Positions 1 to 64,000 of a DNA stretch of 64,000 nucleotides are shown piece after piece. The DNA is taken from contig NZ_LMFQ01000024.1 of assembly GCF_001426905.1 (NCBI RefSeq), positions 254,669-318,668 of the forward strand, given 5' to 3'. Made by a program: the position numbers and the translations under genes. The first letter of the stretch is position 1. Every line of letters begins with the position of its first letter. This stretch comes from Caulobacter sp. Root1455 (GTDB lineage Bacteria; Pseudomonadota; Alphaproteobacteria; Caulobacterales; Caulobacteraceae). Below the pieces are notes generated by a model. That model searched no databases. It was not told where the DNA came from and worked only from the letters and a program-made list of their open reading frames with translations.

Positions 1-833
1 AGGGTCTGGATCATGTCGTGCACGCGGTCGGTCATGATCTCCGCGCCCAGGAACACGCCGGTCAGGCTGCGGTTGCCGCCCATCAGCGACGAGACGTCCA
101 CCTTGGTCGGCTCGCGCCCGGCCTGGCCGACCAGCGAGATGCGGCCGCGATAGCCCAGGGCCAGGATGCTGGCCTGCAGGGTGGAGCCGCCGACCGGATC
201 GACCACCAGGTCCACGCCCTTGCCGCCGGTCAGCTTCATCACCTGTTCGACCACGTCGTCGCGGCGGTAGTTGATCCCGTGGTCCAGGCCGAGGGGCTTG
301 AGGCGCTCCAGCCGCTCGTCGCTGGAGGCGGTGGCCAGCACCGTCGCCCCGGCCCGCTTGGCCAGCTGGATCGCCGCGACGCCCACGGCCCCGGCTCCGG
401 CCTGGACCAGAACGGTCTCGCCGGACTTCAGATGACCGGCCCCGAACAGGCACTCGTGCGCCGTCCCGAACGGCACCGGAATCGCGGCGGCCTTGCGCAC
501 GTCGAAGCCGTCGGGAATCGGCCAGGCATTCCGGGCCGGCACGCTGCGCAGCTCGGCGTGAGAGCCGAAGGCGTTCACCGTCACCACCTTCTGACCGACC
601 TTCAGGTGGGTGACCTCGGCCCCGACCTCGATGATCTCGCCGGCCGCCTGGTAGCCGACGATGTGCGGGCTGCCCGCCATCACGCCGCCGCCGCGGTTGA
701 GGGTGTCGCCGCCCTCGATGCTGACCGCCTCGACGCGGATCACCACGCCGCTGGGATAGCAGGGCGGATCGGCGACGTCCTCGTACTTCAGCACGTCCGG
801 CGAACCGGTTTCGTAATAGACGGCGGCCTTCAT
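1..833 (-). CDS. zinc-type NAD(P)H:quinone oxidoreductase / alcohol dehydrogenase family (3' end outside window)
   Basis: The reading frame starts at the ATG at 831-833 with MKAAVYYETGSPDVLKYEDV and stays open to base 1, so only the first ~277 residues are visible. It has the medium-chain dehydrogenase/reductase plan: an N-terminal GroES-like half, then the Rossmann signature VQAGAGAVGVAAIQLAKRAGA and the GKGVDLVVDPVGG segment typical of quinone oxidoreductases (QOR). The zinc-ligand cysteines of classical alcohol dehydrogenases are not evident, which favours the zinc-free QOR subgroup. It probably reduces quinones or enones with NADPH in the cytosol; the substrate cannot be read from sequence. 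It lies just downstream of the serine hydrolase gene on the same strand, with a 44-base gap. Confidence 0.9.
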   Translation of the reverse strand, partial: MKAAVYYETGSPDVLKYEDVADPPCYPSGVVIRVEAVSIEGGDTLNRGGGVMAGSPHIVGYQAAGEIIEVGAEVTHLKVGQKVVTVNAFGSHAELRSVPARNAWPIPDGFDVRKAAAIPVPFGTAHECLFGAGHLKSGETVLVQAGAGAVGVAAIQLAKRAGATVLATASSDERLERLKPLGLDHGINYRRDDVVEQVMKLTGGKGVDLVVDPVGGSTLQASILALGYRGRISLVGQAGREPTKVDVSSLMGGNRSLTGVFLGAEIMTDRVHDMIQT

Positions 834-877
834 GACACGCTCCCTAGGCTTTGTTTTATTGGCCCTTCGCGGGGCGG

Positions 878-2194
878 TTACTGCGCAGGATCGACCAGGG
901 CCTGGTAGACCAGGGTGGCGGCGTCGTCGTTGATCTTGGCCAGGGCCGGGTCGATCTCCTTGGCCAGGATGTGGATCATCCCCAGCATGAAGAGGTCGTT
1001 CTTGGGGTCGACCCAGAACCAGGTCCCGGCGGCCCCACCCCAGCTGTAGGTCCCCTCGCCTTGCAGGGTGCCGTCCCGGGCCGGGTCGGTGACCACCGCG
1101 AAGTCCAGGCCGAAGCCCACGCCCTTCGCCGGCGAGAACGACGCGTCGGGCGCCGTCATCACGATGTCGGTCAGGTGGTTGGACGCCATCAGCCTTACCG
1201 TGCCCGGCGACAGGATGCGCGCCCCGTCCAGCTGCCCGCCGTTCAGCAGCATCTGGGCGAAGCGGGCGTAGTCGGCCGTGGTCGAGACCAGGCCGCCGCC
1301 GCCCGAGGCGATCGCCGGCGGCTTGGTGACGTCCAGCACCATGAAGTTGTCGGCCGGCTTCAGGGCGCGGGTCTTCGGATCGGGAATATAGAGCGCGGCC
1401 AGGCGATCGCTCTTGGCCGGCGGAACCCAGAAGGAGGTCTCGGTCATCTTCAGCGGGTCGAAGATCCGGCTCTTCATGAAATCGGCCAGGCTCATGCCCG
1501 ACAGCCGCTCGACGATCAGCCCCTGGATGTCGACCGAGACGCTGTAGCGCCACTCGGTTCCCGGCTGGCTGGCCAGGGGCAGCTTGACCAGCGTGTTCAG
1601 AAACTCGGCCTGGGTCTTGGAGCTCAGCAAACCGCTGTCGCGATAGGCCTTCTCGACCGGTTGATCCGTGCGCAGACCATAGGCGAAGCCGCCTGTGTGG
1701 CTCATGATCTCGCGCATGGTCGGCGCGCGCGTCGCCGGTTCGGTGATGAAGGTCCCGTCCGGGTTCTGGCCCTTGTAAACCTGCAGATGGGCGAACTCGG
1801 GCACGAACTTGGTGACCGGATCATCCAGACGCCACTTGCCTTCCTCGAACAGGATCATCATCGCCACGCCGGTCACCGGCTTGGTCTGGGAATAGATCCG
1901 GAAGATCGTGTCCTTGGTCATCGGCGCGCCGCCGATGACCTTCTTGCCGAAGGTCTCGTAGCTGACGATCTTGCCGTGACGGGCGACCAGGGTGACCGCG
2001 CCCGGCAGGTGCCCCTGGTCGACCAGGCCCTGCATGTAGGCGTCCAGACGCTTGAGGCGTTCGGGCGAGAAGCCCGCGGCGTCGGGCGCGGCCACGGCCA
2101 GGGTCGGAGCGGCCGGCCTGGGCGCGCTCCAGGCCGGACCGACCGCCAGAGCCACGACGGCCGTCGCCGCCGCCATCGTCCGCAAAATCCACAT
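878..2194 (-). CDS. exported serine hydrolase, class C beta-lactamase / EstB-like family
   Basis: A 438-residue protein. I chose the ATG at 2192-2194 because GGGAGGG lies just upstream and it places a clean signal peptide (MWILRTMAAATAVVALAVG..AWSA) at the N-terminus; a start 11 codons upstream would bury it. The class C serine hydrolase hallmarks are present: S-x-x-K as SQTK at about residues 102-105, the MSHTGGF segment, and a Y-S-V triplet (in RYSVSVDIQ) where true beta-lactamases have Y-A-N. The YSV form is usual in EstB-type esterases and D-aminopeptidase-like members, so an esterase or peptidase in the periplasm is more likely than resistance to beta-lactams. Confidence 0.93.
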   Translation of the reverse strand: MWILRTMAAATAVVALAVGPAWSAPRPAAPTLAVAAPDAAGFSPERLKRLDAYMQGLVDQGHLPGAVTLVARHGKIVSYETFGKKVIGGAPMTKDTIFRIYSQTKPVTGVAMMILFEEGKWRLDDPVTKFVPEFAHLQVYKGQNPDGTFITEPATRAPTMREIMSHTGGFAYGLRTDQPVEKAYRDSGLLSSKTQAEFLNTLVKLPLASQPGTEWRYSVSVDIQGLIVERLSGMSLADFMKSRIFDPLKMTETSFWVPPAKSDRLAALYIPDPKTRALKPADNFMVLDVTKPPAIASGGGGLVSTTADYARFAQMLLNGGQLDGARILSPGTVRLMASNHLTDIVMTAPDASFSPAKGVGFGLDFAVVTDPARDGTLQGEGTYSWGGAAGTWFWVDPKNDLFMLGMIHILAKEIDPALAKINDDAATLVYQALVDPAQ

Positions 2195-2355
2195 CCGCCG
2201 CCCTCCCGAACAGTTGTTTGAGAGCACCTTAGCTTGGTTTGGCGGCGCGGCAATGGATCAGGTGGGGATCAGGTTGGGGATCAGGTCGGCCGCCGCCCTT
2301 GCCCGCGCCCCGTCCTTGTGGGTAAGGAGAACCCCCGCTCGGCGCAGCGGTGTTG

Positions 2356-2430
2356 GCCGGATTAGCTCAGCGGTAGAGCAGCGGTTTTGTAAACCGAAGG
2401 TCGGGGGTTCAATCCCCTCATCCGGCACCA
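2356..2430 (+). tRNA. tRNA-Thr (anticodon TGT)
   Basis: A 75-base cloverleaf. The acceptor arm GCCGGAT pairs with ATCCGGC, the D-arm is AGCTCAGCGGTAGAGC, the anticodon loop TTTGTAA carries TGT at 2388-2390, the variable loop is AGGTC, the T-arm is GGGGGTTCAATCCCC, and the CCA end is encoded. The outermost anticodon-stem pair is a G-A mismatch. It reads threonine ACA-type codons. A damaged near-copy lies 1.4 kb downstream. Confidence 0.97.
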
Positions 2431-2567
2431 TCCCTTCCCTTATCCAGCAAGGGGTTCTAGGCCTCGCCGACACCGCCCGCGCACCGGCGAGAAATGGGAA
2501 CGAACGGCGAAAATCAGTGAAGTCCGGGAGGTGATTCCCGGGAATGGTCCCGGATAATGTTCCAGCC

Positions 2568-2890
2568 ATGTGCACGTCTCAGTCCCAAGACCCCCACGAC
2601 CTCGCCATTCGCGACTGCTTCACCGCCGGTCACGGCATCACGGTCTGGTGCGCAACCGCTGCCCGGGTCGTGATCTTGATCTCACCCGGCTCGGCAAGTG
2701 GGCCGACCGCAAGCTCCTGGGCCTGATGCGCGAGGGCGTGATCGTCTGCGTTCGGAGCAGCCAGCCGGCGACCTTCGTCTCGGTCTCGGGTCATCTCGTT
2801 GCTGTCCCGATCCTTCGATGGCGGCTTGGGGACGACGCCATGCCGGACCAGCGGGCCCAGAACGCGAAAAGGCCCGCCCCGCCGGAGCGA
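2568..2890 (+). pseudogene. frameshifted small zinc-ribbon-like protein
   Basis: An ATG at 2568 opens a frame (MCTSQSQDPHDLAIRDCFTA, then GHGITVWC) that stops at 2726. Near 2645-2662 the protein-like reading moves to another frame: NRCPGRDLDLTRLGKWADRK, then LLGLMREGVIVC and SVSGHLVAVPILRWRLGDD. Joined, these resemble the small Cys-rich proteins of Caulobacterales in which a VWC..C pair precedes a DLDL segment and a second C..C pair. Here the second pair is lost (VCVRSSQ) and no proper stop follows. This is my reading of a decayed gene, not a match to a reference. It lies inside the segment bounded by the two tRNA-Thr copies. The right end is approximate. Confidence 0.4.
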
Positions 2891-2923
2891 GACCGGCCGG
2901 TTCGCCAACGGTTGACTCGCTGC

Positions 2924-3664
2924 TCAGTCGTCGAACCTAAGCACAACGAAGCGGCGCCAGGCTCGACAATCCTCTGTTTGCGATACGACAGACAAGCCCA
3001 CATCGCGAGCCACGTCGAGAACGTCCTGCTCGGAGAAAGCGTATCCGGACGAAACTTGTTCTGCGTCGTGCTCCGCGCGGGCGTCGTACACCGTGCCGGC
3101 TTCACCGTCACCGCGAGCAAAGAAATCGCAGTGAACCGTTCCGCCCGGTTTGAGCAGGAAGCGCGCCAGGCGCAGGAGGCCCTTCGCACTCTCGTAGTTC
3201 TGGTGGATAAAGAACTCGCGACCCACGACCGTGTCGTAGAGGCCGGCATGGCCCGCCAGCAGATCATGGTCGTTGATATGGACGAAGCGGCAGTTCGGAT
3301 GGGCGCCACCCCGGGCCATGGCCAGGGCTACTCGGGAGACATCAATTCCGAGATAGCGATCGACGACGAACCCCAAGTGCTTGCCGAGCAGGCCCGGACC
3401 GCATCCAAGTTCGACGACGTGTCGACCAACGATGCGGTCGGCCGAGGCCCAGATCCGAAGCTGCACTGCGAAGGTGTACGACGGATGGCTTGCCAAAACG
3501 GCGTCAAAGACTTGACGCTCGTCCAGGCCATCCAGGGCGCCGACGTGCTCTAGACAATCGGCCTCGACGACGAATGGATTCACATCCTCGGTGAGAAGAT
3601 AGGCTCCCCACTCTCGGTCCCATCGCGACGCCACTTCTTGCGGAATGGTCACCAGATCAAGCAT
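2924..3664 (-). CDS. class I SAM-dependent methyltransferase, target unknown
   Basis: A 246-residue protein with a Rossmann methyltransferase core: motif I is VVELGCGPGLLG at about residues 83-94, followed by an acidic motif II residue in YLGIDVS (Asp near 108) and a late motif in LLKPGGTVHCDFF. The ~80-residue N-terminal part has no recognisable domain. The gene is alone between the two tRNA-Thr copies, faces back toward the intact tRNA, and its DNA is visibly less GC-rich than its surroundings. This fits horizontal acquisition. The substrate cannot be inferred. Confidence 0.85.
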   Translation of the reverse strand: MLDLVTIPQEVASRWDREWGAYLLTEDVNPFVVEADCLEHVGALDGLDERQVFDAVLASHPSYTFAVQLRIWASADRIVGRHVVELGCGPGLLGKHLGFVVDRYLGIDVSRVALAMARGGAHPNCRFVHINDHDLLAGHAGLYDTVVGREFFIHQNYESAKGLLRLARFLLKPGGTVHCDFFARGDGEAGTVYDARAEHDAEQVSSGYAFSEQDVLDVARDVGLSVVSQTEDCRAWRRFVVLRFDD

Positions 3665-3801
3665 AGGTCGAGCCTACAACTACGCGGCGAAGGCTCCAAA
3701 CGTTTTCCACGTCTCCGCGCGGCTCTGGAAGACGACATTCCCCGGAATGCCCCCGGAGCTACCGGAGTCGATACGCCGCAAACCAAGGCCAAGTAGGATG
3801 T

Positions 3802-3868
3802 TGAGCGATCAAGCTCAGCGGTTTTGTAAACCGAAGGTCGGGGGTTCAATCTCCCTCATCCGACACCA
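3802..3868 (+). pseudogene. degenerate tRNA-Thr copy / att-like direct repeat
   Basis: Bases 3816-3850 are identical to bases 2379-2413 of the intact tRNA-Thr, covering the anticodon arm and the start of the T-arm. The match continues with one inserted and one substituted base through the CCA at 3868. Upstream, AGCTCAGCGG also matches the D-arm, so the copy looks like the tRNA with ~10 bases deleted between its two internal CAGCGGT repeats. It cannot fold as a tRNA. It could be a decayed duplicate or the distal attachment site of an element that used the tRNA 3' end. Confidence 0.8.
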
Positions 3869-3948
3869 CCTCCCAGTCCAGAACCCTTGGCGAAGGGTCA
3901 CCGCCCAGCCCGTCAGGGCTGAGCGACCGGCTTGACGCTTCCTGGGTT

Positions 3949-4173
3949 TCAGGCGCCCAGCAGCGCCTCGTAGCGGGCGACGTTCTCGGCCAGCCACTGA
4001 CGCAGCCGCTCCAGCTCGCTGATGTGAACGTGGGTCTCGTCCTGCACGCCGCCGTCATCGGTGCGCGAACCCACCTGCAGCTTGCCGCTGCGCAGGGCTT
4101 CCAGGCGTTCGTCGAGGGCCTCCTGCTCGGCCTTGTGTCGCTCGACGACGCGATTGATTTCGGCCTTGTCCAT
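3949..4173 (-). CDS. small coiled-coil hypothetical protein
   Basis: A 74-residue protein starting MDKAEINRVVERHKAEQEAL. The ATG at 4171-4173 has GGAG 8-11 bases upstream; the longer open frame upstream has no protein-like character. The product is charged and helical, with a heptad-like first half, a polar middle (GSRTDDGGVQDETHVH) and a second helix (ISELERLRQWLAENVARYEA). No enzyme motif, membrane segment or signal peptide is visible. It is probably a small cytosolic helical-hairpin protein. The function is not recognised. Confidence 0.7.
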   Translation of the reverse strand: MDKAEINRVVERHKAEQEALDERLEALRSGKLQVGSRTDDGGVQDETHVHISELERLRQWLAENVARYEALLGA

Positions 4174-4279
4174 ACTCGGTCTCCACTGCGGCCGCCGACA
4201 ACGCCGGAACGGCTCCACGCTTGAGGACCAAGTGTACGGCGACGCCGGACGCGCGTCGATCAAAGGCCTCGCCAAGGCC

Positions 4280-4307
4280 AAAAAAAAGCCCGGCGCGAGG
4301 GCCGGGC
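4280..4307 (-). terminator. rho-independent terminator of the small RNA candidate
   Basis: GCCCGGC (4288-4294) pairs with GCCGGGC (4301-4307) across a 6-base loop. On the minus strand the hairpin is followed by eight T (4280-4287). No protein gene on that strand ends here, so the terminator itself argues for a short transcript. Confidence 0.85.
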
Positions 4308-4362
4308 AGTCATTAGGGAGGAAACGCCCAGGAAGGGCAGGAGCGCCAAGGGCGGCTCCACG
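4283..4362 (-). ncRNA. putative trans-acting small RNA, ~80 nt
   Basis: On the minus strand a promoter-like pair precedes ~80 bases that fold into three elements. The first is a hairpin built on GGAGC/GCTCC. The second has a GCCC/GGGC stem with a TTCCT loop. A single-stranded stretch containing TTTCCTCCC follows, and then a strong terminator hairpin with eight T. Pyrimidine-rich TTCCT and CCTCC exposed in loops or linkers are a hallmark of alphaproteobacterial small RNAs that block Shine-Dalgarno sequences. No convincing ORF occupies the stretch. The 5' end is inferred from the -10 position. Confidence 0.65.
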
Positions 4363-4368
4363 GGTTGA

Positions 4369-4396
4369 TAACTAGTGCGTCGGGATGGCCAATCAA
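4369..4396 (-). promoter_or_regulatory. putative sigma-70-type promoter of the small RNA
   Basis: Minus-strand TTGATT (4391-4396) and TAGTTA (4369-4374) are separated by 16 bases. The predicted start is near 4362. Both hexamers are unusually AT-rich for this DNA. Confidence 0.5.
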
Positions 4397-4399
4397 GGG

Positions 4400-4664
4400 C
4401 AAGGCCGCCGCGCCTTACGGTGAAGCTGCTCTGAAGCCCTGTTTGTACACAATGCATGCAACCCGATCGGCCGTGCCCAAACCTCGGGCGCGACGGTTTC
4501 CCGCGAAGGGCGAAAAAGCCGGCTCCCGCCGCTCTCCGCCGGCGGTGAGTCGCATCCGCGGAGCCTCGCCCCCGTCCGCCTGCCCGAGCGGAAGGCCCGA
4601 CATGGACAGCCGAACCCGGGCCGGTTAAGCCTTCCGGCGCACGAACGGCCGAGGCGGAAGACCG
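4400..4664. other. intergenic, no gene seen
   Basis: This is the gap between the small RNA promoter and the esterase operon. Short open frames exist on both strands but have no protein-like composition or ribosome binding site. It presumably holds the promoter for the esterase-DUF188-arfB operon; I could not assign its boxes. Confidence 0.5.
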
Positions 4665-5573
4665 ATGAACGCGCCCCTGACCAGCGTCTTCGCCGAACGG
4701 GTGGCCGGCGCCCACCGCTTCGGGCTTGAACGGGTCCGCCGCGCTGTGCGCTTCGCCATCGCCCATCGCGACCGCAAGCTTCCGCGCCTCGCCCAGATCC
4801 GCAATCTCGACTATCCGGCCGCCAGCGGAAAGCGCGCCGCCCGGCTCTACGTGCCGATGCGGGCCCCCGTCGTCGGCCCCGCCATCCTGTTCTTCCATGG
4901 CGGCGGCTTCGTGATCTCCGACATCGAGACCCACGACGCCCTCTGCCAGCGCCTGGCCGACGCCGCCGGCGTCCGCGTCGTGTCGGCCGCCTATGGCCTG
5001 GCCCCCGAGCACCCCTTCCCTTCGCAGATCGACGACGCTCGGGCGGCGTTCGCCTGGCTGCTCGACCAGGCCGCCGAGCTCGGGATCGATCCGGATCGCC
5101 TGGCCGTGGCCGGCGACAGCGCCGGCGCCTATCTGGCGGCCACGGTGGCCAACGAGGCCAACGTCCGGCGGGCCGGCGCGGTGAAGGCCCAAGGCTTGTT
5201 CTATCCGCTGGTCCACCTGGACGACGAGATCTGGGCTCAGACCCTGCTGCGCGACGCCCGGCTGATCGGCCGGCTGGCCGTCGCCTACATCAACGTCCAG
5301 TTGGCCAACGCCCACGCGCCGTCGCTGCTGGACGCCGTCGGCCCCGCCACGCCGCCGACCTTCCTGGTCAGCGGCGCCCTGCTCGACCCCGTCCATCCCG
5401 ACGCGGTGACCTATGCCCGTGCGCTCGAGGCGGCGGGCGTGCCGGTCGAGCTGAAGGCCTATCCCGGCCAGGCCCACGGCTTCGTCAACTTCACCCACGT
5501 CCTGCCCGCGGCGGTCGAAGCCGTCGCGACGCTTGGCGCCCGGCTGGGGAAGGCGCTACGAGACGGCGCATGA
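4665..5573 (+). CDS. alpha/beta hydrolase, hormone-sensitive-lipase (HSL) family esterase
   Basis: A 302-residue cytosolic esterase. The oxyanion-hole motif HGGG is at about residues 78-81 and the nucleophile elbow GDSAG at 150-154 (Ser152), followed by YLAATVANEA as in the HSL family. The acid (ALLDPVHPDA) and the histidine (GQAHGFVNF, near residue 271) complete the triad. The length is standard for the family. Its stop overlaps the next start by 4 bases (ATGA), so it is translationally coupled to the DUF188 gene. It probably hydrolyses short acyl esters; the natural substrate is unknown. Confidence 0.93.
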   Translation: MNAPLTSVFAERVAGAHRFGLERVRRAVRFAIAHRDRKLPRLAQIRNLDYPAASGKRAARLYVPMRAPVVGPAILFFHGGGFVISDIETHDALCQRLADAAGVRVVSAAYGLAPEHPFPSQIDDARAAFAWLLDQAAELGIDPDRLAVAGDSAGAYLAATVANEANVRRAGAVKAQGLFYPLVHLDDEIWAQTLLRDARLIGRLAVAYINVQLANAHAPSLLDAVGPATPPTFLVSGALLDPVHPDAVTYARALEAAGVPVELKAYPGQAHGFVNFTHVLPAAVEAVATLGARLGKALRDGA

Positions 5574-6025
5574 CCGTTCTCTACATCGACGCCGACGCCT
5601 GCCCCGTGAAGGACGAGGTCTACAAGGTCGCCGCCCGCTATGGCTTGAAGACCTTCGTGGTCTCCAACAGCTGGATCCGCGTGCCCCTGACCCCGGCCAT
5701 CGAACAGATCGTGGTCGACGCCGGTCCCGACGTGGCCGACGACTGGATCGCCGAACGGGCCGGCCCCGGCGACGTGGTGATCACCAACGACATCCCGCTG
5801 GCCGACCGCGTGCTGAAGGCGGGCGGTCAGGCCCTGGGCACGACGGGCCGGCTGTTCACCGTCGACGCCATCGGCTCGGCCCTGGCGTCTAGGATGATCG
5901 GCGAGCACCTGCGCTCGATGGGCGAGGTCACCAGCGGCCCCAAGGCCTTCGGCCCCGCCGACCGCTCCAAGTTCCTGCAGGCGCTGGACACCGCCGTGGT
6001 CAAGGCCCGGCGCGTGGTCCGATGA
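5570..6025 (+). CDS. YaiI/YqxD family protein (UPF0178, DUF188)
   Basis: A 151-residue protein starting MTVLYIDADACPVKDEVYKV. The YIDADACPVK opening, the central DDWIAERAGPGDVVITNDIPLA block and the RMIGEHLRSMGE segment are characteristic of this widespread family, whose acidic residues suggest a PIN-like nuclease fold. No function is established for the family. It overlaps its neighbours by 4 bases on both sides, so it is the middle gene of a tightly coupled operon that ends with the ribosome-rescue hydrolase ArfB. A role in RNA metabolism is therefore plausible but is inference. Confidence 0.95.
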   Translation: MTVLYIDADACPVKDEVYKVAARYGLKTFVVSNSWIRVPLTPAIEQIVVDAGPDVADDWIAERAGPGDVVITNDIPLADRVLKAGGQALGTTGRLFTVDAIGSALASRMIGEHLRSMGEVTSGPKAFGPADRSKFLQALDTAVVKARRVVR

Positions 6026-6444
6026 TCGAGATCACGTCCTGGCTGCGCATCGAGGACGACGAGATCGTCGAGAAGGCCACCCGCGCCTCGGGTCCCGGCG
6101 GCCAGCACGTCAACAAGACCAGCACTGCGATCGAACTGCGCTTCGACGTGCGCAACTCCCCCACCCTGCCGGAGGATGTGAAGACGCGGCTGGAAGCCCT
6201 GGCCGGCAGCCGTCTGACCCTGGACGGCGTGATCGTCCTGTTCGCCCAGGGCAGCCGGTCCCAGGAGATGAACCGCCAGGAGGCCCGCGATCGGCTGGTC
6301 GAGCTGATCCGACGCGCGACCGAAAAGCCCAAGCCCCGGCGGCCGACCAAGCCGACCTATTCCAGCAAGCTCAAGCGGCTGGAGACCAAGGGCAAGCGCG
6401 CGGGCGTCAAGGCGCTGCGGGGACGTCCAAAGGGCGACGACTGA
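6022..6444 (+). CDS. arfB: alternative ribosome-rescue peptidyl-tRNA hydrolase ArfB (YaeJ)
   Basis: A 140-residue release-factor-like hydrolase. The catalytic GGQ sits in ASGPGGQHVNKTST at residues 26-28. The C-terminus is a long basic tail (KPKPRRPTKPTYSSKLKRLE and onward) that in this family inserts into the empty mRNA channel of stalled ribosomes. It frees nascent chains from non-stop ribosomes independently of tmRNA-SmpB. SmpB is also encoded in this window (19.3 kb), so both rescue routes are present. It is the last gene of the esterase-DUF188-arfB operon. Confidence 0.96.
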   Translation: MIEITSWLRIEDDEIVEKATRASGPGGQHVNKTSTAIELRFDVRNSPTLPEDVKTRLEALAGSRLTLDGVIVLFAQGSRSQEMNRQEARDRLVELIRRATEKPKPRRPTKPTYSSKLKRLETKGKRAGVKALRGRPKGDD

Positions 6445-6567
6445 GCCCAAGCTTCACAAGGCGTTGAGTTGGCGCGCGACGGAACAACTTTTAAGTAAGT
6501 ATATAGAACTGGACAATTTTTACGGATAGCGACCACATTCCGCCAAGCGCTGGCGGCGGGGCGGCCC

Positions 6568-7098
6568 ATGAGCCTGGTGGTTCGAGAAATGGCGGAATCC
6601 GAGGTCGATCTGGTCATCGACTATTTCCATGCGTCGACCCCGGAACATCTGGAATTGATCGGCGTGGATCCGGCGCGCCTGCCAAGGCGCGAGGACTGGC
6701 GCGCCTATTACGCGTTCGTCTTCCAACAGCCGCTGGAGCGTCGCGAAACCCTGCTGCTGACCTGGTTGGATGACGAACGCCCGGTCGGCTTCTCAAGCGC
6801 CGACAAGATCTCGTTCGGTCAGCACGCACACATGCATCTGCACGTCACCACGTCCGACGACCGCCGACGCGGCCTGGGAGTCGAGGCGGTGCGGCGCAGC
6901 GTCGGGCTCTATTTCGAACAACTACGGCTGAAGCGGCTGTTCTGCGAACCCCACGCCTTCAACGCCGCGCCGAATCGCACGCTGAGATCGGCCGGGTTTA
7001 GATATCTGAAGACCCACGTCACGGTGCCCGGCCCCCTGAACTTCCGCCAGCCGGTCACCCGATGGGTGATCACGCGACCCCAAAAGCTGGACTCCTAG
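6568..7098 (+). CDS. GNAT family N-acetyltransferase
   Basis: A 176-residue protein starting MSLVVREMAESEVDLVIDYF. It has the GNAT plan: an N-terminal substrate-binding part, the beta4 strand in AHMHLHVTTSD, the acetyl-CoA pyrophosphate-loop region in DDRRRGLGVEAVRRSV, and the late FCEPHAFNAAPNRTLRSAGF segment in which an Asn-rich turn contacts CoA. The YFHASTPEHLELIGVDPARL opening suggests a specific subgroup that I cannot name. A ~120-base AT-rich leader precedes it, probably holding the promoter. It converges with the MarR gene, and the two stop regions overlap by 4 bases. Confidence 0.88.
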   Translation: MSLVVREMAESEVDLVIDYFHASTPEHLELIGVDPARLPRREDWRAYYAFVFQQPLERRETLLLTWLDDERPVGFSSADKISFGQHAHMHLHVTTSDDRRRGLGVEAVRRSVGLYFEQLRLKRLFCEPHAFNAAPNRTLRSAGFRYLKTHVTVPGPLNFRQPVTRWVITRPQKLDS

Positions 7099-7613
7099 CC
7101 CGTCGCCAGGGTCGGTTCGACGGGACCGAAGGACAGCACCTCGTGCTTCCACTCCGGTTCGGTGATCAGGCCGCCGAGGATCTTCTTGAGATAGGTCGCG
7201 AGGTTGGTCTGCTCCTCCTCGGTGAGCTCGGCGCAGACTTCCTGGTTGATCGGATGGATGTCCTCGCGGATCCGTCCCAGGATCTCCTGGCCTTCAGGGG
7301 TCAGACGAACCACCACCTTGCGGCGGTCCGAAGCCTGGGCGCCGCGTTCGACGAGGCCGTCGCGGATCAAACCGTCGATCGAACGGGTCAGGGTCGTGCG
7401 GTCGGCGGCCGACAATCGCGCCAGACGCGTCATCGAGCATTCGCCGAACCGCGCCAAGGACGCCAGCGCCACCCACTTGGCGAAGCTGAGCCCGTGTTGC
7501 GCGATGCAGTCGGCCGCCAAGGCGCGCCGGTGCTGCTCGGTCTGATACATCAGATAGCTGACATAGGTCGGCAACGGCAAACCGCGGCCCTCCCCTTGCT
7601 TCGGCTCTGACAT
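7095..7613 (-). CDS. MarR family transcriptional regulator
   Basis: A 172-residue regulator starting MSEPKQGEGRGLPLPTYVSY. I prefer the ATG at 7611-7613, with a purine-rich GGGGGGAACC upstream, over a GTG four codons earlier. A winged helix-turn-helix occupies about residues 55-110: CSMTRLARLSAADRTTLTRS carries the recognition helix and DRRKVVVRLTPEGQEIL the wing, with the usual DxR pair. MarR proteins bind as dimers to palindromes near their own promoters and respond to small phenolic or other ligands. The nearest genes are GNAT (convergent) and the small protein gene upstream; no obvious target is adjacent. Confidence 0.92.
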   Translation of the reverse strand: MSEPKQGEGRGLPLPTYVSYLMYQTEQHRRALAADCIAQHGLSFAKWVALASLARFGECSMTRLARLSAADRTTLTRSIDGLIRDGLVERGAQASDRRKVVVRLTPEGQEILGRIREDIHPINQEVCAELTEEEQTNLATYLKKILGGLITEPEWKHEVLSFGPVEPTLATG

Positions 7614-7812
7614 GGTTCCCCCCACGCCAAAAATGACGCGCCTTCATCCCACACGCGCGAGCCGCGCACAATCACGGCCCCGCTTGCACGAGCGCGAATG
7701 CGCGCGGTTGCATGTATTTGAAACGCCCCGCCGTCGCCCCTGCGGCTCAAGCGACAGCGAACACCGTTCGATCGAGGCTAACGCCACGCTAACCATACGG
7801 TTCCAGACGAAA

Positions 7813-7842
7813 CGGCCCCCGCGAACAGGTTCGCGGGGGCCG
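7813..7842 (-). terminator. strong hairpin terminator after the GcrA-like/small-protein genes
   Basis: A perfect 13-bp stem (7813-7825 with 7830-7842) and a 4-base loop lie just past the stop of the minus-strand 77-residue gene. T-rich tracts flank both sides (TATTTTTC on plus, TTTCG on minus), so it may stop transcription in either direction. Confidence 0.75.
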
Positions 7843-7875
7843 TGTATTTTTCACCCATCAAGGGCCGAAAGCGGG

Positions 7876-8109
7876 TCAGGCGGCGCGGCTGGCGATCGCG
7901 TCCGGGGCCGCGGCGTTGCGAGCGCGGGCCCGGGCCAACCAGTCATCGGGATAGGTCTCGCGCACGACGATCGACTTGAATTGCCCCACGGGGATGCGGG
8001 TGTTCTCGCCGGGATTTAGATCGCGCGACACCGAGTGGCCGGCGAACTCTTCAATGATGGTGATCACCTGGCTGCTGCCGGCGGTGTTTTCGATCAAGAC
8101 CATGTTCAT
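7876..8109 (-). CDS. small hypothetical protein downstream of the GcrA-like gene
   Basis: A 77-residue protein starting MNMVLIENTAGSSQVITIIE. It is mostly beta-like (FKSIVVRETYPDDWLARARA near the end) with a short Ala-rich tail and no signal peptide or membrane span. It lies 39 bases after the GcrA-family gene on the same strand and is followed by a strong terminator, so the two genes probably share a transcript. I do not recognise the family. A structural or regulatory partner of the GcrA paralogue is one possibility, based only on position. Confidence 0.7.
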   Translation of the reverse strand: MNMVLIENTAGSSQVITIIEEFAGHSVSRDLNPGENTRIPVGQFKSIVVRETYPDDWLARARARNAAAPDAIASRAA

Positions 8110-8148
8110 GGGGTCGTCCTGGAGCTTGGGTTCAGGCGATGAGGCCGA

Positions 8149-8625
8149 TCAGGCGGTGCGGTGTTCGATCCGGGCGGCCGGCCGGCGGACCCAGGCCTTG
8201 ACCTCGGACGGCGTGGCCAGCCTGCGGAAGGCGCCGCGGGCGTGCTCGTCGCAGTAGGAGCCGCGGGCGGTCTTTTCGCGGCCGCAGAAGCCGAAATCGT
8301 GGCATTCGGGATTGCCGATCGGCCAGCGGCAGGAATGGGTCTCGAGACCGAGGATGTTCGCGGTCGGCGCCATCTCGGCGATCTCGATCAAGCGAAGCGC
8401 GGGGCGGATCGGAGCGGCGTCGCGAATAATGCGGGCGCGGGGCTGGGCTCGAACGGCGGTGCGTTGACGGGTGGGGATGTCGCGAACGGTGATGCCCAGG
8501 CGATGGACCTTGCCGATCACCGCGCTACGGCTGACGCCGCCCAACTGGCGCGCCACCTGACTGGCGCTCATTCCCTCAAGCCACAGTTTCCGAAGCGTGG
8601 CGGTGCGCTCTTCGTTCCAGTCCAT
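8149..8625 (-). CDS. GcrA-family cell-cycle regulator, paralogue
   Basis: A 158-residue protein. The N-terminal 45 residues (MDWNEERTATLRKLWLEGMS, then ASQVARQLGGVSRSAVIGKV) form the GcrA helix-turn-helix, which in Caulobacter binds CcrM-methylated GANTC promoters. The C-terminal block (SCRWPIGNPECHDFGFCGRE, SYCDEHARGAF) is the conserved domain that contacts sigma-70. The linker is shorter than in canonical GcrA, and the sequence diverges enough (DWNEER, RDIPTRQRT) that I read it as a second family member and not gcrA itself. It would act as a sigma-70 co-regulator. The promoter should lie in the AT-rich gap up to 8919. Confidence 0.88.
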   Translation of the reverse strand: MDWNEERTATLRKLWLEGMSASQVARQLGGVSRSAVIGKVHRLGITVRDIPTRQRTAVRAQPRARIIRDAAPIRPALRLIEIAEMAPTANILGLETHSCRWPIGNPECHDFGFCGREKTARGSYCDEHARGAFRRLATPSEVKAWVRRPAARIEHRTA

Positions 8626-8919
8626 GGTGTTGTTTTTCCTACCCGGTCGCCGGAGCAGCCCCTCCGACGGCTTTCTGGTTACGTTTATGGTTAATTCTGG
8701 TCAATTTTTTATGTGCATACCCACGGTTTGTAATCGGTCGTTTTGCTTTTACATTCTGTGAGATAGCGCGCGTTGTCGCAGGGTCCTCGCCGAAAGATGG
8801 CGAGACCTTGACCGCATAACGTCGGTATATATTGGATGCGAGGCCCACAGTTGGGCCAGAAAATGAATGCGGCGCCGCGCCGCACAGCTTGCGGCATAAT
8901 GTCAGTCGGGGACTAGTAA
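8626..8919. other. AT-rich divergent intergenic region
   Basis: 294 bases between the GcrA-like gene (minus) and the cytochrome c gene (plus). It contains T-rich runs such as GGTCAATTTTTTATGTG and must hold both promoters. I see no tRNA, ORF or clear palindromic operator. Confidence 0.5.
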
Positions 8920-9432
8920 ATGCGTCAACATCACCTCGCCGCGGCGGCGGTCGTCTGCATCCTCTTGGCCGGTTGCTCCAAGCCCGGAGCCGGAACCGCT
9001 GAAGGCGGGTCGGTGGGTTCGACGACCTCGGCGCCCGCGTCGGCGGCGCCCACCGACGCCGAGAAGCAGGCCCTGCTCGCCGCCCTCCCCGCCCCGTACA
9101 ACACCGGCGACCTGATGAACGGCCAGAGCAAGTTCGCGCTCTGCCGGTCCTGCCACACCATCACCGAGGGCGGCCCCAACCTGACCGGCCCAAACCTCTA
9201 TGGCGTGTTCGGCCGGAAGGCGGGCGGCAAGTCCGACTATAAGTACTCGCCCGTCGTCGCCGCCGCCGGCTTCGACTGGGACGCCGAACACCTGGACAAG
9301 TGGCTGGACAATCCGCGCGGCTTCATGCCGGGCACCAAGATGACCTTCGCGGGCCTGCATGACCCCAAGGACCGCATCGATCTGATCGCCTATCTGAAGG
9401 TCGAGACCGGTTACAAGCCGCCCAAAGGCTGA
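8920..9432 (+). CDS. lipoprotein class I cytochrome c
   Basis: A 170-residue protein. A lipoprotein signal peptide ends in LLAGC, with the lipidated Cys at residue 19. A ~35-residue Ser/Ala/Thr-rich linker follows, then one c-type domain: the haem motif CRSCH (75-79), the NLTGPNLYGVFGRKAG segment, and the axial Met in FMPGTKMTF near 140-145. The order matches cytochrome c2/c552-like electron carriers. It is probably anchored to the periplasmic face of a membrane and shuttles electrons between a bc1 complex and an oxidase. The start is ATG at 8920 after the long AT-rich leader. Confidence 0.93.
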   Translation: MRQHHLAAAAVVCILLAGCSKPGAGTAEGGSVGSTTSAPASAAPTDAEKQALLAALPAPYNTGDLMNGQSKFALCRSCHTITEGGPNLTGPNLYGVFGRKAGGKSDYKYSPVVAAAGFDWDAEHLDKWLDNPRGFMPGTKMTFAGLHDPKDRIDLIAYLKVETGYKPPKG

Positions 9433-9445
9433 TGGAATCCAAGGC

Positions 9446-9814
9446 ATGGAAGACGCGCATGCGCTGCTGGCCAAGGTCTACGACGCCTACAACCGGCGGG
9501 ATTTCGACGCCTTTTCCGCCATGCTGACGCCCGACGTCGACTGGCCCGACCTGGTCGAGGGCGGTCGGCTGACCGGCCTGGACGCCCTGCGCGCCTACTG
9601 GAACCGCAACAATCGGTCGATCACGGTCGACGCCGCGCCGATGTCCTTCGCCGACCTGCCTGACGGCCGGATCGCCGTCGACGTCAACCAGATCGTCCGC
9701 AACCTCGCCGGCCAGATCTGGTCCGACAGCTGCGTGCGCCAGATCTTCACCCTGCGCGACGGCAAGGTCTCGCGAATGGACGTCGAACCTCTCGATAGGG
9801 GGCGCCGAGCATGA
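9446..9814 (+). CDS. SnoaL-like / NTF2-fold protein, first of a tandem pair
   Basis: A 122-residue single-domain protein. The N-terminal YDAYNRRDFDAFSAMLTPDV, the central GRLTGLDALRAYWNRNN and the C-terminal LRDGKVSRMDVEPL follow the SnoaL-like alpha+beta cone fold. Such domains act as small isomerases, dehydratases or non-enzymatic binders; the residues here do not identify which. It lies 13 bases after the cytochrome gene and overlaps the next gene by 4 bases. The next product is the same type of domain, so this is a local duplication that has diverged. Confidence 0.85.
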   Translation: MEDAHALLAKVYDAYNRRDFDAFSAMLTPDVDWPDLVEGGRLTGLDALRAYWNRNNRSITVDAAPMSFADLPDGRIAVDVNQIVRNLAGQIWSDSCVRQIFTLRDGKVSRMDVEPLDRGRRA

Positions 9815-10164
9815 GCGCGGCAACCGACCTGATCGTCCGCTATTACGACGCGATCGAACGCCGCGACCTCGAGGCGGTCCTGGCGACGACCCATCCAAGC
9901 GTGCGTTTCCGCGACTTCCTCGACGGCGGCGAGGTCGAGGGTCTGGACGCCGCCCGTGACTTCTATCGACGCATGTTCGAGCTCGCGCCCGATCTCGACC
10001 CGATCAAGATCGAGACCCTGCCCGGCGGAAAGGTGCGGGTCGAATTCCAGTCCTCGATCCACTCGTCCTCGGGCCATCTGTGGTCGGACACCCGCCAGGC
10101 GGCGATCTACACCCTGGCCGACGGGCTGATCCAGGGCGTCGAGTTGCTCGGCCCGACCTCTTGA
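9811..10164 (+). CDS. SnoaL-like / NTF2-fold protein, second of a tandem pair
   Basis: A 117-residue protein with the same plan as its upstream neighbour: YYDAIERRDLEAVLATTHPS, then GGEVEGLDAARDFYRRMFEL, then TLADGLIQGVELLG. The start ATG overlaps the preceding stop (ATGA), implying coupled translation. The two paralogues may form a heterodimer, since this fold commonly dimerises; that is inference. The gene converges with the AceE-like gene, with 16 bases between the stops. Confidence 0.85.
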   Translation: MSAATDLIVRYYDAIERRDLEAVLATTHPSVRFRDFLDGGEVEGLDAARDFYRRMFELAPDLDPIKIETLPGGKVRVEFQSSIHSSSGHLWSDTRQAAIYTLADGLIQGVELLGPTS

Positions 10165-10180
10165 GGGACCTTCGCGTCCG

Positions 10181-12535
10181 TCAGATCAATAGGTCGGCGC
10201 AGGCGTCCAGGATGGCGTCGGCGTCCAGGCGGTACTTGGTGTAGAGGTCCGGCAGATCGCCCGACTGGCCGAAGGTCTCCAGCCCCAGGGCGCGCAGCCG
10301 CATGCCTCGCACCGAGCCCAGCCACGACAGGGTCGAGGGCGCGCCGTCGATCACCGTCACCAGCCCAGCGTCGCGCGACAACGGGGCCAGCAGGGTCTCG
10401 ATGGTCGAGGCGCGGGGCCCGCCGTTGGTCCAGCGCGAACGGCCGGCGGCGGTCCAGTCACGGTGCAGGACGTCGGCCGAGGTCACGGCCAGCAGGCCCG
10501 CGCCCGGCTCGTCCTCCAGCACCGCCTCGAAGGCCGCCAGGGCCTCGGGAGCCAGCGCCCCGGCATAGGCGATGGCCAGGCGCGCCCCGGGGGCCGGGGG
10601 CCGCAGCCAGTAGGCGCCGTCGACCACGCCCTTGCGCCAGGCGTCGTCGCCGCGCTCGGGCTGGGCGATCACCCGGGTGGAAAGCCGCAGATAGGTCGAG
10701 GCTCCCTGCTTGACCTGGATCTGCTCGAAGGCGTGGGCCATCAGCACCGCCGTCTCGTCGGCGAAGGCCGGCTCGTAGCTGTCCAGGCCCGGCTGGCTCA
10801 TGCCGATCAGCGGCGAGCCGATCGACTGGTGCGCGCCGCCCTCGGGGGCCAGGGTCAGGCCCGATGGCGTGGCGACCAGCAGGAAGCGGGCGTCCTGGTA
10901 GCAGGCGTAATTCAGCGCATCGAGGCCCCGGGCGATGAAGGGATCGTACAGGGTGCCGACCGGGAATAGCCGCTCGCCGAACAGCGGCGCGGTCAGGCCC
11001 AGGGCCGCCAGGGCGATGAACAGGTTGTTCTCCGCGATGCCCAGCTCGACGTGCTGGCCGGTCTCGGCCTTGGACCAGACCTGGGCCGAGGGAATGCGCC
11101 GGCGCTTGAAGACGTCCTCGTGCGCGCGCCGCTGGAAGACGCCGCGCCGATTGACGAAGCCGCCGAGATTGGTCGAGACCGTGACGTCCGGCGAGGTGGT
11201 CACCACCCGACCGGCGAACTCGTCGTCTCGGCGGGCGATCTCGAACATCACCTTGCCGAACGCCGCCTGGGTCGACTGCTCCCCGCCTCCCGCCACCGGG
11301 GCCAGAAGTTCGTCGGCCGTCGGAAGGACGATCGCCGGCGCCACGTGCTGGCGCTCCACCTGTGCGGCGAACGGAGCGCGGGCGACCAGGCCCTTCAGCG
11401 CCGTGTGCTCGGCGGCCGACAGGCCCGACAGCGCGTCCCATTCCTCGCCCTCGACCACGCCCAGCCGGGTGCGAAGTTCGGCGATCTGGGTCTCGGTCAT
11501 CAGGCCGGCGTGGTTGTCCTTGTGCCCCTGGAACGGCAGGCGCAAGCCCTTGACGGTGTAGGCGATGAAGAAGCGCGGCGCATCGTCCTGGCTGGCCCGC
11601 TCGAAGGCCTCCAGGATCGTCTCCATGCAGTGGCCGCCCAGCTCGGTCATCAGCTCGCCGAGATCGACGTCCTTGTAGGCCGCGATCAGATTCAGGGCAT
11701 GGGCGTCCCCCGCCAGGTCCGTGCTCAGCCGCTCTCGCCAGGCCGCGCCGCCCTGGTAGCTCAGAGCCGCGTAGAGGTCGTTGGGCGCGGTCTCGATCCA
11801 GGCCTTCAGCGCCTCGCCGCCGGGCTTGGCGAAAGCTTCGCGCTGGCGCTTGGACCATTTCAGCGTCTCGACTGTCCAGCCGGCGGCCTCGAAGATCTCG
11901 CCGTAGCGGGTGAACATCCGGTCCTGGGTGGTCGCGTCCAGGCTCTGGCGATTGTAGTCGACGATCCACCAGGTGTTGCGGATGTCGTGCTTGCAGGCCT
12001 CGATCAGGGCCTCGTAGATGTTGCCCTCGTCCAGCTCGGCGTCGCCCAGCAGCGAGATCATCCGCCCCATCCGCTCGGGCTTCACCGCCCCGCGCGCCGC
12101 CAGATAGTCCTGGGTCAGAGAGGCGAAGGCGGTCATGGCCACGCCCAGGCCGACCGATCCGGTCGAGAAATCGACGTCGTCGACATCCTTGGTGCGTGAG
12201 GGATAGGACTGCGCCCCACCCAGGGCGCGGAAGGCCTTCAGCTTCTCCAGGCTCTGGCGGCCGAACAGATGCTGAATGGCGTGGAACACCGGGCTGGCGT
12301 GCGGCTTGACCGCCACGCGATCCTGCGGCCGCAGCGCCTTCATGTAGAGCGCGGTCATCAGGGTGGTCATCGAGGCGCACGAGGCCTGATGCCCCCCGAC
12401 CTTCAGCCCGTCGCGGCTTTCACGCAGGTGGTTGGCGTTGTGGATCGTCCACGAGGCCAGCCAGAGAATGCGTTCCTCGATGCGACGCAGGAGCGCAAGC
12501 TCCTGCCGCTTCGCCGCCAAAATGGCTTCAGCCAT
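10181..12535 (-). CDS. transketolase-family enzyme, AceE-like homodimeric type
   Basis: A 784-residue thiamine-diphosphate (ThDP) enzyme. The N-terminal part (ASWTIHNANHLRES, KVGGHQASCASMTTLMTALY, AVKPHASPVFHAIQHLFGRQ) is close to homodimeric pyruvate dehydrogenase E1. The ThDP motif is GDAELDEGNIYEALIEACKH with Asn in WWIVDYNRQ. The pyrimidine-binding domain (ELGIAENNLFIALAALGL) and the transketolase C-terminal domain follow. No lipoyl E2 or E3 gene is adjacent, so a conventional pyruvate dehydrogenase role is unproven; it may act as a stand-alone transketolase or 2-oxoacid enzyme. The length is shorter than AceE (~890). A 9-bp stem-loop sits just upstream, over the RND permease stop. Confidence 0.85.
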   Translation of the reverse strand: MAEAILAAKRQELALLRRIEERILWLASWTIHNANHLRESRDGLKVGGHQASCASMTTLMTALYMKALRPQDRVAVKPHASPVFHAIQHLFGRQSLEKLKAFRALGGAQSYPSRTKDVDDVDFSTGSVGLGVAMTAFASLTQDYLAARGAVKPERMGRMISLLGDAELDEGNIYEALIEACKHDIRNTWWIVDYNRQSLDATTQDRMFTRYGEIFEAAGWTVETLKWSKRQREAFAKPGGEALKAWIETAPNDLYAALSYQGGAAWRERLSTDLAGDAHALNLIAAYKDVDLGELMTELGGHCMETILEAFERASQDDAPRFFIAYTVKGLRLPFQGHKDNHAGLMTETQIAELRTRLGVVEGEEWDALSGLSAAEHTALKGLVARAPFAAQVERQHVAPAIVLPTADELLAPVAGGGEQSTQAAFGKVMFEIARRDDEFAGRVVTTSPDVTVSTNLGGFVNRRGVFQRRAHEDVFKRRRIPSAQVWSKAETGQHVELGIAENNLFIALAALGLTAPLFGERLFPVGTLYDPFIARGLDALNYACYQDARFLLVATPSGLTLAPEGGAHQSIGSPLIGMSQPGLDSYEPAFADETAVLMAHAFEQIQVKQGASTYLRLSTRVIAQPERGDDAWRKGVVDGAYWLRPPAPGARLAIAYAGALAPEALAAFEAVLEDEPGAGLLAVTSADVLHRDWTAAGRSRWTNGGPRASTIETLLAPLSRDAGLVTVIDGAPSTLSWLGSVRGMRLRALGLETFGQSGDLPDLYTKYRLDADAILDACADLLI

Positions 12536-12550
12536 GCTTCCTCACCCGGT

Positions 12551-15500
12551 TCAGACGGGTGAGGCATGCCCTTCCCCGCTCTTCTCGCGGGCTTCATAGT
12601 CCTCGATCTGCCGCGAAGTCCACTCCGGAGACTTCGTGAAACGGGCCAGCAGGTTGTAGAACACCGGCACGATGAACAGGGTCAGCAGGGTGGAGAAGAT
12701 CGCGCCGGTGCAGATCACCGCCCCGATCGTCTGGCGGCTGCCCGCCCCCGCCCCGGTCCACAGCATCAGCGGCAAGGCGCCCATGGCGGTGGCGATCGAG
12801 GTCATGATGATCGGCCGCAGGCGCAGGGCGGCGGCCTCGATCACCGCCTCCTTCACCTTCAGCCCCTCGTCGCGCAGCTGATTGGCGAACTCGACGATCA
12901 GAATGCCGTTCTTGGCGGCGATGCCGACCAGGATGATCAAGCCGATCTGGCTGTAGGTGTTGATGGTCGAGCCGGTCATCAGCAAGCCGAACAACCCGCC
13001 CAGCACCGCCAGGGGCACGGTCAGCATGATGACGGCCGGGTGGATCCAGCTTTCGAACTGGGCGGCCAGCACCAGAAAGACCAGCAGCAGGGCCAGGCCG
13101 AAGGCGATGCCGACAGCGCCCGAGGCTTCCAGGAAGTCCTTGGCCTGGCCGCCCCACTTGACGCTGACGCCGGGCGTGGGATGGGCGGCGGCCTGACCCT
13201 GGAGGAACGTCACCGCGTCGCCCACGGTGTAGCCGGGCGACAGCTGAGCCGTCAGGGTGACCGACCGCAGACGATCGACCCGGGGCCGATCCGCGGCGTC
13301 GCCCCGCAGTTCGGTGGTGACCACGGTGGCCAGCGGCACCAAGGTTCCGGACTGGGTGCGCACCTGAAGTTGGTCCAGGTCGGCGAGGCTGCGGCGTTGC
13401 GCGAGGTTGGACTGCAGGATGACGTCGTATTCCTGGCCATTCTTGATGTAGGTGGTCGCCCGACGCGAGCCGAACATGGTCTCCAGGGCCCGGCCGATCG
13501 ACTGCGTCGAGATGCCCAGGCTGGCGGCCTTGTCACGATCGATCTTCACCGCGAGGCGCGGCGAGGTCGGCTCATAGTCGATGCGCGGCCGCGACAGGCC
13601 CGGATTGGCCTGGGACGCGGCCAATATCGGTTTCAGCCAGTTGGCCAGTTCGACGTAGTCATTGCCGGTGGCGATCAGGTCGACATTGGTGCCGCCTCCG
13701 CCCCCGCCGCCGCGCTGAAAGGCGCCCCGCACGCTGGCCACCGCGCGTACGCCCGTGATCTTACTCAGACTCTTGTTGAGCTCCGCGGCCACCTGATCGG
13801 CGGTCTTGTCGCGTTCACCCCAATCCTTGAGCACCAGCACGCCGTTGCCGGTGCTGAACTGGCTTTGGCCAAAGCGCGGCACGCCGATGATGGTCCGCGC
13901 GGCGACGCCCTCCGCGCGATACTTTTCCAGCTCCTTCTCGACGGCGTTGGCGGCCTTGACGGTGTAGTCGAAGCCCGCGCCCTCGGGGCCGTTGATTGAG
14001 ATGTCGACGCGGCCGCGGTCTTCGGCCGGCACCAATTCCTGCGGCATGACGACGAACAGGCCGCCGGCCACCAGGGCCAGGAACAGCACCGTCAGGCCGG
14101 CTCCAACGCTGGCCGACCGGGCGGCCAGCAGGCGCTCCAGCGAATGGCGATAACTCTCCTTCAGCCTGTCCATCGCGTGGTCGACCTTGCGATTGAACCA
14201 ATTGCCGCCCGAGGCCGGCTTGAGCAGCTTGGAGGCCAGCATCGGCGACAGGCTCAACGCCAGCAGGGCCGAGAACGCGACGGCGGCGGCGATGGCCGCG
14301 GCCAACTCGACGAACAGCCGGCCGATATAGCCGGGCAGGAACATCAACGGCGCGAACACCGAGATCAGCACGATCGTGGTGGCGACCACCGCGAAGAACA
14401 CCTGGCGGGTGCCACGCAGGGCGGCGACATTGGCCGGCTCGCCCTCGTCGACCCGACGCTGGATGTTCTCGACCACCACGATCGCGTCATCGACCACCAG
14501 GCCGACGGCCAGCACCAGGGCCAGCAGGGTGAGGAGGTTTAGCGAGAAGCCCAGCGGCGCAAGGATGATGAAGGTCGAGAGAATACAGATCGGCGCGACG
14601 ATCGAGGGGATCAGGGCCGACCGCCAACTGCCAAGGAACACCAGGTTCACGAAGGCCACCAGGGCGATCGATATGCCCATGGTGACCCATACCTCGTGGA
14701 TCGCTTCGGCGGTGAAGATCGAGTTGTCGACGGCCTTGATCAGCTGCGTGCCGGGCGGCAGCGTCTTGTTGATCTCCTTCAACTCGCTGTCGACGACCTT
14801 GGAGATGGCGACGTCATTGGCCTGCGATTGGCGCGTCAGGAAGATGCCGACCTGATTGACGCCGTTGCCGCGGTAGAGCCTGCGGCGCTCGTTGGAGCCC
14901 TCCTCGACGCGCGCCACGTCGCCAAGGCGGAGCACGAAGCCATTGGCGTCGGCCGCCCGTATCGGCAGTTTCACGAAGTCCTCGGCGCGCGAATAGCTGC
15001 GCGCCACGCGAATGGTGAAATCCTTGGCGTCGCTTTCCAACGCCCCGGCCGGCAGTTCGACGTTCTGACTATTCAGCGCGGCCTCGACGTCGTCCACCGT
15101 CACGCCGCGCGCGGCCATGGCGTCTGGGTTGAGCCAGATCCGCATGGCGTAAAGCTGGCCGCTGAGGCCCGCCTGGGCGACGCCGGGCACGGTCGATAGA
15201 CGCTCGACCAGATAGCGGTCGGCGTAGTCGGCCAACTCCAGCGGCGACAAGCTCGTGGAGCTGAGATTGAGGAAGACGATCGGCGAACTGTCGGCCTGGG
15301 CCTTGGCGATTTGCGGCGGATCGGCCTGGTCGGGCAGGTTCGAGGTCACGCGACTGACCGCGTCGCGCACGTCGTTGGCCGCCGCGTCCAGGTCGCGGTC
15401 GAGCGTGAAGGTGATGGTGATCTGCGAGCGGCCGTCGCGCGAGGAGCTGTTGACGCGGTCGATGCCCTGGATCCCGGCGACCTGGCGTTCGATGACCTGG

Positions 15501-15688
15501 GTGATCCGCTCCTCGATGACCTCGGCCGAAGCGCCCCGATAGCTGGTCGAGATCGACACCACGGGCGGATCGACATTGGGCAGTTCACGGATCGCCAGGC
15601 TGCTGAAGGCGGCGAGGCCGATGACGCAGAGAATGATCGCGAAGACGGCCGCGAAGACCGGACGGCGGACGGAAAGGTCGGAAAGCAT
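12551..15688 (-). CDS. RND multidrug efflux permease, AcrB/MexB (HAE1) type
   Basis: A 1045-residue inner-membrane pump, full family length. It starts MLSDLSVRRPVFAAVFAIIL, the usual HAE1 opening, and contains two six-helix bundles, two large periplasmic loops, and the transmembrane proton-relay motif LVVDDAIVVVENIQRR with its Asp pair. A Gly-rich insert (RGGGGGGGTN) lies in the first part of the second periplasmic loop. It forms trimers that export drugs or other hydrophobic compounds by proton antiport. It overlaps the adaptor stop by one base (TGATG), so both are one operon; no outer-membrane TolC-type gene is adjacent. Confidence 0.95.
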   Translation of the reverse strand: MLSDLSVRRPVFAAVFAIILCVIGLAAFSSLAIRELPNVDPPVVSISTSYRGASAEVIEERITQVIERQVAGIQGIDRVNSSSRDGRSQITITFTLDRDLDAAANDVRDAVSRVTSNLPDQADPPQIAKAQADSSPIVFLNLSSTSLSPLELADYADRYLVERLSTVPGVAQAGLSGQLYAMRIWLNPDAMAARGVTVDDVEAALNSQNVELPAGALESDAKDFTIRVARSYSRAEDFVKLPIRAADANGFVLRLGDVARVEEGSNERRRLYRGNGVNQVGIFLTRQSQANDVAISKVVDSELKEINKTLPPGTQLIKAVDNSIFTAEAIHEVWVTMGISIALVAFVNLVFLGSWRSALIPSIVAPICILSTFIILAPLGFSLNLLTLLALVLAVGLVVDDAIVVVENIQRRVDEGEPANVAALRGTRQVFFAVVATTIVLISVFAPLMFLPGYIGRLFVELAAAIAAAVAFSALLALSLSPMLASKLLKPASGGNWFNRKVDHAMDRLKESYRHSLERLLAARSASVGAGLTVLFLALVAGGLFVVMPQELVPAEDRGRVDISINGPEGAGFDYTVKAANAVEKELEKYRAEGVAARTIIGVPRFGQSQFSTGNGVLVLKDWGERDKTADQVAAELNKSLSKITGVRAVASVRGAFQRGGGGGGGTNVDLIATGNDYVELANWLKPILAASQANPGLSRPRIDYEPTSPRLAVKIDRDKAASLGISTQSIGRALETMFGSRRATTYIKNGQEYDVILQSNLAQRRSLADLDQLQVRTQSGTLVPLATVVTTELRGDAADRPRVDRLRSVTLTAQLSPGYTVGDAVTFLQGQAAAHPTPGVSVKWGGQAKDFLEASGAVGIAFGLALLLVFLVLAAQFESWIHPAVIMLTVPLAVLGGLFGLLMTGSTINTYSQIGLIILVGIAAKNGILIVEFANQLRDEGLKVKEAVIEAAALRLRPIIMTSIATAMGALPLMLWTGAGAGSRQTIGAVICTGAIFSTLLTLFIVPVFYNLLARFTKSPEWTSRQIEDYEAREKSGEGHASPV

Positions 15689-16803
15689 CAGCCGCCCTTC
15701 TTCCGGGCGCCGGCCTTCTGCCCGCCCTTGCCGTCGCCGCCGCCGACGGTCGCGCCGTCCTGAACCCGGTTGAGGCCATCGGCCACGATCCTGTCGCCGG
15801 CCTTCAGGCCCGAGACAATCTCGACATAGCCGTCCGACGACAGACCGGTCTGCACCGTGGTGCGACGGGCGATCTGCCCCTTGGGGCCCTTGACGATCAG
15901 GAAGACCGAGGCTTGCGTGCCCTCGAACTGGATGGCGGCCTCGGGCACGGCCACGGCCTGGCGCTGACCCTGATCGATGCCGACCTTGATCAGCATGCCG
16001 GGCTTGAGGCGCCCATCGGAATTGGAGAACTCGGCCCGCGCCTTCAGCGCGCGGGTGGCCGGATCGATGCGGGTGTCGATCTGGGCGATGCGGCCGGTGA
16101 ACACTTCGCCCGGCCGGGCGTCCGGCTCGGCGGTGATGGTCAGGCCTTCACGCAGGATCGGCAGATAACGGTCAGGCACCGAGAAATCGACGCGGATCAA
16201 GGAAACGTCGTCCAGGCTGACGATCGGGGTTCCAGGGCTGATCAGGGCGCCCGGCGCGATGTCGGAAATGCCCACCCGGCCCGAGAACGGCGCGCGGATC
16301 ACCTTGTCCAGCTTCTGGGCGCCGGCCGAGGCCAGGGCCGCGCGGGCGGTGTCGCGGGCGGCCAGGTACTGATCGGCCGAGGCGCGCGGCGCGATGCCCT
16401 TTTCGGCCAGGGTCTTCCATCGCTGGTATTCCCGATCGGCCTGGGCCAGCTGGGCCTGGGCCTGGGCGATGCCGGCGTCCTCCTGGTCGCCCTTCAACTC
16501 GACCAGAACCTGTCCCTTGGACACGGCCTGGCCGTCGCTGAAGTGGACGGCGGTGATCAGCTCGGCCGTGTTCGAGGTGATGGTCACCGACTGGCGGCCC
16601 TTGGCCACGCCCAGCACCTCGACCCGGTCGGTGAAGGTGCGCGGCTGGACGACGATCTGCGACACCGCCGTGGCGCGGCCGCCGCCGCCCGGACCGCCCT
16701 GCCCTGGCGCCTTACCGCCGAAAGCCAGCTTCACCCCGCCGACGACCAGCATCAGCAGCACAGCGACAACCGCCGCGACGAGAAAGAAGTGTCTGCGGAT
16801 CAC
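15688..16803 (-). CDS. RND efflux periplasmic adaptor (membrane fusion protein)
   Basis: A 371-residue protein with an N-terminal membrane anchor (FFLVAAVVAVLLMLVVGGVK). The lipoyl/hairpin part follows (AELITAVHFSDGQAVSKGQV, then an alpha-hairpin AQLAQADREYQRWKTL), a beta-barrel (IRAPFSGRVGISDIAPGALI), and a Gly/Lys-rich C-terminus. It bridges the HAE1 permease to an outer-membrane channel. It is the first gene of the pair and is translationally coupled to the permease. No regulator gene is adjacent, so control is not visible here. Confidence 0.94.
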   Translation of the reverse strand: MIRRHFFLVAAVVAVLLMLVVGGVKLAFGGKAPGQGGPGGGGRATAVSQIVVQPRTFTDRVEVLGVAKGRQSVTITSNTAELITAVHFSDGQAVSKGQVLVELKGDQEDAGIAQAQAQLAQADREYQRWKTLAEKGIAPRASADQYLAARDTARAALASAGAQKLDKVIRAPFSGRVGISDIAPGALISPGTPIVSLDDVSLIRVDFSVPDRYLPILREGLTITAEPDARPGEVFTGRIAQIDTRIDPATRALKARAEFSNSDGRLKPGMLIKVGIDQGQRQAVAVPEAAIQFEGTQASVFLIVKGPKGQIARRTTVQTGLSSDGYVEIVSGLKAGDRIVADGLNRVQDGATVGGGDGKGGQKAGARKKGG

Positions 16804-16920
16804 GAAAAGCTCCGGGGGCCGAGAAGAGTCGGCATAGCTAGCAGAAGGCGGCTCATTAGCCGCCAGCCCTAGCCTGCGTCCAGTGACACACGGATGACCA
16901 AATATTACGGTCCTGAAATA

Positions 16921-17715
16921 TCAGAACCGCCGCCACACCGCCACGACGGGGCCGTGGTCGACGGGGGTCTCCCGACCGGAAAGCGTCCGCCGCCATCCCG
17001 CCTGCAGGCTCCACGCGCCCAGGTCGCGGGTGACCGAGATCTCGCGCTTGCGCCAGCGTGACTGGACCGGCTGTGAGTCCGCCTGCCCGGTATAGGCCTG
17101 GACCATCAGAAGCCAGCGGGGCGTGGGCCTCAGGCCCGCCGTGACGTCGATCCGGGTCTCGTCCGCCAGGCCGCTGCGCTTGAGGCGCGCGACCTGCAGC
17201 TCGGCGAAGCCCTGCGCCCCGCGCCACTGTCTCGAGGTTCCCGCCAGGAGGCGCGCCTCCAAATCGGTGTCGCCCTGGCCCGGCGCCGCGTAGCCGGCGT
17301 TGCGTCCCACCCCATCCTTGGTGGTGCCCAGATAAAGACTGACCGCTGATCGATCCGTATGCAGCAGCGCATAGCGCAGGCCCAGCTCGATCGGGCCGCG
17401 GCCCTCGTAGTCGACGAAATTATCGTGGCCCCGGGTCAGCGCCGCCTTGGTCTGCAAGGTCAGCCGGTCGGTCAGCCCGTACTCGGTGTAGATCGACAGG
17501 GTCTCGTCGCGACGCGGATCGATCGGAACCTCGACGCCGTCGGGATCCAGCCCCCTGTCGGCTTTCTGCCCCTCGTACTTCAGAATGGCCAGCCCCTCGC
17601 CGTCCCTCATCGGCCAGGCGCCGGCCCAGGCCGGCGGGCAGAGCAACGGGCAAAAGAAAGCCGCCGCGACCCCGATGATCGCGGCGGCGTTTCGTTTTCG
17701 CGGTTTGGGCGTCAA
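16921..17715 (-). CDS. exported, outer-membrane-like protein of unknown function
   Basis: A 264-residue protein with a signal peptide (AAIIGVAAAFFCPLLCPPAWAG). The mature part has many alternating aromatic/polar strands (TLSIYTEYGLTDRLTLQTKA, ELGLRYALLHTDRSAVSLYL, RWLLMVQAYTGQAD) and ends in VAVWRRF, a C-terminal Phe as in outer-membrane beta-barrels. I infer a small barrel of about 12 strands. Its start overlaps the aldolase stop by 4 bases, so it is coupled to a cytosolic enzyme gene, an odd pairing. The family is not recognised. Confidence 0.75.
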   Translation of the reverse strand: MTPKPRKRNAAAIIGVAAAFFCPLLCPPAWAGAWPMRDGEGLAILKYEGQKADRGLDPDGVEVPIDPRRDETLSIYTEYGLTDRLTLQTKAALTRGHDNFVDYEGRGPIELGLRYALLHTDRSAVSLYLGTTKDGVGRNAGYAAPGQGDTDLEARLLAGTSRQWRGAQGFAELQVARLKRSGLADETRIDVTAGLRPTPRWLLMVQAYTGQADSQPVQSRWRKREISVTRDLGAWSLQAGWRRTLSGRETPVDHGPVVAVWRRF

Positions 17716-18488
17716 TCAGCGTAACCGGGGGATTCCCGGTCGAGTTTGCGCAGGCAACCGGGCCAGGCCAGGCCGGCGATCATGCCCATGCCCATGCCGG
17801 TCTGACTGCGGACCTCGGCCTGTGCGTTTTCCGGCGCTTCCAGCACGTTCTCGCGACCGGCGCTGAGCGCCATCACCTGCTGGGCGCACGCGCGTTCCAG
17901 GAAGAACATGCCCAGCCAGCACTCGGCCGCCGTCATTCCCACCGACAGGGTGCCGTGGTTGCGCAGCATCATCAGCTTCTTCTCGCCGAGGTCGGCCACC
18001 AAGCGTTCCCGTTCGTCCAGGTTGAGCGCAACACCTTCATAGTCGTGATAGGCGAGTTGTGGCAAGACAATTAGCGACTGTTGCGACAGCGGCAGCAGAC
18101 CTTCCTTGTTCGCCGACACCCCCACGCCCTGGTCGGTGTGCAGGTGCATGACGAAATGGGCGTCCTCGCGCGCCGCGTGGATCGCCGAGTGGATCGTGAA
18201 GCCCGCCGGATTGATGAAATACGGGGTCTTGTCGATGACGTTGCCGTCCAGGTCGACCTTGACCAGCATGGAGGCGGTCATCTCGCCGAAGAACATGCCG
18301 TAGGGATTGATCAGGAAGTGATGTTCGGGCCCGGGGATGCGGGCCGAGACATGGGTGAAGATCATGTCGTCCCAGCCGTGAACGGCGACCAGACGATAGA
18401 GCGCGGCCAGATCGACGCGGGCCTTCCACTCGGCTTCGCTGACCTTGTCCTTGAGCGACGTGGCGATGGGCGATGCACCGTCGGCCAT
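17712..18488 (-). CDS. class II aldolase/adducin family protein
   Basis: A 258-residue protein. A textbook AGGAGG lies 8 bases before the ATG at 18486-18488. Family marks are FTHVSARIPGPEHHFLINPY near the N-terminus, the zinc-binding HLHT (in AHFVMHLHTDQG), the third metal histidine in LRNHGTLSVG, and TAAECWLGMFFLERACAQQV. The catalytic Glu of L-fuculose-phosphate aldolases is not obvious, as in many uncharacterised adducin-like members. It is cytosolic; substrate unknown. The downstream outer-membrane-like gene overlaps it by 4 bases. Confidence 0.9.
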   Translation of the reverse strand: MADGASPIATSLKDKVSEAEWKARVDLAALYRLVAVHGWDDMIFTHVSARIPGPEHHFLINPYGMFFGEMTASMLVKVDLDGNVIDKTPYFINPAGFTIHSAIHAAREDAHFVMHLHTDQGVGVSANKEGLLPLSQQSLIVLPQLAYHDYEGVALNLDERERLVADLGEKKLMMLRNHGTLSVGMTAAECWLGMFFLERACAQQVMALSAGRENVLEAPENAQAEVRSQTGMGMGMIAGLAWPGCLRKLDRESPGYAD

Positions 18489-18616
18489 GAGCGGATCCTC
18501 CTAGGTTATCATTGTTAGCTTAAGGGTCGCGCCGCGCGCCTCCGGCGTCAAGCGGCGATGGCTCCGTCCCCGGGCCTGTGTTAGCCCGTGAGCCTCCATC
18601 GCGTTCGAGACTTTCC

Positions 18617-19288
18617 ATGATCCCCTGGCAGCACCTGGACACCGCCAAGGTCCCCGGCGACGGCGGCGAGCTGAAACTGATGCGGCGCGGGACCGAATAT
18701 TCGATCATGGCCGGCCCGATCGAGCTGATGAACAGCCGGCTCAGCGGCTCGGAAGAGGCCATGGCCACCCTGGCGTTCGAACGCGTCGGTCAACGTCCCA
18801 AGGCGCGGGTGCTGATCGGCGGCCTGGGCATGGGCTTCACCCTGCGCGCCGCCCTTGCCGCCTTCGGCTCCGACGCCCGGATCGTCGTCGCCGAACTGGT
18901 GCCGGCCGTGGTCGCCTGGGCTCGCGGACCGCTGGGCGAGCTGCACGGCGCCAGCCTCGACGATCCGCGCGTGACGCTGCACCAGGGCGATGTCGGCGAA
19001 ACGATCCGCGCCGAGGCGGCCGTCTACGACGCCATCCTGCTGGACGTCGACAACGGCCCCGGCGGCCTCAGCCGCAAGGAGAACGATGGCCTCTACAGCC
19101 GAAACGGCCTAGCCGAGGCGCGCCAGGCGCTGCGTCCGGGCGGCGTGCTGGAAGTCTGGTCCTCGACCCGCGACAGCGACTTCACCCGTCGCCTGAAACA
19201 GGCCGGCTTCGCGGTCGAGGAGATCGGCGTGCGGGCCCACAAGGGTCGTGGCGCGCGCCACGTGATCTGGATGGCGACGAAGGCCTAG
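18617..19288 (+). CDS. spermidine-synthase-like methyltransferase-fold protein
   Basis: A 223-residue protein. I take the ATG at 18617 ([20 protein letters not shown]) as the start. The core ([52 protein letters not shown]) is the nucleotide-binding fold of spermidine synthases, with the acidic residues that bind the adenosyl moiety. The N-terminal beta-domain is short and the polyamine gate residues are not evident, so it may be a methyltransferase-fold relative and not a true SpeE. It converges with smpB; the two stop codons overlap on opposite strands. Confidence 0.85.
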
Positions 19289-19743
19289 TCCCCCCGGTCG
19301 CCCTTCATCAGCCGCGCCTTGTCGCGCTGCCAGTCGCGGGCGGCTTCGGTCTCGCGCTTGTCGTGGTTCTTCTTGCCCTTGGCCAGGCCGATCTCGAGCT
19401 TGGCCAGGCCCTTCTCGTTCCAATAGAGCTTCAGCGGGATCAGCGTCCGGCCGTCGCGTTGCACGGCGCCGATCAGCTTGTCGATCTGCTTGCGGTGCAG
19501 CAGCAGCGTCCGGTGCCGGCGCGGCTCGTGGTTGAAGCGGTTGGCGTGGCCGTAGGGCGGGATGTCGGCGTTGATCAGCTTGATCTGGCGGCCTTCCACC
19601 GAGGCGTAGGACTCGGCGATGTTCGCCCGCCCCACGCGCAACGACTTCACCTCGGTGCCGGTCAGCATCAGCCCGGCCTCGAACGTCTCCTCGATGAAGT
19701 AGTCGTACCGCGCGCGGCGGTTCTCGGCGATCGGCTTGGTCAT
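19285..19743 (-). CDS. smpB: SsrA-binding protein SmpB
   Basis: A 152-residue protein starting [20 protein letters not shown]. SmpB signatures are [40 protein letters not shown], the [20 protein letters not shown] strand and the basic C-terminal tail ([20 protein letters not shown]) that mimics a codon-anticodon pair in the decoding centre. It delivers tmRNA to stalled ribosomes. In Caulobacter tmRNA-SmpB is required for correct timing of replication. The ATG shares one base with the dapA stop, so the pair is co-translated. Confidence 0.98.
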
Positions 19744-20627
19744 CAGACCAGACCCGCCTCGCGCATGGCGTCCAGGATCTCGGGCTTCGCCGCCTCGCTG
19801 CACGGGGCGATCGGCAGGCGCACGTCGGGCTCGCAAAGGCCCAGGTGGGCCATGGCGAACTTGGTCGGCGACGGCGAGGCGTCGAGGAACAGCGCCTTGT
19901 GCAGACGCACCAGGCGGTCCTGCCAGTAGAGCGCTGTCTCCCACGCGCCCTGCAGGCAGGCGTTCATGAAGGTGGCGCAGGCGTCGGGGGCGACGTTCGA
20001 GGTCACCGAGATCACGCCGTGGCCGCCGTGGGCGATATAGCCCAGGGCCGTGGGATCGTCGCCCGACAGCATGACCCAGTCGGGACCGCACATGATCCGC
20101 TGGAAGCTGGCGCGCGTCAGGTCGCCGGTGGCGTCCTTGATGCCGACGATGTTGGGCAGTTGGGCCAGTCGCGCCAGGGTCTCGTTGCTGACGTCCGAAC
20201 CCGTGCGGCCCGGCACGTTGTAGACCAGCACCGGCAGCTGCACGGCGTCGTTGATCGCCTTGTAGTGCTGGTAGATGCCTTCCTGGCTGGGCCGGACGTA
20301 GTAGGGCGAGACCACCAGGGCCGCGTCGGCGCCGACGGCCTTGGCGTGGGCGACCAGCTCGATCGCCTCGGCGGTCGAGTTGGAGCCGGCCCCGGCGATC
20401 ACGGGCACGCGGCCGCGGGCGGTCTGCACGCACAGCTCGACGACGCGCTTGTGCTCCTCGTGGCTCAGGGTGGCGGTCTCGCCGGTGGTGCCGACCGGCA
20501 CCAGGCCGTGCACGCCGCCGGCGATCTGGCGCTCGACCAGGGCCACGAAAGCTTTCTCGTCCACCGCGCCGTCGCGGAATGGCGTGATCAGCGCCGGAAT
20601 GACGCCCTTGAACGGAGAATGAGCCAT
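19743..20627 (-). CDS. dapA: 4-hydroxy-tetrahydrodipicolinate synthase
   Basis: A 294-residue TIM-barrel aldolase starting [20 protein letters not shown]. All active-site residues are present: the Thr47-Thr48 pair (PVGTTGE), Tyr136 ([11 protein letters not shown]), Arg141 and the Schiff-base Lys164 ([10 protein letters not shown]). It condenses pyruvate with aspartate semialdehyde, the first committed step to diaminopimelate and lysine, and so feeds peptidoglycan. I chose this ATG because the 21 residues available upstream do not look like DapA. No strong Shine-Dalgarno precedes it. It is upstream of and coupled to smpB, and divergent from the lytic transglycosylase gene. Confidence 0.97.
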
Positions 20628-20896
20628 GACTTGCAATTTGCCGTGAGAAACGCGCCGCGACGGTTGCGGCCGGGGAATGGGGGCGGACAATATGTCTCTC
20701 CCCCCATGTCCCGCAACCGCCCGTAACGCTTTGCGACGATTTGGGGGTTTCGGCGGAGGTCAAATCGCCGCGAAGCGGTCTATACCGAGTGAACAGGAGC
20801 CTGATCGAGGTCCGATCGCCGCAAATCGGCCCCTCCGGCGTCCGAAAACGGCGAACTACCGCCCACCAGGGCCAGAGAATCGAAGGAGATGGCGTT

Positions 20897-23068
20897 TTGG
20901 CCTCAGGGTTGGGTAAGGTCTTGCTGGGCGGAGCCGCCCCCCTGGTGCTGTGCGGCGTGGCGCTCTTCGGCGTCGCGCTGGCCCAGGACGATGTCGATCT
21001 GCCCCGCGCGCCCCAGCCCTACACCGGCCCGGCCACGCCCCAGGGCCTGATCACCACCCCGCCGACCGCGACCTACGCCACGCCCGCCGAAGCCGACGCC
21101 GCCAACCTGCGCATAGCGGTCACCAGCCGCGACCCCGCAACCATCCGCATGGCGATGTCCAGCATCCAGGACCCGCTGTCCCGAAAGATCGCCCTGTGGG
21201 CGCTGGTCGACGCCGGGGCCGAGAGCATGGGCTTCTTCGAGCTCGATCAGGCGCGTCGCGACCTGTCGGGCTGGCCCCGCGCCCAGCGCCGCGACACCGC
21301 GGCCGAAAAGGCCCTGATCGTCTCCGGCCTCGACGCCCAGCGGATGATCGCCTGGTTCGGCGGCCGCGATCCGCAGACCGCCGAGGGCGCCATGAACCTG
21401 GCCGCCGCCTACCAGGCCGCCGGCCGCGACGCGGACGCCGCCAACCTGATTCGCCGCTTCTGGCGCGACGAGGTGTTCGAGGCGGACGCCCAACGCGGCA
21501 TGCTGGCGCGCTACGGCACGCTGCTGACGAGCGACGACCACGTCCGCCGCGCCGACATCCTGCTGTACGGACCGCAGGGCCCCGCCGCCCGCGACATGGT
21601 CACCTTGCTGCCCGACGACCAGCAGGCGGCGGCCCAGGCGCGCATCGCCTTCCGCTCGAACGCCAGCAACGCCAACGACCTCTACGCCGCGCTGCCCCCG
21701 GCTCAGCAGGCCCAGCCGGGCGTGGTGTTCGAGCGTGCGTCCTATCTGCGCCGCAAGGGCCTCGACACCCTGGCCCTTCCGCTGGTCCGGCAGTTTCCCG
21801 CCCCGCCCCCCAGCGACGACGCCGCGTCCGCCATCTGGCGCGAGCGCAAGCAACTGGTGGTGTCGGCCCTGAGGGCCGGCGACAGCGCCGGCGCCTACGC
21901 AGCGGCCAACGCCCATCTGAAGGACGGCTCCGACGCGGCCGAAAGCGAGTTCTACGCCGGCTGGATCGCGCTGACCCGGCTCAAGAACGCCGACGCCGCC
22001 GCCGACCATTTCGCCCGCATCGCCGAGATCGGCGCCTCGCCGATCACCCGCGGCCGGGCCCTCTACTGGCAAGGGCGGGCCGCCGAGGCCCAGGGCGACC
22101 GTATCGCCGCCCAGGCCTTCTATGCCGAGGGCGCGCGCTACATCACCACCTTCTACGGCCAGCTGGCCGCCGAGAAGGCCGGGATCAAGGAGATCCGCCT
22201 CGGCAAGGATCCGACGATCACCCAGGCCGACCGCGCTCGCTTCGAGGGCCGCGAACTGGTCCGGGCGGTGCGGACCCTGATGGCCGCCGGGGCCCGGGAC
22301 CAGGTCCGGGTCTTCGTGCTCTACATCGACGATCAGCTGCCGACCGCCGAGGAAGAAGCCCTGCTGGTCGATCTGGCCAGAGGTTACGGCGACCCAGACC
22401 TGGCCATGCGCGCGGTCCGCACCGCCGCCCAGCGCGGCTTTATCCTGCCCGAGCGCGGCTATCCGCTGCTGGACCACCTGTTCACTCCGGGGCCGGGCGC
22501 GGCCGAGACGGCGTTCGTCTATTCGATCTCGCGCCAGGAAAGCAACTTCGACCCCAACGCCCGCTCCGCCCCCGGCGCGCGCGGCATGATGCAGTTGATG
22601 CCGGCCACCGCCGCGATCGTCGCTCGGCAGCTGGGCGAGAGCCACAGCGTCGATCGCCTGTCGGACCCGTTCTACAACATGCGCCTGGGCTCGACCTATC
22701 TGGGCAGCATGGTCAGCAACTTCAGCGGCTCGTACATCCTGGCCTCCGCCGCCTACAACGCCGGCCCCGGCCGTCCGGCCCAGTGGGTCACCCTGTGCGG
22801 CGACCCGCGCGGCGCGACCACCGATCCGCTCGACTTCATCGAATGCATCCCGTTCTCCGAAACCCGCAACTACGTGATGCGGACCATCGAGACGACCATG
22901 GTCTACCGCGCCCGCCTCAACGGCGGCGTGGCCCCGCTGACCCTGTCGAGCGACCTGAAGCGCGGGGGATACAACTATGCGGGACCGACCAGCGCGCCCA
23001 TCGGCGGGACCACGGCGACCTCGACCACCGCCATCCCGCAAGGCGGCTACGTGCCGGGGACGCGGTAA
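20897..23068 (+). CDS. soluble lytic murein transglycosylase (Slt70-like), TTG start
   Basis: A 723-residue periplasmic enzyme. The frame is open further upstream, but GAAGGAGA at 20882-20889 sits 7 bases before a TTG at 20897, which begins a clean signal peptide ([20 protein letters not shown] and so on). I take this as the start. The N-terminal ~550 residues are helical superhelix repeats ([40 protein letters not shown]). The C-terminal SLT domain has the catalytic Glu in [15 protein letters not shown], then [13 protein letters not shown] and AYNAGPGR. It cleaves peptidoglycan to anhydro-muropeptides. The promoter region is shared with dapA. Confidence 0.93.
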
Positions 23069-23083
23069 GGCGACGCCATCGGG

Positions 23084-23108
23084 AACCCTCTCCTAGCGGG
23101 AGAGGGTT
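23084..23108. terminator. hairpin between convergent genes
   Basis: AACCCTCTCC and GGAGAGGGTT form a perfect 10-bp stem with a 5-base loop that contains the stop codon of the ABC ATPase gene. It has no U tract, so it may act as a weak bidirectional terminator or protect 3' ends. Confidence 0.4.
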
Positions 23109-23863
23109 GTCAGACGTCGCGCCGCCACGACCAATCCCGTTGACGTCTCGATCAGCGCTCCGTCCAGCTTGAACACGGACGCCAGCACCTCGGGCGACAG
23201 GGCGTCGATCGGCGCCCCCTCCGCCGCCACGCGGCCGTGGTCCAGCACCAGCACCCGGTCGCAGGATCGGGCCGCCAGGCCCAGGTCGTGCAGGGTGACG
23301 ACCACCGCCGCCCCGGCCGCCGCTTCGGCGCGCAGCAGGTCCAACGTCAGCAGTTGGGCGTCCGGATCCAGGCCGGCCACCGGCTCGTCGGCGACCAGAA
23401 GCGGCGCGCGCGTCGCCAGCAGCCGCGCCAGCAGGACCCGCGCCCGCTCTCCCCCCGACATGTCCAGCACGCCCCGGTCGGCCAGGTCGGCGACGCCGAC
23501 CCGTTCCAGCCGTTCGCGGGCCACGGTCAAGGCCTCGCCCGGCGGCAGGTCCGGCGCGCCGAGGGCGGCGACGTCCAAGGCCGGCAGGTTCCAGGCCAGG
23601 CGGCGCTCCTGCGGCAGGTAGCCGACCAGACAAGCGCGCTCGACGGGATTCAGGTCGCCGACCGGGCGGCCGCCCAGCCGCGCTTGGCCCATCTCCAGCG
23701 GCATCAGACCCAGGCCCGTCCGCAGCAGGCTGGTCTTGCCGGCGCCGTTGGGACCGACCACGCCCAGCACCTGGCCCGGGACGACGCCCAAGGACGCGCC
23801 GTCGAGCACCAGGACCTTGCCGCGCCGGGCCTTGGCGCCCTCGATCGTCCAGACCGCCGTCAC
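23093..23863 (-). CDS. ABC importer ATPase, BtuD/FecE type
   Basis: A 256-residue ATPase starting at the GTG at 23861-23863, which overlaps the permease stop by 4 bases. Walker A is GPNGAGKTS (about 37-45), the signature is LDMSGGERARVLLARLL, Walker B is LLVADEP, and the switch His is in VVTLHDLGLAARSCDR. It powers the adjacent FecCD-type permease. The Q-loop region is LVGYLPQERRLAW. It is the last gene of a tetR-binding protein-permease-ATPase operon. Confidence 0.95.
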   Translation of the reverse strand: MTAVWTIEGAKARRGKVLVLDGASLGVVPGQVLGVVGPNGAGKTSLLRTGLGLMPLEMGQARLGGRPVGDLNPVERACLVGYLPQERRLAWNLPALDVAALGAPDLPPGEALTVARERLERVGVADLADRGVLDMSGGERARVLLARLLATRAPLLVADEPVAGLDPDAQLLTLDLLRAEAAAGAAVVVTLHDLGLAARSCDRVLVLDHGRVAAEGAPIDALSPEVLASVFKLDGALIETSTGLVVAARRLTTLSR

Positions 23864-24846
23864 GACCGCCAACTCCGCGCCGCCCGCCAGGCCAGCAAGG
23901 CGAAGACCGGCGCGCCGAACAGGGCCGTGACCACGCCCAGCTTCAACTCCTGCTCGGTCGGCATCACCCGGGCGGCCAGGTCGGCGGCGACCAGCAGCAC
24001 CGCCCCGGCCAGGGCCGAAGGCCGAAGCAACCTGGCCGGATCGTCGCGCGCGGCGGCCCGCACCAGGTGCGGCGCGGCCAGGCCGACGAAGCCGATCACC
24101 CCCGCCGCCGCGACCGAGGCCCCGGCCAGCAGGGCCGAACCTGCCACCGCCGCCACCCGCAAGCGCGCCATCGGCAGGCCCGACATCTGGGCGGCCTCCT
24201 CGCCCAGGGTCAGCATCCGCAGGCCCCGGGCCGCGTAGAGGCAAAGCCCAGCGCCGATCGCCATTGGGGCCACGGCGCGCAGGATGTCGGTGAAGTCGCG
24301 GTTCTCGACCGAGCCCATCAGCCAGGCCAGCACCTCGGCGACGGCGACCGGCGACGGCGACAGGTTGAAGACCAGGGCCGTCAAGGCGCCGGCGAACGCC
24401 GACAAGGCCACCCCGAACAGGATCAGCACCTCGGGCTCGCGGAACCGAGCCGCCAGGCCGACGACCACCGCCCCCGCCAGCAGCGCGCCGGCCAGGGCGG
24501 CCGCCTCGATGGCACCCGGCAAGGCCGCCAGTCCGCCGGCGATGGCCAGGGCGGCGCCCAGTCCCGCCGTGGCCGAGACGCCCAGTACGCCGGGCTCGGC
24601 CAGGGGATTGCGCAGCAGCCCCTGCATCGTCGCCCCGGCCAGGCCCAGGCCGGCGCCGACCAGGGCGGCCATCAGCACGCGCGGCAGGCGGATGGTCCAC
24701 AGCACCTCGCCCGGCGCCGAGACCGGATCGGTCAGGGCCTGGTGATATTGCGCGGCGCTCAGCGGGCTCTCGCCCAGGCTGACGGCGACGATCGCGGTCG
24801 CGATCAGGGCCAGCAACAGCAGAAATTCCAGGCGACGCGGGCTCAT
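23860..24846 (-). CDS. FecCD/BtuC-type ABC permease
   Basis: A 328-residue polytopic membrane protein starting MSPRRLEFLLLLALIATAIV. About ten membrane spans are visible, with the family blocks RLPRVLMAALVGAGLGLAGA, GLLRNPLAEPGVLGVSATAG, the cytoplasmic coupling segment AAQMSGLPMARLR, and GVIGFVGLAAPHLVR. It forms the translocation channel for a siderophore, haem or cobalamin. Its start overlaps the binding-protein stop by 4 bases and its stop overlaps the ATPase start. Confidence 0.95.
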   Translation of the reverse strand: MSPRRLEFLLLLALIATAIVAVSLGESPLSAAQYHQALTDPVSAPGEVLWTIRLPRVLMAALVGAGLGLAGATMQGLLRNPLAEPGVLGVSATAGLGAALAIAGGLAALPGAIEAAALAGALLAGAVVVGLAARFREPEVLILFGVALSAFAGALTALVFNLSPSPVAVAEVLAWLMGSVENRDFTDILRAVAPMAIGAGLCLYAARGLRMLTLGEEAAQMSGLPMARLRVAAVAGSALLAGASVAAAGVIGFVGLAAPHLVRAAARDDPARLLRPSALAGAVLLVAADLAARVMPTEQELKLGVVTALFGAPVFALLAWRAARSWRS

Positions 24847-25679
24847 CGCGCCGCCCCCGCCAAGGCCCGCGCCCCGTCGGCGGCGAACCAGGCCGAGCAG
24901 CCCAGCATGGCGCCGGGCAGCGAGGCGATCACCCGTCCCCGCGTCGTCTTGCGCAGCGCCGCGTGCCGCCCGGGACCCCAGCGGTCGGCCCCGGCCCGGG
25001 TCAGGTCGAAGAAGCCCAGCACCACCGTCTTGGGCGGGTTCAGCACCAGTTGCTCCAGCGGCGCGGGCGAGAAATAGGGTTGGGTCGAGGCGTTGGCGAA
25101 GCCCGCCGCCCGCAGCATAGCGTCGATCATCGTGTTGGGACCGGCCGTGTAGCCGCCCGGCGTCAGATAGAAGGCGCTTCGCCCCCTGCCCGCCCCAGCC
25201 GCCCGCGCCAAGTCGGAGTCCATGCGCGCCAGCAGCGCCTCGCCCTCGGCCGGGCGGTTCAGGGCCTGGGCGACCTGGCGGACATTGGCCCGCACGCCGT
25301 CGAAGTCGGTGGCGTCGCCGAGACTGACCGTGTGAACGCCGCGCCGAGCGATGGCGGCCGTCAGCCGAGCGTCGCCGCCCCACTGGCGCACCACCACATC
25401 GGGGCGCGCGCCCAGCACGGCCTCGATCGTCGCCCGCCGTTGCGGCAGGCCGGCCGCCTTGGCGCGGAGAAAGGAATCCGGCGCGTCGGCCCGCGGCGAG
25501 ACGCCGACCACCGCCTCGCGCGGAGCCAGGGCCAGGACGTACTGGTCGGCGCAGGAGTCCAGCGACATCACGCGCTTCGCGCTGGTTTGGGCGCTCGTTT
25601 GGGCGGCGGTTTGAGCGGCGGCGGGCCCCGCGACGGCCGCCAGGCCGACGGCGAGGCCGGCGAGCAAGGCGGCGCGCAT
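24843..25679 (-). CDS. periplasmic substrate-binding protein, BtuF/iron-complex family
   Basis: A 278-residue exported protein. The ATG at 25677-25679 begins a signal peptide (MRAALLAGLAVGLAAVAGPA). A short repeat, AAQTSAQTSAK, follows, then the helical-backbone binding fold: RVMSLDSCADQYVLALAPRE, IEAVLGARPDVVVRQWGG, RGVHTVSLGD, and the C-terminal PKTVVLGFFD lobe. The SLDSCADQYVLAL opening is the form found near BtuF-type proteins. Vitamin B12 or an iron chelate is therefore likely; the ligand is not readable. The gene begins 5 bases after the tetR stop. Confidence 0.88.
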   Translation of the reverse strand: MRAALLAGLAVGLAAVAGPAAAQTAAQTSAQTSAKRVMSLDSCADQYVLALAPREAVVGVSPRADAPDSFLRAKAAGLPQRRATIEAVLGARPDVVVRQWGGDARLTAAIARRGVHTVSLGDATDFDGVRANVRQVAQALNRPAEGEALLARMDSDLARAAGAGRGRSAFYLTPGGYTAGPNTMIDAMLRAAGFANASTQPYFSPAPLEQLVLNPPKTVVLGFFDLTRAGADRWGPGRHAALRKTTRGRVIASLPGAMLGCSAWFAADGARALAGAAR

Positions 25680-25684
25680 GGAGG

Positions 25685-26320
25685 TCAGTCCGTGACCAGG
25701 CCGTGCAGCAGCCCTTCGAGCGTGACCTTCATCAGTTCCTCGCGCGGCGCCCAATTGCGATCCGGCATGGTGATCAGCAAGGCCACCAGGCCGTGACAAG
25801 CGGCCCACAGCACCTGGGCCGCGCTGTCGCCTGATCCGGTGCGCAGGCGGCCGGCGGCGGCGATCTCGTGGATTGGCCCGCTGAACTCGGCGAAGCAGCG
25901 GTCGCCCAACTCGGCGGTCGCGGCCTGCTTTTCCTTGGAGATCACGTCCCGCGAGCCGCAGAACACCAGTTGATAGGTGTTGGGATTGTCGAGGGCGAAG
26001 CGCATGTAGGCCTCGAGCATCAGCTTGACCCGCGCCACCGCGTCGATCGGCCGATGGGCGATGTCGACATTGACCGCCAACAGCTGGCCGATCGCGTCGT
26101 CGCTGATCTCCAACAGGATCTGGTCCTTGTCGCGGAAGTGCATGTAGAGCGCCGTCGACGACACCCCCACGGCGTCGGCGATCTTGCGAATCGTCGCCCC
26201 CGCATAACCTTCGGCGATGAAGATTTTCTCGGCGGCGGCCAGGATTTCACCCCGACGCAGATGCCCGTCTCCCTTCGGCTTACGGGCCGATTTGTGCGGC
26301 TTCTTCAACGCGACCGTCAC
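25685..26320 (-). CDS. TetR family transcriptional regulator heading the ABC importer operon
   Basis: A 211-residue regulator beginning at a GTG (26318-26320) with GGGGAA upstream. The N-terminal helix-turn-helix is LRRGEILAAAEKIFIAEGYA, then GATIRKIADAVGVSSTALYM and HFRDKDQILLEI. The C-terminal ligand domain is a TetR_C-type helical bundle (VKLMLEAYMRFALDNPNTYQ). Position suggests autoregulation of the whole operon: only 5 bases separate its stop from the binding-protein start. Iron-complex importers are usually under Fur, and B12 importers under a riboswitch, so TetR control is unusual. Confidence 0.92.
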   Translation of the reverse strand: MTVALKKPHKSARKPKGDGHLRRGEILAAAEKIFIAEGYAGATIRKIADAVGVSSTALYMHFRDKDQILLEISDDAIGQLLAVNVDIAHRPIDAVARVKLMLEAYMRFALDNPNTYQLVFCGSRDVISKEKQAATAELGDRCFAEFSGPIHEIAAAGRLRTGSGDSAAQVLWAACHGLVALLITMPDRNWAPREELMKVTLEGLLHGLVTD

Positions 26321-26485
26321 GATATGGCGTTCCCCTACCTAGTCCCCAGATCCGACACTAAACGGGAATCACCCAAACGTCGCAACTCCCAAGGATTTAC
26401 GTGAAACGCGTGTTTTTTCATTTGACGCGCCATAGTTGAGGATTCGTTATCTACTCGCTGGATCCGATCATGCGCGGCGGGGGCG

Positions 26486-27949
26486 ATGGCGCGAGAGGAA
26501 AGAGACCAGCGGCGGCGCGCGTTCGGGACCGAGGCGGCCGACGGAAGCTGGATCGAGGCGCTCGCCGACGGTCCGGATGCGACAGCGACGCCGCTGCGGG
26601 ACGGGGCCCATCGCCGTTTGTCGCGCGGCCAGGTCGTCGGGCTGTCGACCTTTGTCCTGGCCCTGCTCGTGCTCACGGCCTTGCGACCTCAGCCCATGCT
26701 GGAGGGATTCCATCTGCTGTTCTTCGTCGGCTTCATGGGCCATTCGACGATCAAGCTGGTCGCCGCCTTCACGCCTCGCGCCACGACGGTCGCGCCGCCG
26801 CTCCCCGACGAGGCCCTGCCCGCCTACACGATCATCGCGCCCCTCTATCGCGAGGCCGGGGTGGCGGCGGAGCTGGTCGCCAACCTGGCGCGACTGGACT
26901 ATCCGCGCGATCGCCTGCAGGTGCTGATCGTCCTGGAAGCCCGGGACCACGAGACCCAGGCCGCGTTCGGAGCGCTGGACCTGCCGGCCGGCTTCCAGGT
27001 GCTGATCGCCCCGTCCGGCTCGCCCCAGACCAAGCCGCGGGCCTGCAACATCGCCCTGCAGCGGGCGCACGGCGAGCTGGTGGTGATCTATGACGCCGAG
27101 GACGCGCCGCATCCCGGCCAATTGCGCGAAGCCGCCGCGCGTTTCGCCCAGGCCGACGCCAGCCTGGCCTGCCTGCAGGCTCCGTTGCGGATCGAGCCCG
27201 ATCCCCGCTTCCTGCCCGACCAGTTCGCCCTCGAATACGCCGTGCTGTTCGAGGTCTTCCTGCCGGCCCTGGCCCGCTGGCGCCTGCCCTTCCCGCTCGG
27301 CGGCACCAGCAATCACTTCCGGGCCAGCGCCTTGCGCGCCGTCGGCGGATGGGATCCCTACAATGTCACCGAGGACGCGGACATCGGCTTCCGCCTGGCC
27401 GCGCAGGGGCGCCAGCTCGACGTTCTGGCCCAACCGACCTTCGAGACCTCGCCCGCCACGTTGAAGGTCTGGAGGCCGCAACGGGCGCGCTGGATCAAGG
27501 GCCACCTTCAGACCCTGGCCGTCCATGCCCGCGGTCCGGCCGCCCGCACCCCGCGCGGGGCCGCCTCGCTGGTCCTCACCCTGGCCCTGCCGGTGATGTC
27601 GTCCCATGTCCACGGCCCGTTGTTCGCCTGGCTGCTGCTGCAGGGAGTCGGCGCCGGGCTCGACCTCTGCCCGGCGGTTCCGGCCATGGACTGGATGCTG
27701 ATGTTCTTCGGCTGGACCTGCATCGCGATCGCCGGCGCCCAGGCCCAGCGGCGGGCCGGACATCGACAAAGGCCGCTGCCCTTGCTGGGCGCGATCGCCT
27801 ATTGGCCGCTCCAGAGCCTGGCGGCGGCCGAGGCCCTTCGGCAGTTCGTCGTCTCGCCGTTCCATTGGGACAAGACCCCGCATACGCCGCGCGCCGCCAA
27901 CCCTCTGCTGTCTCGTCTGCTGGCGCGGACTGGACGGGCCTTGCCCTGA
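26486..27949 (+). CDS. membrane glycosyltransferase family 2, processive synthase-like
   Basis: A 487-residue integral-membrane transferase. Two N-terminal membrane spans (VVGLSTFVLALLVLTAL, EGFHLLFFVGFMGHSTIKLV) precede a GT-A domain with the nucleotide-sugar motif in VVIYDAEDAPHPGQL, the acceptor/base motif TEDADIGFRLAAQG, and Q-x-x-R-W as QRARWIKG. Further hydrophobic spans follow. This architecture is that of beta-1,4-mannan/glucan or N-acetylglucosamine polymer synthases. The product is unknown, and no polysaccharide cluster surrounds it. It is divergent from the tetR operon. Confidence 0.9.
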   Translation: MAREERDQRRRAFGTEAADGSWIEALADGPDATATPLRDGAHRRLSRGQVVGLSTFVLALLVLTALRPQPMLEGFHLLFFVGFMGHSTIKLVAAFTPRATTVAPPLPDEALPAYTIIAPLYREAGVAAELVANLARLDYPRDRLQVLIVLEARDHETQAAFGALDLPAGFQVLIAPSGSPQTKPRACNIALQRAHGELVVIYDAEDAPHPGQLREAAARFAQADASLACLQAPLRIEPDPRFLPDQFALEYAVLFEVFLPALARWRLPFPLGGTSNHFRASALRAVGGWDPYNVTEDADIGFRLAAQGRQLDVLAQPTFETSPATLKVWRPQRARWIKGHLQTLAVHARGPAARTPRGAASLVLTLALPVMSSHVHGPLFAWLLLQGVGAGLDLCPAVPAMDWMLMFFGWTCIAIAGAQAQRRAGHRQRPLPLLGAIAYWPLQSLAAAEALRQFVVSPFHWDKTPHTPRAANPLLSRLLARTGRALP

Positions 27950-27967
27950 GCGCGTATTGGCGGGGGC

Positions 27968-28870
27968 ATGACTCCGACCATCGCCGCCGCCCCGCTCGTC
28001 ATGCGCACCACCGGCTGGGCCGACTACGCCCTACTCGACAGCGGCCATGGCAAGAAGCTGGAGCGCTACGGCCGCTACACCGTCGTGCGTCCGGAGCCGC
28101 AGTGCTTCTGGGCCCCGCGCCTGGACCCGAAGGTGTGGGACGCCGCCGACGCCGTCTTCGATCCCACCGACGAGGACGAAGCCGGCCGCTGGCGCTTCAA
28201 GGGCAAGCCGCTGGAGAAGTTCCCGCTGGCCTGGGGCGAAGCCAAGTTCCACGGCCAGTTCACGCCGTTCCGCCACCTGGCCTTCTTCCCCGAGCAGGCC
28301 GCCAACTGGGCCTGGCAAGACCAGCGCGTCCGCGCCATCAAGGATCGCCAGCCCAAGGTGCTGAACCTGTTCGGCTACACCGGCGTGGCCAGCCTGGTCT
28401 GCGCCGCCGCCGGCGCGGCGGTCACCCACGTCGACGCCTCCAAGAAGTCGGTCGGCTACGCCCGCGAGAACGCCGCCTTCGCCGGCCTGGCCGACAAGCC
28501 GATCCGCTGGATCGTCGAGGACGCCCGCCGCTTCGTGGCCCGCGAGGTGCGCCGCGGCTCGCGGTATGACGGCATCATCCTGGACCCGCCGAAGTTCGGC
28601 CGCGGGGCCGACGGCGAGGTCTGGCGCCTGTTCGAGGACCTGGCCGAGCTGACACATAACTGCGCCCAGATCCTTGCCCCCGACGCCTCGTTCCTGCTGA
28701 TGAACGCCTATGCCGCCCGGGTTTCGGGCGCGGCGATGTCGGGCCTGCTGGCCCAGGAGCTGGAGGGGCGCGGCGGGATCATCGACTGGGGCGAGCTGTC
28801 GCTGGTCGAGGAAAAGGGCGACCGCCAGATCGGCCTGTCGTTCTTCGCCCGCTGGGCGTCTGAAGGTTGA
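27968..28870 (+). CDS. class I SAM-dependent RNA methyltransferase, RlmI/RlmK-like
   Basis: A 300-residue protein. SAM-binding motifs are VLNLFGYTGVASLVCAAAGA, THVDASKKSVGYARENAAFA and the DPPKF catalytic tetrad region in IILDPPKFGRG, which is usual for rRNA cytosine-C5 or guanine-N2 methyltransferases related to RlmI. The N-terminal PUA domain of RlmI is missing and is replaced by a ~120-residue lead (WADYALLDSGHGKKLERYGR). The stop overlaps the next start by 4 bases; the next gene is also an rRNA-type methyltransferase, so this is a coupled RNA modification pair. Confidence 0.9.
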   Translation: MTPTIAAAPLVMRTTGWADYALLDSGHGKKLERYGRYTVVRPEPQCFWAPRLDPKVWDAADAVFDPTDEDEAGRWRFKGKPLEKFPLAWGEAKFHGQFTPFRHLAFFPEQAANWAWQDQRVRAIKDRQPKVLNLFGYTGVASLVCAAAGAAVTHVDASKKSVGYARENAAFAGLADKPIRWIVEDARRFVAREVRRGSRYDGIILDPPKFGRGADGEVWRLFEDLAELTHNCAQILAPDASFLLMNAYAARVSGAAMSGLLAQELEGRGGIIDWGELSLVEEKGDRQIGLSFFARWASEG

Positions 28871-29676
28871 TGACGATGAACGCCCCCCACTCAAAGACCG
28901 TCACCTCCCTCTCGAACAGCACCGTCAAGGCCGTCCGCGCCCTGCATATGCGCAAGGAGCGCGAGGAGAGCGGCCTGTTCCTGGCCGAGGGGCTGAAGAT
29001 CGTCATCGAGGCGATCGACTGCGGCCACGCCCCCAAGATCCTGATGTACGGCCGCGACGCCGCCGACCATCCGATGCTGCAGAAGGCCTCGCAGGCCTGC
29101 CTGAAGGCCGGCGGCGAGGTCATCGAGGTCAATCGCGAGATCCTCGAGAAGGTCTCGCGCCGCGACAATCCCCAGGCCGTGGTCGGGGTGTTCAAGCAGG
29201 TCTACACGCCGCTCAGCGCCATCGTGCCCGAGAGCGCGCCTTGCTGGGTGGCCATGCAGGCCGTGCGCGACCCGGGCAATCTGGGCACCGTGATCCGCAC
29301 GGCCGACGCCGCCGGCTGCGGCGGCGTCATCCTGGTCGGCGACTGCGTGGATCCCTATTCGGTCGAAGGCGTGCGGGCGACCATGGGCTCGATCTTCGCG
29401 GTCAAGATCGCCAAGGCCTCGGTGGCCGAGTTCCTGGCCTGGCGCGAAACCTGGCCCGGCAGCGTGATCGGCACGCTGCTGACCGCCACGGTCGACCACA
29501 AGAGCGCCGACTATGTGAAGCCGTCGCTGATCCTGATGGGCAACGAGCAGCAGGGCCTGCCGCCCGAACTGGCCGCCGCCTGCGACGTCAACGTCAAGAT
29601 CCCCATGCGCGGTCGGGCCGACAGCCTGAACCTGTCGGTGGCCACGGGGATCATGATCTACACGGTGACGGGGTAG
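28867..29676 (+). CDS. SpoU/TrmH (SPOUT) family RNA methyltransferase
   Basis: A 269-residue protein. An N-terminal substrate-binding domain (MRKEREESGLFLAEGLKIVI) is followed by the knotted SPOUT domain: motif 1 AVRDPGNLGTVIRTADAAG, motif 2 ILMGNEQQGLPPEL and motif 3 IPMRGRADSLNLSVATGIM. The essential Asn and Arg are in NLGTVIR. It methylates 2'-O positions in rRNA or tRNA; target not determined. It is translationally coupled to the upstream RlmI-like gene. A 133-bp inverted repeat element begins 13 bases after its stop. Confidence 0.93.
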   Translation: MMTMNAPHSKTVTSLSNSTVKAVRALHMRKEREESGLFLAEGLKIVIEAIDCGHAPKILMYGRDAADHPMLQKASQACLKAGGEVIEVNREILEKVSRRDNPQAVVGVFKQVYTPLSAIVPESAPCWVAMQAVRDPGNLGTVIRTADAAGCGGVILVGDCVDPYSVEGVRATMGSIFAVKIAKASVAEFLAWRETWPGSVIGTLLTATVDHKSADYVKPSLILMGNEQQGLPPELAAACDVNVKIPMRGRADSLNLSVATGIMIYTVTG

Positions 29677-29689
29677 GATTTCGACAGGT

Positions 29690-29822
29690 CCTCCCCCTGT
29701 GGGGGAGGTGTCGGCGAAGCCGACGGAGGGGGGAGTGATCAGGAGGCGATCGCCCCCCGGATCGACGATCCTAAAACTCCCCCCATCGATCGCTGCGCGA
29801 TCGCCTCCCCCACAGGGGGAGG
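29690..29822. repeat. intergenic inverted-repeat element, family A, copy 1
   Basis: A 133-bp element with perfect 19-bp terminal inverted repeats (CCTCCCCCTGTGGGGGAGG at the left end). The subterminal part repeats GGCGATCGCGCAGCGATCG-type and TCGGCGAAGCCGAC-type palindromes. Copies at 33411 and 58025 share the same order of blocks. It lies between convergent genes. Confidence 0.85.
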
Positions 29823-29842
29823 GTCTATTCAGCAGACGCCGG

Positions 29843-30274
29843 CTACCTGATCCGCGTCCACTTCTCGGTCTTGCACAGGGGCGCCACGATGCAGCCCTTG
29901 AGCTTCAGCTCGTTGGCCGAGAGCATGGTGATCGTCCCCGAATAGGTGCCGCCGTCGGCGGCGTTGTAGACCTTGCCGCCGGTCCACTTGGTCGGGCCGC
30001 CGGTGAAGTCGTACAGCATCTGCATGTTCTTCAGCGGCCGGTTGCGCAAGGACGCGTCCTTGTTCTTCTCGTCCTTGACCGCCGGATCGCTCCTGATGTG
30101 ATCCGAGCTGACCAGCTTGCCGCACAGGCTGTTGCCGCAACGGCTGATCTCGACCTGGCCGCCGTTGGTCTGGGTCTGCCAAAGGCCCGTGACCTCCTGG
30201 GCGAAGGCCGGGGCGGAAACGGCCAAGGCGGCGGCGGAAGCGGCCAGCGCGGCGGCGAGGATAGGCAGTCTCAT
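29843..30274 (-). CDS. exported DUF2147 family protein
   Basis: A 143-residue protein with a signal peptide (MRLPILAAALAASAAALAVS, cut near APAFAQ). The mature domain starts VTGLWQTQTNGGQVEISRCG and contains the family blocks CGKLVSSDHIRSD, PLKNMQMLYDFT, KVYNAADGGTYSGTI and ELKLKGCIVAPLCKTEKWTR. It is periplasmic, about 120 residues after cleavage, typical of DUF2147, whose function is unknown. Four Cys in the mature part suggest disulfides. Confidence 0.9.
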   Translation of the reverse strand: MRLPILAAALAASAAALAVSAPAFAQEVTGLWQTQTNGGQVEISRCGNSLCGKLVSSDHIRSDPAVKDEKNKDASLRNRPLKNMQMLYDFTGGPTKWTGGKVYNAADGGTYSGTITMLSANELKLKGCIVAPLCKTEKWTRIR

Positions 30275-30368
30275 GGGGTCTTCTCCCTAATTGTTGGTCT
30301 TTCTAACCCGCGTTCGGCTGAACCGCCCCTGAATTGATGGCCGAGTTCGAACAAGGCTCGCCGATCCT

Positions 30369-30974
30369 CTAGACGGCCCGCCGTCTCAGGCTCGGACTGG
30401 AACAGGTGGTGTAGCCGGTCGCGGTCAGCCGGCCGGCTGTCATGCCCAGCTTGTCCGGCAGTTCGCGGATGTGCGACGCCCGGGTCGCTTCGACGGCCGC
30501 CAAGGCCACGCTGCCGCAAGCGAAGGCGTCCTGGGCGGCGTCGTGGTGCTTGAACTCGACGCCCAGGAAGTCGCAGACCGCGTTCAGCTTGGCCGACGGC
30601 AATTGCGGCCAGGTGTTCTTGGCCACCTGCACCGTGCAGATGTAGTCGAAGCGAGGGAACGGCAGGCCGTAGAGCTCGCAGGTGCGACGCATCACGCTGA
30701 TGTCGAACGCGGCGTTGTGGGCGATCACCGTCGCCCGCTCCATCCGTTCCTGAAGGCGCGACAGCACGGCCGGAAACTCGTCGGCGTCCTCCACGTCGGC
30801 GGGCCGGATGCCGTGGACCGCGATGTTCCAGCCCGAAAAGCGCATGTCGTTCGGCCGGATGTAGTGGTGCTCCACGTCCGTGATCCGACCGTCCTCGATC
30901 CACGCCAGGCCGATGGCGCAGGGACTGGAGCGTTGCTCGTTGGCCGTTTCGAAGTCGATGGCGACGACGGGCAT
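30369..30974 (-). CDS. DEDDh 3'-5' exonuclease, DNA polymerase III epsilon-like
   Basis: A 201-residue nuclease starting MPVVAIDFETANEQRSSPCA. The ExoI motif is AIDFETA (Asp and Glu), ExoII is VIAHNAAFDISVM (Asp), and ExoIII is HHDAAQDA (His and Asp). It is shorter and more divergent than DnaQ, without the polymerase-binding C-terminus, so it is a stand-alone repair or RNA exonuclease. It begins one base after the ligA stop on the same strand. Co-transcription with ligA suggests DNA repair. Confidence 0.93.
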   Translation of the reverse strand: MPVVAIDFETANEQRSSPCAIGLAWIEDGRITDVEHHYIRPNDMRFSGWNIAVHGIRPADVEDADEFPAVLSRLQERMERATVIAHNAAFDISVMRRTCELYGLPFPRFDYICTVQVAKNTWPQLPSAKLNAVCDFLGVEFKHHDAAQDAFACGSVALAAVEATRASHIRELPDKLGMTAGRLTATGYTTCSSPSLRRRAV

Positions 30975-30975
30975 G

Positions 30976-33372
<2,397 letters not shown>

Positions 33373-33410
33373 CTAGCCAAGGGCGGGGGATCGGGGGAGC
33401 CTTTTCAAGC

Positions 33411-33542
33411 CCTCCCCCCGTGGGGGAGGCGATCGCGCAGCGATCGGTGCGGGGAGTTTCAGGATCGCCGACATGGATCCGGCCATCTTCCGATCACTCC
33501 CCCCTCCGTCGGCTTCGCCGACACCTCCCCCACGGGGGGAGG
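33411..33542. repeat. intergenic inverted-repeat element, family A, copy 2
   Basis: A 132-bp element with perfect 19-bp terminal inverted repeats (CCTCCCCCCGTGGGGGAGG). It has the same internal blocks as the copy at 29690, including GGCGATCGCGCAGCGATCG and the GTCGGCTTCGCCGAC palindrome. It lies upstream of ligA. Confidence 0.85.
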
Positions 33543-33546
33543 ACCT

Positions 33547-34064
33547 TGGAGGCACGGCTTCGCCGCCTCACGCGGGAGCCCGCTGAGCTGGTGGGAGGGT
33601 GCGAAGCGCCCGGGCCTCGCCCGGATGATTTGCAGTTTGATTACCGTTTCGACGAAGACGAGCGCTCCGCGCGGCCGTTATCCGGAAGCCTTCGGATCGC
33701 GGATTTTTAACCCGCTCCGATGGAGGCCCCCGACGGGCAGGACGTTGGCGCGTCCTGGACTGTGCAGGCGATTTCAGCCCGCACCTGCCGCGCCCGTCGA
33801 TCCCTCGCCGCCTGGGCTTTGTCTCGACCAAGGAGACCTGCCCAAGACCGTCGCGAAGGTCGTCACTAAAGACCACCGACGAGCGCTTCCCGCTCGACCA
33901 CCCCCGAAAGCCGCATCGGTCGCCGTACGTGCGCCCTCCCCATGCTCTCAGGTGCAAGCATTATGCGGGTGGTCTGGAAGGGGGAGGACCAAATCGGGTC
34001 GAGAAAGTTTAGGGCGTTGAAATCGCGGGGGTTTGCTGGCTATTCGCCGAGCGCAGACGCCCCG
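33547..34064. other. unexplained ~520-bp intergenic segment upstream of ligA
   Basis: No convincing gene. Plus-strand frames end at 33710, and a ~65-residue basic frame ends near 34010; a minus-strand frame of 129 codons (33568-33957) is rich in Arg and has no ribosome binding site. Several hairpins are visible (for example CCCGGGCCTCGCCCGG near 33614). Composition is less GC-biased than nearby genes. It may hold the ligA promoter, a structured RNA or relics of inserted DNA. Confidence 0.45.
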
Positions 34065-34264
34065 CCGGGGACATGCTCTCACGGCAAGGCCTACCAAATC
34101 GCCCCCAGAGCTTGGGGTGAGTGCGTGTCCCCATCGTCATCCACGGCATCGAACCTCGATCCTGAACAGCAACTAGGCTCAGCGGACGACTTTGGGGACA
34201 CGCACTCACCCCGGGGCGCCCCCGCGAACCCGGCAGACCTCCTGCCGTGAGAGCATGTCCCCGG
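34065..34264. repeat. 200-bp inverted-repeat element, family B, copy 1
   Basis: The ends are inverted copies (CCGGGGACATGCTCTCACGG and its complement at 34245-34264). A second, inner pair of ~20-bp arms (34114-34133 and 34193-34212) contains GTGAGTGCGTGTCCCC. The GGGGACA..TGTCCCC theme recurs in the element at 43025. It ends ~50 bases before the acyltransferase start. Confidence 0.85.
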
Positions 34265-34315
34265 CTGGAGAACTGGCCCGCCCCTTGCTCCCACAAGCCA
34301 AAGGAGCCCGCTCGC

Positions 34316-35434
34316 ATGTCCCAAACCGCCACGATGTCCCAGAACGGTCAGGGTCTGTCCCGTGGCGGCGCCCTGGACCTCCTTCGGTTCGTCGCGGCCT
34401 TGTTCATCGTGCTCTATCACGTCGCCGAGCGGGCTCCGGTGTCGCTGTTCGCGATCCACCCGGCCTTCGGGCGCGGCTACCTGGCCACCGACTTCTTCCT
34501 GATGCTGTCGGGCTACGTGCTGGCCAAGTCCTATGGACCCCGCGTCCTCCAGCAAGGCGTGACCACCGGCGAGTTCCTCAAGCGCCGCCTGCTGCGCATC
34601 TGGCCCGCCCACCTGGTGATGCTGGCCCTGTTCGTGGGCTTCGTGCTGGCCACCGGCGCCGTCGGCCTGGCCCCGCAGAACCCGCAATGGTTCCAGTGGG
34701 ACCAGCTCCTGCCGCAGGTCTTCCTGATGCAGGCCTGGTTCGTGCCTGGCCCGTCGGGCTGGAACATGCCGACCTGGACCCTGTCGGCCCTGATCGTCTG
34801 CTACGCCGGCTTCCCGGCCGCCTGGCGCGCCGCGGCCAGGATCGCCTCGCCCTGGACCACCCTGGCGATCGGCGTGGCGATCTTCCTGGCCGTCGACTAC
34901 GCGGCCAAGGCGGTCACGGGCATCCCCGCCCACCAGCTGCCCCTGCGCTTCGGCCTGGTGCGAGGAATCCCGCTGTTCATCCTGGGCATGCTCATCGCCC
35001 GCCTGCCGACGACCATCCCGTCGCGCTGGGCCGACGGCCTGGCGATCTCGGCGAGCGTCTCGGTCGTGGCCCTGCAGATCGTCGGCCGCTTCGACCACGC
35101 CAGCTTGGCCCTGCTGGGCCTGCTGATCCACGCCGCCGGGGCCTCGGGCGCGAAGGGCTGGCTCTGGACGAGCCTGGCGGGTCGCCTGTCGTTCTCGCTG
35201 TTCCTGACCAACCAACTGCTCGCCGTGGTCTGGTTCGGCCTACTGCGCGCCGTCGAGAGCAAGCTGGGCGTCGACGGCCCGATGCTATGGGTCGCCTGGG
35301 CGCTCGCCCTGCCCGCCTGCGTCGTCGCCGCATGGCTGTTCGAGCGCTTCATCGACGCGCCGCTGCAGATGTGGATCAAGGGCTGGTCGAGGCGGGAGCC
35401 GGCGATCAAGGCCGCCGGGCCGGCTTTGGCGTAA
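34316..35434 (+). CDS. acyltransferase family 3 (OafA/YrhL-like) membrane protein
   Basis: A 372-residue integral-membrane acyltransferase. I chose the ATG at 34316 because AAGGAG lies 9 bases upstream. Family marks: LDLLRFVAALFIVLYHVAER (with the catalytic His), ATDFFLMLSGYVLAKSYG, the basic FLKRRLLRIWPAHLVM loop, and about ten membrane spans. It O-acylates a surface sugar, such as a polysaccharide or lipid glycan; the acceptor is unknown. It is a single gene facing recN, isolated from any glycan cluster and flanked on both sides by inverted-repeat elements. Confidence 0.92.
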   Translation: MSQTATMSQNGQGLSRGGALDLLRFVAALFIVLYHVAERAPVSLFAIHPAFGRGYLATDFFLMLSGYVLAKSYGPRVLQQGVTTGEFLKRRLLRIWPAHLVMLALFVGFVLATGAVGLAPQNPQWFQWDQLLPQVFLMQAWFVPGPSGWNMPTWTLSALIVCYAGFPAAWRAAARIASPWTTLAIGVAIFLAVDYAAKAVTGIPAHQLPLRFGLVRGIPLFILGMLIARLPTTIPSRWADGLAISASVSVVALQIVGRFDHASLALLGLLIHAAGASGAKGWLWTSLAGRLSFSLFLTNQLLAVVWFGLLRAVESKLGVDGPMLWVAWALALPACVVAAWLFERFIDAPLQMWIKGWSRREPAIKAAGPALA

Positions 35435-35453
35435 TTTCCGCCACCTCCCTGTT

Positions 35454-35558
35454 GTCATCCCGGAAAGCGCGGAGCGCTTGTCCGGGACCCAGGTGAACCG
35501 CATCGCATCAGCCCGTCCCCTGGGTCCCGGACAGCCTCTGCGAGGCTTCCGGGATGAC
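35454..35558. repeat. 105-bp inverted-repeat element, family C
   Basis: The ends are GTCATCCCGGA and TCCGGGATGAC. Inner arms TCCGGGACCCAGG and CCTGGGTCCCGGA pair with each other, so the whole folds into one long interrupted hairpin. It sits between the convergent acyltransferase and recN genes, where it could act as a terminator. The GTCATCCCGGA/TCCGGGATGAC motif is widespread between alphaproteobacterial genes. Confidence 0.85.
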
Positions 35559-35587
35559 GACGGCTTTGAGCTTTGCGGCTAGGAGAT

Positions 35588-37282
35588 TTACCCAATCAAC
35601 GCTCGCGCCGCCGCCCGCGCCGCCTCGGTGACCTCGGCCCCCGACAGCATCCGCGCGATCTCTTCCTGGCGTTGGACGGCCGACAGCGGCTCGACCCGGG
35701 TGCGGGTCGAGGTGTCGTCGCCGGCCTTGGTGATCCGCCAGTGGGCGTCGGCCCGGGCGGCGACCTGGGCCGAGTGGGTGACGACCAGCACCTGCGCGTT
35801 CGCCGCCAGGCGCTTGAGGCGAAGGCCCACCGCGTCGGCCACGGCCCCGCCGACGCCCTGGTCCACTTCGTCGAAGATCATCAGCGGCTGGGACCCTTCG
35901 CGGCCCGCCAGGGCGGCCTTCAGGGCCAGGGCGAAGCGGGCCAGCTCGCCGCCCGAGGCGATGGCCTCCATCGGTCCGAACGGCGCGCCGGGATTGGTCG
36001 AGATCTCGAAGGCCACGCGGTCGACCCCGGTCGGGCCGGCGCGGTCCTCGTCCAGCGGCTCGACGGCGACGCGGAACCTCGCCTTTTCCAGCTTCAACGG
36101 CGTCAGCTCGCCCTCGACGGCGGCGGCCAGGCGGTCGCCGGCGGCGCGGCGCTCGGCCGACAAGGTCTGGGCCGCGTAGAGATAGGCGGCGCGAGCGTCG
36201 GCGGCCTCCTGTTCGGCGGCCTTCAGGGCCTCTTCCGAGGTCTCGATGGCCTGCAGCTGGGCGGCGAACTCCGCGCGCTTGTCGGGCAGCAGCTCGACGG
36301 CGACGTTCAGCTTGCGGGCCATGCCGCGCAGGGCGAACAGGCGCTCCTCGGCCTTTTCCAGGCGATCGGGTTCGAACTCGAAGCTCTCGGCGGCGGCGTC
36401 GATGGCGGCGGCCGCCTCCTGGGCCTCGACCAGGGCGCGGTCGACCGCCTCGCAGGCGGCGGCCAGCTTGGTGACGGCCGGACCGTCGGCGGGGGCGCCG
36501 GCGTGGATGGCGCGCTCGCGCGCTCTCTCCAGAGCGCGGAAGGCGCTGGCCAGCTTGCCCGACAGGGCGTCGCCGCCCAGGGCGTCGCTGGCGGCGGCGA
36601 TGTCGGCCAGGGCCTTCTCGGCCGAGCCCAGCAGGGCCCGCTCCTCGGCCAGCTGGGTCTCCTCGCCCTCGCGCGGGTCCAGACGATCCAGCTCGGACAG
36701 GCGAAGGGTCAGTTCCTCGGTCTCGACGGCCGCGCGGTCGGCTAGATCGCGCAGGGCGGCGGCCTTTTCACGGGCGGCGCGCCAGGCGCTCCAGGCCGAA
36801 GCGACGGTCCCGACCCGGACCAGCCCGAAGGCGTCCAGCAGATTGCGGTGGGTGCGCACGTCCAGCAGGCCGACGGTCTCGTGCTGGCCGTGGACCTCCA
36901 GCAGCAGGGCGCCCAGGTCCTTGAGCACCCCGACGCTGGTGGCCTGGTCGTTGACGAAGGCGCGCGAGCGGCCGTCGGCCGACAGCTGGCGGCGCAGGAC
37001 CAGGTCCTCGTCGCGGGCGTAGTCCAGGCCCTTGTCGTCCAGATAGGCGAAGGCGGCGTGGTCGGCCGGCAGGGCGAAGATGGCGGTGGCGCTGGCGTGG
37101 CCTGCGGCCCCCCGACGAACGAGCCCGGCGTCGGCCCGCGCGCCGGTGGCTAGGCCCAGGGCGTCCAGGATGATCGACTTGCCCGCCCCCGTCTCTCCGG
37201 TGAGCGCGGTCAGGCCCGGACCTATGGCCAGGTCCAGGCTTTCGATGAGCACGACGTCGCGGATGGAAAGGCCGATCAGCAT
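35588..37282 (-). CDS. recN: DNA repair protein RecN
   Basis: A 564-residue SMC-like ATPase starting MLIGLSIRDVVLIESLDLAI. Walker A is TGETGAGKS (28-36). A central helical coiled-coil arm spans about residues 160-370. The signature (ASGGELARFALALKAALAGR), Walker B (PLMIFDEVDQGVGG) and D-loop follow. The length is normal. It acts early in double-strand break repair by holding DNA ends near RecA. It sits between bamD and ligA, a Caulobacterales arrangement; a terminator separates it from bamD, so it has its own promoter. Confidence 0.97.
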   Translation of the reverse strand: MLIGLSIRDVVLIESLDLAIGPGLTALTGETGAGKSIILDALGLATGARADAGLVRRGAAGHASATAIFALPADHAAFAYLDDKGLDYARDEDLVLRRQLSADGRSRAFVNDQATSVGVLKDLGALLLEVHGQHETVGLLDVRTHRNLLDAFGLVRVGTVASAWSAWRAAREKAAALRDLADRAAVETEELTLRLSELDRLDPREGEETQLAEERALLGSAEKALADIAAASDALGGDALSGKLASAFRALERARERAIHAGAPADGPAVTKLAAACEAVDRALVEAQEAAAAIDAAAESFEFEPDRLEKAEERLFALRGMARKLNVAVELLPDKRAEFAAQLQAIETSEEALKAAEQEAADARAAYLYAAQTLSAERRAAGDRLAAAVEGELTPLKLEKARFRVAVEPLDEDRAGPTGVDRVAFEISTNPGAPFGPMEAIASGGELARFALALKAALAGREGSQPLMIFDEVDQGVGGAVADAVGLRLKRLAANAQVLVVTHSAQVAARADAHWRITKAGDDTSTRTRVEPLSAVQRQEEIARMLSGAEVTEAARAAARALIG

Positions 37283-37371
37283 GAGGCCTAGGATCGCCGG
37301 GAATCAGGGTTTTTCAAAGGGGGCTTGTTCTCGGGACGTTCTCGCGAGCTCCGCGGGGCGTTCCGGAACGG

Positions 37372-37402
37372 AAAACGGGCCGATCCTGGAAGGACCGGCC
37401 CG
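37372..37402 (-). terminator. rho-independent terminator after bamD
   Basis: A 12-bp stem (37376-37387 with 37391-37402). Its one mismatch in the plus-strand sequence becomes a G-U wobble in the minus-strand RNA, which shows that the minus strand is the transcribed one. It is followed by TTTT. It separates bamD from recN. Confidence 0.85.
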
Positions 37403-37408
37403 CTGAAA

Positions 37409-38365
37409 TCACATCCCCAGGATGCCCGAGACGCCGCCCTTCTTGGGCTTGGTCTCGGCCGGCGGCTTGCCGTCGGCCGGCGTGGTGGTGTCGGCGGGAG
37501 GCGCCAGGGTCTTGTCCTTGTCGTGGGTCAGACGGTCCAGCATGTTCTTCTTGTTGCCGGCCTTCAGCGGCTCGACGGCCGGCCTGAGGTTGTTGGACGT
37601 CAGCAGCTTGTAGGCCTCGGCGTACCAGGGATCGCCCGGGAAGTTGTAGCCCAGCACCGCGCCGTTGCGCTTGGCCTCGTCCAGCAGGCCCAGGGTCAGG
37701 TAGCTCTCGACCAGGCGGTACAGAGCCTCGGGCGCGTGCGAGGTGGTCTGGTGGCGGTCGACCACGGTGCGGAACCGGCCGATGGCCGCCAGGGTCTGGC
37801 CGTTCTTCAGATAGTAGCGGCCGATGGTCATTTCCTTGCCGGCCAGCTGGTCGCTGACCATGTCGATCTTCAGGCGCGCGTCCTGGGCGTATTCCGAGTT
37901 GGGATAGCGCTGGACCACGTCGCGCAGCGAGGCCATGGCCTGCTCGGTCGCGGCCTGGTCGCGGTTCACGTCGACGATCTGCTCGAAATAGCAGACGGCC
38001 TTCAGATAGTAGGCGTAGGAGGCCGAAGGATTGCCCGGATAGAGGCCGATGAAGCGGTCGGCGTCGGAGATCGCCTCGCTGTACTGGTTGCTCATATAGT
38101 GAGCGTAGCCGGTCATCAGGATCGAGCGGCGCGACCATTCCGAATAGGGGTGCTGACGCTCGACCTCGCGGAAATAGTCGACGGCTTCGTTGTAGCTGCC
38201 GCGGTCCAGGCGATTGGCGCCGGTCGAATAGAGCAGCTCCACCGGGCGCTCTTCGTAGGCCAGGGTCGGCTTCTTGCGCTTGCCGGCGCAGGCGGAGACC
38301 GACAGGGCGACCAGCACGGCGGTCGCGACGATAGCCACCTTGCGTCCCGAGAAATTACGAAGCAC
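37409..38365 (-). CDS. bamD: outer membrane assembly lipoprotein BamD
   Basis: A 318-residue lipoprotein beginning at a GTG (38363-38365), with GAGGGTGA upstream. The signal peptide ends at the lipobox SVSAC (Cys26). Five tetratricopeptide-like helical pairs follow (LLYSTGANRLDRGSYNEAVD, SYAYYLKAVCYFEQI, RYYLKNGQTLAAIGRFRTVV). The C-terminal ~55 residues are Pro/Lys/Thr-rich and disordered. It is the essential BAM complex subunit that links BamA to the other lipoproteins. It lies downstream of lpxC on the same strand. Confidence 0.96.
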   Translation of the reverse strand: MLRNFSGRKVAIVATAVLVALSVSACAGKRKKPTLAYEERPVELLYSTGANRLDRGSYNEAVDYFREVERQHPYSEWSRRSILMTGYAHYMSNQYSEAISDADRFIGLYPGNPSASYAYYLKAVCYFEQIVDVNRDQAATEQAMASLRDVVQRYPNSEYAQDARLKIDMVSDQLAGKEMTIGRYYLKNGQTLAAIGRFRTVVDRHQTTSHAPEALYRLVESYLTLGLLDEAKRNGAVLGYNFPGDPWYAEAYKLLTSNNLRPAVEPLKAGNKKNMLDRLTHDKDKTLAPPADTTTPADGKPPAETKPKKGGVSGILGM

Positions 38366-38579
38366 GGACTTTTCACCCTCGAAGCAAACGTGCGCCCCTG
38401 CGCCGTGCAAGGCTTCTACACCACGCCGATGCGGGCGCAAATGGAAGCCGAGCCATGACGAGGATACGCCCCAAGACGCATCCCCCCGGGAATCCGCCCA
38501 AACGCTAGAGACATCGGCTTTTTGGCCAAATCAGGTCGAAGCCAAATCAGATCCAAGACGACGCCTCGGTATCAGTTTG

Positions 38580-39476
38580 TCAGACGGCTTGCGCCAATTC
38601 CACCGAATGGGCGCGCATCCGCCAGGCGGCGGGGTTGGCCATCAGGGCCCGGACGACGGCGTTGTTCAGGCCGTGACCGGCCAGAACGCCCTCGAAACGG
38701 CCGATGATCGGCGCGCCCAGCACATAAAGATCGCCCACCGCGTCCAGCGCCTTGTGGCGCACGAATTCGTCGGGGCGGCGCAGGCCTTCGGGGTTCAGCA
38801 CGCGGTCGCCGTCGATGACCACGGCGTTCTCCATCGTGCCGCCGCGGGCCAGGCCGATGGCGCGCAGGGCCTCGACGTCGCGGAGGAAGCCGAAGGTGCG
38901 GCAGTCGGAAAGCTCGGCGCGGAACGATTCTTCGTCGACGGTCAGGTCGACGCGCTGGCGGCCGATCACCTTGCTGTCGAAGACGATCTCGAAGGCGACC
39001 TCGAACCGGTCGCTCGGCGACAGGCTGGCCAGCTTGTCGCCTTCCTCGACCACCACGGTGTCGAGAATCTCGATGTAGTGACGGGCGGCTTCCTGCTTGC
39101 GGCGGCCGGCGCGGTCGAGGATCTGCATGAAGGGCTCGGACGAACCGTCCATGATCGGCACTTCCGGACCGTCCAGCTCGACCACGCAGTTGTCGATGGC
39201 CAGGGCGGCCAGGGCGGCCATCAGGTGCTCGATGGTCGAGACACGCACGTCGGCGGCGTTGTTGATGACGGTGCCCAGCTGAGTCTGGCAGACGGCGTCC
39301 GGCTTGACCGGCACGCGGTTGTCGCGGTCGTGGACATCGGTGCGCACGAAGACGATCCCGGCGTCGACCTGGGCCGGGCGCACGGCGACGCGCACGTGCG
39401 CGCCGGTGTGCAGGCCCACACCGGCGAAAATCACCGGTCCGGCGACCGTGTGCTGAAAATATGCCGAAGCCGACAC
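38580..39476 (-). CDS. lpxC: UDP-3-O-acyl-N-acetylglucosamine deacetylase LpxC
   Basis: A 298-residue zinc deacetylase starting MSASAYFQHTVAGPVIFAGV. The zinc ligands are His84 (STIEHLMAAL), His241 and Asp245 (FVRHKALDAVGD). The catalytic Glu83 and the general-acid His in LAGHGLNN are also present. It carries out the committed step of lipid A synthesis on the cytosolic side of the inner membrane. Its neighbour bamD also serves the outer membrane; lpxC is usually near this point in Caulobacter chromosomes. Confidence 0.97.
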   Translation of the reverse strand: MSASAYFQHTVAGPVIFAGVGLHTGAHVRVAVRPAQVDAGIVFVRTDVHDRDNRVPVKPDAVCQTQLGTVINNAADVRVSTIEHLMAALAALAIDNCVVELDGPEVPIMDGSSEPFMQILDRAGRRKQEAARHYIEILDTVVVEEGDKLASLSPSDRFEVAFEIVFDSKVIGRQRVDLTVDEESFRAELSDCRTFGFLRDVEALRAIGLARGGTMENAVVIDGDRVLNPEGLRRPDEFVRHKALDAVGDLYVLGAPIIGRFEGVLAGHGLNNAVVRALMANPAAWRMRAHSVELAQAV

Positions 39477-39766
39477 TTGAAACCCTTAAACTTAGTAGCG
39501 GGGCGGTTCGATCGACCGCCTCTCGTCCCCGCATACCATTTAGGGACAATGCTGCGTCGCGGCAAAGCAAGTCCTGTTTCCGATTGTTACCTTACTAGCG
39601 GCTTGTTTTTCATGACTTTTTTGGCCAATCGACGGTCACCATTTTGTCGCATTGCGGAGCTTGGCGTTTCCGGAGGCAATCTTGTGCCCCTCCCCTGGCT
39701 TCGCCCGCACGCCGTCGCTAGGCTCTGGCCGCTTTTCGGCGCCAACTCCTCTCGGATCCCGTCTCG

Positions 39767-41893
<2,127 letters not shown>

Positions 41894-41953
41894 TACGCTT
41901 ATAAATTGCAGCCCTTCGCCCCTTCCGTTAGTTTGGACACGGAAGGGGCGCCC

Positions 41954-43021
41954 ATGTTCCATCTGTTTCGCGCGATCTCGGACCGGCTCACGCTGCATTC
42001 GCGACTGGGCGGACGCTACGCCGAGGCCCGCATCCTGGCGGCGGAACTGGACCTGGACCTCACCGAGATCGCCTTGCGCCACGGCAGCCGCGGCCACGCC
42101 GAGGGCGATTCAACCACCGGCGACAACAGCCAGGCCGAGCGCGAAGAGAAGTTCAGGCGCCTGACGGCGGGCTTCAACAGCCCCTACCCCAGCGAACAAA
42201 TCGCCGCCGCGGTCGACCTGCGCAAATGGATGGTCCGCGACTACGGGCTGGAACGGCTGAAGTGGTTCGTGCCTCAGCTGCGCGAACGCTACATCCAGGC
42301 CGTGGGCCCCAAGAACATCAAGCTCGAGCATGTCGTGTTCGCGCCGGACGACGCCACGCGCGCCGAACTCGAGGCCGAGGCCTTGAGCCTGCTGGAGCGG
42401 CTGAAGCTGCTCTATACGCTGAGCAGCGAGCGCGAAGTCCTGACCGGCCGGATGCGGCGCTGGGCCCTGGGCCTGTTGTGCTGGCTGTTCCTGGCGCTGA
42501 TGATCACCCGGATCCTGCCCAACATCACTCCGCCCGGCGCCATTCGCGAGTCGGTGATGGTGATCGCCAACTTCGCGCTGATCGCCTTCGTCGGCGCGGC
42601 CGGGGCCATGGTGTCGGTGCTGCGCCGGACGGAGTCGGCCATGGCCTCGGCCTCGTCCGAGATCGACCCGGTGCGCCAGGTCAGCGCCCTCAGCCAGGGG
42701 CTGACGGCGGTGTTCATCGCCGCCTTCGTGGGCATGTCGGTGTCGTTCGTCCTGGTGGCCTTCTTCGCCAGCGGCCTGGTGCGCGACGGCGCGATCGTCG
42801 GCAGCGGGGCGGCGGCGCTGTTTCCCCAGATCGTACCCTGCCGCTACGACTGCCCGATCACCCTGGTCAATCGCGGCCTGATGTTCCCGGCCGCCGTCGA
42901 CGCGGCCAAGATGATGGTCTGGGCCTTCATCGGCGGTTTTTCCGAGCAGTTGGTTCCCGACGTTCTGGACCGCCTGACCAAGGCCGCGCGGCAGACCAAG
43001 AAGCCGTCAGAGGCGGCGTAA
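41954..43021 (+). CDS. membrane protein of unknown function
   Basis: A 355-residue protein. I take the ATG at 41954, preceded by GGAAGGGG. The N-terminal ~170 residues are soluble, charged and helical (RYAEARILAAELDLDLTEIA, RKWMVRDYGLERLKWFVPQL). Three or four membrane spans follow (ALGLLCWLFLALMITRILP, NFALIAFVGAAGAMVSVL, GLTAVFIAAFVGMSVSFVLV, MMVWAFIGGFSEQLV). The last span plus EQLVPDVLDRLTK resembles the membrane end of other large unknown helical proteins. No enzymatic motif is evident. A family-B inverted repeat begins 3 bases after the stop. Confidence 0.75.
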   Translation: MFHLFRAISDRLTLHSRLGGRYAEARILAAELDLDLTEIALRHGSRGHAEGDSTTGDNSQAEREEKFRRLTAGFNSPYPSEQIAAAVDLRKWMVRDYGLERLKWFVPQLRERYIQAVGPKNIKLEHVVFAPDDATRAELEAEALSLLERLKLLYTLSSEREVLTGRMRRWALGLLCWLFLALMITRILPNITPPGAIRESVMVIANFALIAFVGAAGAMVSVLRRTESAMASASSEIDPVRQVSALSQGLTAVFIAAFVGMSVSFVLVAFFASGLVRDGAIVGSGAAALFPQIVPCRYDCPITLVNRGLMFPAAVDAAKMMVWAFIGGFSEQLVPDVLDRLTKAARQTKKPSEAA

Positions 43022-43024
43022 GGC

Positions 43025-43103
43025 GGGGACATGCCCTTGCGGCGTGTCCCCATCAGCAAGCGCCGCGCCCGCCCTTGGGGACACGCCGCAAGGGCGTGTC
43101 CCC
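43025..43103. repeat. inverted-repeat element, family B, copy 2
   Basis: Two 27-base arms (43025-43051 and 43077-43103) are near-perfect inverted copies that begin GGGGACATGCCC and end GTGTCCCC. Together they form a long hairpin that fills the whole gap between two convergent stop codons (43021 and 43107). It could terminate both transcripts. Confidence 0.85.
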
Positions 43104-43106
43104 CGC

Positions 43107-43850
43107 TCAGATCCGCCCCGTCGCCACGGCCCAGGTCAGCCGGACCTGCGTCTCCAACGCGCCCAGCTCGCGCCCGCCGGTCTGGGCCATCGCCAGGGCC
43201 GCGGGCGCGGCGGCGGGGAAGGCGGCGACAGGCAGGGCCTTGAGCGCGGCGTTCGCCTTGCGCCGCGCCGCGTCCACCCGGCGGCGGACGTCGCCCTGGG
43301 TCCAGTCGGCCGGCAGGCGCTGGACCCCGGCCCGCTCCAGCCGCCACAGGCCCGCCAGGCCATAGGTCCGGGCGGCGTCCTGGACGGCGTGGAGATCGGC
43401 CTTGGCGTCCAGCCGCCAGGCGGCCAGCATCATCACCGCCCCGGCCGTGGCGTCGACATAGGCCAGGACCTCCCCCTCGGTCTCGAACGGCGCGTCGTCC
43501 AGATCGGCCACGCGCGCCTGCGCCATCTCGGCCAAGGCGCTCAAGGGATAGCCGGCGGCGGCCACCGCCTGGACAGCGGGGTGCTTGCGCGCGATCTGGC
43601 CGGCGGCGATCTCCTCCATGGCCTCGCGCCACCAGGTCAGGCGGATTTCGCCCATCAGGGCGTTGCTGACCCCGCCGGCCACCCGCGCCAGCTCGTAGTT
43701 GAAGGCGTACAGCGCGATGACGTCGGCGCGGGCCTTGGGATCGGCGATGAAACGGCTGGCCAGCCAGCGATCAGGGTCGACCCGGCGCACCAGGGCGTCC
43801 AGGTCGGCGTCGGGAGCGTTGTCCCGGTGGGCGATGTCCAGCGTCGTCAT
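43107..43850 (-). CDS. squalene/phytoene synthase-family protein, NDUFAF6-like
   Basis: A 247-residue all-helical protein of the trans-isoprenyl synthase fold. At the place of the first Asp-rich motif it has VIALYAFNYELARVAGG, without the DDxxD needed for prenyl diphosphate catalysis, and it ends QVRLTWAVATGRI. This catalytically depleted form matches mitochondrial NDUFAF6, a complex I assembly factor of alphaproteobacterial origin. Its position a few genes after secD-secF and the NDUFAF3-like gene supports this. A terminator upstream (43886-43910) suggests it has its own promoter. Confidence 0.8.
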   Translation of the reverse strand: MTTLDIAHRDNAPDADLDALVRRVDPDRWLASRFIADPKARADVIALYAFNYELARVAGGVSNALMGEIRLTWWREAMEEIAAGQIARKHPAVQAVAAAGYPLSALAEMAQARVADLDDAPFETEGEVLAYVDATAGAVMMLAAWRLDAKADLHAVQDAARTYGLAGLWRLERAGVQRLPADWTQGDVRRRVDAARRKANAALKALPVAAFPAAAPAALAMAQTGGRELGALETQVRLTWAVATGRI

Positions 43851-43876
43851 GGGCGCGGCTTATGCGCCGCATCGCC

Positions 43877-43910
43877 CAAAAGAAAAAGGCCCGCCGATCG
43901 GGCGGGCCTT
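43877..43910 (-). terminator. rho-independent terminator after the PuuD-like gene
   Basis: AAGGCCCGCC (43886-43895) pairs with GGCGGGCCTT (43901-43910) across a 5-base loop. On the minus strand it is followed by TTTTTCTTTT. It lies between the PuuD-like stop and the NDUFAF6-like start. Confidence 0.9.
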
Positions 43911-43933
43911 CTCCATGTCGTCCGATCCGGAGA

Positions 43934-44548
43934 TCAGCCGAACAGCGTCTGGTACATCGTCATCGTGACCAGCATCGGGATGCTGAGCAGCGTGTTGATG
44001 CGCGAGAACAGCATGGCCATCTTGGCCGACTTGGCCTTGGTGTCCGCGTCGGCCTCGACGAGGCCGAGGGCCCGCTTCTGATTCGGCCAGATCACGCCCC
44101 AGACGTTGATGAACATGATCGTCGCCAGCCACATGCCCAGGCCGATGAAGGTGAAGCCCATGTCGACGCCGCGCTCGTAGCCGCCCCAGAGACCGAAGGT
44201 CGCCGCCTCGCCCAGATAGCCGCGGCTGAAGGCCAGGACCACGCCCATCAGCCAGGTCGCCAGCGCCGCCCAGCGGAACCAGAACAGCGCCTCGGGCGCG
44301 ATGTACTTCGACACCGCCGGCTTCAGCTCGGCCGGGATCTGCGGCATGACGCGGATCTGCACGAAGTTGAAATAGTACAGCAGCCCGATCCACAGGATGC
44401 CGAAGAACACGTGCATCACGCGGAACACCGCCTGGAAATAGGCTTCGTCGAAGCCGTGCGGGCTGTGCCCGAAGCCGAACGCGATCACCAGCGCCAGGAT
44501 GACGCTGACGATGATGGTGTTGCGGAAATTCGAAAGTAGAGCAGTCAT
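43934..44548 (-). CDS. urate hydroxylase PuuD-like membrane protein
   Basis: A 204-residue protein starting MTALLSNFRNTIIVSVILAL (ATG at 44546-44548). It has five or six membrane spans: AFRVMHVFFGILWIGLLYYF type, FWFRWAALATWLMGVVLA, MGFTFIGLGMWLATIMFINV and ISPMLVTMTMYQTLF type. The conserved HVFFGILWIGLLYYFNFVQ block is that of the membrane domain of PuuD-type urate oxidases. The cytochrome c domain of true PuuD is absent, so urate oxidation is not assured; the family is often found without it. Placed in the secDF cluster. Confidence 0.8.
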   Translation of the reverse strand: MTALLSNFRNTIIVSVILALVIAFGFGHSPHGFDEAYFQAVFRVMHVFFGILWIGLLYYFNFVQIRVMPQIPAELKPAVSKYIAPEALFWFRWAALATWLMGVVLAFSRGYLGEAATFGLWGGYERGVDMGFTFIGLGMWLATIMFINVWGVIWPNQKRALGLVEADADTKAKSAKMAMLFSRINTLLSIPMLVTMTMYQTLFG

Positions 44549-44663
44549 GTCCAGGCCCCCTGATGCCTTGCTTGAAGTCAGGTATAGGGCGCCTCGCGGA
44601 GTCGGCAAATAGACACGATCTTTGCGGGTATTGGCCGACCGTTTGGAGCGCGGACGCCGCGCT

Positions 44664-45020
44664 CTAGACGGCGATCAGGGCCGCCGCCAGGCGTCGGCCT
44701 TCGCTGGCCAGCACGTTGTAGGTGCGGGCCGCGCCCTCGGTGCTCATGAACTCCAGCCCCACGCCCGCCGCCTTCAGCGCGTCGCGCACCGGCCGCGGCG
44801 GCAGGGCGTTGACCAGACCCACGCCCAGCAGCACGAACTCGACCGCGCCGCCCGCCGCGAAGACCTCGGCGAAGTCTTCGGGCGTAAGAGTCGCCAGGCT
44901 GGTGGCCGCCCAGGTCCGCGGCTGATCGTCGATGATCAGCAGCGAGCCCGGACGCCAGTCGCCGGAGACGCGGAAGCCGCCGCCGCCCCAGGCGTCTATC
45001 GATGGCGGCTGGCGCAGCAT
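44664..45020 (-). CDS. Mth938-like domain protein, NDUFAF3 homologue
   Basis: A 118-residue single-domain protein of the DUF498/Mth938 family: AWGGGGFRVSGDWRPGSLLI, EFVLLGVGLVNALPPRPVRD and EFMSTEGAARTYNVLASEGR. Its mitochondrial relative NDUFAF3 is a complex I assembly factor, and in many alphaproteobacteria the gene follows secDF. The start overlaps the secF stop by one base (45020), so it is coupled to secF. This suggests a role in membrane insertion or assembly of respiratory subunits, but that is inference. Confidence 0.88.
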   Translation of the reverse strand: MLRQPPSIDAWGGGGFRVSGDWRPGSLLIIDDQPRTWAATSLATLTPEDFAEVFAAGGAVEFVLLGVGLVNALPPRPVRDALKAAGVGLEFMSTEGAARTYNVLASEGRRLAAALIAV

Positions 45021-45967
45021 CAGGGCCGGGTGCCGGCGCCGAGCTTGATCGGCGTGGCTTCCTCTTCGCCCCGCTTGACGCCCCAGACGAGGATCAGCGG
45101 CAGGGCGATATAGACCGACGAATAGGTGCCGATGATGATGCCGAAGGTCATCGTGAAGACCAGCGGGAACAGCACCGGGCCGCCGAAGAACATCGTGCCG
45201 CCCAGCGCCAGCAGGGCCGTGGTGCCGGTGATGATCGTCCGCGACAGACGCTCGTTCTCAGACAGGTCGATGATCTCGCGCAGCGGCGTGGTCTTGTACT
45301 TGCGCAGGTTTTCCTTCAGCCGGTCGAAGGTGATGACCTTTTCGTTCATCGAGTAGCCGATCACCGTCAGCAGGGCGGCGATCGAGGTCATCGAGAACTC
45401 GATCTGCAGCACCGACAACAGGCCCAGGGTCAGCACGATGTCGTGGAACACGGCCACGACCGCGCCGGTGCCGTAGGACAGGCCGAAGCGGAACCAGATG
45501 TAGGCCAGCATCAGGGCCAGGGCGATGCCCAGGGCCATGAAGCCCTTGCCCAGCAGTTCGCCCGAGACCTTGGCCCCGATCGCCGAGTGCGACGGGATGG
45601 TCATGGTCGGGTAGCGCTGGATCAGCTTCTTCTCCAGGTCGACGGCCGCCTGGTTCGGGTTCTGGCCCGCCTCGGGCAGGAAGCGGATCATGGCGCTGTT
45701 GGGCGAGCCGAAGGGCTGCACCTGGGCGTCATGGGCGCCGAACCCAGCCAGGGCCGTGCGCAGCTCGGACGTGGGGATCGGGGTGGGCATGCGCGCTTCC
45801 AGCGCCACGCCGCCCTTGAAGTCGATGCCCAGGTTCAGGCCCTGGGTGAAGAACGAGACGCCCGAGCCGACGATCAGCAGGGCGGAGAAGATCGCGGCGA
45901 CGGGCGCCCACTTCACGAAGCGGAAGTGGGTCGAACGCGGGATCAGGCGGATAAGAGGCCAGGCCAT
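45020..45967 (-). CDS. secF: protein translocase subunit SecF
   Basis: A 315-residue membrane protein starting MAWPLIRLIPRSTHFRFVKW. It has six membrane spans and the SecF blocks GIDFKGGVALEARM, the periplasmic domain, the transmembrane FHDIVLTLGLLSVLQIEFSM motif with the proton-relay Asp, and SMNEKVITFDRLKENLRKYK. With SecD it uses the proton gradient to complete Sec-dependent export. It starts 8 bases after the secD stop and is followed, coupled, by the NDUFAF3-like gene. Confidence 0.97.
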   Translation of the reverse strand: MAWPLIRLIPRSTHFRFVKWAPVAAIFSALLIVGSGVSFFTQGLNLGIDFKGGVALEARMPTPIPTSELRTALAGFGAHDAQVQPFGSPNSAMIRFLPEAGQNPNQAAVDLEKKLIQRYPTMTIPSHSAIGAKVSGELLGKGFMALGIALALMLAYIWFRFGLSYGTGAVVAVFHDIVLTLGLLSVLQIEFSMTSIAALLTVIGYSMNEKVITFDRLKENLRKYKTTPLREIIDLSENERLSRTIITGTTALLALGGTMFFGGPVLFPLVFTMTFGIIIGTYSSVYIALPLILVWGVKRGEEEATPIKLGAGTRP

Positions 45968-45975
45968 GATGATCC

Positions 45976-47574
45976 TCAGGCGATCGGCAGCTTCTTCGGC
46001 TTGGCGGCCTTGAACCACCAACCGATGAGCACTTGGGTAATGAGAATGGCGGTGAACAACGAAGTGAACACGCCGATGAGAAGCGTCCAGGCGAAACCTT
46101 TGACCGGTCCGGCGCCCATGGAGAACATGATCAAGGCCGAGATCACGCTGGTGATGTTGGCGTCCATGATCGAGACCAGCGCCCGCCGATAGCCGGTGTC
46201 GGCCGCCGACATCGGCGAGCGTCCCGCCGCCGCCTCGTCCCGCATCCGTTCGTAGATCAGCACGTTGGCGTCGACCGCGACCGCCAGGGTCAGGATCAGG
46301 CCGGCGATGCCGGGGAAGGTCAGGGTCGCCTGGGTCATCGACATGATGCCGACGATCAGCAGCACGTTGACGAACAGGGCGATGGCCGCGAACGTCCCGA
46401 ACAGGCCGTACGCCAGGATGATGAACACGAACATCGCGGCCGCGCCGATGGCCAGCGAGATCGTGCCGGCCCGCACGGCGTCGGCGCCCAGCTCGGCCCC
46501 GACGGTGCGTTGCTCCTCGAGGTTCAGCTTGGCGGGCAGAGCGCCCGAGCGCAGCAGCAGGGCCAGCTCGGCGGCGCTTTCCGGCGTGAAGTTGCCGGTG
46601 ATGATGCCCGAACCGCCCGGCAGCGGCTGGTTGATCCGCGGATCGGAGATGTACTTGTTGTCCAGCACGATGGCGAAGCGCTTGCCGACGTTGCGGGTCG
46701 TGGCGTCGCCGAACTTGCGGGCGCCCGAACCGCCGAAGCGGAAGCCGACGGCGGCCGCGCCGTTCTGGTCGAAGGTCTGGTTGGCGTCGACCAGGTCCTC
46801 GCCGGTCACCAGGGCGCGCTTGGCCACGGGGATCGGCGGGCGGCCGGCCTCGGCGCTCGGGATCACCATCACGCCGGGCGGGATGCGACCGGCGGCCATG
46901 TCCTCGGGCGTGACGGTCTCGTCGACCATCTGGAAGGTCAGCTTGGCCGTCTGGCCGATCACCGCCTGCAGGCGGGCCGGATCGCTCTCGCCGGCCGCCT
47001 GGATGACGATCCGGTTGACGCCCTGACGGGTGATGGTCGGTTCCTTGGTGCCCATGGCGTCGACCCGACGACGAATCGTCTCGATCGACTGATCCACCGC
47101 CTTGGCGGCGTCGGCCTTGGCGGCCTCGGGCACGAAGCTCAGCTCCAGGCGGCCGTCGCCCCTGTTGCTGATATTGGTGTCGCGGCCGCCGATGGCGCCG
47201 GCCAGAGGACCGCCGATCGAGCGACGCAGCAGGCTGACCGCCTGGTCCACCTTGCCCGGATCGGTGATGCGGACCCGAACGATCCCGCCCGCTTCACCCA
47301 GCTCGCCGAACTCGATCTGGTCGTTGCGCAGCGTGGTGCGCACGTCCTCGACCATGTTGGTCAGGCGTTCGGCGCGCAGCGCATCGGTGTCGACCTCGTA
47401 GAGCAGGTACGAACCGCCCTGCAGGTCGAGGCCGAGGTTCAGCTTCTGATGGGGAACCCAGCCGGGAAGCGCGTCGAGCGTCTTCTGCGGCAACAGGTTC
47501 GGCAGGGTGAAGACGATGCCGAAAATCACCGACAGTATGACGGCGGTGACTTTCCAGCGGGAGAGGGTCAGCAT
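45976..47574 (-). CDS. secD: protein translocase subunit SecD
   Basis: A 532-residue membrane protein starting MLTLSRWKVTAVILSVIFGI. The signature GLDLQGGSYLLYEVDTDAL is at the start of the P1 domain. The large periplasmic part (RRRVDAMGTKEPTITRQGVN, RIVIQAAGESDP) is followed by five spans with the relay Asp in LTLAVAVDANVLIYERMRDE. The length is typical. It pairs with SecF and YajC in one operon running yajC-secD-secF. Confidence 0.97.
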   Translation of the reverse strand: MLTLSRWKVTAVILSVIFGIVFTLPNLLPQKTLDALPGWVPHQKLNLGLDLQGGSYLLYEVDTDALRAERLTNMVEDVRTTLRNDQIEFGELGEAGGIVRVRITDPGKVDQAVSLLRRSIGGPLAGAIGGRDTNISNRGDGRLELSFVPEAAKADAAKAVDQSIETIRRRVDAMGTKEPTITRQGVNRIVIQAAGESDPARLQAVIGQTAKLTFQMVDETVTPEDMAAGRIPPGVMVIPSAEAGRPPIPVAKRALVTGEDLVDANQTFDQNGAAAVGFRFGGSGARKFGDATTRNVGKRFAIVLDNKYISDPRINQPLPGGSGIITGNFTPESAAELALLLRSGALPAKLNLEEQRTVGAELGADAVRAGTISLAIGAAAMFVFIILAYGLFGTFAAIALFVNVLLIVGIMSMTQATLTFPGIAGLILTLAVAVDANVLIYERMRDEAAAGRSPMSAADTGYRRALVSIMDANITSVISALIMFSMGAGPVKGFAWTLLIGVFTSLFTAILITQVLIGWWFKAAKPKKLPIA

Positions 47575-47661
47575 GGATTACAGGCTCTGGACGACGCCCT
47601 GAGGCGTCTCGTTGTGGGCGGCGCCTCGTGGTCGGCGCCCCCGAGGTCGACTCGACGGTGA

Positions 47662-47970
47662 TCAGCTCTTGGGGTCGTTGGCCGGGGCCGGTTCGCCCTT
47701 GGCGCGGATCTCGGCGATCATGCTCTTGACGACCTTGACGGTCACGCCCTGGGCGATCTCGACGCCGACTTCGGCTTCCTCGACCCGGACGACCTTGCCC
47801 AGCATGCCGTTCGACAGCACGACGTTGTCGCCGCGCTTGACGGCGGCGATGGCGGCGGCGTGTTGCTTGGCGCGCTGCTGCTGCGGGCGGATCAGCATGA
47901 AGTAGAACAGCACAACCATCAGAATGATGGGCGCGATGCCCATGAACTGCTGCATCATAGCGGAATTCAT
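47662..47970 (-). CDS. yajC: preprotein translocase subunit YajC
   Basis: A 102-residue protein starting MNSAMMQQFMGIAPIILMVV. It has a single membrane span (APIILMVVLFYFMLIRPQQQ) ending in the invariant RPQQ(Q)R motif, then a small soluble domain (GDNVVLSNGMLGKVVRVEEA). It is an accessory subunit of the SecDF complex. First gene of the cluster; secD follows after an 87-base gap. The ATG at 47968-47970 is chosen because the frame upstream is not YajC-like. Confidence 0.96.
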   Translation of the reverse strand: MNSAMMQQFMGIAPIILMVVLFYFMLIRPQQQRAKQHAAAIAAVKRGDNVVLSNGMLGKVVRVEEAEVGVEIAQGVTVKVVKSMIAEIRAKGEPAPANDPKS

Positions 47971-48088
47971 AACGACTCCAGATTGTCGATGCGCGGGCTC
48001 TTCAGATAGGACCCGCGTCAAGTCGGCGGAAGCTATGCGTTCACCTCCCCTTTTGCAATGACGGCGCGGTGAGGCTAGGGAGCAACAC

Positions 48089-48946
48089 ATGAACGACGAC
48101 GCCGTCCCCCTGCTCGCCCGCATCGCCGACGCCCTGGAGCGCCTGGCTCCGGCCGCTCCGGCCGCCCCCGCCTTCGACGCCGGGCGGCTTTTCCGGCATG
48201 AGCCCCATTCTCCTGAAAAGGGGGGCAGCGGCGGCTTCGTACCGGCTCCGGACTATCCGATGGCCCTGGACCTGCTGATCGGCGTCGATCGGCAGAAGGA
48301 CCGCTTCGTCGAGAATCTCCGTCGCTTCGCCGTCGGCCTGCCCTGCAACCACGTGCTGCTGTGGGGCGTGCGCGGCACGGGCAAGAGCTCGCTGACCAAG
48401 TCGGCCTTCATGGTGCTGGCGGCCGAGTTTCCCGCCCTGAAGCTGGTCGAGGTCGACCGCGACGAGGTGACCGCCCTGCCCCCGCTGTTCGACCAGCTGC
48501 GCGCGCGCCCGGAGCGCTTCGTGGTGCTGTGCGACGACCTGTCTTTCGAGGACGGGGCGGCGGCCGCCAAGGCGCTGAAATCGGCCCTGGAAGGCGGCGT
48601 GGCCGGCCCGCCCGAGAACGTGCTGTTCGTCGCCACCTCCAACCGCCGCCACCTGATGCCGCGCGACCACGTCGAGAGCCAGGGCGCGATCGCCGCCGCC
48701 GAGAACGCCGAGGAGGAGATGAGCGTCTCCGACCGCTTCGGCCTGTGGATCGGCTTTCCGCCCATGGACCAGCCGACCTATCTGGCGGCGGTCCACGCCT
48801 ATGCCGACCGGTTCGGCCTGAAGGTCGAGAACCTCGAGCGCCGGGCCCTGCAATGGTCGCAGCTGCGCGGCGCCCGCTCGGGCCGGGTGGCCTGGCAGTT
48901 CACCCGTGACCTGGCCGGCGAGCTGGGTGTAAACTTGCCCGCGTAA
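48089..48946 (+). CDS. DUF815 family AAA-type ATPase
   Basis: A 285-residue ATPase. It starts at an ATG with AGGGAG upstream. Walker A is WGVRGTGKSSLTKS (near residue 93), Walker B is FVVLCDDLSFE, and sensor 1 is VLFVATSNRRHLMPRD. The family core LIGVDRQKDRFVENLRRFAV and the acidic ENAEEEMSVSDRFGLWIGF block identify DUF815. The Ala/Pro-rich N-terminus (ERLAPAAPAAPA) is disordered. The function of the family is not established; a helicase-loader-like role has been suggested from fold. It is divergent from yajC. Confidence 0.93.
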   Translation: MNDDAVPLLARIADALERLAPAAPAAPAFDAGRLFRHEPHSPEKGGSGGFVPAPDYPMALDLLIGVDRQKDRFVENLRRFAVGLPCNHVLLWGVRGTGKSSLTKSAFMVLAAEFPALKLVEVDRDEVTALPPLFDQLRARPERFVVLCDDLSFEDGAAAAKALKSALEGGVAGPPENVLFVATSNRRHLMPRDHVESQGAIAAAENAEEEMSVSDRFGLWIGFPPMDQPTYLAAVHAYADRFGLKVENLERRALQWSQLRGARSGRVAWQFTRDLAGELGVNLPA

Positions 48947-48964
48947 AACCCTACGGAGGCCCGC

Positions 48965-49204
48965 ATGGGCAAGCCTTGGTTTCGCGTGAAGCGTTATGGA
49001 TTCGGGGCCGGTTGGCCCCGCAGCTGGGAAGGCTGGGCGTTGGTCATCGGCTTCCTGGTCGTCGTCATGACCAGCAGCCTGGTGTTGGTGGAGCGCAACC
49101 CCGGCCTTCACCTCGGCGTGGTGCTGGCCTCCACGGCGATCGTCCTCGTCGTCAGCTGGCGTAAGAGCGACGGTCCGTGGAAGTGGCGCTGGGGCCGGGA
49201 CTAG
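48965..49204 (+). CDS. small membrane protein, unknown
   Basis: A 79-residue protein. GGAGG precedes the ATG. It starts GKPWFRVKRYGFGAGWPRSW and has two membrane spans (GWALVIGFLVVVMTSSLVLV and HLGVVLASTAIVLVVSW) joined by a short ERNPG loop, ending in a charged KWRWGRD tail. The aromatic-basic N-terminus looks like a membrane-interface segment. It follows the DUF815 ATPase by 18 bases and is probably cotranscribed. The family is not recognised. Confidence 0.8.
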   Translation: MGKPWFRVKRYGFGAGWPRSWEGWALVIGFLVVVMTSSLVLVERNPGLHLGVVLASTAIVLVVSWRKSDGPWKWRWGRD

Positions 49205-49213
49205 GCTGACCGC

Positions 49214-49329
49214 CCTTCCCTCCCCTTTACGGGGAGGGTGGCCCCGAAGGGGTCGGGTGGGACTTGATGAGTCAGCGGACCCCGCCCACCAGCTTCGCTG
49301 GTCCCCCCTCCCCACAAGGGGGAGGGAAA
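49214..49329. repeat. inverted-repeat element, family D, copy 1
   Basis: Imperfect terminal inverted repeats: CCTTCCCTCCCCTTTACGGG and CCACAAGGGGGAGGGAAAG. Internal blocks (GGTGGCCCCGAAGGGGTCGG and CCACCAGCTTCGCTGG) are small palindromes. It resembles the element at 55104 in its GAGGGTGGCCCC block. It separates the convergent small membrane protein and dipM genes. Confidence 0.8.
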
Positions 49330-49339
49330 GATCTTCATA

Positions 49340-51217
49340 TTACCTCGGCAGCACCAGGCCCGGATCGACCGGACGCGCCTTGTCCTTCGGGGTCGGGGCG
49401 TAGCGTACCTCGAAGTGCAGCTGCGGCTCGGTGACGCCGCCGGTCTGGCCGACCGCGCCCAGGGTGGCGCCTTGGGCGACCTGCTGGCGCATCTTCACTT
49501 CGGTGGACGACAGGTGGGCGTAGGCCGTCACCCAGCCGTCGGCGTGCTTGACCAGCACCAGATTGCCGAAGCCCGGCACCTGGTTGCCGGCATAGACCAC
49601 CTCACCCGCCGCGGCGGCGCGGACCGGCGTGCCGGCGGCCGCGCGGATGTTGACGCCGTCGTTGCGCTGGCCCGTGCCCTTGGGGCCGAAGTCGGAGATC
49701 GTCTCGCCCTGCAGCGGCCACACGAAGCGGCCGCGGCCGGCGGCGGTGATCTCGGCCTCGGTCGGCGGCGGGCTGGCGGCGATGATCTGGCCGGCGGACG
49801 GCGGCGGCGTCGCCGGCTGGGCCGAGACCGGACCGCTGGGCGCGCGCGGATAGTTCTGGGTCGGCGGCGGCGAGAAGGGACGCGGCGTGACCGGCGGCTG
49901 GCTCACCGAGGGGCTCATCTTCGCGGCCGGAGGGTTGTAGCTGGGCTCCGGCGTGGTCGGGCGCGGGGTCGTGGGACGCGGCGCGGCCGGCGTGGTCGTC
50001 ACCGTGGTCTTCAGCGGGCCCTTGTCCTTGTAGCCGGACGGCAGACGGATCTTCTGGCCCTTCTTGATCGTGGCCGAGACCTTGATGCCGTTCGCCTCGG
50101 CCAGGGCGGCCGGCTTGACGTTGAAGCGCTTGGCGATGTTGGCCAGGGTGTCGCCGCTGTTGGCGACATAGGCCTTGGCCGTGGTCGCCGGGCCCTTCAG
50201 CTTCTGGCCGGGATGGATCGTGTAAGGCGCCTTGAGCTTGTTGTCCTCGACCAGGTCGGCGCGGGTGGTGTCCAGGCCGCGGGCGATGGCGTCAATCGCG
50301 TCGCCCGACTTGACGGTGTAGGTGCGGCGCGGGCCGGCGACCTCGACCACCGGACCGGTGACGCTGACCGTGGTGGTGGTGACCGGACGGGCGGCGGGCG
50401 CCTCGGGCTCTTCCTCGACGACGCGCGCGGGGGTCGGCGCCGGGGCGCGGCTGGACGTCGAGCCGATCGGCGGCGCGCTGGTCGCCGGGGTCTGGGCGAC
50501 CGCCTGCATCACGGTGGTCTTGCTCGGGCCCTTGTCCTTGTAGCCGTCCGGCAGGCGCAGCTTCTGGCCCTTCCTGATCGCCGAACCCGTGCTCAGGTCG
50601 TTCTCCTCGGCCAGGGCGGCGGCCGAGACCGAGAAGCGCTTGGCGATGGCGAACATCGTGTCGCCGCTCTGGACGACATAGGCCTTGGCGTTCTTGCTCT
50701 CGGGCCCCTGGAGCACCTGGCCGGGATGGATCCGGTACGGCGACTTCAGGTCGTTGTCCTTGGCCAGCTCGGCGCGGGTGGTGCCGAGCGTGCGCGCGAT
50801 GGCGTCGATATTGTCGCCGGCCTTGACCTTATAGGTCTTGGGCGGACCGGCTATCGTCACGACGGGGCCGCCGACCGAGGTCACCACCACGGGGCGTGGC
50901 GCGGGCGCGGGGCGATATTCGGCCGCCGGAGGCGGCGGAGGCGGAGGCGGAGGCTCGGCGGCGGTCGCCGGCGCCAGGGGCTGGCTGGAGACGCCGGTTC
51001 CGCCGATGGGCACGGAGAAGTTGGGCGGCGGCTCCTCGGCCCGCGGGGTCGAGGGTCCCTCGGGCTGCTGGTCGGCGACCGGCGCCTGGACGATCGGGAA
51101 GTTCGGCGTGGGGGCCTCGCCGCGGATCGGATATTGCGCGCCGCCCGTGCTTTCGCAGGCCGCGAGGGTTCCAGCCGTCAGGGCGATCACCGCCGCGCGC
51201 GTCCACAACTGCCTCAT
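49340..51217 (-). CDS. dipM: DipM-like cell division lipoprotein, four LysM domains plus degenerate LytM
   Basis: A 625-residue protein. A strong AAGGAG precedes the ATG at 51215-51217. The lipobox is TLAACES. Four LysM domains occur in two pairs (KTYKVKAGDNIDAIARTLGT, AYVVQSGDTMFAIAKRFSV, RTYTVKSGDAIDAIARGLDT, AYVANSGDTLANIAKRFNV), separated by Pro/Thr/Ala-rich linkers. The C-terminal LytM/M23 domain has NDGVNI in place of the zinc motif HxGxDI and PQLHFE in place of HLHFE, so it should not be an active peptidase. This is the known layout of Caulobacter DipM, which activates amidases and transglycosylases at the septum. Confidence 0.92.
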   Translation of the reverse strand: MRQLWTRAAVIALTAGTLAACESTGGAQYPIRGEAPTPNFPIVQAPVADQQPEGPSTPRAEEPPPNFSVPIGGTGVSSQPLAPATAAEPPPPPPPPPAAEYRPAPAPRPVVVTSVGGPVVTIAGPPKTYKVKAGDNIDAIARTLGTTRAELAKDNDLKSPYRIHPGQVLQGPESKNAKAYVVQSGDTMFAIAKRFSVSAAALAEENDLSTGSAIRKGQKLRLPDGYKDKGPSKTTVMQAVAQTPATSAPPIGSTSSRAPAPTPARVVEEEPEAPAARPVTTTTVSVTGPVVEVAGPRRTYTVKSGDAIDAIARGLDTTRADLVEDNKLKAPYTIHPGQKLKGPATTAKAYVANSGDTLANIAKRFNVKPAALAEANGIKVSATIKKGQKIRLPSGYKDKGPLKTTVTTTPAAPRPTTPRPTTPEPSYNPPAAKMSPSVSQPPVTPRPFSPPPTQNYPRAPSGPVSAQPATPPPSAGQIIAASPPPTEAEITAAGRGRFVWPLQGETISDFGPKGTGQRNDGVNIRAAAGTPVRAAAAGEVVYAGNQVPGFGNLVLVKHADGWVTAYAHLSSTEVKMRQQVAQGATLGAVGQTGGVTEPQLHFEVRYAPTPKDKARPVDPGLVLPR

Positions 51218-51318
51218 AGCCTCTCCTTTGCCTCGCGAGGCTCCAGACGCCGTCGCAAGGGTAAACCAACCATTAAACATCTCGCGTCGCTTCCGGAACC
51301 CGAAGCCGCCGCCCCGCT

Positions 51319-51975
51319 CTACTCGCGGGCGACGCCGTCCAGGATCGGGACGAAACGCACGTCGCAAAGGACTTCAACGGTGAAGCCCCCCTTTCCGTCG
51401 CCCGCATAGCGGCGAAGACTCTGCACGGGCCCCTTGCCCACCGGCGCGACGAGCACGCCCTGGGGCTTGAGCTGCGAAAGCAGAGTTTCCGGCTCATCCT
51501 GCGCGGCGGCCGTGACCAGAATGCGGTCGAACGGCGCCTGTTTGGGCCAGCCTTCCCATCCATCCCCAAATTTCGTGATGACGTTGGTCAGGCCCAGCAC
51601 GGCGAAGCGGGCCTCGGCCTCCTTCATCAGGGTCCGGTAGCGCTCGATCGTATAGACCAGCCGCGACACCCGGCTGAGGACGGCGGTCTGGTAGCCCGAG
51701 CCGGTGCCGATCTCCAGCACCCGGCAGCGCGGCTCCAGGGTCAGGGCCTGGGTCATCAGGCCGACGATGAACGGCTGGCTGATCGTCTGGCCGCAGGCGA
51801 TCGGCAGGGCCGAGTCCTCCCAGGACCGTTCCTTGAACAGGTCGGGCGTGAACAGGTCGCGCGGGGTCTTCTCGATGGCGCCGAGCACGGCCGGGTCGGT
51901 GACGCCCTGGGCGCGCAGGGCGGCCATCAGCGCCTTCAGGCGGGCCTCGGGCGTGTCGCTCTTGGCGTGGGCCAT
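51319..51975 (-). CDS. pcm: protein-L-isoaspartate O-methyltransferase
   Basis: A 218-residue protein starting [20 protein letters not shown] (ATG at 51973-51975). The PCMT signatures are FKERSWEDSALPIACGQTIS, QPFIVGLMTQAL, motif I VLEIGTGSGYQTAVLSRVS and the DRILVTAAAQDEPETLLSQL block. It repairs isoaspartyl damage in aged proteins. Its ATG shares one base with the surE stop; surE-pcm is a conserved gram-negative pair. dipM follows after about 100 bases on the same strand, so it may share the transcript. Confidence 0.95.
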   Translation of the reverse strand: MAHAKSDTPEARLKALMAALRAQGVTDPAVLGAIEKTPRDLFTPDLFKERSWEDSALPIACGQTISQPFIVGLMTQALTLEPRCRVLEIGTGSGYQTAVLSRVSRLVYTIERYRTLMKEAEARFAVLGLTNVITKFGDGWEGWPKQAPFDRILVTAAAQDEPETLLSQLKPQGVLVAPVGKGPVQSLRRYAGDGKGGFTVEVLCDVRFVPILDGVARE

Positions 51976-52799
51976 CACGCGCCCGCTTCCGTCTTCAGCG
52001 GCTCCGGCCCAGATCGCTCGAAACGGGGGGGCGAGCCGCCGAGCACGCCCTTCATGGCCGCGACGGTCTGGTTGTGCGTCAGGTCGATATGCAGCGGCGT
52101 GACCGAGATGCGTCCTTCGTAGACGGCCTTCAGATCGGTTCCCTCCACCGGCGTGGACGGCTTGAGCACGAAGCCGGTCCAATAGTAGTCGCGACCGCGC
52201 AGGTCGGTCCGCTTTTCCATGCTCCGCATGTGCGAGTCGCGGAAGCCCTGGCGGGTGACTTCCACCTCGGTGACGCTTTCAGGGGCAAGCGGCGGGAAGT
52301 TGACGTTCATGATGACGTCCTTGGGCCAGCCGATCTCCAGCAGGCGGCGGACGATGCCGGGCCCGTAGTGCTCGGCGGTCTCCCAGTGGGCGACCACCTC
52401 GTCGTGGAAATAGGTCATGGCCTGGGACAGGGCGATCGAGGGGATCCCCAGGGCCATGCCCTCGATGGCGCCGGCCACCGTGCCCGACAGGGTGACGTCC
52501 TCGGCCAGGTTCTGGCCGCGGTTGACGCCCGACAGCACCAGGTCCGGCGTGGGTCCCTCGATCAGCTGCTGCACGGCCATGGCCACGCAGTCGGTGGGCG
52601 TGCCCTCGATGGCGAAGCGGCGCGGGTCGACGCGGCGCACGCGGATCGGGTCCGACAGGGTCAGGGACCGGCCGGCGCCCGACTGTTCGTATTCCGGGGC
52701 CACGATCCAGATGTCGTCCGACAGCGCGCGGGCGATGCGCTCCAGGCTTTCGAGGCCGGGGGCGTGGATGCCGTCGTCGTTGGTGAGGAGGATGCGCAT
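51975..52799 (-). CDS. surE: 5'/3'-nucleotidase SurE
   Basis: A 274-residue nucleotidase starting [20 protein letters not shown], with metal-binding Asp8 and Asp9. The other metal ligands are in [14 protein letters not shown] (Ser) and [20 protein letters not shown] (Asn). A survival-type phosphatase for nucleoside monophosphates, working in the cytosol. It is first in the surE-pcm pair. A 144-bp element with long terminal inverted repeats separates it from serS upstream. Confidence 0.96.
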
Positions 52800-52802
52800 C
52801 TA

Positions 52803-52946
52803 CTTCTCCTCACCCGTGAAACGGGGGAGGTGGCGCGATGCGAATACGCATCGTGACGGAGGGGGCGTCAGGCCGCCTCGGTGCAGCGGGGACGCCCCCT
52901 CCACCGCTACGCGGTCCCCCTCCCCCGTTTCACGGGTGAGGAGAAG
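52803..52946. repeat. inverted-repeat element, family E, perfect 28-bp ends
   Basis: A 144-bp element whose terminal 28 bases (52803-52830 and 52919-52946) are perfect inverted copies starting CTTCTCCTCACCCGTGAAAC. The middle contains further inverted blocks (GAGGGGGCGTC with GACGCCCCCTC). The whole gap between serS and surE is this element, so the surE promoter would have to lie in it or further upstream. Confidence 0.9.
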
Positions 52947-52960
52947 AGGAGCCAAGCCCG

Positions 52961-54621
<1,661 letters not shown>

Positions 54622-55092
54622 TTGAAGAAGTTCGCTATTCTGGCCGCTGTCGCCGCCGTGTCGGCCGTCGCCGTTCCCGCCAGCGCCGCTCAACTGGTCC
54701 GCATCTCGCTGGCCGGCAAGTCGACCGCCCAGATCGACGCCGAAATCCGCGCCGCCGCCCAGACCGTCTGCACCGACCGCAAGGCCGTCGTCTCGAACGC
54801 GTGCGTGATCTCCACGATCGGCGACGCCCAGCGCCAGCTGAACGGCGTCATCCAGACCCGCACCGTCAAGACCGCCGTGCGCAGCGAAGCCGTGACCGTC
54901 ATCCGCGTCTCGCTGAAGGGCAAGTCGGCCGACCAGATCAACGCCGACATCAAGCTGGCCGCCGAAGCCGTCTGCAAGGCCGCCAACAGCTCGGGCAGCC
55001 GCGCCGACATCCGCGCCTGCGTCGGCGGCACGGTCCGCTCGGCCAAGGCCCAGCTGCAGGCCGCGACCGTCTCGAACCGTCAAGACGCCTAA
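54622..55092 (+). CDS. UrcA family exported protein with duplicated domain, TTG start
   Basis: A 156-residue exported protein. GGAG lies 7 bases before a TTG at 54622; no ATG in frame fits. The signal peptide is KKFAILAAVAAVSAVAVPAS. The mature protein is two copies of the same ~55-residue unit: VRISLAGKSTAQIDAEIRAA (Cys further on) and IRVSLKGKSADQINADIKLA (Cys further on). The GKS..QI.A.I..AA..VC pattern is that of UrcA proteins, which are normally single-unit. The function of the family is unknown. Confidence 0.85.
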   Translation: MKKFAILAAVAAVSAVAVPASAAQLVRISLAGKSTAQIDAEIRAAAQTVCTDRKAVVSNACVISTIGDAQRQLNGVIQTRTVKTAVRSEAVTVIRVSLKGKSADQINADIKLAAEAVCKAANSSGSRADIRACVGGTVRSAKAQLQAATVSNRQDA

Positions 55093-55103
55093 GCCAGTCA
55101 CAT

Positions 55104-55264
55104 CCCCTCTCCCCTTGGGGGAGAGGGTGGCCCCGCAACGCGGGGTCGGGTGAGGGTTGAAGACCAAAAAAGCCGCGTCCAGTCGCAAGACCGGACGCGG
55201 CTTTTGCTTTTGAGAGACCCCCCATCCGGCGCTGCGCGCCACCTTCTCCCGCAAGGGGAGAAGG
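55104..55264. repeat. inverted-repeat element, family D, carrying an internal terminator
   Basis: The outer arms are imperfect inverted copies (CCTCTCCCCTTGGGGGAGAG and CTTCTCCCGCAAGGGGAG), with inner GGTGGCCCCGCAACGCGGGG and GCTGCGCGCCACC blocks. A perfect rho-independent terminator (55166-55206) sits in the centre. It lies between convergent UrcA and tatC. Confidence 0.85.
55166..55206. terminator. bidirectional rho-independent terminator
   Basis: AGCCGCGTCC (55171-55180) pairs with GGACGCGGCT (55193-55202), flanked by AAAAAA on the left and TTTT on the right, so it can end transcripts from both the UrcA gene and tatC. Confidence 0.9.
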
Positions 55265-55274
55265 AAGGGACAGA

Positions 55275-56177
55275 CTAGACCGCGACCACGTCCTTGTTCT
55301 GCTCGCGCTCGTCCTTGGCCTTGCGGCGCTCGATCAGCCACACGCACCAGATCGCGATCTCGTAGAGCAGGCACATCGGGATCGCCAGGGTCATCTGGCT
55401 GATCGGGTCGGGCGGGGTCAGGATGGCCGCGGCGATGAACACGCCGACGATGGCGTAACGGCGGCCGTCGCGCAGCAGCTTGCTGGAGACGATGCCCGCC
55501 ATGCCCAGCAGCGAAACCACCACCGGCAGCTGGAAACACAGGCCGAACGCCAACAGCAGGGTGGTCACCAGGGTCAGGTAGTCGCTGACCTTGGGCAGCA
55601 GCTGGATCGAGATGCCGGCGGTGCTGATCTGCTGGCTCAGCGAAAACCACAGCACGAACGGCAGCATCACGTAATAGACCAGGGCCGCGCCCAGGATGAA
55701 CATCACCGGCGAGGCGATCAGGAACGGCAGGAAGGCGTGGCGCTCGTTCTTGTAGAGGCCCGGCGCGACGAAGCGGTAGAGCTGCCAGGCCAGCACCGGG
55801 AAGGTCAGGACCACCGCCCCGAACCCGGCCAGCTTCAGCTTGGTGAAGAAGAACTCCAGGGCGGCGGTGTAGACCAGGCCCAGGGCCTTGGTGTCGGTCT
55901 GCGGGATGTCCTTCAGGCCCAGCAGGGCCAGCAGCAGATCGAACGGGCCGTGATGGCCGCCGGCGTGCTGGGCGGCCAGCAGCTTCTGGGCCACCGTGAA
56001 CGGCGTGACCAGGAACAGGAAGATCTGGTCGGCGAAGGCGAAACAGACGCCGAAGCCGATGAACAGGGCCGCCACGCAGATGATCAGCCGCATGCGCAGC
56101 TCGATCAGGTGGTCCATCAGCGGCGCGCGCGAGGCTTCGATCTCGTCTTCCGGATCGTGTCCGATGGCGTTGGTCAC
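55275..56177 (-). CDS. tatC: Sec-independent translocase subunit TatC
   Basis: A 300-residue protein with six membrane spans. The N-terminal PLMDHLIELRMRLIICVAAL carries the conserved twin-arginine receptor residues (HLxELRxR). FVAPGLYKNERHAFLPFLI and FGLCFQLPVVVSLL are further family blocks. A 45-residue His/Gly-containing insert (AQHAGGHHGPFDLLLALLGL) lies in the first periplasmic loop, as is common in alphaproteobacteria. It recognises the Tat signal peptides of folded substrates. Overlaps the tatB stop by 4 bases. Confidence 0.97.
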   Translation of the reverse strand: MTNAIGHDPEDEIEASRAPLMDHLIELRMRLIICVAALFIGFGVCFAFADQIFLFLVTPFTVAQKLLAAQHAGGHHGPFDLLLALLGLKDIPQTDTKALGLVYTAALEFFFTKLKLAGFGAVVLTFPVLAWQLYRFVAPGLYKNERHAFLPFLIASPVMFILGAALVYYVMLPFVLWFSLSQQISTAGISIQLLPKVSDYLTLVTTLLLAFGLCFQLPVVVSLLGMAGIVSSKLLRDGRRYAIVGVFIAAAILTPPDPISQMTLAIPMCLLYEIAIWCVWLIERRKAKDEREQNKDVVAV

Positions 56178-56752
56178 GAGGTGATGTCCGAATTGGCCGC
56201 GTCATTGCCCGAGCCAGGGCCCTTGGCGACGCGCTTGCGGGCCGGCTTGGTCGGAACCGACAGGTCGCCCTTGGCCGGCTTAGCCTTGGGCTTGGAGACG
56301 ATCTCGGTCTTGGGCTTGGCGGCCGCCCGGGGCTTGCGGGCCGCCTTGGCGACGATCTCGACCGTCGGCGCCGGGGCTTCGATCGTCGAGGTCAGCGACT
56401 GATAGGCGTCGTGCGGCGAGACCTTGACCGCGCCGCTGTTGAGGCTGGCGTCGATGTCGGCGAACACCTGGTCGACGTGGTCGGCCCTGCCGGCCTGGGC
56501 CGCGGCGTCGTGCATCGGGTCGGTGTACCGCCCCTCGCGCATCGCCTGGACTTCCTTGCGCAGCTCGTCGAGCTCCGACTGGCGGGCCATCTCGTCGAAG
56601 CTGGCGCGGAATTCATTGGCCATGCCGCGGATCTTGCCGACGAACTGACCGAGCTTTCGCAGCAGGACGGGCAGGTCCTTGGGCCCCACCACGATCAAGG
56701 CGACCGCGGCGATGACCAGGAGTTCCGTGCCGCCGACATCAAAACCGAGCAT
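56174..56752 (-). CDS. tatB: Sec-independent translocase subunit TatB
   Basis: A 192-residue protein starting MLGFDVGGTELLVIAAVALI. A single membrane span is followed by the hinge GPKDLPVLLRKLGQFVGKIR and an amphipathic helix, then a ~100-residue Lys/Ala/Pro-rich tail (PKTEIVSKPKAKPAKGDLSV). It works with TatC in substrate binding. Second gene of tatA-tatB-tatC; the start lies ~150 bases after the tatA stop, and this gap contains a dispersed repeat. Confidence 0.95.
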   Translation of the reverse strand: MLGFDVGGTELLVIAAVALIVVGPKDLPVLLRKLGQFVGKIRGMANEFRASFDEMARQSELDELRKEVQAMREGRYTDPMHDAAAQAGRADHVDQVFADIDASLNSGAVKVSPHDAYQSLTSTIEAPAPTVEIVAKAARKPRAAAKPKTEIVSKPKAKPAKGDLSVPTKPARKRVAKGPGSGNDAANSDITS

Positions 56753-56764
56753 AGACGCGCCTTA

Positions 56765-56822
56765 CAGCGTTTTCGAGCGAAGTGGACACCGGTTCGCGTG
56801 AAGAAAACGCGACGAACACAAA
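56765..56822. repeat. dispersed alphaproteobacterial intergenic repeat in the tatA-tatB gap
   Basis: GCGTTTTC (56767-56774) and GAAAACGC (56803-56810) flank AAGTGGACACCGGTTCGCGT. I recognise this string as a repeat scattered through many alphaproteobacterial genomes; the recognition is from memory and was not searched. A similar fragment is near 57284. Confidence 0.6.
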
Positions 56823-56902
56823 ATGAGCGAGCCGGCGACCGGCGCGCGAAGTGAACGAAGGCCGCGGCCGCCCTCCCCTGGGAGCGCGGCGCGGCGAATC
56901 TC

Positions 56903-57127
56903 CTACGACTTGCGCAGGTCTTCCTTCTCGGCCTCGGTGCGCGGCAGCGCGCCCGTCGACTTGTTGGCCGAGACCTCGTCGGAGGTGTCGTCCTTCAGGC
57001 CGTCCTTGAAGGCTTTGATGCCCTTGGCCGCATCACCCATGATGCCGGACAGCTTGCCGCGCCCGCCGAACAGCAGGGCCACGACCGCGATCACGATCAC
57101 CCAGTGAATCCAGCTCATACCACCCAT
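56903..57127 (-). CDS. tatA: Sec-independent translocase subunit TatA
   Basis: A 74-residue protein starting [20 protein letters not shown]. One membrane span is followed by the [20 protein letters not shown] hinge and amphipathic helix, then an acidic/polar tail ([18 protein letters not shown]). It oligomerises to form the Tat pore. First gene of the tat operon; tatB starts ~150 bases downstream. Confidence 0.96.
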
Positions 57128-57283
57128 GACGACGATGCTCCTTGCGACAGCGGCCCATTAGCCCCTGCGGCGTGTCGTTACAATATCCCTGACAATATAG
57201 GCGGTCGCGAGGCGGGGGGCAAAGCGACGCTGGACGATAAGCCGCCGCCTGCGACGATGTGTAAAGGGTCTATCGGCTCCGAA

Positions 57284-57321
57284 GCCTTTTCGAAGCGAAA
57301 AGGCTCCAATTCAAAGAGTTA
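57284..57321. repeat. hairpin plus repeat fragment
   Basis: GCCTTTTCG (57284-57292) and CGAAAAGGC (57296-57304) form a perfect 9-bp stem with a 3-base loop, then AATTCAAAGAGTTAGAGCG. The tail resembles the end of the dispersed repeat seen in the tatA-tatB gap. It lies between the tatA promoter region and the scpB stop. Confidence 0.5.
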
Positions 57322-57368
57322 GAGCGTGGCGGGCGCCGAAACCGGCACCCCCTTTCGGCTGCCGCGCC

Positions 57369-58019
57369 CTAGGCCTCTCCCAGGAAATCCTGAGCGAATT
57401 CCGGGGCCTCGTCGCCGTCCTCCAGCGGGTCCTCGTCCTCGCCTGCCCGCAGGCCCATCGGATCGGGCACGGAAAAGCCCGGCGGCAGGTCCAGGGCCAG
57501 CAGGCCGGCAGCGCGCATCTCGGCGATTCCCGGCAGGTCGCCCAGGTTCGCCAGGCCGTAATGCTCGAGGAAGGCGTCGGTGGTGCCGAAGGTCACGGGG
57601 CGTCCGGGCGTGCGGCGGCGGCCGCGCATCTTGACCAGGCCCAGCTCCAGCAGCACGTCCAGCGTGCCCCGGCTGGCCTGCACGCCGCGCACGGCCTCGA
57701 TCTCGGCCCGGGTCACCGGCTGGTGATAGGCGATGATGGCCAGGGTCTCCTGGGCGGCCTTGGACAGGCGTCGCGGCTCCTCGCGCTCCTCGGTCATCAG
57801 GAAGGCCAGGTCGGCGGCGGTCTGGAACCGCCAACGGCCGGCCACCTGCACCAGCTCGACGCCGCGTCCGGCATGGCGGGCGTGCAGGTCGGCCAGGCCC
57901 GCGCCGATGTCCGCCCCCTCGGGCAGACGCTTGGCCAGGTCCTCGACGCTCAACGGCTCGGCCGCCGCGAACAGCAGGGCCTCGATGCAGCGTTCGGTGA
58001 AGAGTGGGTCCAGCGTCAT
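57369..58019 (-). CDS. scpB: chromosome segregation protein ScpB
   Basis: A 216-residue protein of two winged-helix domains: CIEALLFAAAEPLSVEDLAK near the N-terminus and the family hallmark RLSKAAQETLAIIAYHQPVT, then RAEIEAVRGVQASRGTLDVL. The acidic C-terminus (GEDEDPLEDGDEAPEF) is typical. It dimerises and binds ScpA in the SMC condensin complex that organises the chromosome. It follows scpA on the same strand; a family-A inverted repeat separates them. Confidence 0.96.
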   Translation of the reverse strand: MTLDPLFTERCIEALLFAAAEPLSVEDLAKRLPEGADIGAGLADLHARHAGRGVELVQVAGRWRFQTAADLAFLMTEEREEPRRLSKAAQETLAIIAYHQPVTRAEIEAVRGVQASRGTLDVLLELGLVKMRGRRRTPGRPVTFGTTDAFLEHYGLANLGDLPGIAEMRAAGLLALDLPPGFSVPDPMGLRAGEDEDPLEDGDEAPEFAQDFLGEA

Positions 58020-58024
58020 CCGGC

Positions 58025-58133
58025 CCTCCCCCTGTGGGGGAGGCGATCGCGCAGCGATCGGTGGGGGGATACGGCCGAGGTGGGATCACTCCCCCCTCCG
58101 GCCCGTTCGGGCCGCCTCCCCCACAGGGGGAGG
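58025..58133. repeat. intergenic inverted-repeat element, family A, copy 3
   Basis: A 109-bp element with perfect 19-bp terminal inverted repeats (CCTCCCCCTGTGGGGGAGG) and the GGCGATCGCGCAGCGATCG block. It is shorter than the copies at 29690 and 33411 and has GGCCCGTTCGGGCC in place of the GTCGGC..GCCGAC palindrome. It separates scpA from scpB. Confidence 0.85.
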
Positions 58134-58149
58134 GACTGGATCGTGCGGC

Positions 58150-58974
58150 TCATGCGATCGGCTCCAACGGCTCGGCCCTAGCGCGCAGATAGATGTCCGA
58201 GAACGCCTCCATCTGCCGCGCCTCCAGGATCCCCTCCTTCACCAGCTCCAGGCTGGCCGACAGGGTCGAGGCCAGGTAGCTGGCGGGGCTGGGACCGTCG
58301 GGGTCCTCCTCCCAGCGGTCGACCGGGATGACGCCCGACAGGGTCGTCCAGTCCTTCATCTCGGGCAGCAGGTCGCGCAGGCGGTCACGGGCGTCCTCCA
58401 GCGGATAGGCCTGGGGCGGACGCGGGGCGTAGTGGCGGCCGTGCTCGCGCTTTCGCTGGGTGATGTAGGCGGTCATCAGGGCGTAGAGGTCGCCCTCGAA
58501 GCGGGTCGAGGAGACGATCTTCACCGCCTCGGGGTCGCCGCGCATGAAGACGTCGCGCTTGAGGGTCGGCTGTTCCTTCAGGGCCTCGACGGCCTTGCGC
58601 ATCACGTCCAGCTTGGCCAGGCGGAAGGCCAGCTGGGCGGCCATCTCCTCGGCCGGCGGCTCCTCGGCCTTGGGACGTTCGGGCTTGGGCAGCAGAAGGC
58701 GCGACTTCAGATAGGCCAGCCAGGCGGCCATCACCAGGTAGTCGGCGGCCAGCGAGAAGCGCACCCGGCGGGCCTGCTGCACGAAGGCCAGGTACTGCTC
58801 GGCCAGCTTGGTGATCGACAGCTGCAGCAGGTCGACCTTCTGGCTGCGCGCCAGGGCCAGCAGCACGTGCAGCGGGCCTTCGTAGCCGTCGATGTCGATG
58901 ACCAGCGCGGCGCCGTCCTCGGCCGCCTCGTTGGCCGCCTCGAAGTCGAGCGTGGGCTGGAAGCCCGTGCTCAC
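58150..58974 (-). CDS. scpA: chromosome segregation protein ScpA
   Basis: A 274-residue kleisin. The N-terminus holds the ScpA hallmark YEGPLHVLLALARSQKVDLL, then ADYLVMAAWLAYLKSRLLLP, a Pro/Glu-rich linker (PKPERPKAEEPPAEEM), and a C-terminal winged helix (LSASLELVKEGILEARQMEA) that contacts the SMC head. It bridges the two SMC heads together with ScpB. It overlaps the nagZ stop by 4 bases, so it is translated right after nagZ. Confidence 0.96.
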   Translation of the reverse strand: MSTGFQPTLDFEAANEAAEDGAALVIDIDGYEGPLHVLLALARSQKVDLLQLSITKLAEQYLAFVQQARRVRFSLAADYLVMAAWLAYLKSRLLLPKPERPKAEEPPAEEMAAQLAFRLAKLDVMRKAVEALKEQPTLKRDVFMRGDPEAVKIVSSTRFEGDLYALMTAYITQRKREHGRHYAPRPPQAYPLEDARDRLRDLLPEMKDWTTLSGVIPVDRWEEDPDGPSPASYLASTLSASLELVKEGILEARQMEAFSDIYLRARAEPLEPIA

Positions 58975-59993
58975 GCAAAACGTCCGTCGAAGGCCGCGTC
59001 GAAGCGGGCGCGGGCCTCGGCCACGTCCAGGGGTTCGGGAACCTTGACCAGGCGGCCCATGACCGCCTGCACCCGGCGACGGGCCTCGCGCGACAGCTTG
59101 CCGACGCCCGACATCACGGCCTTCATCTCGGCCATGTCGCCGTTGCAGTGCAGGACCACGTCGCAGCCGGCGGCCAGGCTGTCCTTGGCGCGCTGCTTGA
59201 AGTCGCCCGACAGCGCCTTCATCGACAGGTCGTCGCTCATCAGAAGTCCGTCGAAGCCGATGGACTCTCGAATGACCTTTTTGATCGCCTTGCGCGAGGT
59301 CGTGGCTGGCCGATTGCGGTCGATGGCCGTGTAGACGACGTGCGCCGTCATCGCCATCGGCATGTCCGACAGCACGCGGAACGGCGCGAAGTCGCGGGCG
59401 TCCAGCTCGGCCAGCTTGGCCTTCACGACCGGCAGCTCCAGGTGGCTGTCGGCCATGGCGCGGCCGTGGCCGGGGATGTGCTTGATGATCGGCAGGACGC
59501 CGCCGGCCAGCAGGCCCTCGGCCGCCGCGCGGCCCAGGGTGGCCACCTGTTCGGGGGTGTCGCCATAGGCGCGATCGCCGATGATCTCGTGGCCCTGCGG
59601 GTCCGGCACGTCCAGCACCGGCACGCAGTCGACATTGATCCCCAGCGACAGCAGGTCATGGGCGATCAGGCGAGCGCCCAGGCGGGTGATCTCGCGGGCG
59701 ACCAGCGGGTCGTTGGCCACCAGCTCGCCATAGGCGCGGCCGGGCGGGTACTTCTTCCAGTGGGGTTCGCCGAGCCGGGCGACGCGGCCGCCCTCCTGGT
59801 CGATCAGGATCGGAGCGTCGGCCCGGCCGACCGTCTCGCGCAACGCCGCCGTCAGGGCCCGGACCTGGTTCGGATCGGCGATGTTGCGCTTGAACAGGAT
59901 GAAGCCCCACGGCTTCACGTCCCGGAAGAAAGCGGCCTCTTCCGCCGTCAGGGTGGTCCCGGCGCAGCCGAGGATAGCGGCGGAAATGGCCAA
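58971..59993 (-). CDS. nagZ: beta-N-acetylhexosaminidase NagZ (GH3)
   Basis: A 340-residue cytosolic GH3 enzyme starting MAISAAILGCAGTTLTAEEA. Signatures are ILIDQEGGRVARLGEPHW, the catalytic His/Asp loop IKHIPGHGRAMADSHLELPV and the nucleophile Asp in GLLMSDDLSMKALSG. It removes GlcNAc from anhydro-muropeptides in peptidoglycan recycling, and so links to beta-lactamase induction in other species. Order here is SPOR protein-nagZ-scpA-scpB, a known alphaproteobacterial arrangement. Confidence 0.96.
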   Translation of the reverse strand: MAISAAILGCAGTTLTAEEAAFFRDVKPWGFILFKRNIADPNQVRALTAALRETVGRADAPILIDQEGGRVARLGEPHWKKYPPGRAYGELVANDPLVAREITRLGARLIAHDLLSLGINVDCVPVLDVPDPQGHEIIGDRAYGDTPEQVATLGRAAAEGLLAGGVLPIIKHIPGHGRAMADSHLELPVVKAKLAELDARDFAPFRVLSDMPMAMTAHVVYTAIDRNRPATTSRKAIKKVIRESIGFDGLLMSDDLSMKALSGDFKQRAKDSLAAGCDVVLHCNGDMAEMKAVMSGVGKLSREARRRVQAVMGRLVKVPEPLDVAEARARFDAAFDGRFA

Positions 59994-60005
59994 GCGCCCT
60001 GCTCC

Positions 60006-60818
60006 CTATTTCACGAAGCAGGATTTGCCGGCGGCGGTCAGGGCGTCGCAGAACGCCTTGGCCTCGGCGCGGCTGGCGAAGCCGGTCACGGCGGTGCGGT
60101 AGAGCGTGGCGCCGTTCTTGTCGATCGCCTCGACCCGCTTGCCCTTGCCCGCGGCCATGCCCGGCGCGATGCGGGCGGCGTCGTTCCAGGCCTTGTCGGC
60201 CAGGGCGGTCGAGGACAGGGCGCCGATCTGCACGCTGGCCGGGCCGCCGGCGGAGGCGACGGCGGCCGGCGCGGCGGCGGGCTTGGCCGCGACCGGGGCC
60301 GCGGCCTTGGGCGACACGGCGGCGGTGGCCAGGCCTTCAATCGTTTGCGGCTTGGCGGCGGGCTTGGCCGCCGGGGCGGCCGAGACCGGCGCGCCGGGGG
60401 CGGTGGGCGCGGGCTTGGCCGGTTGCAAGGTCGCGGTCTGGACCGGCGCGGTCGGCGGCGGCGCGGCCGGGCGGGCCAACGGCTCTTCCGGCTTGGCGGC
60501 GAAGGTCGGCGAGGCCTCGGGGGTCTCGTTCTTGTAGATCTGCAGGCCGGCAGCCGGATCGCTGGGCTGGGCGGTCCCGGCCGGCGGCGCGGTCTTCATC
60601 TGGGCGACGGGCTCGCCCACCGTGCGCGGCGGCTCGTTGGGGCCGCGCACGCCGCCGCGATAGATCAGCAGCACCGCGACCACCAGGGTCGCCAGCACCA
60701 CGGCGCTGATGATCAGGGTCATGGGCAGGGGCCGCGAGCCGCGAACAGGCTGACGCGCGTCGAACGAGAGCGGCGCATCGGTGGGCGGCGTGTAGGCGCC
60801 GCGGTGGGGATCGGACAT
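60006..60818 (-). CDS. SPOR-domain membrane protein
   Basis: A 270-residue bitopic protein. A ~30-residue cytosolic head (RGAYTPPTDAPLSFDARQPV) and one membrane span (LPMTLIISAVVLATLVVAVL) are followed by a ~140-residue Pro/Ala-rich periplasmic linker. The C-terminal SPOR domain (VQIGALSSTALADKAWNDAA, RTAVTGFASRAEAKAFCDAL) ends in KSCFVK. SPOR domains bind denuded glycan strands at the septum, so the protein is probably recruited to division sites. It is followed by nagZ after 12 bases, tying it to peptidoglycan recycling. Confidence 0.93.
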   Translation of the reverse strand: MSDPHRGAYTPPTDAPLSFDARQPVRGSRPLPMTLIISAVVLATLVVAVLLIYRGGVRGPNEPPRTVGEPVAQMKTAPPAGTAQPSDPAAGLQIYKNETPEASPTFAAKPEEPLARPAAPPPTAPVQTATLQPAKPAPTAPGAPVSAAPAAKPAAKPQTIEGLATAAVSPKAAAPVAAKPAAAPAAVASAGGPASVQIGALSSTALADKAWNDAARIAPGMAAGKGKRVEAIDKNGATLYRTAVTGFASRAEAKAFCDALTAAGKSCFVK

Positions 60819-60931
60819 TCGCGTCGAGGCTCCAGACTTCCAGGCGCGCGGATCACAGGCCGCGAATCATACGCGCGCAACCGCAGTTTATCGAAGCCCG
60901 ATCCTACCCAGAACCGCCCAGAACGGGGGAG

Positions 60932-62116
60932 TTAGTTCCACACGTCCAGTTGGAACAACTTGCGATGCTCCTCGATGGCGAAACGGTCGGTCATGCCCGC
61001 GATGTAGTCGCAGACCACGCGGGCGCGGCCGGCCTCGTCGCGGTTCTGCGACCGGGCGAACCATTCCGTCGGCAGGACGTCGGGCTCGGCCAGGAAAAGG
61101 CCGAACATCTCGGCCAGAATGCGGCGGGCCTGGCTGCGCGTCCGATTGACGCGCCAGTGGCGATACATCCGCGCGTGCAGGAACTGGCGCAGCCGGGCCA
61201 GGTCCTCGGCCATGTCCGTCGAGAAGGCGACCAGGGCGTGGCCCAGGTTGCGGACATCCTCGGCCGACTGGACGCCGGTGGCGGCGGCGCGCTGCAGGGT
61301 CTCGCCCATGACATCGTCGACCATGGCGCCGATCATCCGCCGCACGGCCTCCAGCCGGGTCAGGCGCAGATCGAGGTCCGGCCGCTCGCTACGCACGGCG
61401 GCCAGGATTGGGCCGATCAGCGGCACGTCCATCAGCTCGTCCAGGGTGAACAGCCCCGCCTCGACCCCGTCGTCGACGTCGTGGTTGTTGTAGGCGATGT
61501 CGTCGGCCAGAGCCGCGACCTGGGCCTCGGCCGAAGCCCAGGTGTTCAGGCCCAGCTTGTATTCGCTGTCGTACTTGGAGATCGCCCTCCAGGACGGCTT
61601 GCCCAGCTTCTCGGTCACCGGGCCGTTGTGCTTGATGATCCCTTCCAGGGTCTCCCAGGTCAGGTTCAGCCCGTTGAAGTCCGGATAGCGGCGCTCCAGC
61701 TCGGTGACGACGCGGAAGGTCTGGACGTTGTGGTCGAAGCCGCCGAAGTCCTTCATGCAAGCCTGCAGCTCGTCCTCGCCGGCGTGGCCGAACGGCGGGT
61801 GGCCGATGTCGTGGCCCAGGGCGATGGTCTCGGCCAGGTCGCTGTCCAGCCCCAACGCGGTCGCCAGCGACCGCGCGACTTGCGCCACTTCCAGCGAATG
61901 GGTCAGGCGGGTGCGGAAGTTGTCGCCTTCGTGGGCGACGAACACCTGGGTCTTTTCCTTCAGCCGGCGAAAGGCCGAGGTGTGGATGATGCGGTCGCGG
62001 TCGCGGGCGAACGGGGTGCGGGTGCGGCTCTCGTCTTCCTGGAAGCGGCGCCCCCGCGATTTGGCCGGATCCTCGGCATAGGGGGCGCGCTGGACGAAGA
62101 AGGGAGTCGACGACAT
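60932..62116 (-). CDS. dgt: deoxyguanosinetriphosphate triphosphohydrolase-like protein
   Basis: A 394-residue HD-domain phosphohydrolase starting [20 protein letters not shown] (ATG at 62114-62116). The signature [20 protein letters not shown] precedes the metal-binding H...HD...D set in [20 protein letters not shown] and [28 protein letters not shown] supplies the last Asp. It hydrolyses dNTPs to nucleosides and tripolyphosphate. The short-form length assigns it to the dGTPase-like subgroup of alphaproteobacteria, whose substrate range is less certain than that of E. coli Dgt. Confidence 0.92.
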
Positions 62117-62194
62117 GGAAGGCCTTTGCTGATCGCCCCCTTTCCCTGGGGCGCGGACACCCTCATATAGGCCAAGCACGGGTTTTCCACAGCC

Positions 62195-62527
62195 ATGACC
62201 GACACAGCCGTTACGCTTTCTTCCAACGCCGCCCGCCGGCTCCGTACGATCTCCGCGGCCGAGGGCCATCCGGTGATGCTGCGCGTCGCCGTCGACGGAG
62301 GCGGCTGCTCGGGATTCCAGTACCGGTTCGACCTGGTCGACAGCGCCGAGCCCGACGACCTGAGGGTCGAGCGCGACGGGGCCGCAGCCCTGGTGGACGT
62401 GATCTCCCTGGCCCTGCTGAAGGGTTCGGAGATCGATTTCGTCGACGAACTGGCCGGCGCCGAGTTCCGCGTCCGCAACCCCAACGCCAAGTCCAGCTGC
62501 GGCTGCGGCGTCAGCTTCTCGATCTAG
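62195..62527 (+). CDS. erpA: iron-sulfur cluster insertion protein ErpA (A-type carrier)
   Basis: A 110-residue protein starting [20 protein letters not shown]. The three cluster-ligand cysteines are all present: [15 protein letters not shown] and SSCGCGVSF near the C-terminus. It carries [Fe-S] clusters to apo-proteins such as those in isoprenoid synthesis and respiration. It is divergent from the dGTPase-like gene across a 78-base gap that must contain both promoters. Confidence 0.94.
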
Positions 62528-62539
62528 AACTCGGTTACC

Positions 62540-62878
62540 GTGCTTCAGGACGCCGTGAAGGGTTTGCTGGAAATTGGCGACACCCTCGCGGATAGTCTGA
62601 GCGTCGAACAATTGTACGCAGCCGAGAAGCGGCTTGACGCCCTCGCCATTCCTTTGTCCGAAGACGACGTTCGGGCGTTGAAGTCCCTACTCCCTCACGA
62701 AGGCGACACCGCGTTCGGACTCAACTGGACCGTTCTGCACAAAATCGAGGCCGCGCCCTGCTGGCCGCTTTGGGACACGCTCAAAGACGAACGCAATGAA
62801 TGGACGCGAATACTTCGCCTGAGACTCGCCGACGCCGGCCTCGTTCCCCCTTCAGATCTCGGTTCGACATCGACCTAG
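62540..62878 (+). CDS. small hypothetical protein, atypical composition
   Basis: A 112-residue protein beginning at a GTG (62540), 12 bases after erpA, with no clear ribosome binding site. The sequence is acidic and helical ([40 protein letters not shown], then [20 protein letters not shown]). The codon use is less GC-biased at third positions than neighbouring genes, suggesting foreign origin. The [15 protein letters not shown] block feels like a family motif, perhaps of small immunity-type proteins, but I cannot name it and do not assign a function. Confidence 0.7.
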
Positions 62879-62899
62879 CTGAAGCGGCCAATGGTGAGG

Positions 62900-63238
62900 T
62901 TAGGCCGGCACGAACTGCAGCACCGTGATCGTCGCCGCGGCCCAGGCCACGGGCGCCGCCATGGCCGCCCAGGCGATCGGCTCGCGCCCGCGCCGCCATT
63001 GGATCCAGGCCAGCAGCGGGGCCAGCAGGCAGACCACCCAGAACCCCGCGCCCAGCACGAAGCCCAGCCAGGCCACCGGATTGTACAGCGCGCCCGGCGC
63101 ATCGAACATCAGGGGCGTGAAGATCGCGCCGATCGCGCCCGGCACGGCCAGGACGCCATAGGTGATCGTCGCCAGAACCAGGAGCAGGCGCCGGTTTCGT
63201 CGCGAAATCTGGAACCCCGGCTTGAGCGTGCTCCCCAT
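62900..63238 (-). CDS. small three-span membrane protein, unknown
   Basis: A 112-residue protein. I chose the ATG at 63236-63238 (MGSTLKPGFQISRRNRRLLL); an alternative start 12 codons upstream overlaps the xthA leader. Three membrane spans are visible (LLLVLATITYGVLAVPGAIGA, VAWLGFVLGAGFWVVCLLAP, AWAAMAAPVAWAAATITVL), with a basic N-terminus inside. Not recognised. It is convergent with the 112-residue hypothetical and divergent from xthA. Confidence 0.75.
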   Translation of the reverse strand: MGSTLKPGFQISRRNRRLLLVLATITYGVLAVPGAIGAIFTPLMFDAPGALYNPVAWLGFVLGAGFWVVCLLAPLLAWIQWRRGREPIAWAAMAAPVAWAAATITVLQFVPA

Positions 63239-63273
63239 GCGCCCTAGCCTCCCGCCGCTGACTGGAGCCGTCA

Positions 63274-64000
63274 ATGCGCATCGCCACCTGGAACGTCAAT
63301 TCCGTCAACGCTCGCCTGGAGAGAGTCCTGGAGTGGTTCGAATCGGCCGCGCCCGACGTGGCCGTGCTCCAGGAGATCAAGTGCGTCGACGAGAAGTTCC
63401 CGACCGAGGCCTTCGAGCGCCTGGGCTACAACGTCGCCGTCCACGGCCAGAAGACCTACAACGGCGTGGCCATGCTCTCGAAGTTTCCGATGGAGGACGT
63501 GCGCAAGGGCCTGCCCTTGCTGCATGACGACGAGATCGACGAGCAGTCGCGCTATATCGAGGCGGTGATCGCCGCGCCGATGCCGTTCCGGATGATCGGC
63601 ATCTATCTGCCCAACGGCAATCCGGTCGGCACCGAGAAGTTCGCCTACAAGCTGGCCTGGATGAAGCGCCTGCACGCCCACGCCCAGGGCCTGCTGGCCC
63701 TTGAGGAGCCGCTGGCCATCGCCGGCGACTACAACGTCATCCCCGAGGTCGAGGACGTGGCCAATCCCGAGGCCTGGCTGGGCGACGCCCTGTTCCAGCC
63801 CGAGAGCCGGGGTGCGTTCCGGGCCCTGAAGAACCTGGGCTTCACCGACGCCTACATGCAGGCCGACGGCGCGCCGGGCGGCTACACCTTCTGGGATTAC
63901 CAGGCCGGCGCGTGGCCTCGGAACCTGGGAATCCGCATCGACCACCTGCTGCTGTCGCCCCAGGCGGCGGACAAGCTGGCCGGGGTCGTCATCCATCGCG
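63274..64000 (+). CDS. xthA: exodeoxyribonuclease III (3' end outside window)
   Basis: The first ~242 residues of an EEP-family nuclease starting MRIATWNVNSVNARLERVLE. Asn7 and Glu34 (VAVLQEIKCVD) bind the metal, with YNGVAMLSK, IGIYLPNGNPVGTEKFAYKL, the catalytic Asp-Asn pair in AIAGDYNVIPEVEDV, and the TFWDYQAGAWPRNLGIRIDH segment that leads to the last His (beyond the window). It is an AP endonuclease and 3'-5' exonuclease in base-excision repair. GGAGCCGTCA precedes the ATG. Confidence 0.95.
   Translation, partial: MRIATWNVNSVNARLERVLEWFESAAPDVAVLQEIKCVDEKFPTEAFERLGYNVAVHGQKTYNGVAMLSKFPMEDVRKGLPLLHDDEIDEQSRYIEAVIAAPMPFRMIGIYLPNGNPVGTEKFAYKLAWMKRLHAHAQGLLALEEPLAIAGDYNVIPEVEDVANPEAWLGDALFQPESRGAFRALKNLGFTDAYMQADGAPGGYTFWDYQAGAWPRNLGIRIDHLLLSPQAADKLAGVVIHR

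Follow-up and report, generated by a model that had tools for sequence, protein, structure and literature searches.

The minus strand of the window (the whole stretch of 64,000 nucleotides from Caulobacter sp. Root1455 that was analysed) very probably carries the gene of a trans-acting small RNA (sRNA) of about 80 nt that belongs to the alphaR8 family (Rfam RF00519, the MmgR/SisA-D type). The gene would be transcribed leftward from a promoter of its own to a terminator of its own, and its 10-mer, UUUCCUCCCU, would cover Shine-Dalgarno sequences with the help of Hfq, a repression that the sponge RNA CrfA would relieve on carbon starvation; it appears to be an extra, lineage-restricted copy of the family. 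The RNA family, its mechanism and its occurrence in multiple copies in Caulobacterales are already in print, and the locus adds one further family copy. No description of this particular locus was found in the open-access literature, a scope outside which most subscription journals lie.

A probable alphaR8 sRNA gene on the minus strand

The RF00519 (suhB/mmgR, alphaR8) model matched the minus strand at 4345-4273 with 52.1 bits, above its gathering score of 41; with the whole window searched against all 4227 Rfam families, E was 7.5e-8. The match was not truncated and covered model positions 1-77 of 77. RF00519, suhB, is the 'Makes More Granules Regulator RNA' and corresponds to the alphaR8 group. 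The initial annotation had proposed a base-pairing RNA of about 80 nt on the general alphaproteobacterial plan, which the match supports. It had left undecided whether this was a known or a new Caulobacter RNA; the Rfam search that it suggested returned a known family (MmgR; SisA-D in C. crescentus), of which the locus is a further copy.

C. crescentus has four alphaR8 siblings, SisA-D, which share the core UUUCCUCCCU and act in an Hfq-dependent manner; SisA, whose gene adjoins that of N-formylglutamate amidohydrolase (FGase), represses mRNAs in trans by pairing upstream of the start codon (PMC12559287). SisA-D were also enriched with Hfq, listed under CCNA_R numbers (PMC11005374). The window RNA has the core by which the family is recognised in PMC12559287, an unpaired UUUCCUCCCU after a weak hairpin, and like the family it ends in a terminator, here of seven G-C pairs followed by T8. 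The parts of the gene are as follows.

4281-4361, minus strand: alphaR8-family sRNA gene (MmgR/Sis type), about 80 nt; RF00519 match and conservation in relatives
4391-4396, minus strand: -35 element TTGATT; TTGA invariant in 10/10 genomes with the locus, fifth base in 9/10
4367-4374, minus strand: -10 element TAGTTATC; 7/8 columns invariant in 10/10 genomes
4340-4359, minus strand: 5' hairpin abutting UGCCC; MFE fold, pairs exchanged in a compensatory way among sibling classes, sixth pair a C-C mismatch in the window class
4325-4339, minus strand: hairpin UGCCC-UUCCU-GGGCG with loop UUCCU at 4330-4334; MFE fold
4315-4324, minus strand: 10-mer UUUCCUCCCU, single-stranded, the anti-Shine-Dalgarno core that is also complementary to CrfA; same sequence as the alphaR8 core in PMC12559287, unpaired in the fold from 4361
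4315-4330, minus strand: 16 nt with complementarity to the loop of the CrfA encoded in the same genome; the longest such run when G-U pairs are counted
4280-4307, minus strand: intrinsic terminator, stem 4307-4288 (7 G-C pairs) with a loop of 6, T8 at 4287-4280; terminator scan and covarying pairs

All elements read by the initial annotation (a promoter-like pair, two hairpins, CCTCC, a TTCCT loop and a terminator) are thus present on the minus strand in the order given there. When the stretch 4362-4273 was folded, none of 200 shuffles was as stable (z = -3.05), and for 4345-4273 two of 200 were (z = -2.77). The core UUUCCUCCCU is unpaired in the MFE fold of 4361-4281, and extending the fold to 4273 pairs two core bases weakly. 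Terminator-like sites are by themselves not rare, two overlapping ones having been found against 0.7 expected. Of the two anti-Shine-Dalgarno motifs that had been proposed, only CCUCC, which lies within the 10-mer, is backed by the experiments in relatives cited here; the loop reads UUCCU in 43/47 aligned sibling rows. A first-loop motif has been predicted to contact targets in MmgR, for which no direct target is known (PMC7143759).

Promoter and start site

The -35 and -10 elements are separated by a spacer of 16 nt. A scan with an E. coli-type consensus found no promoter in 4150-4700, and the promoter call consequently rests on the conservation of the two elements in relatives. The promoter-like pair of the initial annotation is upheld by this conservation (TTGA and seven of the eight -10 columns invariant in all ten genomes) and was not picked out by the scan. 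Its start near 4362 agrees with the conserved promoter, and we now place the start at about 4361. For SisA, a pairing footprint of G33-C45 and a point mutation, C40G, are published (PMC12559287). For a copy of the FGase-linked type, these positions would require a 10-mer that starts at base 37; in the window RNA, beginning at G4361, it starts at base 38, which agrees with the conserved -10.

Genomic setting of the locus

The sRNA gene lies between two protein genes.

3949-4173, minus strand: 74-aa protein gene downstream of the sRNA, marking the locus in relatives; no Pfam family at E <= 0.001
4665-5573, plus strand: alpha/beta hydrolase gene (Abhydrolase_3), divergent, upstream of the sRNA

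We examined the genus in a set of 75 genomes, 15 of them less than 90% complete or more than 5% contaminated, and scored the window locus as present where a DNA match reached into the promoter and the 74-aa gene adjoined it. By this measure the locus occurs in 10/75 genomes (own genome included). It was not found in the other 65, and the window RNA is therefore not a core regulator. At least one family match over the cut-off was obtained in 68/75 genomes. An eleventh genome (G040) has a 74-aa protein that is 55% identical, with neither TTCCTCC nor the sRNA in the 4 kb around its gene.

The hydrolase neighbour is present at 78% identity or more in seven of the ten carriers, about 4 kb away in G016, and gave no match at E <= 1e-40 in the carriers G015, G031 and G019. 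A search with the hydrolase returned six loci. The sixth was a distant Clostridiales match; the others, 78-93% identical, lie on contigs of Caulobacter sp. BIN40, UNC358MFTsu5.1, AP07, LF-bin-218 and UNC279MFTsu5.1. In the fetched stretches the sRNA was found near the hydrolase in four of these five contigs, all but AP07, where there was none within 3 kb on either side.

The steady company of the 74-aa gene invites the reading that the RNA is a cis-acting leader or attenuator of that gene, with a conditional terminator and with CCUCC sequestering the Shine-Dalgarno sequence. The two are on the same strand, and the RNA is found upstream in 10/11 genomes having the 74-aa gene. However, the RNA lies at a variable distance from the gene (67 to 456 nt), three more copies over the cut-off are present elsewhere in the same genome, and the relative SisA acts in trans (PMC12559287), so that we regard a leader as very unlikely and retain the trans-acting sRNA.

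Two further observations concern the DNA on the downstream side. When L039, L040, L042, L043 and L044 are compared with the window, the gap from sRNA to 74-aa gene falls into two sizes: half of the ten carriers, among them the one with the window, have 67-99 nt and the remaining five have 401-456 nt, which suggests an insertion or deletion between the terminator and the gene. Farther on, window positions 3816-3854 repeat 39 nt of a tRNA-Thr gene (2356-2430; the part repeated is 2379-2417) with 97% identity at a distance of 1437 bp downstream. The repeated piece sits in a weak tRNA match (3794-3864, 30.2 bits with a cut-off of 29) that ARAGORN did not call, and a methyltransferase gene (2924-3664) lies between the tRNA-Thr gene and its partial repeat, an arrangement that resembles the scar of a small integrated element.

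Conservation of the locus and its siblings in the same genome

Between the window and the nine other carriers, identity amounts to 96% over the RNA (4362-4282), 93% at the -10 (4374-4367) and 87% at the -35 (4396-4391); it is 62.5% for the spacer, 61% for the DNA upstream (4460-4403) and 44% for the DNA downstream (4279-4200). Judged from these alignments, an RNA and promoter kept amid diverged surroundings is the pattern of a gene maintained together with its promoter. The initial annotation had named absence of the TTCCT/CCTCC elements and hairpins from close relatives as the result that would speak against it; they are conserved, and the 10-mer is identical in 10/10 carriers.

Four family copies over the cut-off are present in the own genome.

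C24:643307: 67.6 bits
C12:65609: 58.9 bits, FGase-linked
C24:258941: 52.1 bits, the window copy
C7:923: 47.3 bits

Each of the ten genomes searched has one family copy at a distance of 134-769 nt from an FGase gene. The own genome has FGase genes at C12:65904 and C21:358014, the former 221 nt away from the sRNA at C12:65609. This adjacency identifies C12:65609 as the SisA counterpart and leaves the window copy, at C24:258941 and away from FGase, rejected as the SisA orthologue. Four genomes of about 4 Mb (G045, G005, G069 and G072) have four family matches each. Among the matches listed for them none reaches into the window promoter region, and the 74-aa gene was not found in them; on these two grounds the window locus looks like an extra, lineage-restricted sibling. 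An observation apart is that one of the five family matches of G015 (L078, G015:C2:345836-345910, 63.8 bits) is on a separate 420-kb contig, possibly a second replicon.

Such a restricted copy might also be a decaying or silent duplicate of a SisA-type gene without a function of its own. In favour of this, the locus is found in just 10/75 genomes, and FGase-linked copies (those of the own genome, G005, G010 and G015) are among the best matches of the window copy outside its own class. The divergence of spacer and downstream DNA around a nearly unchanged RNA nevertheless runs against decay, as do the retained -35 and -10 and the invariant 10-mer, and we give this reading as slim a chance as the leader. 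A maintained sRNA gene fits these data better.

Sibling alignment and covariation

In the fetched loci GGGCGTTTCCTCC occurred 86 times (some places were fetched twice), 62 of the occurrences being distinct, and 47 were aligned. Left out were 11 near-duplicates of retained rows and four copies of one class (L004, L072, L080 and L082, referred to as the palindrome class, see below), whose 5' part does not align. Row ends were placed by hand in five cases. MAFFT did not align the 5' arms correctly, and a script was therefore used to count the 5' hairpin off the alignment.

Across the 47 rows, terminator and central hairpin were paired in 470/470 cells, and the pairing fell to 7.6-62.4% when the 3' partner was displaced by one to three columns. 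In the terminator, three of the six counted pairs change on both sides, which rests on four cells and was reached by 0/500 shuffles. The central hairpin provides no evidence from covariation, as its four pairs are invariant in 47/47 rows. The 5' hairpin, which is unpaired in the RF00519 model as aligned here, gave nine distinct arm pairs with 51/54 cells paired. Its pairs 2, 3 and 6 change in a compensatory way among sibling classes, and 37 of 5000 re-dealings of the 3' arms do as well. In the window class, pair 2 is G-C in place of A-U, pair 3 is A-U in place of G-C, and pair 6 is a C-C mismatch. The hairpin covariation for which the initial annotation had suggested looking is thus seen in the terminator and the 5' hairpin, and not in the central hairpin, which never varies. 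The 10-mer is intact in 46/47 aligned rows, and its end is altered in the four omitted palindrome-class copies.

Near the 5' end all 47 aligned rows have GUG followed by A or G, and many rows of the other sibling classes have a frame of 14-15 codons from it, but a very short leaderless peptide read from this GUG was rejected as having virtually no likelihood, since the frame differs between classes and meets no stop within the aligned RNA in 9/9 window-class rows; a leaderless start, moreover, leaves no Shine-Dalgarno sequence.

The palindrome class owes its name to a perfect 14-bp palindrome, TGACAACGTTGTCA, found upstream in 4/4 of its loci read. In the own genome (L004) it occupies G000:C7:886-899 and starts 37 nt before the fourth alphaR8 match. 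The same genome has four perfect and 12 one-mismatch sites of this kind. One of them precedes the earliest possible start of a glucose-6-phosphate dehydrogenase frame by 4 nt, and a one-mismatch site lies 120 nt upstream of the purine-rich TGGGAGGAAA in front of the ATG of a GH3 glycosidase gene. The palindrome resembles a sugar-regulator operator of the LacI type, which might act on an anti-Shine-Dalgarno sRNA as well as on a possible target of it.

Complementarity to the CrfA sponge

CrfA is the demonstrated sponge of C. crescentus SisA-D (PMC12559287). The sequence GGGAGGAAA with C, G or T in front of it, a complement of nine core bases, was found at 22 sites in the own genome and at 16 in G045. 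Comparison of the surroundings of all 38 sites gave two conserved pairs. One of these (L152/L135, 42 nt) looks like tRNA from its sequence. The other (L120/L121) is 90% identical over 174 nt, and its loop matches the published CrfA footprint, G49-C63 (PMC12559287); the own-genome member scored 158.6 bits with the CrfA model RF01527 against a gathering score of 38.

L120 1557-1423 (G000:C1, about 554,700), minus strand: CrfA sponge RNA; RF01527, 158.6 bits

The loop sequence is GGGGAGGAAACGCCC; as in PMC12559287, it has 15 bases from G to C. A CrfA-like match was obtained in 73/75 genus genomes, the two without being 61% and 74% complete. Such a match is also present in genomes that have just one alphaR8 match, or none, at E <= 1e-4 (e.g. 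G004 and G037).

The longest complementary run between CrfA and the window RNA is 16 nt with one G-U, and was reached by 1/1000 mononucleotide shuffles of CrfA. At the level of sequence the window RNA therefore has the CrfA complementarity of a sponged sibling. This local measure was used because full-length duplex energies did not discriminate: for the four own-genome copies they were 0.7 to 2.6 SD below those with shuffled CrfA (1.6 for the window copy). The own genome also has an Hfq gene (113.3 bits).

Proposed mechanism and candidate target

From published experiments on close relatives we infer Hfq binding, repression by covering Shine-Dalgarno sequences and release by CrfA on carbon starvation. 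Hfq would present the unpaired UUUCCUCCCU of the window RNA, which would pair with purine-rich Shine-Dalgarno sequences and thereby repress the translation of transporter and metabolic mRNAs. Carbon starvation would induce CrfA, which would pair with the same 10-mer, lower the level of the sRNA and free its targets.

The exact complement of the core, AGGGAGGAAA, occurs four times in the 5.08-Mb own genome and only once at a site that is not an sRNA. This site is at the Shine-Dalgarno position of a PNPOx-like gene and ends 2 bases before the ATG (AGGGAGGAAACGATG), which makes the gene a candidate target. Shine-Dalgarno sequences are purine-rich in any case, and the site is for that reason weak evidence. 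With a single exact complement outside the sRNA sites of the own genome, imperfect pairing would be needed at most targets. The pattern AGGGAGGAAAC-N(1-9)-ATG is present in 18/75 genomes, the gene behind it having been inspected in the own genome.

As an additional, lineage-restricted sibling with its own promoter, the window copy probably adds a separate input to a shared pool sponged by CrfA. Whether siblings are redundant or bring new inputs is left to future work in PMC12559287. The window locus offers a natural comparison: the 10-mer is the same and the sponge is present, yet locus and promoter are confined, as searched, to one set of Caulobacter, which allows a direct test of whether extra siblings are redundant or bring new inputs. 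An sRNA gene read from raw sequence has in this way been confirmed and placed in the network of sibling sRNAs and CrfA sponge published in 2025.

Comparison with known sRNAs

SorX (RF02784) and the Betaproteobacteria toxic sRNA (RF02278) bear a partial likeness to the window RNA in the CCUCC stretch and the terminator; both scored below their cut-offs (SorX 25.5 bits, with a gathering score of 46.6; the toxic sRNA 23.2 bits, with a gathering score of 50). AbcR sRNAs, of the alpha-r15 family, are reported to be longer (114-120 nt), and no AbcR-named family was among the five Rfam matches at E up to 1 for 4100-4700. MmgR of Sinorhizobium meliloti (RF00519), described in the review PMC7143759, is closer: the window RNA matches the full-length model and has three stem-loops, with a length of about 80 nt against 77 nt. 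S. meliloti is reported to have no copy besides MmgR, which has been connected with polyhydroxybutyrate and nitrogen control; the window genome has four family copies.

With SisA-D the window copy shares the 10-mer UUUCCUCCCU, the weak hairpin before it and the terminator after it, as well as several copies per genome and a CrfA with a complementary loop. Unlike SisA, it is placed between the 74-aa gene and the alpha/beta hydrolase gene, with no FGase gene beside it, and it is unlikely to be the equivalent of SisB, SisC or SisD. We lean towards regarding it as a further alphaR8 locus of Caulobacter in none of the SisA-D positions. Lineages would then gain and lose sibling loci that differ in their promoters, with no change in the 10-mer or the CrfA sponge, and each lineage would feed its own inputs into one shared, sponge-controlled anti-Shine-Dalgarno pool.
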